Positions 1 through 39,749 of a stretch of DNA of 39,749 nucleotides are shown here, one piece after another. The DNA lies in the IMG/VR virus record IMGVR_UViG_3300021057_000022, positions 1-39,749 of that record. One strand, written 5' to 3'. Each line of letters begins with the position of its first letter. Position 1 is the first letter of the stretch. Made by a program: the position numbers and the translations under genes. The stretch is from a virus. The notes below the pieces were generated by a model, which worked only from the letters and a program-made list of their open reading frames with translations, ran no database searches and had not been told where the DNA came from.

Positions 1-496
1 CGCAGGCGCGCTGGCGTCAATAGTTTATAATGCGCTGGTGCTTGCAGAGGAAATGAAACTCCCATTCAACGAGATTTGGGACGAAGTCCAGGGCGCGAAC
101 ATGAAGAAGACGCGAGCGAAAAAAGCTGGCGATTCCACCAGGTCGACTACGCTCGATGTCATCAAGCCTAAAGGATGGATGCCGCCGAACGTTGCCGGGA
201 TCTTGAACAAGCACGGCGCGGCTATCCCGCTCAAGATATTCAGGATCAACAGACACATACTTGGCGCATATGATCTGTCGCAGGCGATTCATTTGTATAA
301 GATGCATCGGAGCGACGCGATCGAGATATCCGTCGAGCTATCGGATGATGAACGTGTAAGCAATACGTGGCATCTATTCGGCGGCGCGACATATGCTCCT
401 GGAAAACGCGTGCGAGATTTGATTCCAGAAATAGAGCTACAGGCACCGCCTTTTATTATCGCAGCAGGTGGTGCTGGATTCACCGGAACTGTTTAA
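1..496 (+). CDS. MazG-like NTP pyrophosphohydrolase, 5'-truncated by window edge
   Basis: The frame is open from the window edge and ends at TAA 494-496, so only the C-terminal part is visible. The first ~70 residues match the end of the all-alpha MazG/phosphoribosyl-ATP pyrophosphohydrolase-like domain common in phages: a helix followed by EIWDEV, then ANMKK, then a DVIKPKGWMPP segment. Such enzymes hydrolyse nucleoside triphosphates to monophosphates; in phages they are usually taken to adjust nucleotide pools or alarmones. About 90 further residues after the domain are not recognised. The next gene is a dNMP kinase, which fits a nucleotide-pool module. The family call is fairly firm; the substrate is unknown. 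Confidence 0.7.
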   Translation, partial: AGALASIVYNALVLAEEMKLPFNEIWDEVQGANMKKTRAKKAGDSTRSTTLDVIKPKGWMPPNVAGILNKHGAAIPLKIFRINRHILGAYDLSQAIHLYKMHRSDAIEISVELSDDERVSNTWHLFGGATYAPGKRVRDLIPEIELQAPPFIIAAGGAGFTGTV

Positions 497-529
497 TTAT
501 ATTATCAGTTCTCCAACTAAAGTCGATCC

Positions 530-1033
530 ATGATTACGATATTCGAAGGTCCAGATGGATCTGGTAAATCGACGGCTGCGCTAGCATACGCAGAGGCAAC
601 GGGCGCAACGTATAAGCATTGGGGACAAGTCAATGATCCATTCGGCGAGTACGTTGGCTACCTGGCCGACGCAATTCCCGAAGGCTCCGATATCGTATTC
701 GATCGCTTCTACCAGAGCGAACTGGTGTATGGTCCACTGTTCCGGCAGTCAGAAAGGATTGGTAAAAGAAAGTGGCTACTCGAGTCGATATGCGCAGGTA
801 ATAAGGCGGTTGTCGTCTTGTGTATGCCGCCAGTTAAGGAGATCAAAGCTAATATCCAGGCAAGAAGCGACGGCGCAGATATGGACGGCGTGCCTGACAT
901 GATCGACTCGATATGCTTCGCGTACGTCGATATCCTGGGCGACCTGCCGTGGCTTCTTTACGACTACACGACATGCAATGGTAGTCTTATGGATATGATC
1001 GCAGAGACAAGATCTATTGCGTACTCAAGATGA
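530..1033 (+). CDS. Deoxynucleoside monophosphate kinase (thymidylate kinase-like)
   Basis: A 167-residue P-loop kinase. Walker A is GPDGSGKST at residues 7-15, and a DRFYQS segment at 58-63 corresponds to the DR(Y/F)xxS nucleotide-binding motif of thymidylate kinases. It should phosphorylate a dNMP to the dNDP in the cytoplasm. Its stop overlaps the start of the next gene (ATGA), a thymidylate-synthase-family enzyme, so the pair is probably translationally coupled. If that enzyme makes a modified pyrimidine nucleotide, this kinase would be the obvious next step, as gp1 is in T4; that link is inference. No clear Shine-Dalgarno site precedes ATG 530. Confidence 0.8.
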   Translation: MITIFEGPDGSGKSTAALAYAEATGATYKHWGQVNDPFGEYVGYLADAIPEGSDIVFDRFYQSELVYGPLFRQSERIGKRKWLLESICAGNKAVVVLCMPPVKEIKANIQARSDGADMDGVPDMIDSICFAYVDILGDLPWLLYDYTTCNGSLMDMIAETRSIAYSR

Positions 1034-1878
1034 TAGGGACGCATGTATATCCGACAGCAACGGCTGCCTGGGAAAAGATTATCCAGCAGCTGGTGGTAAC
1101 CGTTAACGGCGTCGCGCCGCGCGGCGAACCAACGCGCGAGATCCTTCATGCGTCAGTCGGATTCCCAATGTTTCATCCGGTTGTGACGCGAATTAACAGG
1201 CGCCTTAACTATAAGTTCATGGTAGCCGAGGCGCTGTGGATTTTGTCTGGGAGAGATGACGTCGGATACCTCGCTAAGCACAGTAGCAATATGCTTCAGT
1301 TTAGCGACGATGGTGTTACATTGTCCGGCGCATACGGACCGCGCGTCGCATCGCAATTTAGCTACGTGGTCGAGAAGCTTAGAGAAGACGAGTCGACCAG
1401 GCAGGCCGTACTTACCACGTGGGAACGTAATCCGGCGCCGTCAAAAGATATCCCGTGTACGATTGCGATTACGTTTAACATCAGGTATTCTTATCTGAAC
1501 GCGCATGTATTTATGCGCTCGAGCGACGCATGGCTCGGAGTACCGTATGACTTTTTCAGTTTCTCATGCATCGCGATGGGCATTCTTGCCGCGCTGAATG
1601 ACGGCCGGGAATCCGGCAATCGTATCTATCCAGGAGTCATATACTGGACGGCAGCCAGCAGTCATTTGTATGATCGAGATATAGCCAAAGCGGAGTCATG
1701 CCTGGGCATCGGGAACGGCAACTACGAGACCGAGGCGATTCCGCGTGCGTTTACAAACAATATGCAGGGATTTAAGGCTTTATGCGATGAGCTTGATAGA
1801 ATACAAACCTGCGCCGTCGTCGATCGTCCGCCATGGATTCCCAAAACCTTCGTTACGTCTGCATCAATAGTTAAGTAG
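1030..1878 (+). CDS. Thymidylate synthase family, dCMP-hydroxymethylase-like
   Basis: A 282-residue protein of the thymidylate synthase fold. The catalytic Cys lies in IPCTIAITF (Cys143), followed by the nucleotide-binding segment RSSDAWLGVPYDF (from Arg163) and a late SSHLYDRD segment matching the His/Tyr dUMP-binding motif. Where thymidylate synthases have Asn (Asn177 in E. coli, LPFN), this protein has Asp174 (VPYD). That change is the known mark of dCMP specificity in T4-type dCMP hydroxymethylase. I infer either a dCMP-directed enzyme or a divergent phage thymidylate synthase. The ATGA overlap with the upstream dNMP kinase supports one pathway. No glycosyltransferase or other hypermodification gene is visible in the window. 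Confidence 0.75.
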   Translation: MIGTHVYPTATAAWEKIIQQLVVTVNGVAPRGEPTREILHASVGFPMFHPVVTRINRRLNYKFMVAEALWILSGRDDVGYLAKHSSNMLQFSDDGVTLSGAYGPRVASQFSYVVEKLREDESTRQAVLTTWERNPAPSKDIPCTIAITFNIRYSYLNAHVFMRSSDAWLGVPYDFFSFSCIAMGILAALNDGRESGNRIYPGVIYWTAASSHLYDRDIAKAESCLGIGNGNYETEAIPRAFTNNMQGFKALCDELDRIQTCAVVDRPPWIPKTFVTSASIVK

Positions 1879-1913
1879 CAATGCTAAGCAGGAAACGAAT
1901 CGCGAGGAATAAC

Positions 1914-2210
1914 ATGATCCAGGCAACGCTTCGCGACGTCATCGAAATAGTCAACCAGCCTGTCAGCGAAAAGCTTACGCAGTTCGAATTAAAAAAAGCA
2001 GCCAAATACTTAGAGCTTGGCCAGGAGAAACTGGGAGAAGCTTGGGGCGAGCTTAAGCCATCGCTCAGACGCACGCGGATATCCGTCAACGGCTATATGC
2101 GTGGCCGAACCGCGATATCGCTCGAGTTATCCTGGGCAACGCGCGTTCTATTAGCCAGAAAGATCCGGATCGAGAACCCGGACGTACAAATACCGGATTA
2201 CTTGTTGTAA
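1914..2210 (+). CDS. Hypothetical protein, small
   Basis: I do not recognise this protein. The ORF can begin at ATG 1881, three bases after the preceding stop, but ATG 1914 has a good Shine-Dalgarno-like GAGGA just upstream, so I prefer it (98 residues). The product is basic and largely helical, with a Lys/Arg-rich centre and a C-terminus ending in a Pro-Asp-Tyr-Leu-Leu segment. It sits in the rightward cluster between the nucleotide enzymes and the nuclease genes. Confidence 0.55.
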   Translation: MIQATLRDVIEIVNQPVSEKLTQFELKKAAKYLELGQEKLGEAWGELKPSLRRTRISVNGYMRGRTAISLELSWATRVLLARKIRIENPDVQIPDYLL

Positions 2211-2230
2211 ACATCGATGAGGAGCGATGT

Positions 2231-2755
2231 ATGGCAGCCAAGAAAAAGCTTAGCGATCAAGACCGCCGGATAGCTAATCATATAGCTATTATCAAACTTA
2301 AAGGCGTCAGGAATCAACATCAGCCGCTAGACGAGCAGCGTAAGCGGTTGTACATGAATGCTTGCGCCGAGATCGCAGTATGCACGAGCCTCGGCCACCA
2401 GTATCGCGGCGCCCAGATAGGCGGCGTTCCTATCGGTATTTCGATCGGGCCGTTAAAGATCAGGGTCGCATACTCGAGCGTTGCAGGCGGAAGACTAATG
2501 GTCAATGAACAATGCTCGCAAGCAGACGTTTTCGTGTTGTGCGAAGGCAGCGACAAGGAGGTGGAGATCATAGGATGGATACCTGCCGAGCATTTCAAAA
2601 CCGCTGCCTATATCAAAGAGCAGCGCGGGAACACGACGTATGTGGTCGACAGGCACAAGCTGCAGCCGTTAGCTAGATTACAAGACCTCGTTGATGAAAA
2701 GATTGCGTCCGCTCGAGAACGAAATCGTAATATCGAGTCGAATCAAGGAGCATGA
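2231..2755 (+). CDS. Conserved phage protein, possible nuclease-fold
   Basis: A 174-residue protein starting at ATG 2231 behind a strong GAGGAG site. An Ala-Glu helix (residues ~45-55), a central beta segment (KIRVAYSS) and a late VEIIGWIPAEHFK segment resemble a widespread family of phage proteins with this order of elements. I recall that family as possibly related to the PD-(D/E)XK nuclease fold, but I cannot point to a complete active site, so the function is open. It precedes a certain VRR-NUC nuclease and a Spo11-like gene. Confidence 0.6.
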   Translation: MAAKKKLSDQDRRIANHIAIIKLKGVRNQHQPLDEQRKRLYMNACAEIAVCTSLGHQYRGAQIGGVPIGISIGPLKIRVAYSSVAGGRLMVNEQCSQADVFVLCEGSDKEVEIIGWIPAEHFKTAAYIKEQRGNTTYVVDRHKLQPLARLQDLVDEKIASARERNRNIESNQGA

Positions 2756-2891
2756 CGGTAAGGTATTGAAGCTGCCCGTAGGCAGCAGGTACATCAAGCT
2801 TAAAACGCTGGCTGGAGAAACTATCAATTACTTACAAGCAGACTGCGTAGATGGATTCGGGCGCCGAGTATTCGAGGAGGATACCTGTTAA
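2694..2891 (+). CDS. Hypothetical small protein
   Basis: About 65 residues from ATG 2694 (TTG 2691 is also possible). It overlaps the end of the preceding gene by 62 nt and the probable start of the VRR-NUC gene by 41 nt. It fills an otherwise empty gap, and its predicted strands (KVLKLPVGSRYIKLKTL) look like a real small domain. No known family is recognised. The long overlaps lower the confidence. Confidence 0.45.
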   Translation: MKRLRPLENEIVISSRIKEHDGKVLKLPVGSRYIKLKTLAGETINYLQADCVDGFGRRVFEEDTC

Positions 2892-3303
2892 CATTCGAGA
2901 TATACTGCCGAACATTAGATCGGACCTATATCATTTTGTTAACGACGAACGCAATGAGATGACGCAGTTCTTCCGCTGGGCAAAATCATGCGAGCGGATA
3001 TTCCCTGAACTCGCGTTGCTCTACGCTATCCCGAACGGACTTAAGCGCGACGGTACAAGGAGCGAGGTAGGTACGCGATCTGGAATTCCAGATATCCATC
3101 TGCCTGCCAGGTCTGGCAGTTTCTCGAGTCTGTATATTGAAATGAAAGTTGGAGACAACGATACATCGAGAGAACAAGACGCGTGGCTAAAGAAACTGCA
3201 TGCCGCAGGTAATGCTGTTTGCGTTGCTTACGGCTGGATACAGGCTGCATGGTTCACGGTTGAGTACCTGACTGACCCAGATGACTTTGTGAGCGGACCA
3301 TAA
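2851..3303 (+). CDS. VRR-NUC domain nuclease
   Basis: A 150-residue single-domain nuclease of the VRR-NUC branch of the PD-(D/E)XK superfamily. AIPNG at 59-63 is followed by GIPDIHLP with Asp81, YIEMKVG with Glu97 and Lys99, and a helix with Gln109 (SREQDAWLKKL), which together form the D...ExK...Q active site. Stand-alone phage members are thought to act as structure-specific nucleases, for example on flaps or Holliday junctions. The start is uncertain: ATG 2851 lies inside the previous gene, while ATG 2959 would give a shorter protein that keeps the whole domain. The stop overlaps the next start (TAATG), implying coupling to the Spo11/TOPRIM gene. Confidence 0.8.
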   Translation: MDSGAEYSRRIPVNIRDILPNIRSDLYHFVNDERNEMTQFFRWAKSCERIFPELALLYAIPNGLKRDGTRSEVGTRSGIPDIHLPARSGSFSSLYIEMKVGDNDTSREQDAWLKKLHAAGNAVCVAYGWIQAAWFTVEYLTDPDDFVSGP

Positions 3304-4269
3304 TGCCGAGAATAGCCTACATAGAAAAGCGATTCAGCCGCAAGAACTACCAGCTAATCGATACGGTCAATGGAATCATTGATGAGTACCTGGATGCTGG
3401 ATTCGATCTAACGTTGCGCCAGCTATACTATCAGCTCGTGGCGCGCGACATAATTCCTAACTCCCAAAAAGAATACAAGCGGCTTGGCGACGTCGTATCC
3501 GAAGCCAGGTTAGCCGGCCATATCGACTGGAATGCGATCGTCGACAGAACCAGGAATCTTAGAGGCGGATCGCATTGGAATGAACCGCAATCAATAATCC
3601 TGTCTGCAACAAGATCTTATGCTATTGATAAGTGGGCAGCGCAGCCGAATCGCGTAGAAGTCTGGGTCGAAAAGGACGCGCTGATCGGCGTGATAGAACA
3701 CGCGTGCCAGCCGCTCGATGTAAACTGTTTCTCGTGCCGCGGATATACGTCGCAATCCGAGATGTGGGTCGCGGCCGAGCGTCACATAGGTTACGAGTCG
3801 CAGGAAGCAGCAGCCTATCGTGCTTCACCTCGGAGATCATGATCCGTCCGGCATCGATATGACGCGCGATATCGAAGAACGGCTAGCGATGTTTGGAGCG
3901 AATACGATCGTCGAGAGGATCGCGCTGAACATGGACCAGGTACGACAATATAATCCTCCGCCTAACCCGGCAAAGGTTACGGATACCAGGTTCAAGGCAT
4001 ATCAGCGACGCTACGGTGTTAAGTCCTGGGAGCTCGATGCACTAGATCCGAGGACGCTTGCAAACCTGATCCAGGCAACAATTATTAAGTATCGCGATGA
4101 ATCTGCGTGGCGCGTCGCTGTTACTAAGGAAGAAGCCGAGCGTAAAGATCTCAGCGATATCTATACGCGATACCAGGATGTAACCGCATTCCTGGGCGAC
4201 CTACCGCCAGTATCCATGTTACCGAAGCGAGACGCAAGGTATGCGTTCTATAGACATCGAGGAGCGTGA
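3303..4269 (+). CDS. Spo11/Topo VI A-like TOPRIM protein, interrupted by a frameshift
   Basis: Two frames together encode one protein. Frame one (3303-3842) has TLRQLYYQLV at 37-46, like the catalytic-Tyr motif of Spo11 and topoisomerase VI A, then VEKDA with Glu123, the TOPRIM glutamate. It then runs into a false C-terminus ending at TGA 3840. The other frame resumes with HLGDHDPSGIDM, the TOPRIM DxD motif, and continues to 4269. The shift must lie between TAG 3787-3789 of the second frame and 3840; the join is probably near 3805-3815 (gaagcagcagcc), one base out of register. Intact phage relatives encode this as one ~310-residue protein. It could be a real mutation, an assembly indel, or a +1 programmed shift. 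Confidence 0.8.
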
Positions 4270-4275
4270 GAAGAA

Positions 4276-4375
4276 GCCGGAGTGGCGGAAATGGTTAGAC
4301 GTCCGGCCCTATCGGGCCGAGGCTTGAGAACCTAGGATAACTCAAGCAATGCGGGTTCGAATCCCGTCTCCGGTA
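4276..4375 (+). tRNA. Class II tRNA-like gene, probably tRNA-Leu, abnormal
   Basis: The acceptor stem is GCCGGAG 4276-4282 with CTCCGGT 4368-4374. The D-arm is of leucine type (TGGCGGAAATGGTTAGAC). The T-arm is GCGGG-TTCGAAT-CCCGT. There is a long variable stem, GCTTGAG 4322-4328 with CTCAAGC 4341-4347. The oddities are a 12-nt variable loop, a length of 100 nt, and an anticodon arm (CGGCC 4304-4308, GGCCG 4315-4319) whose loop, CTATCG, has 6 nt instead of 7, so no normal anticodon can be assigned. CCA is not encoded (the sequence continues ACAG). It may be decayed, or may have a non-decoding role. Confidence 0.7.
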
Positions 4376-4482
4376 CAGATTGTAACAAACTCGTGAGACT
4401 GTAAGATTTCTTGCGGCAAGCTGTTTGCTTTCTATTAGGCGTCTGCTTATCTTGTGCCAAGTCAAACAAACGATAGCTGACG

Positions 4483-4701
4483 ATGAAACTTATCAAACGC
4501 TCTGCCGACTCTGATATCGTCCTCCGTAGCGACGATATGATCTACCGCCGCTCTAGCCAGGGCAGATGGGACGTTCGCGAAGATGATACATATGCTCCGG
4601 TTGGCGGGAAATACGCCGATAATCTTGAGCAAGAGTATCAAGCCGAGTCTGCGCGTTTCGACGAGGTTCATAAGCGATTCGTCGAAAGAACCCGTCGCTA
4701 G
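4483..4701 (+). CDS. Hypothetical protein, 72 residues
   Basis: Not recognised. It is a charged, soluble protein: an N-terminal beta-rich half, then a C-terminal Glu/Arg-rich helix ending in RTRR. It is the first gene after the tRNA-like element, behind a ~107-nt spacer in which I see no convincing promoter. It is preceded by an AGCTGACG segment and has no strong Shine-Dalgarno site. Confidence 0.55.
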   Translation: MKLIKRSADSDIVLRSDDMIYRRSSQGRWDVREDDTYAPVGGKYADNLEQEYQAESARFDEVHKRFVERTRR

Positions 4702-4726
4702 GTAAAATCCAGAAAGTTTTACAGCC

Positions 4727-4927
4727 ATGAGAAATCCAGAGATCCCATATCTACAAGCCGTCCGGCGATACGACAAGAATGCCGCCAAGCAGATAATTGC
4801 CGATGCAGAAGGCGATAATGATCTAGCGGAGGAGTGGGCGCGCGACCTGTGGCTCAAATGGGAGCGCGATGAGCAGCACGAGATCGAGATCTACGGCGCG
4901 CCGTATCCGTTCGCGCAGCCGAGCTAA
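4727..4927 (+). CDS. Hypothetical protein, 66 residues
   Basis: Not recognised. It is a small acidic protein, mostly helical (AAKQIIADAEG, then a Trp-rich EEWARDLWLKWER stretch). It is the last gene of the rightward block. The leftward lysis genes end at 5014, so transcription converges in the 86-nt gap 4928-5013. That gap holds only a weak inverted repeat (CGGAA...TTCCG) and no clear intrinsic terminator. Confidence 0.55.
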   Translation: MRNPEIPYLQAVRRYDKNAAKQIIADAEGDNDLAEEWARDLWLKWERDEQHEIEIYGAPYPFAQPS

Positions 4928-5013
4928 AAGTCGCAGTACTTCGAATTCTCAAAATCTACGGAAACCGCCGGGAGATCTTCCGCACAGAGAACGCTCGACG
5001 CGCACAGACATCG

Positions 5014-5781
5014 CTAATACATGACGTGGAACCCAACGACTGCGCCGACTGCGATCCCGCCAACAATTAGCACTTTGCGTAGTCGTCGCTCACTACGCGC
5101 CAGTCGCTCGAGCCTAAATTCAATCTTATCTCTGTTCCATAGCTCCTCCTCGTACATGGATTGCATGAGGAGGAGCTTTTCCGCTGTTACGCCGTGCAAC
5201 GCGACTTGTTCGCGTAAGGCTACTATTTCGAGCGAGTCGACATGGATTATCTGATCCTGACTAAGAATGATCCTCTCGAATCCGGGAATGGTTTCGAGTA
5301 TAAGGTTGCGGTAGTCTACGGCAGCCGGCTTAGGGAACACGTATGCGTCATTCCGCCAGAGCTGCGTGCGGAAGTTTACACCGATCCTAGCGGAGAACAA
5401 AGAATCAAGTTCTCTACCAAGCTCATCATTAGACCCTGAATACGTCGTATCGGCAGCGCTCGAGACCGTCGATCTAAATGCTGCCATGACAGTTTTCAAG
5501 CTGTCGCTTGACGCGTGGAGTCTGTCGGCGCGCTCGGCTAAACCGGCTATCTCAATCTCCATCGCATCGATATCCCGTTCTAGGTGCCTACGTTCAGTTC
5601 TAAGGCGCTCATTTTCGAACCTGAGCCTGGACACCTCCGACGAATCGCAGCCCCGGAGAATCGATCCTAGGCCGTACCAGGCGGTCAATACGACAATGAT
5701 TCCAATAACCAGCCTGACGGTAGGCGGAACAGACGATATGACGCGCCCGAATGTAACGTTATGCTGCGATCTGCTTTTCAC
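5014..5781 (-). CDS. Spanin-like protein with two membrane segments and coiled coils
   Basis: A 255-residue protein with a basic N-terminus, a transmembrane segment at about 21-41, a heptad-rich coiled coil at about 48-85 (SRLRFENERLRTERRHLERD), a middle region, a second coiled coil at about 195-235 and a second hydrophobic segment at the very C-terminus (~238-252). It directly follows the holin and overlaps it by 23 nt. Position and architecture suggest an Rz-like or unimolecular-spanin-like role in outer-membrane disruption. No lipobox is seen, and the C-terminal hydrophobic segment would replace a lipoprotein anchor. The function is inferred from context, not from a family match. Confidence 0.55.
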   Translation of the reverse strand: MKSRSQHNVTFGRVISSVPPTVRLVIGIIVVLTAWYGLGSILRGCDSSEVSRLRFENERLRTERRHLERDIDAMEIEIAGLAERADRLHASSDSLKTVMAAFRSTVSSAADTTYSGSNDELGRELDSLFSARIGVNFRTQLWRNDAYVFPKPAAVDYRNLILETIPGFERIILSQDQIIHVDSLEIVALREQVALHGVTAEKLLLMQSMYEEELWNRDKIEFRLERLARSERRLRKVLIVGGIAVGAVVGFHVMY

Positions 5782-6310
5782 TTACTTCTTCGTCTAAAAG
5801 GTCGGCGATCTCTGCCTCCGGCTTAAATCGCTTGATTAGCCTCGCGATCTTCGATAGAACACGCTTTGAGCCGGTTATGTTTTCAATAATCGAAACGCCT
5901 TCGGTCCAGCATGCCCACAGTAGGCCGAAGTTTCCAAGCTCCTCTATGATAGGACCTACAACCGGGAGCTCGTCGAAAGCATTCGACATCCCTATAAGCA
6001 CGTAGCAGACGCCCAGGTATTCAAGCATCTTTAGCGTCGCGCCGCGCGCAAAGCGCTTGAATGAGAAATTAGATCCGTTCAGAACTGACCGGTATGTTCC
6101 GGCGAATAAGTCAAAGACGATTAGCGTAATAAGAAAGAGAATAAGCACTGGCTCGGTCGCGAATAGTTCTCCGTACAATCCCAGCGCGCGCTTAATAATC
6201 TCGAGCCCAGCTGCAATAATGATAGACAGCACGGCTTTAATTTTCCAGTCCTCAGCCAGCTCGAGAAATGGTTGTAGCAACATCGTCTTATATGACATAC
6301 CTACGTGCAT
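5759..6310 (-). CDS. Holin (phage holin 4-like)
   Basis: A 183-residue membrane protein with hydrophobic segments at about 23-40, 53-73, 92-110 and 128-145. The second segment ends in DLFAGTY, followed by SFKRFARGATLKMLEYL, the arrangement typical of the phage holin 4 family. It would form lesions in the inner membrane that release the endolysin encoded immediately upstream. A GAGGAG site lies just before ATG 6310; ATG 6298 is an alternative. The C-terminal tail is charged and cytoplasmic. Confidence 0.75.
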   Translation of the reverse strand: MHVGMSYKTMLLQPFLELAEDWKIKAVLSIIIAAGLEIIKRALGLYGELFATEPVLILFLITLIVFDLFAGTYRSVLNGSNFSFKRFARGATLKMLEYLGVCYVLIGMSNAFDELPVVGPIIEELGNFGLLWACWTEGVSIIENITGSKRVLSKIARLIKRFKPEAEIADLLDEEVSEKQIAA

Positions 6311-7054
6311 TTAGTTACTCCTCACAGGCGGCTCTATGCAAACGTGGATATGGTTGTCATGCCCTGAAACCTTTTTACATATAGGTCTCCCGTTTATCGT
6401 TTCGCGCAACAGCTCCGGGTCGTTGAAATATACGATCGAAACCATTGATTGGTTAAGCAGCGCATGAATTTGTGCGCGCGTCGCGAGCCGGTCGTATTCT
6501 CTTGACATCCACACTGCGCCGCTCCAGTCATCAGGATCTTTCTTAGGCAGTCGCAAGTCGATATCGAGCCCGGTTTCATGGCCGGCATGATCCGGTGTAT
6601 CACCACCTAGCTCGAGCGAAGCATCGTTGATAAGCATCGGAGACCTATCGTGCTCTTTCGCAAACTTCGTGTAGTAAGCTTCCGCTGCTTTAGATAATGT
6701 ATCAGCAAGCCATGACGTACCGAAGTCATGCTTATCTTTCTTATCAATAGCCTCGGCGTTTACGAATCCTGTTCCTTTTTCGGGCATCCTTATCCAGAAA
6801 GGCGTATTAGTTGCCTCGAGCCATCTGTGCGTTTCGCCACCGACATCGATCCGGCCGTCGCCACCAATCATTCGTCTGCCGACGATAACAGACTGGAACA
6901 ACCTTATGGAGTAGATAGTCTTCGGTCCTATCAGCCCATCGCTGACTCCATTGTAGAACCCGAGAGCTTTAAGCCGGTCCTGGATCTTACGGACGTCAGT
7001 CGGGTAATTCCGGCCGCCGATTCCAACTGAAGCCGCCAAAATAATCTTAGCCAT
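6311..7054 (-). CDS. Endolysin: peptidoglycan-binding domain plus MepA-like LAS peptidase
   Basis: Residue numbers are from ATG 7054. An N-terminal peptidoglycan-binding type 1 domain covers about 15-60 (DVRKIQDRLKALGFYNG, then DGLIGPKT). It is followed by a zinc endopeptidase domain with HETGLDID (His159, Asp164) and HDNHIHV (His235, His237), the ligand pattern of LAS/M74 murein endopeptidases such as MepA. It should cut peptide cross-links in the cell wall. An upstream ATG at 7081 lies inside the tail gene; ATG 7054 is right after that gene's stop and is the better start. No signal peptide is evident beyond a weakly hydrophobic N-terminus, so export by the holin is likely. Confidence 0.85.
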   Translation of the reverse strand: MAKIILAASVGIGGRNYPTDVRKIQDRLKALGFYNGVSDGLIGPKTIYSIRLFQSVIVGRRMIGGDGRIDVGGETHRWLEATNTPFWIRMPEKGTGFVNAEAIDKKDKHDFGTSWLADTLSKAAEAYYTKFAKEHDRSPMLINDASLELGGDTPDHAGHETGLDIDLRLPKKDPDDWSGAVWMSREYDRLATRAQIHALLNQSMVSIVYFNDPELLRETINGRPICKKVSGHDNHIHVCIEPPVRSN

Positions 7055-7055
7055 C

Positions 7056-10000
7056 CTATGCACCAATAAGCCCATGCGCAATCAGGTCATCAAGCAATGC
7101 TTTCATGGCTTGCGTCACCGATACCAAGCTGTTATCGATGTTTTGAACCTGCGTTTGCGTAGGCGGATTACTTATCGTTTGCGACAAATGCGATCCATAA
7201 CTTAGCCGGCTTGCAGTTCCAGTCCACGCGCTCCATCCGGTGCGTCTCGTACTTACGACCTGCGTACCTGCTGCTTTGAGCACTACGCCTGTCTCGAGGT
7301 TTAGCTCGTCCGCATCAATAGTTACCGTCTTAGCGCCATTGATTCCGAATAACAGCTTCTGTAACGCATAGATAACCGTGTCGCCAGCAATGGCTCCTGT
7401 CAGAAAGTCATTCGTCGCACCAGCCGTTCCAAAGATTGACTCAATGACCGCGTTTCGATGCGCCTGGAATGAAGGTGCGCCACCACCGTTCCCGGCGTCT
7501 GCTATGATATTTGCGTCGTTGTTACTCGTGCCACCGCGACCAGCTGTCAAACCATCTTTATGAATACGGACGAACCGCGTGGCCGTGTTATCCTTATCGC
7601 GAATATCGAATACACTCGATAGTGGAAGGTCGAGCGTAATGGCGTCGCCAGAAAGGAGTGCCATCTGCCCTTCAGTAATAAGAATATGCCCTTCGGTATC
7701 GAGCGCGCCGAGACTCGTGTATTTAGTTTGCGTCCTAAAAAGATGTGTCCCTGTTCCGGCTCCGGTAATATCGATAGCCGCTCCTCCAAGCGTACTTGCA
7801 ATCTTGGCCGTAGAACCACTAATGTCTCGGCAGTAGTATAATCCGCCCAGTGACAAGCTAGGCGTCGCGGCCGGCAATGCGCCGCCTACGTTCGATATGA
7901 TAATCGGCGATCCGTCTACAGGCGTCCAGCCCGAGAACGTAAGGCGATCGGTTCCAGCGTCGGCCGTGAATGTTCCGTATGACTCGGCGCCGCGAATCCT
8001 GATCCTATGGTTAGACAGTTCTATCTTGGACTCAAGCGTATTAACTGGGTGCGATGAGAACCCTACGTACTTCTCAAGTCCTCTATTGAATGTTGACGGG
8101 CGGTACATAAAGCCGGAAACGATCTGGAACGGGTTAGAATCCATCCAATCCGTCTTAACATACTCATTACCATAAATGTTATAACCTGTTGCAAACTGCT
8201 TGCTCTTCGCCTGCCTGAGCGAGATAGCTACGCCAGGTGTACCAGACTTACCTGCATCGATAAATGTATTCTCGATGATATCGAGTCCGTCCATCGCGTA
8301 TGCGACAAGGACATTTCCATCTTCACCGCACTTATAGAATTCATTTTTGGTAATCTTGATATCGCGGTTAGTCTCATGGTCAAAGTCCGTATATCCCACG
8401 AGCGCGCCATTCGTACACGTCTCAAATGTACTCTTAGTTACCGTACCGCCTGGTATTCCAGTAAGAATAAACGGACGGTTACAATTCTTTGCGTAGATAT
8501 TCTCAGCAACGAATCCAAGCGGCTTAATAGATCGATCGATAAGCGCATCGACGCCGTCAGTCTGATACTTAGCCAGGAATGCCGATGCGTCGCCTTCCTC
8601 GATATGCAAGTCTCTGAATGTGATCTTACTCGGCCGCGTCGTAACACTATCGCGCTGCCTGAGAACAAGCGCGACGACGCCGACGTTTCCGCCGATATCA
8701 TAGAACCGTGAGTTGGCTATAATGATATTTCGAATACGGTAGAAATCATTATCGTCAGGCTCGATATCTATTGCGCCTGGCATGTTCGCCGAACTGCAGT
8801 CCTGGACCTCGCAGCCCCATACGACAAGATTAGTACAATCGATTACGCCTATCGCGCATCTGTTATTTTGCGTCGTCCCAGTCGTTCCATTAGACGTCTT
8901 TTGCGTAGCCAGTCCATTGAATACGACGCGCGTAATCCAGATGTCTTCATTGTGCCGCTCCGTAGCCGCAATATTAGACGAACCTAAATAGATAGCGTCT
9001 CCCTGCCATGCCTCGAGAAATAGCCTGTCGAATACGCCGCGCGAGCAAGCATTAATATTTAGTAGGTGCGTATGCTCATTAAACTTGTAGTTGGCAACAT
9101 CTACCTTTCCGCGGATCGTCATGTCACAAAGACCGACATCGGTAGTGTTACCAGATACGCTCGACGTACCGCCTGACCCCGGGTTTACCGAGAAAGCATA
9201 CGTTGGGTTACCGGCTGCTAGGACGCCATTGTGTTGAATGATCGTGCCCTTCCCGCGTCCACGTATAGTTACCTTAGACTTAAGAATAACGCCGTACCTG
9301 ACAGGATCTGAATCTGAAGAGCTTCCAGTCGGATTAACGTTATATGTACCGTAATCGAGAATAATCTCGTTTCCGCCACGCGAAGAAACGTTATCGATAA
9401 ACGTCTGGAAGTTAGCAAGAGACACGGTCCCAGCGACGACGCCGTATCGTTCAGCCGGAACCGGACCCGGTTCCTTCACACGAATCCATCTACCAGGATC
9501 TGATCCTCCAAGCGCGTCCGGTTTAAGGATATCTTCTCCATTGTCGGCAGCAGTCGAGAACGGGTCGAAAGCCCATACGCCGCGCGAGACTCCGACGCCG
9601 CTTTTCATGGTCGCAGCCATGAGACCATACTCGAGAACGGGACCGGCTCTAAGATCGCTATACCCATCGCGGCCTATGCCGTGCGCAACGGGCTTCATGA
9701 TCCGCGTATCATCAAGACACCTTCCTATGATCTGCGAGTTTCCAGCAGCAATGCCGGCGTTGTATGTCTGCCAGGCTACGGCGCGTACGGACAGGATGTC
9801 GTCGACTTTGACGCGCTCGGCTGGATCAAGTCCACCGGAGGTGTATGCGCTTAGATTAAGCGACCTAATCTTTCCATCCTGGGCGAACTCGGCTTTGTAG
9901 TCTATATCGCCAGAGAAATCGGCAGATGTCCACGCGGTATTAATAACCTGATCCGTCGTCGAATCAATAACTGACCACGTACCGCCGCGGCCTATCCAAA

Positions 10001-13000
10001 AACTCCACTTAATAGCGCCGCAAAATACGTTAGGCTCAAAGTGTAGCCAGATGTCTATTTCATCAGGGAAAGGATCTGACGTCGTGGCAAGCGCCTTTGC
10101 CGGCCGAAATTCAAGTCTAAACGACGCGTCAGGAAAGATGCTAAAAAGATCGGTCTGCTCCCACACGCGCAGCGACCTTAAACCTTGTCCGGCGCCGCCA
10201 CTGTAGCTGGACCAGCCCCAGGCTCTAAACTCTGGAGATACCGTTCCGATCTCTAGCGGATTCCCACTATTGACCAAGATCTTTAAGAGATCGAGCGATG
10301 TAACTTCGCTAACGCCGCTATTGACGATAGCTCCATTTACCTCATATTCCCACTGAATAGCGCCGGTGTTAAGGTCTGGCTGGGCAAGCAGGTATACATC
10401 ATACTTTTCATCATTCCGAAGTTCGAACTCAAGATTGAACTTGGGACTAGGCCTGGCCGTAGGAGCTTGCCTGGGATTATAGATTCGCTCTGCGTTCCGC
10501 GCATCACTCCTTAACTCATACGCTATAAATCGCTTCGTGCGCGTCCAGAAATCTTCTTCTTCATAGAGCGGAATATAGTCCGTGTCTTCATATATAATCG
10601 TGTCGCCGATCGCAATATCGGTATCTGGCGCGACCGTAAAATCAAGTCCTTTGAGCCGTACTCCCTGTTGCTTAAGACGCCTAGCCGGCCGGATCTGATG
10701 TATAGATTGATCGGATGCCGTATACTGATCCCAGTCGACTGTTTTTTTCCAGAGCCCGGTTGCCTTATCCAGGTATGCAATAACGCCCTGGCCTGGATTA
10801 AAAGCAGTGTAGTCACCTATCGCAAATTCTTCTTCGATCGGCTCAATAGATGTAGATACGCTTCCTTCGACCTTGTACTCGATATTCTCGAGCGGCTCGC
10901 CAATGCTCAACCGTTCATAAGAGAATTCACCATACGTCCAGGCATCGAATTCATCGGCTCCTGATGCATTCGGGTTCGGGCTGAACCTCGTGTGCAGGCT
11001 CAGCGTCCCTGCAACCGGCAGCGATGTCTCAAGAATTATTGGCGCAACGATCTCGCCAGCCTGGATAGATCTCGTCAGCGCAGTAGCCGTCGTCGTCCAG
11101 GTCCGATCATTTTGCAGATACCTATCCTGGCCGTCCTGGGTATTGGTAAGAATAATTTGTCCTATTTCGGCCGTAATTGAGCCGGAGATGAACGCTGCGT
11201 CATAATCGATGTCGATGATGTCAATAACGAATCGGATGCGTTCTGAGGCATTTAAGCCTTCCGTACATCGTTGATACACGGCGTCGGCCGATGCATTAAG
11301 CTGGACGCCGCGCTTACCATTGACTTCGTGAAGAGCCGGCGTGCCCGATGCTTGCTTGCTCCAGCCTACCGGCTTCGTATTCCCGTCTTCCCATTCTTCA
11401 AACCTTCCATTCTGCAGCGGCGTTCCACCGAACAAGTATCGGCTTGTCACAGACGGGATTGGTTGAAGCGATGGATCTATCGCGCCTTTAACGATCGCGG
11501 CATCAGATATCGCGACCTGCCGATCCTCGCCAAGAATCAGGATTATCTCCTCTGCCGTAAGTCCTTGTCCGTTATTCCACAGCCGCGATAGTTCAAGAGC
11601 TGATATTACGCGGTCAATCTTGAATCCGAGCGAGATACTGCCGTCCCAGAACTGCGCTGCATCAGACCTTCCGCCAAAATTAAATGAGTTAGATGCTGCC
11701 TGAATTTCATGCGCGACAGTCTGCGTCTTTACGAGTACATTGTTGACGTAAACTGTTATCTCATTATTTGAATTCTTAAATCTTACTATAATGAAATACC
11801 AGGTATTCGTCGCAGCAAAGACGCTATTCGTCGTTATGGTTGTTGACGTAGTTCCATCGGCAACAAATACTTCTAAATTAGCTGCTGCCTGTCTTATCAA
11901 GACCTCGATGCCAGCCGCGCCGGTCGTTGCTTTCGCAGCAATAGAATGATTACCGCTAAGCGTCGTCGTCGAGACCCACATTCCAATGCTCCAGTCGCGC
12001 GCATTGAATTGCAGATTGGAATTCGACGAAATAGTTAACCGCTCGCTTGATGCAGAAGCGAACACGGCGGATTTGCCGCATTCGACGCGCCCCTGTGCAG
12101 CGGTAACAGTTGCATTGTCAGTTAGATGATTTGAGCCCCATGCGTCATTTCTGGTTCCGGATGCTTCGCCTAGAACGTAGTAAGCTACAAGTCCGACATG
12201 CAGCCGGCCGCCGTCGCCTGGTGTTCCGAAGGTATTAAACCGCCTGCCGGCGCCGCTGTTGTACAGCCACGTAACCTCTGCCGCCTCTATCGTCCGCTTG
12301 CCAAATGCAAGATGCTGCATACGGCCGTTCCAGAAGTCTGTGCTATTCCGCTGACCGACTCTGAATGCACCAGTATTATCGATCGAGTCGGTCGATACGG
12401 TAGGCGTTCCAGATGTATCGTTGACTCCGTTGATATAGATCTTCGTATTAGACGTGCTGTCTCGATCAACGACGACTAGAACATGATACCAGGTAGCCGC
12501 AAGCTTACTGCCATTTGATTCGACGTCTACCTTTGTCGTGCCGCCTACTACGGCAAGGAACTTAAGCCGATCAGCTGCAGTCCATGTAAGCCGATAGTAA
12601 TTGTTGCCGTCCTGGAACTTAGAAGCAATCGTTCTGAGAACGCCAGTCGAATCGACATAGATCCAGGCTTGCCACCAGAAGTCACTTGACCCGATGTTAA
12701 AATCGGCACTATCCGCGACGCTAAAATACTCACTGTTAGCTGCCGTAAACTGCGCGGCATTCCCAGGACCTGCGCCCTGCGCTACCGAGTTGACGTCAGA
12801 TAGGTTATTTGTACCATACGAGTCGACGCGCGTAGCGGCAGCAGCCTCATCTAATTCCCATATGGCTTTGGCAGAATCGAACGACGTGACGGCGCCTCCG
12901 TATGCAGCCTTCGCGTAGTTCATCGGGCCGCCTCTGAAATGCCGCTCCATGATCCTCCAGGCGCCGCTCTCTTGCATCAGCTGCGCCTGGAAGAATTGGA

Positions 13001-13628
13001 GGAGCCGGATCAGAACGTCATACTTAGTACGCGTCGTGTCTTTTTCAAGAAGATCCTTTATCTTGTGCCGTATAGCGTGTGCCGGCGCGCGAGAAAGATC
13101 GTATCCAGTATGCTGCCATCCGAAGTAAGCATAGACGTCCAGCTCGTGTCCCAGTTCATCAAGAATATTCTGGAACATCTCGACAGGCGTTGCACCATTC
13201 GGGAACGTAGTCTCTAATGCTTCGACATCGAAGTCGACGAATTGAAGGCGCGTTACGCCGTCAAAAGCTGTGAGCGTAATTACAGGATCGTCAATTCCAA
13301 TCTCCGGCCGCTCAGATCCGAGCAGTACATTGAGCCGGTTGTATAGCGTACCTTTCGTTATATCAAGCCTAAAATCCGCCTCGCCTTTCTCAAGAAACCG
13401 GTTGAGCAGGAATCGATCCTTGTCGCGAACTCTAAGCTCGATACTTGTAGGTAAGTGCGGTTCTAAAATGTCGCCATTTGATACGCCTGCCCTACGCTTT
13501 GGCGCAGACGTCTCTACGACGTTGAGCGTAGTAGCCGTAACGTTAACGGCATCTTTTTCGTAGAGCGTATAGACAGTGGTCTGTCCACTGACCGTTTGAG
13601 ATATAGACGCGATCTGCACCCAGGCCAT
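7056..13628 (-). CDS. Giant tail-tip/tail-fibre protein with LamG-like and beta-helix domains
   Basis: A 2190-residue protein directly downstream of the tape measure. Residues 1-280 are an N-terminal virion-attachment region. Two LamG/concanavalin-like jelly-roll domains follow at about 291-461 and 517-688; both contain the W(Y/V)-beta-strand pattern and similar endings (WLYNSGAG, RLWNNGQG). Residues 700-1380 are beta-rich. A right-handed beta-helix of pectate-lyase type begins near 1394 (GTVSLANFQTFID) and extends to about 1850. A beta-rich region and a short C-terminal helix follow. It probably binds host surface glycans and may cleave them. No separate distal-tail or tail-associated lysin gene lies between tape measure and endolysin, so this protein may include those roles. 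The start follows a GGAAGGAAG sequence. Confidence 0.8.
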   Translation of the reverse strand: MAWVQIASISQTVSGQTTVYTLYEKDAVNVTATTLNVVETSAPKRRAGVSNGDILEPHLPTSIELRVRDKDRFLLNRFLEKGEADFRLDITKGTLYNRLNVLLGSERPEIGIDDPVITLTAFDGVTRLQFVDFDVEALETTFPNGATPVEMFQNILDELGHELDVYAYFGWQHTGYDLSRAPAHAIRHKIKDLLEKDTTRTKYDVLIRLLQFFQAQLMQESGAWRIMERHFRGGPMNYAKAAYGGAVTSFDSAKAIWELDEAAAATRVDSYGTNNLSDVNSVAQGAGPGNAAQFTAANSEYFSVADSADFNIGSSDFWWQAWIYVDSTGVLRTIASKFQDGNNYYRLTWTAADRLKFLAVVGGTTKVDVESNGSKLAATWYHVLVVVDRDSTSNTKIYINGVNDTSGTPTVSTDSIDNTGAFRVGQRNSTDFWNGRMQHLAFGKRTIEAAEVTWLYNSGAGRRFNTFGTPGDGGRLHVGLVAYYVLGEASGTRNDAWGSNHLTDNATVTAAQGRVECGKSAVFASASSERLTISSNSNLQFNARDWSIGMWVSTTTLSGNHSIAAKATTGAAGIEVLIRQAAANLEVFVADGTTSTTITTNSVFAATNTWYFIIVRFKNSNNEITVYVNNVLVKTQTVAHEIQAASNSFNFGGRSDAAQFWDGSISLGFKIDRVISALELSRLWNNGQGLTAEEIILILGEDRQVAISDAAIVKGAIDPSLQPIPSVTSRYLFGGTPLQNGRFEEWEDGNTKPVGWSKQASGTPALHEVNGKRGVQLNASADAVYQRCTEGLNASERIRFVIDIIDIDYDAAFISGSITAEIGQIILTNTQDGQDRYLQNDRTWTTTATALTRSIQAGEIVAPIILETSLPVAGTLSLHTRFSPNPNASGADEFDAWTYGEFSYERLSIGEPLENIEYKVEGSVSTSIEPIEEEFAIGDYTAFNPGQGVIAYLDKATGLWKKTVDWDQYTASDQSIHQIRPARRLKQQGVRLKGLDFTVAPDTDIAIGDTIIYEDTDYIPLYEEEDFWTRTKRFIAYELRSDARNAERIYNPRQAPTARPSPKFNLEFELRNDEKYDVYLLAQPDLNTGAIQWEYEVNGAIVNSGVSEVTSLDLLKILVNSGNPLEIGTVSPEFRAWGWSSYSGGAGQGLRSLRVWEQTDLFSIFPDASFRLEFRPAKALATTSDPFPDEIDIWLHFEPNVFCGAIKWSFWIGRGGTWSVIDSTTDQVINTAWTSADFSGDIDYKAEFAQDGKIRSLNLSAYTSGGLDPAERVKVDDILSVRAVAWQTYNAGIAAGNSQIIGRCLDDTRIMKPVAHGIGRDGYSDLRAGPVLEYGLMAATMKSGVGVSRGVWAFDPFSTAADNGEDILKPDALGGSDPGRWIRVKEPGPVPAERYGVVAGTVSLANFQTFIDNVSSRGGNEIILDYGTYNVNPTGSSSDSDPVRYGVILKSKVTIRGRGKGTIIQHNGVLAAGNPTYAFSVNPGSGGTSSVSGNTTDVGLCDMTIRGKVDVANYKFNEHTHLLNINACSRGVFDRLFLEAWQGDAIYLGSSNIAATERHNEDIWITRVVFNGLATQKTSNGTTGTTQNNRCAIGVIDCTNLVVWGCEVQDCSSANMPGAIDIEPDDNDFYRIRNIIIANSRFYDIGGNVGVVALVLRQRDSVTTRPSKITFRDLHIEEGDASAFLAKYQTDGVDALIDRSIKPLGFVAENIYAKNCNRPFILTGIPGGTVTKSTFETCTNGALVGYTDFDHETNRDIKITKNEFYKCGEDGNVLVAYAMDGLDIIENTFIDAGKSGTPGVAISLRQAKSKQFATGYNIYGNEYVKTDWMDSNPFQIVSGFMYRPSTFNRGLEKYVGFSSHPVNTLESKIELSNHRIRIRGAESYGTFTADAGTDRLTFSGWTPVDGSPIIISNVGGALPAATPSLSLGGLYYCRDISGSTAKIASTLGGAAIDITGAGTGTHLFRTQTKYTSLGALDTEGHILITEGQMALLSGDAITLDLPLSSVFDIRDKDNTATRFVRIHKDGLTAGRGGTSNNDANIIADAGNGGGAPSFQAHRNAVIESIFGTAGATNDFLTGAIAGDTVIYALQKLLFGINGAKTVTIDADELNLETGVVLKAAGTQVVSTRRTGWSAWTGTASRLSYGSHLSQTISNPPTQTQVQNIDNSLVSVTQAMKALLDDLIAHGLIGA

Positions 13629-13629
13629 T

Positions 13630-16600
13630 TTACTTCCTTCCTATCCGTTTTTGATCGCTCTCCCACCTCGTATGCCGCTCATCGAAGGAATCGAAGTCAA
13701 ACCTTCGCTCTACGCGCTCGAGCCTGCTCGTCTGCTCATCAATAGCTTCCTCAATGCGCTGGAGCTGCTGGACCATACGTACGTCGCTAAACACTGCCGC
13801 CGGCTGCTGTGGCTTATCCGTAATAGCCAATGATCGTTCTATGGCCCCAGAATTGGCCGTAGGCGCATTCGGAATTCCGGCCGACGTTACGGGCAGGCTA
13901 AATGCCGATGATCGATCCTGGGTCAAACCTGGGCCGTCTGCGTTGATTTTGACATCAATACGCGGAATTGCCGGCCTATCAGAACGCGCATTTATCTCCT
14001 TCGAGGTCCTGATTATCTTATTCGTGTTCTCATTAGTTATAACGTTCGAGCCTTTAGGTAGCGTAACGAGCTCGGGACCTCTTTCGCCAACGATAGCTGG
14101 ACCGCCTTCAAAGTCAGTGACGCCTTTAGCAAATTTAGGAATCGGCGTCGCAGCCACGACGGCAGCTTGCGCAGCGCCGAGGACGCCTGCCATTACCATC
14201 TTGAAGATGTTCGGCGAAGCTTCGACAATGCTTACGGCTGTCTGGATTGCGATCTGAAATAGCGCAAGCAGTTTCTCCTGCCTCGCGGCATCGGCGCGCG
14301 CCTCTTTTTCGCGCTGCCGATATTGCTCCTCTAGTTGGTTACGTTGCTCGAGCAGCTTAGTCCGCTCGCGCTCACTCAAGTTCTCTTTCTTTAACTTATC
14401 GTCAAGCGCCCTAACAGCCGATTCGCGTTCAGCTTCTATTTCGTTCATACGCGCTTGATGAACGTTCGCAAACGCCGAGCTCAAGATACCGGCCGCCTGT
14501 GATGCAAACCGGCCTATGTCCGAGAACGAAATCTTAGAGTCTTTTTTGACTCCTTCCATTTCGTCGCGGGTTTCTTTGAGTGCATCTATCAGCTTCCTTA
14601 TTTCAGCCCGGGCCGCATCCGTCGTAACGGCGTCGAATAGTTTTTCTAGTCGCTCAATCTCCTCATTGATACCGTTAATAGATCCATCGAGCATCTGGAT
14701 AGGATCTTCAAGATCAAGCAACGCATCTCCAAGATCTTCTATAGATCCTATCTGCGAAGGAGATATTGCGATAATATCGAGCTCAATCGGCGGCCTGGCG
14801 TCAGCGAGTAGTTTTGCTTTCAGCTTCTCGCGCTGTTCGTTGAGCAGTCGCTCGAGCTCTGCAAACTGCGCGGGATACTCCTTAGCATATTTTTCGCGAG
14901 CCAGCTCTATCTCGGTATCGATTCCAAGCTCGATTGCAGCAAGCGACTTAGCCAATCCTTCCTGCATTGCCGCTATCTTTGCGGCATTTATCTCGCGCTG
15001 GATATCCGCTACGCTGCTAGCCGGGTCTCCGGTTAGCGTCGGATCTGGATCTTCTTCTTCAACGACGACCGGCGCTTCTAGCGCGCGTTTGCGCTCGGCA
15101 GCTATCGCGCGGAACGCGGTAACTAGTCTTGTGGCAGCCTCGGTCGATATATCGAGCTCAGTCGTAAGCTGCTGAGCCGTCACCGCTTCGGGATCGAATA
15201 GACCGGATAGCCGCTGCGCAAGCTTTGACATCTCTAACTCGGTATCGGCTACAGCATCGCGCACTATCGCGAGCTGATCCTTGACAGTGCCGACGCCGAA
15301 GACGACTTCGTGACCTTCGCCCTTATCGATGCGCTTGTCTATAGACGCCTGGGACTTCCTGAGCCGCTGCAGTTTAGCAGCTTGATCCTCGAATTCAGAT
15401 CCGATATCTTGAAGCTTTTCCTCGAGCTGTATGCGCATAAGCGTGCGCTGCTGCTCGACCGTCTCTTTTATGGCAGTTGCCCAGACGCCGGTAACGCGCC
15501 CGAGATCATCATATCCCTGGATGAGATTAGGGAATCTTGCAGCAAGCTGATCTGTTACGTCGCGAAGTTGCCGTGACTCCTCCTCCGTTTTATCCGTCTT
15601 GGTTGCTAGCGCTTCATACTTAGCAATCAAGTTATCTAGTGCTTCCGGATTCTCGAGCGCTTCTTGTAGGCGTAGTGCCTCATCGGCGGCGCGTTCGAAT
15701 CCGCCGAATAAATCATTAAGCGAGTCGAGGAGATCGCCGATAGCCGGAAGCATTCCATTACCGATCCCGATGACTATCTGCTTCATGTGCGCTTGGAATA
15801 TCTCCCATTGCTTCGAGACGGTATCCAGCGTAACTCCGAATTCGCGCGAAAGACTTGTTCCGTCGGCAAATGCTTTATTCGAAACCTCCAGGTTCTTGTT
15901 CAGAAGCTCGGTCTGTAAAGACAGCGTCTGAATAGCAAGGAAGTTCTCGTCACCAAAGACATCTTTGATATTAATCGCTGCTAGTTCTGGCGGCAGCTTC
16001 CTTAGCGCATCCAGGTATGTCCTAAGCGCGACAAGCGCATCGTCCTGAACCATTGAACTGAATTCAGATCCAGTCACTCCTACGACCTTACCAAGCTTCT
16101 CGGCATCTGTCTGGAGCCGGATAAAGATGTTACGGAGCTGCGTGCCGGCACGCCTGGAGTCAATACCTGCATCGATGAGCACGGCAGAGAGCGCGGCTAC
16201 CTCCGAAACAGTTAATCCGATCGATGCGCCGGATGATCCGATCCTCGTAAGCGCGTCTGAGATATCGCCAGCTTTAGCCGTCGTTGTATTAGAAAGCTCA
16301 TTAAGTACTGAGCCTAAGCGCTCAGCTTCCGTAACTGGCAAATTGAATGCATTAGCGATCCTGGCCACTTGCTCAGCCGCTTCTTCGGCCGTTAGCTCCG
16401 TAACGTTCGAAAGTTTAGCGACAGTCGACGTAAATGCAAGGATATTATCTGAACCCTGGATACCAAGCTGACCGGCCGTCTCGGCAATCTGAGCGAGACC
16501 CATGTTGCTTATTCCGAGCTTGGTCGACAAATTGAGAAGCTCATCGCCTAGCGCAAATACCTCGAACCTGGAGAGCCCGGTGGTCTTAGCAACCTTTATA

Positions 16601-17055
16601 AGCGCTGATTCCCATTCGGCTGCCGTCTTAGTCGCGCTGGCGATCTGCCTGGCAATCTGAAACACGGCCATGCCGCCTGTAGCAATTCCGCCTGCGGCAA
16701 GCGCGGCGCGGCCGAACGATTTAGCTAAAGTGAGCGCGCCGGTAGATGCCAGGGCGCCTGACTTCCCGGTCTTTACTACCTCATCATTTAAGCCCTTAAC
16801 ATTTTCTTTTGCCTTAGCGGTATCGACAGAAACTTTGCTCGACTCTACAGAATCCAGACTACGATCGAGACCTTTGACGTCGCCGTCAAGCGCTTTGACA
16901 TCTTTACGAGCACCATCGGTTTTAACTTCTACCTTAGTCTCTACGGAGGCAGCTGCGCTCGTGTCCTTGACATCTTTTGCCAGGGCTTTTACGTCGCGCC
17001 GAGCTTTATCGGTCTTGACGCTTACGCGTATTACTGCTTCGCGATCGCCAGCCAT
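13630..17055 (-). CDS. Tail tape measure protein
   Basis: A 1141-residue protein. Residues 1-100 contain repeated KTD-A-R-DVKAL units. A TP901-type tape-measure core covers about 150-400, including a hydrophobic Ala/Gly segment before it. Long Glu/Arg/Lys coiled coils run from about 460 to 940, a hydrophobic stretch lies near 960-1000, and the conserved GERGPELV(T)LPKGS motif follows. It sets tail length and is probably ejected during infection. At 1.5 Å per residue the tail would be of the order of 170 nm. The ATG follows the tail-chaperone stop directly (TAAATG); there is no Shine-Dalgarno site, so translation is probably coupled. Confidence 0.95.
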   Translation of the reverse strand: MAGDREAVIRVSVKTDKARRDVKALAKDVKDTSAAASVETKVEVKTDGARKDVKALDGDVKGLDRSLDSVESSKVSVDTAKAKENVKGLNDEVVKTGKSGALASTGALTLAKSFGRAALAAGGIATGGMAVFQIARQIASATKTAAEWESALIKVAKTTGLSRFEVFALGDELLNLSTKLGISNMGLAQIAETAGQLGIQGSDNILAFTSTVAKLSNVTELTAEEAAEQVARIANAFNLPVTEAERLGSVLNELSNTTTAKAGDISDALTRIGSSGASIGLTVSEVAALSAVLIDAGIDSRRAGTQLRNIFIRLQTDAEKLGKVVGVTGSEFSSMVQDDALVALRTYLDALRKLPPELAAINIKDVFGDENFLAIQTLSLQTELLNKNLEVSNKAFADGTSLSREFGVTLDTVSKQWEIFQAHMKQIVIGIGNGMLPAIGDLLDSLNDLFGGFERAADEALRLQEALENPEALDNLIAKYEALATKTDKTEEESRQLRDVTDQLAARFPNLIQGYDDLGRVTGVWATAIKETVEQQRTLMRIQLEEKLQDIGSEFEDQAAKLQRLRKSQASIDKRIDKGEGHEVVFGVGTVKDQLAIVRDAVADTELEMSKLAQRLSGLFDPEAVTAQQLTTELDISTEAATRLVTAFRAIAAERKRALEAPVVVEEEDPDPTLTGDPASSVADIQREINAAKIAAMQEGLAKSLAAIELGIDTEIELAREKYAKEYPAQFAELERLLNEQREKLKAKLLADARPPIELDIIAISPSQIGSIEDLGDALLDLEDPIQMLDGSINGINEEIERLEKLFDAVTTDAARAEIRKLIDALKETRDEMEGVKKDSKISFSDIGRFASQAAGILSSAFANVHQARMNEIEAERESAVRALDDKLKKENLSERERTKLLEQRNQLEEQYRQREKEARADAARQEKLLALFQIAIQTAVSIVEASPNIFKMVMAGVLGAAQAAVVAATPIPKFAKGVTDFEGGPAIVGERGPELVTLPKGSNVITNENTNKIIRTSKEINARSDRPAIPRIDVKINADGPGLTQDRSSAFSLPVTSAGIPNAPTANSGAIERSLAITDKPQQPAAVFSDVRMVQQLQRIEEAIDEQTSRLERVERRFDFDSFDERHTRWESDQKRIGRK

Positions 17056-17370
17056 TTACGTATTCAAGACTTTTCTTATGTATGCGCCGGCAATGTCTCT
17101 AAGTGGACGCGAGAGCAAAAACACGTAATCCTGTGCAGACTCGGCCGCAATCATTGCGTTAGCCTCCCACTTCCACAGGCATGACAGTATTTCGCCCTTT
17201 GCCTCTCGCCTCGCTCTATCGAACTCGTATTTTGATGCAGCCGTATCATCATCAGGTCGCTTATTCAGTAGCGGGTATTCAGATAGCTTAGGCAGCGTAC
17301 CGGCTAAATCTAAAAGCCTATCAGCCTCGATTTCTTCCTGCCGGTACGCTTCGTAAAATCCTCGATAGCG
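17056..17370 (-). CDS. Tail assembly chaperone T frame (made by predicted -1 frameshift)
   Basis: This frame is open from just after TAG 17371-17373 to TAA 17056-17058 but has no ATG, GTG or TTG near its beginning. It overlaps the end of the preceding gene by 61 nt and is one base back from it. This is the lambda G/GT arrangement, in which a small share of ribosomes slip -1 and make a long chaperone. The encoded part is about 100 residues, charged and helical (FYEAYRQEEIEADRLLDLAG at its start). The candidate slip site is the four-T run 17355-17358 (GAT TTT ACG), which is weaker than a canonical heptamer. The tape-measure ATG follows immediately. Confidence 0.7.
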   Translation of the reverse strand, partial: RYRGFYEAYRQEEIEADRLLDLAGTLPKLSEYPLLNKRPDDDTAASKYEFDRARREAKGEILSCLWKWEANAMIAAESAQDYVFLLSRPLRDIAGAYIRKVLNT

Positions 17371-17708
17371 CTATTTGCGACTTCGAAATCGATATAATCC
17401 GCATTCTCATCGATGGGTGCAGATGGGAATAGCAGCTTCGACGCAGCGACGAGGAATGCGTCATATCCTAGCGTCGCTTCCTTTAGCCGCACCGTTTCCT
17501 TTTCTTCGTTCCTGCTCTCGATCCATTTCTCATCCCAGCGCATCTCCGTCACGAATGCATACCGCTCCTCCTCGGAGTAGTATGTCGACGATACCTGGAG
17601 CTCTCTAAACTCCCGGAATACCGCGGCGCTTCGATCCGCAATCGGATATAGCTTACCATCCGACTCCCCTTCCTTGACAAGAATCTTATACTGGCCAGTT
17701 ACACTCAT
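17310..17708 (-). CDS. Tail assembly chaperone (G-like)
   Basis: A 132-residue protein in the position of lambda gpG, before the tape measure and overlapping a startless second frame. There is no clear sequence family signature. A beta-rich N-terminal half contains a Trp-rich segment (RWDEKWIESRN), and a helical C-terminal half ends in a basic GRKKSRLIGF. The G product is expected to coat the tape measure with the frameshifted G-T product before tube polymerisation. The function is inferred from gene order and frame overlap. Confidence 0.65.
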   Translation of the reverse strand: MSVTGQYKILVKEGESDGKLYPIADRSAAVFREFRELQVSSTYYSEEERYAFVTEMRWDEKWIESRNEEKETVRLKEATLGYDAFLVAASKLLFPSAPIDENADYIDFEVANSAIEDFTKRTGRKKSRLIGF

Positions 17709-17710
17709 GA

Positions 17711-18166
17711 TTAACCCGACATCGTCGGAATTAGTTGCGCGAAATCATTTAGGATAGCATCTGCCGGATCGTTCCAGCTCGCCTGCTTAAGATGTAGTTC
17801 GACGCTCTTATTGATGATACCAAGCTTCATCGCCATGAGCGTTGATCTATGACTTACGTCTGGAACAACGTTCGAATAGACCGCGGAATTAGACTTGTCA
17901 GGGAAAAACCTGATCGTAGTCGTTGACTTGAGTAGGTCCAGTAAGATTTGACCGAACGTTTTTGAACTCGAGTTTGTCGTCTCGAGCACGCCGGTTACCA
18001 CGAACACCGGCCTGATCTTCCGCACGTCAACCTCGCTACTGTTATTCAGGTAGGTATACTCGCTTGCGTCAAGCTCCCATTCTACACGAACGTCGGCCGC
18101 ATAGAAGTCGTGATCTACCGGAGTCCCGGCCGGATCATACCTGAACCTGATTTCTTTCGCGGCCAC
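17711..18166 (-). CDS. Hypothetical tail-region protein
   Basis: A 151-residue protein starting at GTG 18166 with AAAGGT upstream. It is beta-rich in its first half and I do not recognise a family. Its place between the putative tail proteins and the chaperones suggests a virion or tail-assembly role. The stop is two bases before the chaperone start. Confidence 0.55.
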   Translation of the reverse strand: MAAKEIRFRYDPAGTPVDHDFYAADVRVEWELDASEYTYLNNSSEVDVRKIRPVFVVTGVLETTNSSSKTFGQILLDLLKSTTTIRFFPDKSNSAVYSNVVPDVSHRSTLMAMKLGIINKSVELHLKQASWNDPADAILNDFAQLIPTMSG

Positions 18167-18178
18167 ACTTCGAGACCT

Positions 18179-18910
18179 TTAGTAAGCAGTGTACACCGTG
18201 TCGCCGTCCGTCCTGAGCGACAGATTCGAGATAGACGTTCCGCCGGTTACCTGGACGCGAACCTTGTACGTATTAGACGGCAGTGTCAGGTTTACGCTCG
18301 CGCGCCCGTTTGCCATCGTCACGTTAGCCGTGCCAACCGATCCGGATGCGAAATTCTGCGCTGTAAGAGTAAGCGATCCCGAAGCAGCCGTGTTCGTGAT
18401 CGCGGCCGTAAGCACCGTCGCGTTAAGCGGCAGGATAATGGTCTGATCGTACGTGGCGCCAGATGCGGCAGCAAGGTGCGCGAGGAGATTAACCTGGCGG
18501 TAAATCGCATGCGCGCCGTGGCCCTGTCTTACCATGCGCAGATCAAAGAAATCAGCGCGGCCTACGGACTTGCCCAAGATCGAAACCCACTTAAGGATAT
18601 CGAGCCTGTCATCCTCATACCACTGTAGATTAAACCCGCCGCCTCCTTCGAATACAGCGCGAAGCCTGGTATCCGCATTTCGCCACGTCTCGAGCTGCGA
18701 ATACAAGCTACCAGATTCCCGGCCGCGAAGCCGGAGCTCTGACATGTCTCCGCCAAAGTACCTGGCGCCAGTAGGATCGACCTCGTCGTTCTCGGCCGGC
18801 TGCTGATCGAACGAACAGAAATCGGCACTGAGATCGTTGATCTGTACGGTCGTTCCCGTAGCAGGATCGTAGATCGCTGCGCGCTGGATGCCGTGGGATA
18901 ATACTCCCAT
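18179..18910 (-). CDS. Putative tail protein with C-terminal Ig-like domain
   Basis: A 243-residue protein. The first ~150 residues hold mixed strands with Arg-rich segments (ELRLRGRES). After an Ala-rich linker (LLAHLAAASGATYD), residues ~155-243 are Thr/Ser-rich beta repeats typical of an Ig-like or carbohydrate-binding decoration domain. A good GAGGT site precedes ATG 18910. It is either a tail tube subunit with a surface domain or a minor tail protein; the sequence alone does not decide. Confidence 0.5.
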   Translation of the reverse strand: MGVLSHGIQRAAIYDPATGTTVQINDLSADFCSFDQQPAENDEVDPTGARYFGGDMSELRLRGRESGSLYSQLETWRNADTRLRAVFEGGGGFNLQWYEDDRLDILKWVSILGKSVGRADFFDLRMVRQGHGAHAIYRQVNLLAHLAAASGATYDQTIILPLNATVLTAAITNTAASGSLTLTAQNFASGSVGTANVTMANGRASVNLTLPSNTYKVRVQVTGGTSISNLSLRTDGDTVYTAY

Positions 18911-18945
18911 GCGTAACCTCTATGATTTAGGTGCCGCCTAGGCCG

Positions 18946-18970
18946 CCTAGAACGGCCTAGGAATTACGCG
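18946..18970. repeat. 25-bp element across a stop codon, copy 1
   Basis: This copy shares 24 of 25 bases with 36566-36590 (core CCTAGAACGGCCTAGGAAT). In the leftward transcript it begins in the last codon of the 18964-19404 gene, includes the stop codon and continues into the 3' region. Together with 18936-18944 it forms a 9-bp stem, CCTAGGCCG / CGGCCTAGG. There is no U-tract, so it looks more like an RNA-processing or stability hairpin, or a recombination boundary, than a simple terminator. Confidence 0.75.
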
Positions 18971-19404
18971 AAGTTCAGGCTGGCGTACGGAACCCGAAAC
19001 GCCATCTGGAATCCGTCTGCGCGTCCCTGGCGGCGTCCCTGAACCGACATCGGCCGGATATACTCCAGGCGAACTTTTTCCGTCGTATTGACGCGCTCGG
19101 AGTTATCCAGGTCGGCCGCAAAGTGCATTTGCGTGTCGGCCAGGAAGTTCGTGCGCAGCGCAGCAAACGCGGTAAGGTCGAGCGCGCTCACGATGAAGCG
19201 AGCATACATCACGCCGCCGAAGTTGTTGCCGTGGATATCGAGCGGATTCCCTTCCTCGTCAAGGAATTCAATCCGGCTAGGCTCACCGCCTTCATACCCG
19301 GACTCGCCAATAAGCTTATTGATCGACGTGCCGCTGCCTGCCGCGGTAAGAGCCGAGCCTGTTCCATACTCGACGTCGACGATGCCATGAAATTTACGAG
19401 CCAT
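18964..19404 (-). CDS. Probable tail tube or other structural protein
   Basis: A 146-residue protein beginning MARKFHGIVDVEYG. Beta-strand alternation and a final segment (LEYIRPMSVQGRR, then FQMAFRVPYASL) suggest a barrel-type tail tube subunit. Gene order supports this: it lies after the head-tail connectors and before the chaperones. The neighbour at 18179-18910 is the other candidate. Its 3' end carries the repeated stop-codon hairpin. It overlaps the preceding gene by 11 nt. Confidence 0.5.
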   Translation of the reverse strand: MARKFHGIVDVEYGTGSALTAAGSGTSINKLIGESGYEGGEPSRIEFLDEEGNPLDIHGNNFGGVMYARFIVSALDLTAFAALRTNFLADTQMHFAADLDNSERVNTTEKVRLEYIRPMSVQGRRQGRADGFQMAFRVPYASLNFA

Positions 19405-19666
19405 TTACCTTACCTTTCTTGGGTTTAAGCGGAATGAAGATATCCGGGAATCTATCTATGAGCGACGGCTGCACAAGTGGCGGATTATTCGTCATGTCGG
19501 CTATCTCTTTGCACGCGTCAGATACGCGCACAACGATTCCGTCATGGAATTCGTACCGAACGCCGTTCTCAATGCAAATAAAGCTTGTAGACGCAGGTTC
19601 ATGACCCAGGCACTTTGCGACTGGTCTCGCAACGCGTACTCTGTATTCTTCTAAAGCCTTGGCCAT
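19394..19666 (-). CDS. Hypothetical protein, 90 residues
   Basis: Not recognised. A small protein with a mixed N-terminal half containing three cysteines (CLG, FICIENG, DACKE) and a basic Lys-rich C-terminus (PLKPKKGK). It sits between the putative tail terminator and the putative tube gene and probably takes part in tail assembly or the virion. Confidence 0.5.
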   Translation of the reverse strand: MAKALEEYRVRVARPVAKCLGHEPASTSFICIENGVRYEFHDGIVVRVSDACKEIADMTNNPPLVQPSLIDRFPDIFIPLKPKKGKVNGS

Positions 19667-19668
19667 CG

Positions 19669-20208
19669 TTAACCTTCAATTTGAACCGCGAACGTTATAA
19701 GGTGGGCAAGCTCCTCGCCCGCGTCGTCCATCGGTATGACAGTTTCATTTTCCTCGTACGGATCGTTCAGGATACATCTGTCGTCTCCAGAACCGAGCGT
19801 AGTCGTCGTTCTCATGGCAGGCAAAAGCCCTGGCGTCGACGTACTCTGGCTATGGCAGATTGTATCCATTTCGTTCTGGCTGCTCGAAGCGTATGCCGCG
19901 TGGTCCTTGTAGCGCAGAAAAAACGAGACCTGGAATGTGTCCTGGCCAAAGAAGTCTTCGCCAGGCGCAAGGTCTATCGTGCGCTCATGCGGCCCAATAT
20001 GCAGAACCTCGAGATAAAACGCATGAAACGTCTCCTCGCCCATTACCTCGATTCGCTTCAGGCGCGACGTCCTGGGATCGGTCTGGTGACGATACCTGTT
20101 AGCCGTCTTAAGCGTAGCCGTAATACCGAGCGCGGTTTTATGCGCATTGATTTTACTCTCGCAAAACGAGAGAAGCAGGTCGCGCTTTGTTACTACCGAT
20201 ACCGGCAT
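19669..20208 (-). CDS. Putative tail terminator/completion protein
   Basis: A 179-residue protein with no firm family match. It is placed after an HK97 gp10-like gene and before the putative tail tube, the usual position of the tail terminator (gpU/Tc type). It has an N-terminal helix, strands at about 45-110 and a Ser/Thr-rich middle. The function is inferred from synteny. Confidence 0.45.
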   Translation of the reverse strand: MPVSVVTKRDLLLSFCESKINAHKTALGITATLKTANRYRHQTDPRTSRLKRIEVMGEETFHAFYLEVLHIGPHERTIDLAPGEDFFGQDTFQVSFFLRYKDHAAYASSSQNEMDTICHSQSTSTPGLLPAMRTTTTLGSGDDRCILNDPYEENETVIPMDDAGEELAHLITFAVQIEG

Positions 20209-20209
20209 C

Positions 20210-20755
20210 TTAGATCTTGAATGCGTTCTGGATTAACCCGGTTACCTCGCTTTCAGCCATGTCCTGCAGCGTCGGAAGTTCATCCTGCAAAGCAGGCAAC
20301 AAGTAAGCACGCTTAGCGATCACAACGCGCCTGGCGTGCCATCTAACATTGTGGCGCCTTCCAGACTGATGCACGCGCTTGTGAGGTCTTACATAAACAA
20401 CGCCGCGGAATCCATGCTCATGAACGCTAGCGTAAGGAACCTTAGATCCCTTGATTAACCTGACTAGCGTCTTGGTAACCTGGATCTTCATGATTCCTTC
20501 CGGTTGACCACCGGTATCCTCGATCCGTCCTCGTGATACCAAGCTTCGGCTAAGCCGGCCTGTTAAAATCCGGATCGGATCATCTGGCTTTCTCGGAGCG
20601 ACGTTCTTGAACGCCGTCCGCTTCATGTACCGGCCTATCGACCTTCCAGCAATCCTGGCAGATGCGCGTCTTAGATATCCAGGCGCCCACTCCTGTATGC
20701 TTTCTGCAAACGTAGCGAGAGCGAGCTGGACCTTTTCGAGATCATCCGCAGCCAT
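20210..20755 (-). CDS. HK97 gp10-like head-tail joining protein
   Basis: About 181 residues, strongly basic. It contains GRLSRSL near 66, VPYASVHEHGFRG near 127 and a C-terminal KRAYLLPALQDEL helix, the pattern of HK97 gp10/virion morphogenesis proteins that complete the head-tail interface. ATG 20755 forms a TGATG overlap with the upstream connector; an in-frame GTG at 20758 is also possible. Confidence 0.7.
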   Translation of the reverse strand: MAADDLEKVQLALATFAESIQEWAPGYLRRASARIAGRSIGRYMKRTAFKNVAPRKPDDPIRILTGRLSRSLVSRGRIEDTGGQPEGIMKIQVTKTLVRLIKGSKVPYASVHEHGFRGVVYVRPHKRVHQSGRRHNVRWHARRVVIAKRAYLLPALQDELPTLQDMAESEVTGLIQNAFKI

Positions 20756-21438
20756 CACACGCGCCGCTTGTAAGCGCCGGCAATTGATTCCAGGATCTTA
20801 TCCTCAGCTCTCGAGTCGATCGCATTCACGGTAACGACCTGGCTTCCAACCTGCTGCATCCTGCTCGAAGACCCTAGTGTGCCATCGAGCGCGCGCCGCA
20901 TATAGAGCATCGCAAGCTCGATAGCCTTCCTTCGCACATCGCTAGGTAAGTCGTCTGGTGTTACAGTAAGCGTCGTAAGTCCGCCCTGTCCAGGTCCAGT
21001 TCCCGTAAGGTCCGCAAGTGCCTGGTCCGATCGCTTGTATCCTGAGAAGTACGTTACGCGGCAGTCGCGCGGCGTAGACGTTGCAAACCAGTTATACGAA
21101 CTATTCGGACTCGACTTCTCGCGCGTAACCGTCGTGCCAGATATCGTGCTGCCTGCCGTATCGACGATCGACTTTATTTCGACGATCGGTTTATCGGACG
21201 CCCAGGCAACATACCGCTCAAGCAAACGGTTATACGACCATGCGTTAATCGGAATGCGCTGCGTGAAGCTCCGTACAATAAAAAATCTGTCAAAGAACGA
21301 TTCGAACCTATCCGTCGTATCTCTGATTGCTTCCTGGATCGCTACCTGGTTTGACGCGATTGTCAAGCCAGCCATCGATTTCAGAGCAGCTTCTTCAAGC
21401 TGCGCATCAGATATAAGATCGTTGTATCGTACCGACAT
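20755..21438 (-). CDS. Head-tail connector (adaptor)
   Basis: A 227-residue protein with an N-terminal helical region, a central segment (FIVRSFTQRIPINAW) and a C-terminal helix rich in Met/Arg (AIELAMLYMRRAL). This resembles gp6/gp15-type adaptors that sit under the portal, and the gene follows the capsid module, where adaptors belong. The family assignment rests on architecture and order. Confidence 0.55.
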   Translation of the reverse strand: MSVRYNDLISDAQLEEAALKSMAGLTIASNQVAIQEAIRDTTDRFESFFDRFFIVRSFTQRIPINAWSYNRLLERYVAWASDKPIVEIKSIVDTAGSTISGTTVTREKSSPNSSYNWFATSTPRDCRVTYFSGYKRSDQALADLTGTGPGQGGLTTLTVTPDDLPSDVRRKAIELAMLYMRRALDGTLGSSSRMQQVGSQVVTVNAIDSRAEDKILESIAGAYKRRV

Positions 21439-21460
21439 CGTTCCTCACGCGATGCCGCGG

Positions 21461-21769
21461 TTACTTTTTCTTCCCGCGGCTTCCTTTGATTACGACGACA
21501 TCCTCATCGTCATGGGTCGAAGCAATCATATTGACTCCAGAATCGGCCGGAGGCATATTCTCGGCCGCGGCCGGGGTTTCGGTCGCGTCCGGCGCGCTGC
21601 GTTCATCCTGGACCGATTCTGGGCCGTCTACGCCAGGCGTAACGTATTCAGCGCGCCCGGCGCCGACAAGTGCCTGTTCAATAGCCGGATCGAATGACGC
21701 ATTCTGGCCGGCTTCATAGAACAACTCCGACGTGAGCTTGCCGCGATAATCCTGATTGAAACGAACCAT
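21461..21769 (-). CDS. Small acidic capsid-module protein
   Basis: A 102-residue protein. A short N-terminal folded part (RGKLTSELFYEAGQ) is followed by an acidic Pro/Ala/Glu-rich disordered stretch and a basic tail, GSRGKKK. It lies between the decoration protein and the connector. Similar small proteins in this position are common in siphovirus genomes, but the role is unknown. Confidence 0.55.
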   Translation of the reverse strand: MVRFNQDYRGKLTSELFYEAGQNASFDPAIEQALVGAGRAEYVTPGVDGPESVQDERSAPDATETPAAAENMPPADSGVNMIASTHDDEDVVVIKGSRGKKK

Positions 21770-21787
21770 GATCTTTCCTCAGAGATC

Positions 21788-22312
21788 TTAGACGGTAGCG
21801 GAGAACGGCGTGGCTTCGGTTCCGGTTGCAGCAGAAATAACGCTGACTTGGTACAGGTTCGAAGCAATGTCCTGGCATTCGACAATCGCGCCCGGAACGC
21901 CGCCGGTCGTCGAGCCATCGAGCGTAATTGTATCGCTCGTTGCGCCGGTCTCGAACAACACGGACGTATCGCCACCGTCCTGCGCAAGAATCGCAACGCC
22001 CTGCATGACGTCTGTATTATCGGCGACCTTAATGATGTGACTACCGCCGGAGAGCGTCGTCTTAACCAGGAATCGGAATCTGGCGCCGCTGCCCGTAGCA
22101 GCCGGCAGCGTTGCGGTAATTCCGGCAGCACGATCAAGGACGATAGTTTTCCCGTCGTGCGCCGCCTCGGTTACAGCAAGCGTCGCAGCCGTCGCGGTAA
22201 CGATTCTGGTCGACACGTCGCAGGCGCGATTGATTTCCGTAGCCGTAGCAAGGACGTCTTTGAGATCCGTCGGATCTGAGACGCCTTTTTTCATATTCAG
22301 AAGATCGGCCAT
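21788..22312 (-). CDS. Probable capsid decoration/stabilisation protein
   Basis: A 174-residue beta-rich protein directly after the major capsid gene. An N-terminal segment of about 30 residues contains ATATEINRACD. A repeated-strand domain with GITATLPAATGSG, FLVKTT and IIKVADNTDVM follows. The pattern is typical of phage structural proteins encoded beside the capsid gene and sometimes found as head fibres or cement proteins. The assignment is by pattern and context. Confidence 0.6.
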   Translation of the reverse strand: MADLLNMKKGVSDPTDLKDVLATATEINRACDVSTRIVTATAATLAVTEAAHDGKTIVLDRAAGITATLPAATGSGARFRFLVKTTLSGGSHIIKVADNTDVMQGVAILAQDGGDTSVLFETGATSDTITLDGSTTGGVPGAIVECQDIASNLYQVSVISAATGTEATPFSATV

Positions 22313-22352
22313 GTGAGCGTAGTGATATTTTTGGAAGTTCCGGAGTCCGGCA

Positions 22353-22411
22353 GGAGCCAGGATGAAGTCCCGGCTCCCGCCTTGTCCGGCTGGGCCGCGT
22401 GAGGAGCGCGG
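22353..22411 (-). other. Hairpins in the capsid-gene 3' region
   Basis: The 101-nt gap after the capsid stop contains CCGCG 22395-22399 / CGCGG 22407-22411 and a stronger hairpin, GGAGCC 22353-22358 / GGCTCC 22372-22377, with three further inner pairs (GGA/TCC). Neither is followed by a U-tract in the leftward transcript. They may protect the abundant capsid mRNA 3' end or partly attenuate transcription. Confidence 0.5.
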
Positions 22412-22413
22412 AT

Positions 22414-24096
22414 TTAGACCGTGAGATTATATGACAGCGCGACTGCCTCGTTATCGCGCGTCTGGAAGCCGAGGCGCATGAGCGCAACGATTTCCGTAGC
22501 ATCGGCCGCAGCGATACGCGTGGTCTCAAGCGCCATGCGCCGGCGGAATCCGATACGGCATTGGTCATATCGAACAGCGAGGAGCGTGCCCTTCGTGTTG
22601 TTCGATGTCGTGGTCTGATCGACCTTGCCATCCGAGTTAGAGAGTCCGTTTCCAGCACGGCAGATCTGGCCAGACGGCCGGACGACGTAACCCCAGAGAT
22701 TACCCAGGTATCCATTCTCGAGCGTCGGATTCGAGAACACGTCGCGGGTCTTCACCTCGTCAAGCTCGAGAGCTTTCCAGAACGTGCTGTTATCCAGGAT
22801 GAACTCGATTCGCTTCTGGTGACCAAGCGCGTTCTTTCCGTTCGTGCCCATGAGCTTGAGCGTCGCCAGGAAGTCGGCCGCAGCAAGCGTGCCGCCGTCG
22901 CGCTTATTCGCCGTGTTGGTGATAATCGCGAGCTTACGAAGTCCATTGAACACCGTAAACCAGTCGGTAGCGTCAGGCGTGCCGCCGATATGGTTGATGT
23001 TCGTCGTAGCCGTCGTGTCCGTATCACCATCGAGAATCGCAGCTTCGAGGTATTCGGCGCCTGAGACCTGGATCTGAGAACGCAGCTGCGCTACATACGG
23101 TAGGACGGAATCCTCCGTAAGCTCGCCAGCGAACAGCGTTCTTGCTCCAAGCTTACCAAGCGTCATGGTCCGCTTGTCCGTGCCCATCTTCGAAGCGGTG
23201 ACGGTATTCGTTGCGATTCCCGTCGTCGCATTGGACATCGCCGTAGCCTGCGCAACATTGTACCAGGTAGGATCGGCGCCTTCAATCGGGATAACGAGCG
23301 ATTCGACGCCATCGGGAAACTCGAAGGTCGGCATCTTCTGAACCAGGAATACTTCCTGGCGAATAGCTTCCCAGAGATCGGACGAGTACGCGACGCCAAT
23401 CCATTCATCGCCAGCCGTAGCAAGCGTTGAGTGCGCGATCTCGTTCGCCTTGATAGCGCCCTTCGTCGCGTCGCGGAACGCCTTTGCAGCGAGCACGAGG
23501 TGCGGCGTCTCCTTGACTTCGTTCGAATGGATTCGATGCGCAAGCGCCTTGTATGCAGCCTCGGTTGCCGGCCGATTCGCTTTGATGCCCAGGCTCGATG
23601 CACAATTCAGCAGCTCGATCATAAAGTCGATATCGGCCGCCTTCACGTTGTCGTACTTCCAATGCGAGATGTCCGTTATGATATTCGGCGCATTGTACTC
23701 AGCCTCGACGGTCGGCGCTTCTCGATACGCCTTGACAGCAGCTTCTGCCGCCAATTTCGCCGTATCGTTAAGCATCACCTGGACTTGCTCGACCGGGATA
23801 CCCACGGCGCCGTCACTTGATACGGGCGGGTCCGCCGGCTTCTCCTTGATACCGAGCCTTGCCTTAATCGCGTCAATCTGCGTTTCGATAGCCTTACGTA
23901 CGTCGTCCGGAACGGTTGCAGCAGCGGCGCCACTTGCAAGAACGGCGTGTCCGGTGAATCCATCCAGCCATGCAACATCGCATGCAAGGATCGGGCCGTC
24001 GGGACCTGTCACGCCGAAAAGAACGGCCATAACCATTGCCAGGAAACCGACAACCGCGGCGAATTTGATCCCGAAGGATCGGTAGAATTTAGTCAT
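22414..24096 (-). CDS. Major capsid protein (HK97 fold) with N-terminal membrane-like segment
   Basis: A 560-residue protein. Residues 12-30 form an unusual hydrophobic segment (FAAVVGFLAMVMAVLFG). A helical delta-like region at about 62-130 precedes the main domain. The HK97 type is supported by the P/E-loop-like regions (MSNATTGIATNTVTASKMG; ESLVIPIEG), the A-domain C-terminus (RYDQCRIGFRRRMALETTRI) and the position after the protease. The N-terminal ~130 residues are presumably removed by the protease. The ATG lacks a Shine-Dalgarno site and has an A-rich leader. Confidence 0.85.
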   Translation of the reverse strand: MTKFYRSFGIKFAAVVGFLAMVMAVLFGVTGPDGPILACDVAWLDGFTGHAVLASGAAAATVPDDVRKAIETQIDAIKARLGIKEKPADPPVSSDGAVGIPVEQVQVMLNDTAKLAAEAAVKAYREAPTVEAEYNAPNIITDISHWKYDNVKAADIDFMIELLNCASSLGIKANRPATEAAYKALAHRIHSNEVKETPHLVLAAKAFRDATKGAIKANEIAHSTLATAGDEWIGVAYSSDLWEAIRQEVFLVQKMPTFEFPDGVESLVIPIEGADPTWYNVAQATAMSNATTGIATNTVTASKMGTDKRTMTLGKLGARTLFAGELTEDSVLPYVAQLRSQIQVSGAEYLEAAILDGDTDTTATTNINHIGGTPDATDWFTVFNGLRKLAIITNTANKRDGGTLAAADFLATLKLMGTNGKNALGHQKRIEFILDNSTFWKALELDEVKTRDVFSNPTLENGYLGNLWGYVVRPSGQICRAGNGLSNSDGKVDQTTTSNNTKGTLLAVRYDQCRIGFRRRMALETTRIAAADATEIVALMRLGFQTRDNEAVALSYNLTV

Positions 24097-24137
24097 CGCT
24101 TGGTTTTCGTTTTTTCGTTTTCGAGTTGCGTGGCTGC

Positions 24138-25139
24138 TTAACTTGGCAGCATCGCGTGTAGCTGTTCGAGATCTCGCAGCAGCGCGGCGGCGACGGATTC
24201 ACCACCCGCGGGTTGCTCTACTGGCGTCGACTCACCAGTCTTCGGCCTATCCGCCTGTTGGCGCCTGAATTCATCGAATTGCAGCGCATAAAGCGATTTG
24301 ACCTCGATCCATTCTCTCTTCTCCTTCACTATGGCCCAGTCCTCGCGGCCTGCGAACTTCATTTCATCGTCGCTCATCTTGTACGGAATCTTGTAGAAAG
24401 ATCCGTCAAGACGCGCAACGACGAATTCATCCCAAACCTCAATGCAGTAAGCGTCGCGCTTGTATTCAGGATCAAAGAGAAGCCTGAATGCTTCATGTAC
24501 GCCGCTTACCGTCCGAGAAAGATTCATAGCCTTGATCGCGCTTTCCTCGGATTCGATTCCGAGAAACGCCTTGATCGGTAACGCACGGTTGCGCGGCTCG
24601 CTCGGAGTAGGCGTGAGGCTGTGTTCGATAATCGGCCATCTGTCGAGCGCGCCGGCTCGTGGATACCTGACCGACTTACCTGCCGCTGTGCGTACGCGCG
24701 CCAGATGGAGCGACGTACCGCTGCTCCATCCAAGCTTACCAGCTTCAGCAAGTTGTGAAACAAACTTTTCATAGTCGTCAGCCAGGTCGAGCACAGCCTC
24801 GACCCAGATTCCAAGCTCATCCTTCGTAGCTTTTGCCGGCTGGAACAGATGGTCGGCTAAGCTTAGCGCAGTTTCTGCCTTCAGACCTTTCGCGGTTACT
24901 GGGATCGTATGGTGGAATACCACGTCGCAGCCATCGCCTTCGTGCGCGCCGAAGTACGTATTCGAGGTAAACCAGTTTCCATCCAGGTCTCGAGCCTGAC
25001 CTTCATCGTCGAACCTGACCGAGTATCCGCCTACAACAGCCTTGCCAGCCAAATCGACATCGTTAAAAAGACGGATCTCCGGCTTGGCAAGTGCCTTAAC
25101 CGCGCCTCCGAAATAAATGAGAAGATCGTGGCTATCCAT
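24138..25139 (-). CDS. Prohead protease
   Basis: A 333-residue serine protease of the prohead maturation type. FHHTIPVT with His76/His77, GKLGWSSGT with Ser139/Ser140 and the IIEHSLTPTPSEPRNRA block around His173 match the conserved regions of phage prohead proteases. A C-terminal ~120-residue charged extension may act as a scaffold, since no separate scaffold gene is seen. It should cut the capsid delta region during maturation. Its start forms a TAATG overlap with the preceding gene. Confidence 0.85.
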   Translation of the reverse strand: MDSHDLLIYFGGAVKALAKPEIRLFNDVDLAGKAVVGGYSVRFDDEGQARDLDGNWFTSNTYFGAHEGDGCDVVFHHTIPVTAKGLKAETALSLADHLFQPAKATKDELGIWVEAVLDLADDYEKFVSQLAEAGKLGWSSGTSLHLARVRTAAGKSVRYPRAGALDRWPIIEHSLTPTPSEPRNRALPIKAFLGIESEESAIKAMNLSRTVSGVHEAFRLLFDPEYKRDAYCIEVWDEFVVARLDGSFYKIPYKMSDDEMKFAGREDWAIVKEKREWIEVKSLYALQFDEFRRQQADRPKTGESTPVEQPAGGESVAAALLRDLEQLHAMLPS

Positions 25140-25513
25140 TATGGTCTTTGCCCTGGTTCGAAGATAAGGATCGCTGCGCCAGTCTTTGCGTTGCCGCCTT
25201 GCGCGATTACGAGTTTCGGCTTACCAGCAATGACTGGAAGATCGAATACTTCACCAGTCGCAGCTGCGCCTACATTCGTATGCACTTTCTCGCGCGGGTA
25301 ATAGACGCCATCGGCAGATACATTTGTTAGCGTTAAGAGCGTGCGCGAATTTCCTTCCTCATCCGTATACGAGAACGTTGCGTCGCACGTATTGTCGAAG
25401 TTGCCCTGGTCCCACAGAATAGCGTAGAGCCGGCCGAAAATCGACTTCTCGCCATTTATCGTAACGTCTCCTGACGCGTCCGTGGTTCCTTTGAGCTTGA
25501 TCGATTCTAGCAT
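25139..25513 (-). CDS. Conserved head-module protein
   Basis: A 124-residue beta-rich protein with a RLYAILWDQG segment, a TLLTLTNVSADGVYYPRE core and a GGNAKTGAAILIFE end. I recall similar small proteins beside capsid and protease genes of siphoviruses, where they are annotated as hypothetical or structural. It is the first gene after a sigma70-like promoter and a hairpin leader. The start codon lies nine bases from the hairpin. Confidence 0.6.
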   Translation of the reverse strand: MLESIKLKGTTDASGDVTINGEKSIFGRLYAILWDQGNFDNTCDATFSYTDEEGNSRTLLTLTNVSADGVYYPREKVHTNVGAAATGEVFDLPVIAGKPKLVIAQGGNAKTGAAILIFEPGQRP

Positions 25514-25522
25514 AATAAGAAA

Positions 25523-25567
25523 GCGGCGCCTCTGGTCAGATCCTGGCTGGATCGTTAGAAGCGCCGC
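25523..25567 (-). terminator. Two-tier hairpin followed by a U-rich tract before the head genes
   Basis: Outer arms GCGGCGC 25523-25529 / GCGCCGC 25561-25567 enclose inner arms GATCC 25539-25543 / GGATC 25549-25553. In the leftward transcript the next nine bases are TTTCTTATT, and the ATG of the next gene follows at 25513. It may be a leaky intrinsic terminator (attenuator) between the MuF block and the head genes, or a leader structure controlling translation. Confidence 0.6.
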
Positions 25568-25610
25568 CTCATTGACGGTTTGCGCAACGCGCGCTCAAAA
25601 AGTCGATTGA

Positions 25611-25639
25611 ATGATAACTATCTATCTAATGAATGTAAA
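25611..25639 (-). promoter_or_regulatory. Sigma70-like promoter for head genes
   Basis: On the minus strand TTTACA (25639-25634), 17 nt, then TATCAT (25616-25611): five of six matches to each consensus hexamer with ideal spacing. It lies in the 144-nt gap before the head-module gene starting at 25513. Transcription would begin near 25604 and give a leader of about 90 nt with the two-tier hairpin. Confidence 0.6.
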
Positions 25640-25657
25640 CAGGTTGTGCAAATTTTT

Positions 25658-25855
25658 TTATTTGCTTTCTTCGTCACTACACGAATCGGGAGCATACATC
25701 CCGGCATGTACTTTTGCTGCATGCTTCGTTACTACGCGTCCGGATTTCGTACGTTCTATCTGGATAAACGAGACTTCACCTCGCTTGAACTGGTCCCATA
25801 GCTTTGCTACGCCGGCTTCCTCGGCCGGTGATACGCTTGTCGTCTCGCGATTCAT
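25658..25855 (-). CDS. Hypothetical protein, 65 residues
   Basis: Not recognised. A small protein with a helical centre (AEEAGVAKLWDQFKRGE) and an acidic C-terminus. Its start follows the neighbouring stop (TAAATG). Its stop lies inside an inverted repeat, GCAAAT / ATTTGC, in the promoter gap. Confidence 0.5.
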   Translation of the reverse strand: MNRETTSVSPAEEAGVAKLWDQFKRGEVSFIQIERTKSGRVVTKHAAKVHAGMYAPDSCSDEESK

Positions 25856-26098
25856 TTAGTATACACGGTCTGGAACTAGCGCTAGCTCTTGCGCTTCTTC
25901 TTCGATGGTCCCACCGAATAGCTCGACTACTCCCCGGAATATCGCGCGCTCTATGTCCGGATGGTATTCTGGAGCATGGATCTCCGTATACGTTAAAGAC
26001 ACATCATTCAATGCTTCCTCTATCGAGTTATCTGGATGCGTCCAGCGTCGTTCCTCATATACGCCTATATCCTCTCTAATCCTTGCGCGGTATGGCAT
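25856..26098 (-). CDS. Hypothetical protein, 80 residues
   Basis: Not recognised. The start is ATG 26098, one base after the MuF stop; a longer reading from 26194 would run through the MuF gene and is not needed. The product begins MPYRARIREDIGVYEERRW and ends in an acidic region with several Glu. Being adjacent to the MuF gene with its zincin-like domain, it could be a partner of that protein, but nothing in its sequence proves this. Confidence 0.5.
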   Translation of the reverse strand: MPYRARIREDIGVYEERRWTHPDNSIEEALNDVSLTYTEIHAPEYHPDIERAIFRGVVELFGGTIEEEAQELALVPDRVY

Positions 26099-26099
26099 T

Positions 26100-27722
26100 T
26101 TATTTTTTCTTCGGTTTCTTCTTTTCGTCAAACAAGTTGATGATGAACTTAAAATACTCCGGATCTGCTTTTGCGAAACCAAGCGGGTCGACATATAACT
26201 GCTCGATACCCATACTTACGATTTCGGTCGCGTACATCTTTCCCCATTTCAAATAAAACTTGCCCATGTAGGGATCGATGAACTTATCCCGCTTGAAAAC
26301 CTCGCTAGCGTCATACGCGCTATTTACGCTATTCAGTTTCTCTAACTTATCATTCTTGGTTCTCTCCTCCAGAAATGCTTGAGCCTTTTTAGCAATACTC
26401 TCATCCCAACTTTCGAATATATGCCCCATCTCATGAATGACAGTTCGGGTATCACTCATTTTAGAAAGATGGACTTCCGTCTTCGTGGCATATGCACGAG
26501 CAGTATCATCCTTAAATGTTACGTTCCTCTTTCCTATCTTGGTATTATTCTTAGCGCCTACCAACTTTCTAGTAAATGTTAGTCCTTCGTCTACGTGCGC
26601 TTTAGCGAGGAATCCTTGCGTATTTCCTATGTACTCAGCACCGAACTCGGCTTCTTTCTTATGTAAGAACAATGCGTGAGCCTGTTCTCGTATCGCCTTG
26701 CTTGATCTAATGTAATCGGACTTAACAGCCTGGAGCTGCGAGTGTATTTGCGCTAAATCTTTGGGCTTGTATGCCTGTGCATACTGCGCTTCTAGGCTAG
26801 CTACCGTTTTCTTCTTAGCTTCGAGATCATCTTTTAGCGCGATGACTTGCTTGTATACACGCTCTCCGCGATCCTCTTGCACTACCGTATCATCTATAAT
26901 CGGCAGCTCTGTGCATCTGCAATTAATGACTTCGTGAGCAGGTCCGCTTGGATCGCCAGGATACATAAGCATCGCGCTGCCTACCTGGAACGGCTCATCG
27001 ATCTTGACTTCCTGGCCGTCTGCATCGATATGCGTAGGTCTAACGACGCCGTCGCGCTGCGACAACCAGAGTCGCTTCTGGACATTTGCCGCCTTGAATG
27101 ATTCGTGTTGGCCGGTTTCGAACCCGGCCGTTACAGTCGTTTGCGCAATCGTCTTTGCGCGGCTCTCGGACATCTCGCGAACCGAATCCAGGATCGACTT
27201 ACTTATGTCCGCCATCGTCATGTTCTTTTCGATGCCGGTAGAGATGATTCCGCCTATCCGTTCTCTCGTCAGCTCATGGATAGATTTAGCCTTATCCATG
27301 ACCGTGCCGATAACATCTCGAACGCGCTGGCTATTCGCGTCAAATGTTAGGCTTGCGTCTATACGTAAGGCGCCGGCTTCGAATCCTACGAACAGCGCTT
27401 CGAATAGACGCGGCTCTATGACATGGCGCAGCTTCTCGTATGCGTCATTAACATCGAATATGCTGTCTACCTCGAGCCTGGGATCATCGGCTTTAACTTC
27501 AAACTTAGAAGCAAGTTTACTTCGTATAGATCCCAGGATCTCTCTGAAATGCCTGGCTAGCTCCGGTTCAAGTCTCTTGCGTATCGCAGACCTCAGCCTA
27601 TCGATAGCCTGCCATTCCCGCTTCAGTTGCGCCTCTGTAAAATCCTGGCGCCCGCGTCTCGCCTTCCCGGCTCTTATGAGCGTTTTAATTGCCGCCTCGG
27701 CTCCGGGTTCGGAGACGGCTAT
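26100..27722 (-). CDS. MuF minor head protein fused to zincin-like metalloprotease domain
   Basis: The frame is open from TAA 27756-27758 to TAA 26100 but has no ATG, GTG or TTG before ATG 27299, which would remove ~140 conserved-looking residues. I place the start at ATA 27722, overlapping the portal stop as TAATA (540 residues). The MuF core (SESRAKTIAQTTVTAGFETG ... EVINCRCTELP) lies at about 185-275, a coiled coil at about 285-350, and then a zincin-like domain with HEMGH (430-434) and Glu500 (ATEIVSMG). This last part is AT-rich relative to its neighbours, suggesting a separately acquired effector or maturation protease. MuF proteins are minor capsid proteins, and toxin fusions of them are known. 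Confidence 0.8.
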   Translation of the reverse strand: MAVSEPGAEAAIKTLIRAGKARRGRQDFTEAQLKREWQAIDRLRSAIRKRLEPELARHFREILGSIRSKLASKFEVKADDPRLEVDSIFDVNDAYEKLRHVIEPRLFEALFVGFEAGALRIDASLTFDANSQRVRDVIGTVMDKAKSIHELTRERIGGIISTGIEKNMTMADISKSILDSVREMSESRAKTIAQTTVTAGFETGQHESFKAANVQKRLWLSQRDGVVRPTHIDADGQEVKIDEPFQVGSAMLMYPGDPSGPAHEVINCRCTELPIIDDTVVQEDRGERVYKQVIALKDDLEAKKKTVASLEAQYAQAYKPKDLAQIHSQLQAVKSDYIRSSKAIREQAHALFLHKKEAEFGAEYIGNTQGFLAKAHVDEGLTFTRKLVGAKNNTKIGKRNVTFKDDTARAYATKTEVHLSKMSDTRTVIHEMGHIFESWDESIAKKAQAFLEERTKNDKLEKLNSVNSAYDASEVFKRDKFIDPYMGKFYLKWGKMYATEIVSMGIEQLYVDPLGFAKADPEYFKFIINLFDEKKKPKKK

Positions 27723-29146
27723 TAGAAATCCGAGTAAGGCGGCTCGAATGCGGAGTTAATAGACTCGCCATTACTCAGCCGCATCCTGATAACTGACTGG
27801 ACTTCCTCGGGAATGTAGTAGCATTTAAACGGAGCGCCTGCGCCGCGCTCGGCAGCCTTGCGGCGCCACTTCTTGATTTCGTCCTGCGCGCTTCCAGATA
27901 GCGGCTGATCTTCTTCTTCGACTTCTTCCTGGCGCCGCTGCGGCTTGGCTACTGAAACCAAGTTCTTAGACGGACGCAGTCCAAGCTTCTCTCTAGCTTC
28001 ATTGGCTTCCATGATAGGGCCGCCGACAAGCTTCTGTAAACGCTCTGCCTTGTTTAGCTGGAACTGCTCGAGTATCGAGAGCCGGTCAAACTCATATTGG
28101 AACGTGTAACCATTCGGCCGATACAAGTACCTATTAAGCTGCCTGGCATGACGCTTGCAGGCAGGCATGACTGTGTACACGTAGAACTTAATATCGTCCT
28201 GCTCGGTCGTCGCCTTCGCGCCCGTAATATTCGACATGACGATAGCGTGAGGAACGCCCATTGCCGTCGACATGGATTCTCGAGCATCCTGGGTAAGCGG
28301 AATATTCTCCAGGTCCTTGATTCCTTCGCCGACATTCTCAACCGTAAACGCGCCGGCTTCTACGACTTTAATCCGGCCGGCTCTGAACTTCCCCTTGAAC
28401 CACTGCCACCAGGACGCTTCGATGTGATCGCGATCTTCCTTAAGTGTGCCTTTTGGAACGCCGACGATCGTTGCCCGGAGGAGTCCTGAATCGAGCGCGT
28501 TCTTTACGTACACGTTCAGAGAGTTAATAACGTTGGCGTCATGCAATGCAGCCATCGCTAGCGAATTGCCGGGACCGATTCCAACGAATGGGTCGCGCTG
28601 CCAGAACGGGATAACGAACTGCGCGCTAAACGGCCGTTCTTCATACCCGCCTGTTTCTGTCTGGATTTTACGCTTGTATGTCTCGATTCCTTTTTTGCCT
28701 ATGACCGGGCTCCATGAACCGATCTCCCACCATTGCAAGCCGGTCATGATACCGTGATCCATCAGTTTCAGGACCGCAGCCTTTCCATCCATAACCTCGC
28801 TTGCTTCAATGAGGCTGATGTACTGCTGGATATCCTGGGACCACTCGAGCTCATCCGGAAAATCGTCGCCGTCGCGATCGCTGTCGTATATAGGATCTTC
28901 GGCACCGTCTTGGCGAATCGTAAATGGGACGCCTGAAACAGCAGCAGCCCTGAGCTCTATGATAGCTCGAAAGTATCCGATCTTTTGGTATGCCATAAGA
29001 ACGGAGATCGTTTCATGATCGACCGTTTTACCGAAAAGATCTTCTATAGATGCGACAGGACCGTCGACATATCCGCCGTACGGCATAAAGTTGACGCCTT
29101 TCGTGGCGCGTCGCGTCATCGGTGAGATCAATACGGTCTCTGACAT
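27722..29146 (-). CDS. Portal protein (HK97-type)
   Basis: A 474-residue protein with the usual order of portal elements: an N-terminal clip/wing region (TISVLMAYQKIGYFRAIIELRAAA), a WSPV/WQRDPFVGIGPGNSLAMAAL segment near 170-210, a TQDARESMSTAMGVPHAIV block near 305-325, and a C-terminal region with ANEAREKLGL. It forms the dodecameric DNA gate at the capsid vertex. It follows the large terminase and precedes MuF. The ATG has AGGACTAAG upstream. Confidence 0.9.
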   Translation of the reverse strand: MSETVLISPMTRRATKGVNFMPYGGYVDGPVASIEDLFGKTVDHETISVLMAYQKIGYFRAIIELRAAAVSGVPFTIRQDGAEDPIYDSDRDGDDFPDELEWSQDIQQYISLIEASEVMDGKAAVLKLMDHGIMTGLQWWEIGSWSPVIGKKGIETYKRKIQTETGGYEERPFSAQFVIPFWQRDPFVGIGPGNSLAMAALHDANVINSLNVYVKNALDSGLLRATIVGVPKGTLKEDRDHIEASWWQWFKGKFRAGRIKVVEAGAFTVENVGEGIKDLENIPLTQDARESMSTAMGVPHAIVMSNITGAKATTEQDDIKFYVYTVMPACKRHARQLNRYLYRPNGYTFQYEFDRLSILEQFQLNKAERLQKLVGGPIMEANEAREKLGLRPSKNLVSVAKPQRRQEEVEEEDQPLSGSAQDEIKKWRRKAAERGAGAPFKCYYIPEEVQSVIRMRLSNGESINSAFEPPYSDF

Positions 29147-29200
29147 ATCTTAGTCCTATAAGGATTCTGTAGCAGATTAGCCACTCTAAAATAGCTAATT

Positions 29201-30541
29201 TCAGCGATTAAATAGCCAGTGCGGTTCTTCCAATTTATCAACGAACCCCGCGTATACTGCGGCATCACCGTAGTCTGTCGATCTGCCGATACGCTTCTTG
29301 ATATCGTCTTTTGATTCAACGACCAGCGTTCTATCACTCTTTATCTTGTACCTGGGCGCCAAGAGATCATCGACCAGTTTCTGATGCTGGACTCCTAGTC
29401 GTAGTTCGCCCTTGCGCAGCATCTCGCGGTAGTGCCACCACATCTGTGCGCGCAAGTCCTTGAACTTGTATAGCGACGCAGTCGGATCTTCGTCTTTAGG
29501 ATCTGGTTCTTTTGGTTTACCGCCTGATACAATTTCTTTAACCCTGTAGCCGGCTGCGCGCATATTATCTGCGACACCGGCGCCGAGTCCTACTGTATCG
29601 ACTCCAACCATATCCGCATTTATAGATCGCTCGGCGACCCTGGCTATCGCAAAGTTACTTGTCTGATCGATAGATAGCTGCGAGAATTCCTCGATTTCAT
29701 ATAGTACATTACCGATTTGGTAAGCGAATGTCGTCTTATCGTCCCCATAACGCGCAACGTCTATACCCATCTTATGGCGTCCACCTATCTCCTCCGTTTC
29801 GTAAGCTCCATGAATCCACTCGAATTTGATAAGCTGATCCGGGTCATCTGTGAAATCCCAATCGCCTAAAACAAACCGTTTGTATTCAGCTTCCGGCAGC
29901 TTTCGCCATACCTCTTTTTGCTCCTCGCTGATATATGGGTTGTCATCAGCCTGTGCTGGCAAATAGAAATAAGGTGCCTCGAGCGTCTTCGTACGCCATG
30001 GATTATAGAACCTATCCTTTACCCAGCCCTGCGACGGATTGCACGTGAGGAGTATGATCTTAGGCGGCTGTACCTTAAGTCCCGGAATCGTCCAGGTTCC
30101 CATTCGTTCCTGTTGCCGGATAAACGTTTGCTCTTGCAGCTCGTTGGCTTCCTCGTTTACGAAGCCGTTTACCTCAAGTCCGCGAAACCTATCGCCTTCC
30201 GGATCGTCTTTTATAGACTCAGGAAAGAATATGATCTGGCTGCCATTCTCACATGTAGCCGTCCATGATGTCTGGTGAACTGATCCGACAAACCGCGGCT
30301 TGAACTTATTGAAAGTCGGCAAGAGATTCCGCCGGATAGTTGGCAGATCCTTTCTCGTTATTGCCCACCTGGAGCCCGGGAATACGCGGCATAGAATAAA
30401 GATGAGCGAGAGCACGAGCACGGTCTTGCCGCCTCGGATCGCGCCGCCATAGCAAAGATAATTATACTTTCCAGAAAAAAGAGCGCTAGCGAACTGCTCT
30501 TGTTTTGGAAATAATTCTATCAGTACTTCTCGCTTCGCCAT
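29201..30541 (-). CDS. Terminase large subunit
   Basis: A 446-residue packaging motor. The ATPase domain has Walker A GGAIRGGKT (32-40), Walker B-like GFVNEEANE (126-134) and coupling motif LLTCNPS (164-170). The RNase H-like nuclease domain has Asp261 (MGIDVARYG), Asp315 (VGVDTVG) and Asp423/Asp426 (STDYGDAA). It packages and cuts DNA at the portal. There is no Shine-Dalgarno site; the ATG follows the previous stop by one base. It is separated from the small subunit by ten genes. Confidence 0.95.
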   Translation of the reverse strand: MAKREVLIELFPKQEQFASALFSGKYNYLCYGGAIRGGKTVLVLSLIFILCRVFPGSRWAITRKDLPTIRRNLLPTFNKFKPRFVGSVHQTSWTATCENGSQIIFFPESIKDDPEGDRFRGLEVNGFVNEEANELQEQTFIRQQERMGTWTIPGLKVQPPKIILLTCNPSQGWVKDRFYNPWRTKTLEAPYFYLPAQADDNPYISEEQKEVWRKLPEAEYKRFVLGDWDFTDDPDQLIKFEWIHGAYETEEIGGRHKMGIDVARYGDDKTTFAYQIGNVLYEIEEFSQLSIDQTSNFAIARVAERSINADMVGVDTVGLGAGVADNMRAAGYRVKEIVSGGKPKEPDPKDEDPTASLYKFKDLRAQMWWHYREMLRKGELRLGVQHQKLVDDLLAPRYKIKSDRTLVVESKDDIKKRIGRSTDYGDAAVYAGFVDKLEEPHWLFNR

Positions 30542-30542
30542 T

Positions 30543-30827
30543 TCAGAATATTTCCAGGTCCGGGATGTCTACCGTCTGCCCAGCAAGAGCATGACTACAA
30601 TCGTTCAGAAATTGGATCTTTCCGTCCGTCACGAAGCTGTGGCATCGGTACTCCGGGAGACCCGGTCGCGTAGCTAAGATAGATGGTTTGATCGTCGGCT
30701 TCTCTTCATCGCCGTTCCACGACCACGATCCTTCGCCATTAACCTTCACCATGTGAATGTCATCGCATCCCGGACACCGGAATACCCGATAGGCGTCGTT
30801 GCCATTTCGCGCGCGACGTAGTTTCAT
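30543..30827 (-). CDS. DUF6527-like zinc-finger protein
   Basis: About 94 residues from ATG 30827, which overlaps the upstream stop as ATGA. FRCPGCDDIHMV, a Trp-containing WSWNGDEEKPTIKPS segment and a late CHSFVTDGKIQFLNDCSHALAG segment match the DUF6527 pattern, in which cysteines and histidines probably bind zinc. The function of the family is unknown to me. It is common in phages near packaging genes, as here. A longer start at 30881 is unlikely. Confidence 0.7.
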   Translation of the reverse strand: MKLRRARNGNDAYRVFRCPGCDDIHMVKVNGEGSWSWNGDEEKPTIKPSILATRPGLPEYRCHSFVTDGKIQFLNDCSHALAGQTVDIPDLEIF

Positions 30828-31345
30828 GGCGTCCCATCCATGCTTAAACTTAACTCTGAACGCGCCTTTGCCATATTCCAAAATCGATACATCATCTTTT
30901 CGGCTATCTTCATCTTATCTTTGTCACTGATCTTGTCAGTATGCAATCTAGGCGCTTTCTTAACAATCAATACTCGCGAATATAGGTACTGCGATTTGTC
31001 CTCGATCCAAATAAGTCCTGCGTGTGCCGGCACGTCTTCTGCTAATAGCAAGCCAGCTGGAACGGCAAACCAGAAATAATTAGGTCGACGCTTAACAGAC
31101 GCGTTAGCCAGCCATTCGTGTCGGGACTGAAAGCGTCCGTGTCTACGGAATGGCGTTTTCTTGAAGTCGGCTAGAAAGTCTGATTTTGTGATTTTTATTT
31201 CAAACTCGTGGACGAGACCTGATGTCGTAACAGACAAGAGATCAGATTCCCAATCGGCGAAATGCTGGACATTAGGTATAATCCACTTCTGTCCCTTGCC
31301 TATGGCAAATCTATACAGGGCGATCTGGATATCACGCTCTGTCAT
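30824..31345 (-). CDS. PD-(D/E)XK-like nuclease (MmcB/VRR-like)
   Basis: A 173-residue protein. WESDLLSVTTSGLVHEFEIKITKSDF (about residues 32-57) contains an Asp followed by ExK (EFEIKI), the active-site arrangement of PD-(D/E)XK nucleases, and a flanking FLADFKK helix. A later segment with FWFAVPAGLL and LIWIEDK supplies the remaining strands. It may serve in DNA processing during replication or packaging. It overlaps the preceding gene by 14 nt. Confidence 0.6.
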   Translation of the reverse strand: MTERDIQIALYRFAIGKGQKWIIPNVQHFADWESDLLSVTTSGLVHEFEIKITKSDFLADFKKTPFRRHGRFQSRHEWLANASVKRRPNYFWFAVPAGLLLAEDVPAHAGLIWIEDKSQYLYSRVLIVKKAPRLHTDKISDKDKMKIAEKMMYRFWNMAKARSELSLSMDGTP

Positions 31346-31613
31346 CGCGGTATATCTGCCCGTCGACGTCGATGAACATTGCGCCTACGCCTTCACCAAT
31401 AGCGCGTCTAATCTCTACCAGCAACGCCTCTGCTTCTGGGACCGATGTCCGGCCGTCATCAAATGATAGCACGGCTATGATCGGATCGTGAGCCGCTGGA
31501 ACCTGCGACTTGAGTCTTACATACGTCTTTTGCTCGCGTCTACTCTCCGAAATATAGATCGCGGCGTAGAGGCTGACATTATACAGGTTCCTATCCTGCG
31601 CCTGGATAAACAT
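31332..31613 (-). CDS. Hypothetical protein, 93 residues
   Basis: Not recognised. It starts at ATG 31613 behind a strong AAGGAGAAC site, one of the best Shine-Dalgarno sequences in the window. The product has an N-terminal strand-rich region and a central alpha/beta region (PIIAVLSFDDGR, then VPEAEALLVEIRRAIGEG), suggesting a small folded domain. Confidence 0.55.
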   Translation of the reverse strand: MFIQAQDRNLYNVSLYAAIYISESRREQKTYVRLKSQVPAAHDPIIAVLSFDDGRTSVPEAEALLVEIRRAIGEGVGAMFIDVDGQIYRDDRA

Positions 31614-31624
31614 GTACGTTCTCC

Positions 31625-32527
31625 TTATTGCTTTTCAATATCAAGCTGTAGGTCCCGAATAGCCATGTACATGATACTTCTATCCGAGCTCTCGTATGCC
31701 AGGTAAAGCTTCCGCACGTGCTCGATCACGTCAGAGCGAAGCTGCCGAACTTTATCATCAGAATTTCGACGATCGAGTATGCGCGCTAGCAGCTCGATGA
31801 ACGGTTCGTCGCAAGCTATATGCGCAATAATCGTCTCCCGTGTTCGATTAGGCGCCAGTAGCTCCCTGTACACGACATCGAATTTATACGCGTCGCGCTC
31901 AATGATAGCGTAGTGGCCCTGGTTCTGGCCAGAATCGATGATTGGTGGCTCGGCCGTACCTGGAACCGGATTTAATGCCGCGTCGATCCTAGGCGATTCT
32001 AGGCGCGCCTGGCGCCGCTCGTCGTCTAGCGCATCGAGGATAGTTTTAAGTGCGGCGTCCGTACCAGACGGAACTTCGGCCGCGTCATCATCGAAGCCCC
32101 AGTAAGAATCGAATGACTTGCGCTTCCACGGAATCGCATTATAGAACTTAGCGACCGTAACCCATGAAGACTTGACGGTGCCGTCACGATCGTTATGGAT
32201 AGCAACGCCAATGCCGCCGAATCCATCATCCTCGAACAAAAACCAGGTATCATGGAATACGCGCCACTCCGTAATGCCGCGCTTAACGGCGGCTTCTATA
32301 AACTCGGCCGGATGTCGCTCGTAATAGTCCGCGTCGGCGTCTACATTAAACGGAGCTGGACCGAACCAGAATCCCTGGATATTCTCGATCCACGGAAATC
32401 CTTGCGCCGCATAATTCTGCAGTCCTTCCTCGCCGTGATCGATAACAGCTATCACCGGCTTCGCGAGCTTGGTTCGCCTAACCAGGTAATATCCTGGTTC
32501 TTTTGGCACTTCAGATGTCCACTTCAT
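31625..32527 (-). CDS. Hypothetical protein, about 300 residues, two parts
   Basis: The start is ATG 32527, an ATGA overlap with the gene before it; an upstream ATG at 32578 is probably not used. The N-terminal ~90 residues (KEPGYYLVRR, then a Trp/Phe-rich WFGPAPF) resemble the small DUF-type domain found in many phage proteins that begin with a 'GYYLVR' strand. The C-terminal ~120 residues are helical and charged. No catalytic motif is seen. Confidence 0.55.
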   Translation of the reverse strand: MKWTSEVPKEPGYYLVRRTKLAKPVIAVIDHGEEGLQNYAAQGFPWIENIQGFWFGPAPFNVDADADYYERHPAEFIEAAVKRGITEWRVFHDTWFLFEDDGFGGIGVAIHNDRDGTVKSSWVTVAKFYNAIPWKRKSFDSYWGFDDDAAEVPSGTDAALKTILDALDDERRQARLESPRIDAALNPVPGTAEPPIIDSGQNQGHYAIIERDAYKFDVVYRELLAPNRTRETIIAHIACDEPFIELLARILDRRNSDDKVRQLRSDVIEHVRKLYLAYESSDRSIMYMAIRDLQLDIEKQ

Positions 32528-32913
32528 ATCACCTCTACCTGGCGCCATTCTTGCGCGCCTGTTTTCACGTCTATCCATACCTGCTCAAGATAAAAACCGC
32601 GGCTCGTCTCCGGAGCATTACGGATTCGAAGCCAGGCAGTAGGAATCCATGGCACGGCCGGCAGTACATCGAGGACGATCGTAGAATCGGCGCCAGGCTC
32701 CGACGTCTCCCAGGCAATCAGCTCCTCAAGTTCCGTTCGCCTGACGATGATAGGATCAGCCTGCCGGCCGGCAAGATATACGGCTACGATTCCCGTAACC
32801 CATGCAGACTCTACGTCGCGTATCTCGATGATCTCGGCAGGATCGATGTTTCGGACGCGCCTGTAGTGATACGCGCTATGTACATTGCATATCGAATTAA
32901 CGGTAAGTATCAT
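32524..32913 (-). CDS. Hypothetical protein, 129 residues
   Basis: Not recognised. The protein is mixed alpha/beta with several Trp and Ile-rich strands (AWVTGIVAVYLAG) and ends just inside the next gene (ATGA). It belongs to the run of small overlapping genes between the two terminase genes. Confidence 0.5.
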   Translation of the reverse strand: MILTVNSICNVHSAYHYRRVRNIDPAEIIEIRDVESAWVTGIVAVYLAGRQADPIIVRRTELEELIAWETSEPGADSTIVLDVLPAVPWIPTAWLRIRNAPETSRGFYLEQVWIDVKTGAQEWRQVEVI

Positions 32914-33157
32914 AAACGCTCCTCAATCGCTTATGTGGATCGAACTTGTTTCGTCTTGTCTTATATGGATTCGGTATAGGACCGCGGCGCGTCTTCCGTT
33001 CTGGCTTTTCGGCAGCAGCGCACGGAGCGAACAACCACGGATTCGGCTCATATGATCTCTTAGGACTATCTACATAACCATAGGCGGTACAATCGTGATC
33101 GCGATAAAAGGCGGTGGTCGCGGTACCTGGCTCAGATATGTAAAGTCCTGCAGCCAT
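32897..33157 (-). CDS. Hypothetical basic protein, 86 residues
   Basis: Not recognised. The C-terminal half is strongly basic and proline-rich (RKTRRGPIPNPYKTRRNKFDPHKR), which could bind nucleic acid. The N-terminal half contains aromatic residues and two cysteines. It overlaps the next gene by 17 nt. Confidence 0.45.
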   Translation of the reverse strand: MAAGLYISEPGTATTAFYRDHDCTAYGYVDSPKRSYEPNPWLFAPCAAAEKPERKTRRGPIPNPYKTRRNKFDPHKRLRSVYDTYR

Positions 33158-33169
33158 CTTGTTCTCATA

Positions 33170-33583
33170 TCACGCGCTCTTATTCATATACATTTCTGCG
33201 CGTTCAAGGTTCATTTTTGCGAACAGGACGTCCATTGCGTTACGCTTCGCAAAATGCCACGACATGGCGCGCGATTCCTCCACCTGGCTCTTGTATAGCT
33301 GCATGACGATCTTCTTGTATTCTGGATCTTTGCGCGCCATTTCTTCTGCCCTAGCGACAGATGCTTTGTCGCCCGTCATCTCAATCGCAGCAAAATACTT
33401 ATCGATCAGCTCTGCCAGTCTTATCTTCCTGAAATGACCCAGGTACTCTACGCGCGCCTTTAGCCGACCCCATTCTTCGCCAGATATACGGACTTCCTCT
33501 ATAAGCTCGGTAAGCTCGGGACCGATCTTCCTGGCTATTGCCGGATTAACGGCTTTCTCGCGCGCCTGGCTACCATTCCTCAT
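33170..33583 (-). CDS. Hypothetical helical protein, 137 residues
   Basis: Not recognised. Almost entirely helical and highly charged, with long amphipathic stretches (AELIDKYFAAIEMTGDKASVA, then EEMARKDPEYKKIV). It has no cysteines. It lies in the run of small genes between the terminase subunits. Confidence 0.5.
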   Translation of the reverse strand: MRNGSQAREKAVNPAIARKIGPELTELIEEVRISGEEWGRLKARVEYLGHFRKIRLAELIDKYFAAIEMTGDKASVARAEEMARKDPEYKKIVMQLYKSQVEESRAMSWHFAKRNAMDVLFAKMNLERAEMYMNKSA

Positions 33584-33586
33584 CGA

Positions 33587-33919
33587 TCAAGTATCTAAGC
33601 CAGTAATCCGGTAGTATTTGAGTCGATCGCGTGATATCAGGAATATCGACGAAACGCCTTCAAGGTACGGCGTGACGTAGATATCCGGATCATCAGCCGG
33701 CCAGTCTTCGATCTTAAGAAACTGCATCGTAGCTACGGGAATAGCTATGATGTACTTTCTGAAATCGAAACCATAATGCTCGCGCAGGTGCCGCTTAAGT
33801 GCCTGGAATGGCGTCTCGTGAACTGCCTCGAGCAGTGCAACGAATCGATCGGCCGTCAGGATATTGACGCCTTCGTGCTCTGTAACTACCGTTTCGTTTA
33901 TCGCCGATAGCATACTCAT
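33587..33919 (-). CDS. Hypothetical protein, 110 residues
   Basis: ATG 33919 overlaps the upstream stop as ATGA, so I prefer it to the ATG at 33967, which would overlap the zinc-ribbon gene by 52 nt. The product has an N-terminal helix pair, then HYGFDFRKYIIAIPVAT and a strand-rich C-terminus. No family is recognised. Confidence 0.5.
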   Translation of the reverse strand: MSMLSAINETVVTEHEGVNILTADRFVALLEAVHETPFQALKRHLREHYGFDFRKYIIAIPVATMQFLKIEDWPADDPDIYVTPYLEGVSSIFLISRDRLKYYRITGLDT

Positions 33920-34125
33920 TTCTTTTTGAACTTGTCTCGTATCGATCCTTTTCTTCTGATCGGCCATCCTTTTTCGTTCGTCACTCTAACATCTGCGCGG
34001 TATCCGCAGTTCGTACATTCTTCAACATCTCCGTGAATTCCACTGACTGCCCTGAAACTCCCTAGCGTAAGATCGCCAGCCTTACACCTAGGACATTTTC
34101 GCGGGATGATTACCGACCCGGTCAT
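33916..34125 (-). CDS. Zinc-ribbon protein, 69 residues
   Basis: A small protein with two Cys pairs, CPRCKAG near residues 11-17 and CTNCGY near 37-42, a classical zinc ribbon. The C-terminus is basic (GSIRDKFKKK). Such stand-alone ribbons can bind DNA, RNA or protein. One of four Cys-rich small proteins between 30.5 and 36.3 kb. Confidence 0.65.
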   Translation of the reverse strand: MTGSVIIPRKCPRCKAGDLTLGSFRAVSGIHGDVEECTNCGYRADVRVTNEKGWPIRRKGSIRDKFKKK

Positions 34126-34126
34126 T

Positions 34127-34309
34127 TTACCTCATCAAACTCTGCGGCAGCTTAATAAACACGCGGTACCATTCTTTGCGTCTGCCGCGGAAAAACTCGT
34201 TCGCAGCAGGAAATGACAGGCGCCACTGCCGGCCGGTATTTATCGACTCTACGAGAACGGCGTGGCTCATCCGCGCTATGTCCGACTCGAACAACACCCT
34301 AGAACTCAA
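34127..34309 (-). CDS. Small hypothetical protein, start uncertain
   Basis: A short ORF between the small terminase gene and the zinc-ribbon gene. The start may be TTG 34309 (overlapping the small terminase stop), GTG 34297 or ATG 34270. The last gives a 47-residue, basic protein with a QWRLSFPAANEFFRGRRKEWYR segment. No known family. Confidence 0.4.
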   Translation of the reverse strand: MSSRVLFESDIARMSHAVLVESINTGRQWRLSFPAANEFFRGRRKEWYRVFIKLPQSLMR

Positions 34310-34883
34310 TTTCCTGGTCGCCGATCTTGATTACCTGGCGGACTTCGTGCTCAACCTTGCCGGATAGCTTAAGACGATCCTCGAGCTTTCCGTGCAGCTT
34401 CAGGATATCGCGGAGCGCACCGTGCGCATCGTGCAGCGTAACCTCGACCCATTCGTGCTCCCAGTTCTTTCGATCTGTTTTGTCGACATACCGCTGCGTC
34501 TTTATCGACTTAATCAGATGCATGTGCTTACGCGCTTCCGGGTCGGCCAGGTTAAACCACACCGATCCATCGTCGTCGATCCTTATGAAAGGCACCATCG
34601 AACCGCGCGCAATATCGGTCAAACGCTTGATCGCTTCCTCAGCCGACATGGCCATAGCCGCGAAGCGTTCCGCGATAGCTTTCGCGACCTTTGGATTCTT
34701 GAGAGTCGTGCTTGCAGACGATGCGCGCGCAGCATCTGTCCTTGCTCTGAACCCGGCTCTTTCTGCCGCTCTCGTTCCATTGCAATCCTTTACATACTCT
34801 TCAACGAACCTGAGTTGCAGCTGCGTTAGGCCGCGCTCGCGTTTGCTCCTCGATTGCCCTGCTGCCGGTATCTGCGTTTCCAT
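34299..34883 (-). CDS. Terminase small subunit
   Basis: A 194-residue protein. The N-terminal DNA-binding domain has the Terminase_2-type pattern LTQLQLRFVEEYV ... CNGTRAAERAGF ... NPKVAKAIAERF (residues ~19-75), a helix-turn-helix followed by an oligomerisation helix. A second region (about 85-165) contains strands and the TLHDAHGALRDILKLHGKL helix. It should recognise the packaging site and regulate the large subunit, whose gene lies 3.8 kb downstream. Confidence 0.85.
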   Translation of the reverse strand: METQIPAAGQSRSKRERGLTQLQLRFVEEYVKDCNGTRAAERAGFRARTDAARASSASTTLKNPKVAKAIAERFAAMAMSAEEAIKRLTDIARGSMVPFIRIDDDGSVWFNLADPEARKHMHLIKSIKTQRYVDKTDRKNWEHEWVEVTLHDAHGALRDILKLHGKLEDRLKLSGKVEHEVRQVIKIGDQEIEF

Positions 34884-34896
34884 ATCCGTTTTTAAC

Positions 34897-35241
34897 CTAA
34901 CTTACGCAAGCTGCGGCACTATTTCCACCGTTCGCCCACGATACCATCGCATCCATAGCCGCAGCTTCATCAACGGCTATCCGGCACCTTAAACATGCGT
35001 AGTAAGCCCGGTAGTCGTGCGCTTCGTTACCGCAGAGTGGGCATACCGGCGGAATCGAAAAGATATAGCTATCTAAAAGCGCGAACCTGGATCTACCGCA
35101 TTCGGTACACCATGCCCACGTTCTCGACATCATGAGCATCGGTTTTCCGCAATGCCACGGCCGACCTTCGCGCTCATCGATCGATCGTATAATATCGAAG
35201 ATCTGATCGGCGTCTTTATTCGGGATTACTGATTCCACCAC
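34897..35241 (-). CDS. Cys-rich zinc-binding protein, 114 residues
   Basis: It carries a WHCGKPM segment, then WCTECGRS, CPLCGNEAH and ACLRCRI, giving several CxxC-type pairs for two zinc sites. Similar Cys-rich proteins occur in phage accessory regions, without known function. It is placed just upstream of the small terminase. Confidence 0.6.
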   Translation of the reverse strand: MVESVIPNKDADQIFDIIRSIDEREGRPWHCGKPMLMMSRTWAWCTECGRSRFALLDSYIFSIPPVCPLCGNEAHDYRAYYACLRCRIAVDEAAAMDAMVSWANGGNSAAACVS

Positions 35242-35252
35242 GGCCAGCTTTT

Positions 35253-36011
35253 TTAAGTTTGTCCGATCTTAGATGCATAGGCGCAGCTCCGATCTGCATG
35301 ATCTGGCTCGCCAGGCGTACCGTCGCTATTTCTGACTTCTACATAGCTGCATCCAGGTTCTCTGCACGCGTAGATCCTCCGGCCGCTCCTCGAACTATTC
35401 GATCCGGTTACATCTAACATCGGTCTGTCATGGTGCATTGGCACGCCATCTCCTCTGCCGCCATTGATCGCGTCCTCGAATCTACGGAATATGTCGTACG
35501 GCACGATCCCGTATTCTCTCGTGCCGTCGTCATTCCAGATCTCTGTATACGGACAAGTCTTGCATCTGAATACGCGGCGCCCGCGCTGCCTGGTATCTGA
35601 TTCCAGCGTCGTTACTTCTCGCATCTCCTCATAATCGCAGTGCCGCGGGTAATCTACGGGCGGAACGCTATCGACCGTCCAGCCGCGATTGCGCATGTCG
35701 TTCAGAACTATGGCAAGCGTTTCTTCTTCGTAGCTTTTAGTATCGGCCGCATAGCTGATACGATCGAATGCCTCGCGTATATGTCTTATGGCTATATCGC
35801 GCTCATCCGTATTCAAAACTACGCCTTTAGTGTAGCTATCGACCTGGGCAGCTGCCTCTCGTAGCGCAATCGCGATATCGTCTTTTCCGGCGGCAAATGC
35901 TTTACCTGCAACTCCTCGTACGATATTCGATGCGATATCGATGCCGGCCGCTATGCCGCGGCTCCACTCAGAGCTTGCGATCGCGTTTATAAGCTCGTCT
36001 GGATTACTCAT
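35253..36011 (-). CDS. Hypothetical protein with duplicated zinc-ribbon-like repeats
   Basis: A 252-residue protein with a helical N-terminal domain (~1-120) and two similar C-terminal modules. The first has YPRHCDYEEM, then RRVFRCKTCPYTEIWNDDGT. The second has VPMHHDRPM, then RRIYACREPGCSYVEVRNSDGT. Each unit has Cys/His ligands, so a tandem duplication within the gene is likely. The function is unknown. The start overlaps the upstream stop as ATGA. Confidence 0.6.
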   Translation of the reverse strand: MSNPDELINAIASSEWSRGIAAGIDIASNIVRGVAGKAFAAGKDDIAIALREAAAQVDSYTKGVVLNTDERDIAIRHIREAFDRISYAADTKSYEEETLAIVLNDMRNRGWTVDSVPPVDYPRHCDYEEMREVTTLESDTRQRGRRVFRCKTCPYTEIWNDDGTREYGIVPYDIFRRFEDAINGGRGDGVPMHHDRPMLDVTGSNSSRSGRRIYACREPGCSYVEVRNSDGTPGEPDHADRSCAYASKIGQT

Positions 36012-36271
36012 TCGAAACCCCAGAAAGCATCCATCTCCGCGATCACGCGCGAATGGTCCTGCAAGTTGTAATAGTACGCAACGTCATCCCACGAACGCAG
36101 CTGCGGCTTTTCGGCCGGAGTCACGCAAAAACAGCCGGGATCCCAGTAGACTTTATCTTCGTGGAATATGAAGCCGACCGGATACTGACAGAGCGAGCAC
36201 CCGCGCATAGACCAGTTCACTATGCCGCGCTCTTTAGCAGCGTTCTTGAATTCTTCGGCCGTCCTTTTCAT
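36008..36271 (-). CDS. Hypothetical conserved phage protein, 87 residues
   Basis: The start is ATG 36271 (MKRTAEEFKN). It contains RGCSLCQYPVGFIF and DPGCFCV, likely metal-binding Cys pairs, and then PQLRSWDDVAYYYNLQ, a motif I recall from small conserved proteins in other phages. No function is known. An in-frame ATG at 36310 would add 13 residues. Between 36272 and 36437 there is no other convincing gene, only a hairpin at 36327-36342 (CTCGTT-CTGA-AACGAG). Confidence 0.6.
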   Translation of the reverse strand: MKRTAEEFKNAAKERGIVNWSMRGCSLCQYPVGFIFHEDKVYWDPGCFCVTPAEKPQLRSWDDVAYYYNLQDHSRVIAEMDAFWGFE

Positions 36272-36437
36272 AGCAGGCAGGCAGAGAGGTTCGCTAGGCG
36301 AGAGCAGCAACGACTCCCGGCGTAGCTCGTTCTGAAACGAGGCTCCCGTGTTCCCGCTTCAACGCAAGGCTCTAGCCTGCCATCCTCTCTTATTGTAGCG
36401 CGAGTATTCGCCAAGGGCTTACCGCCTGCCGGCTTTT

Positions 36438-36545
36438 TTATAGCGCCAGGATCATTACGACCATCCCGACAAGTCCGCATATGATGATTGCGGCTGTCAG
36501 CAGATCGCCTGGCTGTGGTTCGTTATACAGTTCTAACTCGGTCAT
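36438..36545 (-). CDS. 35-residue membrane peptide
   Basis: ATG 36545 to TAA 36438. The peptide begins MTELELYNEPQPGDLL and then has one hydrophobic segment of about 17 residues to its end (AAIIICGLVGMVVMILAL). The start follows AAGTGAAGAA. It is a single-pass membrane protein with an acidic cytoplasmic or external N-terminus. It could be a small holin- or antiholin-like or superinfection-exclusion peptide, but nothing in the sequence decides this. Confidence 0.55.
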   Translation of the reverse strand: MTELELYNEPQPGDLLTAAIIICGLVGMVVMILAL

Positions 36546-36565
36546 TTCTTCACTTTTTATTGGGC

Positions 36566-36590
36566 CCTAGAACGGCCTAGGAATCACGCG
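36566..36590. repeat. 25-bp element across a stop codon, copy 2
   Basis: The partner of 18946-18970, with 24 of 25 bases identical. It spans the end of the 36584-37390 gene, its TGA and the following 18 bases. In the transcript CCTAG / CTAGG can pair, but the longer 9-bp stem of copy 1 is not conserved here. The 35-residue membrane gene starts 21 bases downstream. Confidence 0.75.
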
Positions 36591-37390
36591 CGCGCGTGGA
36601 ATGTCGTAGGTCCGGTGATTCCGGTATCGTCGTTCTCAGCTGATCCTGGATGCGTAGGCGCGGCTCCGTTCGACATAATCGGCTCCGGAATTTCGAACGG
36701 ACCAAGTACGAGCCGCCGGCAGAGCATGTCGGCCGTATCGGCTACGTAGTTTGCGTATAGCTTCTCCGAAACCTCGGCAGCAAGCCTTGCGCCTATCGGA
36801 ATAGCGAAGTTCAGCGAGTTTGCGAGCTTCGCGACGAAGTACTCGTACTTCGTAAGACCCGAGTATCCATCGACAGCCGGAAAAGCCGGCGACTGCTTAA
36901 AATTAACGACGGCGTTCTCGCGCCGCCTAGCATCCATGTCTAAATCTTCTTCGCGCTCCGGCTGCACGATATACTGAAAAGCCTCGATATCGTCAATGCC
37001 GGCGACGATGAAGTACGCGAGCGAATCGCAGTCGGTGATCTGCCACGATATAGCCGTCGACCCATTCGGCAACTGCTTGAATGCGTGGATGCTCGAATTC
37101 GGTCGCAAGCCGAACGCTGCGTGGATGAGCGTAATTCCGGTAAGTCCGCCGGGATTGTCGATCGACGGCATGCCTCCGCACGGGATCTCCTCGTCTCCTC
37201 GGATTCGGATGTCTTCGGCGTCGACCTCGAAGCCCAGGTTCAAGCGCCTGAGATCGCGCGCAAAGTTCTCAACAATCTTGATCCTCTCTTCTATCTCCCG
37301 CAGACTAGCATCTGCTTTGAGATCTTCTTGCCGCGCGTTATAGTCGTCGACTATTGCCTGCGCCCAGCCTGGAAGTGCCGTGGTATTCAT
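36584..37390 (-). CDS. Hypothetical protein, 268 residues
   Basis: Not recognised. It has a helical N-terminal part (REIEERIKIVENFARDLRRL), a middle with Gly/Pro-rich loops, a C-terminal helical region (LAAEVSEKLYANYVADTADML) and a Pro/Thr-rich tail. A GAGGAG site precedes ATG 37390. The 3' end carries the repeated stop-codon element, shared with a putative structural gene, so it may be a late virion or assembly protein; this is weak inference. Confidence 0.5.
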   Translation of the reverse strand: MNTTALPGWAQAIVDDYNARQEDLKADASLREIEERIKIVENFARDLRRLNLGFEVDAEDIRIRGDEEIPCGGMPSIDNPGGLTGITLIHAAFGLRPNSSIHAFKQLPNGSTAISWQITDCDSLAYFIVAGIDDIEAFQYIVQPEREEDLDMDARRRENAVVNFKQSPAFPAVDGYSGLTKYEYFVAKLANSLNFAIPIGARLAAEVSEKLYANYVADTADMLCRRLVLGPFEIPEPIMSNGAAPTHPGSAENDDTGITGPTTFHARA

Positions 37391-37399
37391 TTTTGCTCC

Positions 37400-37909
37400 T
37401 CACCTTGTTGATGTTGCGACAAAGCCGGCGCCAACCTTATCTGACTCCGGCTCCCAGTTGTCTTCGATAAAGAATTGAATCTTTGAATCCAGGCATAGCG
37501 GAATCAAATACCTGAGATTTGAAATGCATTCCCTGTAGCATATCATCTCGATAGGTAGAATGAGGATGCGCTCATCGCCATGATCCAGGTCGACTGTTGG
37601 CAACTCCTCTATGCGGTCCGTGAATGTCTTAAAGACATGCACCATCCAGAACCCGCCTGCAATTACGCCTGCATACTCCCAGTCGAAGCACCTGCCTGCT
37701 TCTTCATAGCCTTCGCGGCGCATTGCATCGCTTGGAACCTCGTTCTCACCGATCCCGCCACCAAACCCGTTTAGCAATCCTCTCTGCCATTCTGGACGCT
37801 TCTTTCGCATGAGCGCGATCTTACGCTTATCGCGCGAGAATACGAATCCCAGGCAATACTCTTTACGCGTAAGGACGTCGCCCGTTACGCTGGCTAGTTC
37901 AATCGGCAT
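37400..37909 (-). CDS. Nudix hydrolase
   Basis: A 169-residue protein with a complete Nudix box at about residues 51-73: G-x5-E-x7-REGYEEAG, ending in the required Glu pair. It should hydrolyse a nucleoside diphosphate linked to another group, such as a modified dNTP or NAD-like compound, in the cytoplasm. The preceding segment RGLLNGFGG is typical. It overlaps the upstream gene by 11 nt. A link to the nucleotide module at the left edge is possible. Confidence 0.85.
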   Translation of the reverse strand: MPIELASVTGDVLTRKEYCLGFVFSRDKRKIALMRKKRPEWQRGLLNGFGGGIGENEVPSDAMRREGYEEAGRCFDWEYAGVIAGGFWMVHVFKTFTDRIEELPTVDLDHGDERILILPIEMICYRECISNLRYLIPLCLDSKIQFFIEDNWEPESDKVGAGFVATSTR

Positions 37910-38498
37910 CTTCTTTATTCACGGCACGCATCGACATGCGCTCCATTAATTTTGTATTGCTCGCCTGGACGGCAGCGACGAATAGCGCATTCCACTCATC
38001 GCGGCGATCTTTGAAATCCTGGTAATCGGCAAGGTGCTGCGTATAGAACTTGATAGGACCTTCCATCGCATTAACGACTCCATCGATCTGGAGGTATATC
38101 TTATAACGCTTGTCTGATAGCGAGATATATGTGGAGCTATTCGGATCGGCTGCTTCGTTAAGTACGCGGAAGAATACGTCTGGATGCGCGCTCCCGCAGA
38201 ACGAACAGCAGCTATCGCCATTCGGCCGCGGTATCCAGAAATCACTGTCTTTATCGCGAGACCACGGACCGACTTCGAGAATGCGCCGTGGACACGTCTG
38301 CGGCGCGTATCTCCCGATATACCTGCGGTCAAAATCTTTATACCAGAGGCGGAATAGCCACTTTGCTCTATTTAAGCGCGCCAGCATGGAGCGTAGAGCG
38401 ATCCTGGCAGACAGTCGCTTTAAGTACCTTGCGTAAGCGTATGGATTCGCTCGCTTAGGTACGCGCTGGAGATCGTGGACGGTCTTCCTGACATTCAT
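37899..38498 (-). CDS. Hypothetical basic protein, 199 residues
   Basis: Not recognised. The N-terminal ~65 residues are Arg-rich helices. A CSFCGSAHPDVFF segment near 98-110 could bind zinc or mark a C-x2-C site, with a mixed C-terminal half. It starts in an ATGA overlap with the preceding gene. Confidence 0.5.
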   Translation of the reverse strand: MNVRKTVHDLQRVPKRANPYAYARYLKRLSARIALRSMLARLNRAKWLFRLWYKDFDRRYIGRYAPQTCPRRILEVGPWSRDKDSDFWIPRPNGDSCCSFCGSAHPDVFFRVLNEAADPNSSTYISLSDKRYKIYLQIDGVVNAMEGPIKFYTQHLADYQDFKDRRDEWNALFVAAVQASNTKLMERMSMRAVNKEDAD

Positions 38499-39001
38499 CC
38501 AGCATCACTCCAATCCATATTGTCGACGCCGCTAGACGCTTCCTCGCGACAAGCCTCTATGTATTCGGATTCGTCCTCGAACGAATCGCTGTTGACTGCG
38601 TCGACTTTCAAAATAATATTGTCGATCTCATCGACTAGCTCGCGGCACTTGTCCGCCCTGGCCTGAAGCAGCTCGCCAGTCTCGGACTCCTGGAGCTGAT
38701 CCGGCATCGAGCTTTTTTTTGACTCCTGCTCATCTGCCAGCGATTTAAGCTCTGACTTAAGCTCCTCGAGCTTGTCCTTGATATCCTCGGCATCCGTCGC
38801 GCCGGATACATCGAAGTCTTCCTGCAGCGCATAGAATTGCTGTAAGAAGTCGCTCCTTGTCAGCTGCGAAGGCTTTGGCGGCGTCTTAGAAAAAGACTTA
38901 GGAGCAAATGCGAACTGCCACCAGTAATAAGAGTCGCCAGCCGCTATTCCGGCATGCGGAACTGCCCTACGAGCCTTTTTGACGAAGTGAACGCGTGGCA
39001 T
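38495..39001 (-). CDS. Conserved phage protein, 168 residues
   Basis: It begins MPRVHFVKKARR, then DSYYWWQFAF and PPKPSQLTRSDFLQQFY, an opening I recall from a widespread small phage protein family of unknown function. A long acidic coiled coil (about 70-145, KDKLEELKSELKSLADEQ) follows. A GAGGA site precedes ATG 39001. It is the first gene after the structured region at 39.03-39.13 kb. Confidence 0.6.
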   Translation of the reverse strand: MPRVHFVKKARRAVPHAGIAAGDSYYWWQFAFAPKSFSKTPPKPSQLTRSDFLQQFYALQEDFDVSGATDAEDIKDKLEELKSELKSLADEQESKKSSMPDQLQESETGELLQARADKCRELVDEIDNIILKVDAVNSDSFEDESEYIEACREEASSGVDNMDWSDAG

Positions 39002-39030
39002 GGAATCCTCATGTATGCCCAGTAAAAATG

Positions 39031-39046
39031 ATTATACTATATAGTA
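39031..39046 (-). promoter_or_regulatory. Candidate promoter -10 overlapping a perfect palindrome
   Basis: On the minus strand a perfect TATAAT (39036-39031) overlaps the 12-bp palindrome TACTATATAGTA (39035-39046), about 30 nt before ATG 39001. The -35 position has only a weak match (TTCTGC). The palindrome looks like an operator that would block the -10 region. Confidence 0.45.
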
Positions 39047-39071
39047 AGCATACGCAGAATAAAATGCCATA

Positions 39072-39130
39072 TCGTTTGTAACATGTTAATAACTTAACAG
39101 GTACCTAGGTAGCCGGCGTGTTACAAACGA
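39072..39130 (-). terminator. Nested inverted repeats, candidate terminator or operator
   Basis: Perfect 12-bp arms TCGTTTGTAACA 39072-39083 and TGTTACAAACGA 39119-39130 enclose a smaller perfect hairpin, TGTTAA-TAAC-TTAACA (39084-39099), and the 10-bp palindrome TACCTAGGTA (39102-39111). The leftward transcript continues with TATGGCATTTTATT after the outer stem. It may end transcription of the two right-edge genes before the next promoter. Confidence 0.55.
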
Positions 39131-39133
39131 GGT

Positions 39134-39445
39134 TTAAGAATCGACTGGATTTACTTTGAAGTAGAACTGCTCGACGCCGTCACTATTGCCAGATCCGTTG
39201 TACGTCCAATTGCCCCGGCCGGTACCTGCGACGGCTACCTTATGAACGTAGTAATAGGTACCTAATGGACTCTCGGTTAACTCAACGCTTGTCTTCGTTA
39301 CGACAGCTTGCCCTTTCTCTCTTATCGTAAGCACGATCTGACTAGCGGCGCCGGTTATAGCAGCGCCTGCCTCATCCTTTGGCGCCCAGGCTAGCTTAAG
39401 ACCATCGCCGACATCGAGTCCATCGGCTGGCGTTACGTTAGTCAT
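39134..39445 (-). CDS. Beta-rich protein, probably virion-associated
   Basis: A 103-residue beta-sandwich-like protein with strands separated by Gly/Thr loops (QIVLTIREKGQAVVTK, then TYYYVHKV). The composition resembles small phage structural or fibre-associated domains. The family is not certain. It is the last gene before the structured region, so it may belong to a separate transcription unit with the partial gene upstream. Confidence 0.5.
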   Translation of the reverse strand: MTNVTPADGLDVGDGLKLAWAPKDEAGAAITGAASQIVLTIREKGQAVVTKTSVELTESPLGTYYYVHKVAVAGTGRGNWTYNGSGNSDGVEQFYFKVNPVDS

Positions 39446-39462
39446 TACTTTGAGAAACGGTT

Positions 39463-39749
39463 TTATACGCCGTTCTGCGTGTGGTTAACGTAGACCGTCA
39501 GCGTATCGTTCGCCGTTTTCTCGAATGCGGTCAGGTCGAATCCGGTAAGAACCGCGTCTGATCCGGCACCGGCACCCCATGACGTCACGCTTGCCTTTGA
39601 GATAGCACCGGCATCGATAGACGGGTCGTTGAAGTCGGTCTTGGTATAAGAAAACTTCCAGCTGATGACGTCTGCTCCCGAGCCCGTATTGTCAGAATCG
39701 GGATCAGCAGTCCGCGGCCAGTTCGTGGCAACCGCTTTCTCGGAACCGG
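39463..39749 (-). CDS. C-terminal part of a structural-like protein, cut by window edge
   Basis: The frame is open to the window edge; its stop is TAA 39463-39465. The visible 94 residues are Ser/Thr/Asp/Gly-rich with alternating strands (DVISWKFSYTKTDF, ADTLTVYVNHT-like ending DTLTVYVNH). This fits a virion protein but no family can be named. The start lies outside the window. Confidence 0.55.
   Translation of the reverse strand, partial: GSEKAVATNWPRTADPDSDNTGSGADVISWKFSYTKTDFNDPSIDAGAISKASVTSWGAGAGSDAVLTGFDLTAFEKTANDTLTVYVNHTQNGV

Follow-up and report, generated by a model that had tools for sequence, protein, structure and literature searches.

A phage gene of the thymidylate-synthase fold predicted to encode a dCMP hydroxymethylase distinct from T4 gp42

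The gene at positions 1030-1878 of the viral contig IMGVR_UViG_3300021057_000022 very probably encodes a dCMP hydroxymethylase that would feed modified cytosine into the DNA of its phage, and the predicted hydroxymethylase clade to which it belongs is most likely distinct from T4 gp42. The assignment draws on the fold, the active-site residues, the phylogeny, the operon and the conservation of a gene cassette; from these we infer the reaction, the specificities of the adjoining kinase and hydrolase, and the modification of the virion DNA. The gene adds a member to a large phage enzyme family, and the kind of enzyme is already known.

Gene block and protein fold

We analyzed the complete record of 39,749 bases (hereafter the window), which is classed as linear and is therefore probably a fragment. 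The minus strand carries tailed-phage genes for terminase, portal, capsid, tail, holin and endolysin. A plus-strand block at the left edge contains, in order:

Positions 2..496, plus strand: MazG-type nucleotide pyrophosphohydrolase, C-terminal part, cut by the contig end (phrog_18404, E 3e-9; phrog_671 nucleotide pyrophosphohydrolase, E 2e-6)
Positions 530..1033, plus strand: P-loop deoxynucleoside monophosphate (dNMP) kinase, 167 aa (phrog_761 thymidylate kinase, E 4e-19)
Positions 1030..1878, stop included, plus strand: predicted dCMP hydroxymethylase of the thymidylate-synthase fold, 282 aa, ATG start (PF00303, residue code, trees, AlphaFold2)

The MazG-type tail also matches MazG-like phage proteins and is a candidate dCTPase. 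Phage matches of the kinase are limited to AXL3 and PW916, and its solved relative is YorR (PDB 2axp/3kb2). Megablast of window positions 1-25000 against phage records returned zero matches, and a search for a sister phage through the terminase found three short contigs only; the same terminase search gave no match in the record with the best enzyme match (L017).

Other genes of the window were read alongside. A VRR-NUC-type nuclease gene (phrog_824; 2851-3303, plus strand) lies just downstream of the block; such a gene occurs at 8 of the clade's 98 loci, several times 3-4 kb downstream. At 3303-4269 (plus strand), two overlapping ORFs match the DNA topoisomerase profile phrog_6247 at profile positions 4-162 and then 173-298; this is a single gene broken by a frameshift near 3805-3822, which is either genuine or an error of sequencing.

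The protein encoded at 1030-1878 matches PF00303 (Thymidylat_synt) with an E-value of 1.3e-18 and a score of 67.6 (gathering threshold 24.3), and the thymidylate synthases (TS) of PHROG with E-values down to 7e-37, which is far from chance. An AlphaFold2 model built on 60 sequences of the window clade (pLDDT 92.1, pTM 0.90) was compared with solved structures. The CMP hydroxymethylase MilA was the best match (Z 28.2, rmsd 2.1 over 250 residues), followed by 9iqc (Z 23.9) and TS (about 23), and the matches to structures of the TS fold lay at Z 22-28. MilA is the nearest solved structure by sequence as well (E 1.5e-20). Profile match and fold thus both place the enzyme in the PF00303 superfamily.

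Active-site residues and their conservation

Residue positions follow E. coli ThyA unless a window number is given. The following codons of the window gene were located by alignment:

1456..1458, plus strand: window Cys143, catalytic (E. coli TS Cys146, T4 dCH Cys148)
1549..1551, plus strand: window Asp174, predicted to select cytosine (E. coli TS Asn177, T4 dCH Asp179)
1447..1449, plus strand: window Asp140, predicted to activate water (T4 dCH Asp145; Leu in TS)
1459..1461, plus strand: window Thr144 (E. coli His147; Thr in T4 gp42 and MilA; MetaGPA position 147)
1399..1401, plus strand: window Arg124, putative deoxyribose preference (Lys133 in ribo-specific MilA)
1519..1521, plus strand: window Ser164, putative deoxyribose preference (Ala176 in ribo-specific MilA)

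A preliminary description of this DNA had singled out the catalytic Cys143 and the Asp174 of the motif VPYDFF, and had taken the latter as the mark that specifies dCMP. Both residues align as it proposed, with E. coli Cys146 and Asn177, and the reading of the Asp appears sound, as it is invariant in 98 of 98 sequences and is joined by Asp before the Cys, Thr after it and Arg126/Ser167. In the T4 enzyme Asp179 selects dCMP, and the D179N variant makes almost no product and has an affinity for dCMP that is about 13-fold lower (PMC6400193). In MetaGPA, positions 177 (with Asp) and 147 were those most associated with contigs containing modified cytosine (PMC8670742). Asp174 indicates that the base is cytosine.

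Seven residues are informative beyond that description: Asp140, Thr144, Arg124, Ser164, Asp166, Gly170 and Tyr214 of the window enzyme. Position 143 is Asp in T4 gp42, in MilA and in the dUMP hydroxymethylases, and Leu in TS. The D145N change abolishes the activity of T4 dCH, and the authors of that study conclude that the hydroxyl group comes from water activated by Asp145 (PMC6400193). Asp140 indicates hydroxymethylation, not methylation. At positions 126 and 167, Arg and Ser correspond to deoxyribose, versus Lys and Ala in the ribo-specific MilA (PMC5175136), and Arg124 and Ser164 of the window enzyme indicate a deoxyribose sugar. Positions 169, 173 and 209 are Asp, Gly and Tyr in the folate enzymes, as they are in the window (Asp166, Gly170, Tyr214).

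Glu67 of the window enzyme aligns at the position of the catalytic Glu58/60 and is present alongside Cys143. T4 Ser94 (or Thr, two residues before Tyr96), which has been put forward as one of the hydroxymethylase marks, corresponds to Gly100 before Tyr102 in the window; its absence speaks against the assignment, although the dUMP hydroxymethylase SPO1 gp29 is likewise devoid of a Ser94 equivalent, having Ala there. The C-terminal tail of TS is absent and the protein ends in FVTSASIVK. The column of E. coli Trp80 was excluded, its alignment being unstable between runs.

A scan of viral contigs with the alignment of relatives yielded 295 encoding loci, 80 of which were kept, and conservation was assessed for the window plus 97 relatives. 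Cys146, Thr147, Asp177, Asp143, Arg126, Ser167, Asp169, Gly173, His207 and Tyr209 are invariant (98/98). As the patterns of the viral scan omitted positions 143, 147 and 177, the selection of loci does not account for the invariance there; a PYD pattern did enter the genome_contigs scan, which contributes only a few loci. Window Met162 is not independent evidence, because it was included in the scan pattern for the relatives.

Phylogenetic position and related enzymes

The family of the window enzyme forms a single starred clade (100/99) in a tree of 52 rows, outside TS (100/98). This clade is separate from T4 gp42, MilA, the dUMP hydroxymethylases and the clade of Xp12 kin, and how the hydroxymethylase lineages branch relative to one another is poorly supported. 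A tree constrained to join the window enzyme to TS is rejected (delta lnL 50.6, AU p 0.0025). Phylogeny had been named beforehand as a check, and it places the enzyme in a hydroxymethylase-like clade rather than deep inside TS; the residues and the tree together identify it as something other than an ordinary thymidylate synthase.

Its likeness to the T4 type, as the preliminary description had put it, stands in part. T4 gp42 (T4dCH, PDB 6a9a/6a9b) shares the marks of a dCMP hydroxymethylase, namely the Cys nucleophile, Glu60, Tyr96, Asp145, the Thr after the Cys and Asp179; neither enzyme has the C-terminal tail of TS, and in T4 a dCTPase and a dNMP kinase act alongside the enzyme. On the other side, identity to gp42 is about 22%, Ser94 is replaced by Gly, the clades are separate, and the window fragment shows no glucosyltransferase. 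MilA (Streptomyces, PDB 5jnh/5b6d) shares the same Thr/Met/Asp/Asp set, but has the ribose-type Lys133/Ala176 and serves an antibiotic pathway, not DNA.

Members of the same clade include the TS-like enzymes of AXL3, PW916, HTVC119P, HTVC200P and the Manatee Spring contigs. They are 36-50% identical to the window enzyme, have the full residue code and in most cases the gene order MazG-kinase-enzyme, and are annotated as 'thymidylate synthase', 'deoxyuridylate hydroxymethyltransferase' or 'pyrimidine hmase'. The window differs from them in that the usual downstream dCMP deaminase is absent and the upstream region is cut off.

In Microbacterium phage Eleri (L107), a 40-kb actinophage, a T4-like dCMP hydroxymethylase is named ThyX in the record; it adjoins a glycosyltransferase, a thymidylate kinase and MazG, a gene set that is likely a pathway to glycosylated hydroxymethylcytosine.

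Gene cassette, proposed pathway and alternatives

The order of the cassette in relatives is SAM methyltransferase, MazG pyrophosphohydrolase, kinase, TS-like enzyme and dCMP deaminase, of which the window retains the MazG tail and the kinase. Where enough flanking DNA was available, the genes upstream of the enzyme included MazG in 68 of 85 loci, the kinase in 69 of 85 and the SAM methyltransferase in 59 of 85; the deaminase lay downstream in 80 of 90. Neither a dCMP deaminase nor a sugar transferase was found within the 39,749 bases of the window, and the deaminase could sit on the missing part of this fragmentary contig.

In phage T4 the trio is formed by the dCTPase gp56, gp42 and the kinase gp1. 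The trio of MazG, enzyme and kinase appears to parallel this logic. DHFR was found nearby in 0 of the 98 loci of the clade. This matters because methylation, unlike hydroxymethylation, turns tetrahydrofolate into dihydrofolate (PMC6400193).

Several loci depart from the common arrangement. In seven (L076, L077, L079, L080, L082, L085 and L087) MazG was not found and a NUDIX hydrolase gene occupies the same slot, two genes upstream, which suggests that it replaces the dCTP-removing function. The window has its own NUDIX hydrolase gene amid the structural genes (37400-37909, minus strand), unrelated to those of the seven loci at E 1e-3. At L048 (8077-9042 and 4624-5643), L032 and L074, genes for PLP-dependent and GDSL enzymes, or for relatives of the alpha-glutamyl/putrescinyl thymine pyrophosphorylase, hint at further hypermodification.

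Experimental evidence comes from Stenotrophomonas phage AXL3, which has the full cassette and an enzyme 45% identical to that of the window. AXL3 DNA resists 35 of 37 restriction enzymes; only TasI and Tru1I, with A/T-only sites, cut it, and none of the enzymes tested whose sites include G/C does (PMC7504290). This pattern points to altered G/C rather than T. The authors gave the TS-like gene a role in dTMP synthesis, against which the residue code speaks; as AXL3 also encodes ThyX (PMC7504290), dTMP need not come from the TS-like gene. The window itself shows no depletion of palindromes with G/C (the ratio of observed to expected is 1.07 for 4-mers and 1.00 for 6-mers), and this absence of restriction-site avoidance is compatible with modified DNA and not diagnostic of it.

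In the proposed mechanism, Cys143 would attack C6 of dCMP, with the cytosine held and its N3 protonated by Asp174, and 5,10-methylene-tetrahydrofolate would supply the one-carbon unit. Water activated by Asp140 would then attack the exocyclic methylene, which would yield 5-hydroxymethyl-dCMP and tetrahydrofolate. Phosphorylation of this nucleotide would fall to the overlapping kinase, and with dCTP removed by the MazG-type hydrolase at the contig edge, the polymerase would insert the modified cytosine; the likely benefit to the phage would be resistance to host restriction enzymes. The preliminary description had suggested this synthesis from the enzyme and an overlapping dNMP kinase. The overlap is there, the stop of the kinase ORF 530-1033 and the start of the enzyme gene sharing the 4 bp ATGA at 1030-1033, and the synthesis appears supported by the reaction residues, the intact folate site, the 0/98 count for DHFR and the T4-like cassette.

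The conserved methyltransferase of the cassette is of the small-molecule SAM type (Methyltransf_23; e.g., L010 9647-10471) and could act on hydroxymethylated cytosine. It is the main candidate for further decoration in the relatives, and the window ends before its position. More tentatively, and with a chance that we regard as low, the clade might make an undescribed hypermodified cytosine, the methyltransferase altering hydroxymethyl-dCMP to, for example, methoxymethyl-cytosine, with G/C-specific resistance of the AXL3 type as the result.

A dCMP methylase, in which a folate hydride reduces the methylene on the same fold with the same Asp to give 5-methyl-dCMP as in Xanthomonas phage Xp12, is improbable here. 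The single change of Asn177 to Asp suffices to make E. coli TS a dCMP methylase, according to work cited in PMC8670742, and phages of the Xp12 genus and their kin have TS-like enzymes with Asp177. However, these enzymes have Asn three residues before the Cys and Pro after it where the window has Asp140 and Thr144, they form a separate starred clade, and DHFR adjoins the enzyme gene in Mallos, PA_LZ02 and AXL1. The Xp12 lineage was represented by DoCa6, AXL1 and Mallos, leaving out Xp12 (MT664984) and Bosa (LR743532). In Mallos, PA_LZ02, DoCa6 and AXL1 (L104, L106, L113 and L114) the TS-like gene (Asp177, Asn143, Pro147) is followed by a dCMP deaminase gene and, in three of the four, by an annotated DHFR as well; these TS-like genes are strong candidates for dCMP methylase genes.

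An FAD-dependent dCMP hydroxylase, the 5-hydroxy-dCMP synthase of Mosigvirus and other arabinosyl-hydroxycytosine phages (AfhB, PDB 9iqc/9iqu), has the fold, the Cys-Thr pair, Met165 and Asp177 in common with the dCMP hydroxymethylase that we propose. This reading is nevertheless very improbable. The Mosigvirus enzyme, nearly identical to 9iqc, uses FAD and has Glu143, Asn169, Val173 and Phe209 in place of the Asp140, Asp166, Gly170 and Tyr214 of the window, whose counterparts are invariant in the clade and typical of folate-using enzymes, and MilA is nearer in fold.

Production of hydroxymethyluracil by a dUMP hydroxymethylase of the SPO1 gp29 type would match the annotation in PW916; this group was the nearest named one in one tree (92/91), and most relatives have a dCMP deaminase. 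SPO1 gp29 also has the Asp three residues before the Cys. We consider it highly unlikely all the same: the enzymes of SPO1, ViI, Montesquieu and Pam3 combine Asn177 with Asn147, as for a uracil substrate, versus Asp177 and Thr147 throughout the clade, and the cleavage of AXL3 DNA suggests that T is not the altered base.

That the gene is a degraded or moonlighting copy and lacks catalytic activity could be suspected from its place near the contig edge and from the frameshifted gene downstream, but is extremely unlikely given an intact ORF, a confident model and the retention of all catalytic and ligand residues. An ordinary thymidylate synthase boosting the dTMP supply, as the database names and the adjoining 'thymidylate kinase' would have it, is hardly credible with Asn177, Leu143 and His147 all replaced, the C-terminal tail missing, the tree position outside TS, no DHFR at any of the 98 loci and ThyX available in AXL3 for real dTMP synthesis.

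The clade is widespread, with 295 confirmed loci from one viral-contig scan, and sits in a fixed cassette; its enzymes are filed under thymidylate synthase or deoxyuridylate hydroxymethyltransferase, names that are, by the residue code, both probably wrong. AXL3 and PW916 are cultured members, which makes the prediction directly testable. One residue code would tell apart five chemistries of this fold, leading to dTMP, hmdUMP, hmdCMP, mdCMP and 5-hydroxy-dCMP, and may in this way aid the annotation of DNA modification in phages.
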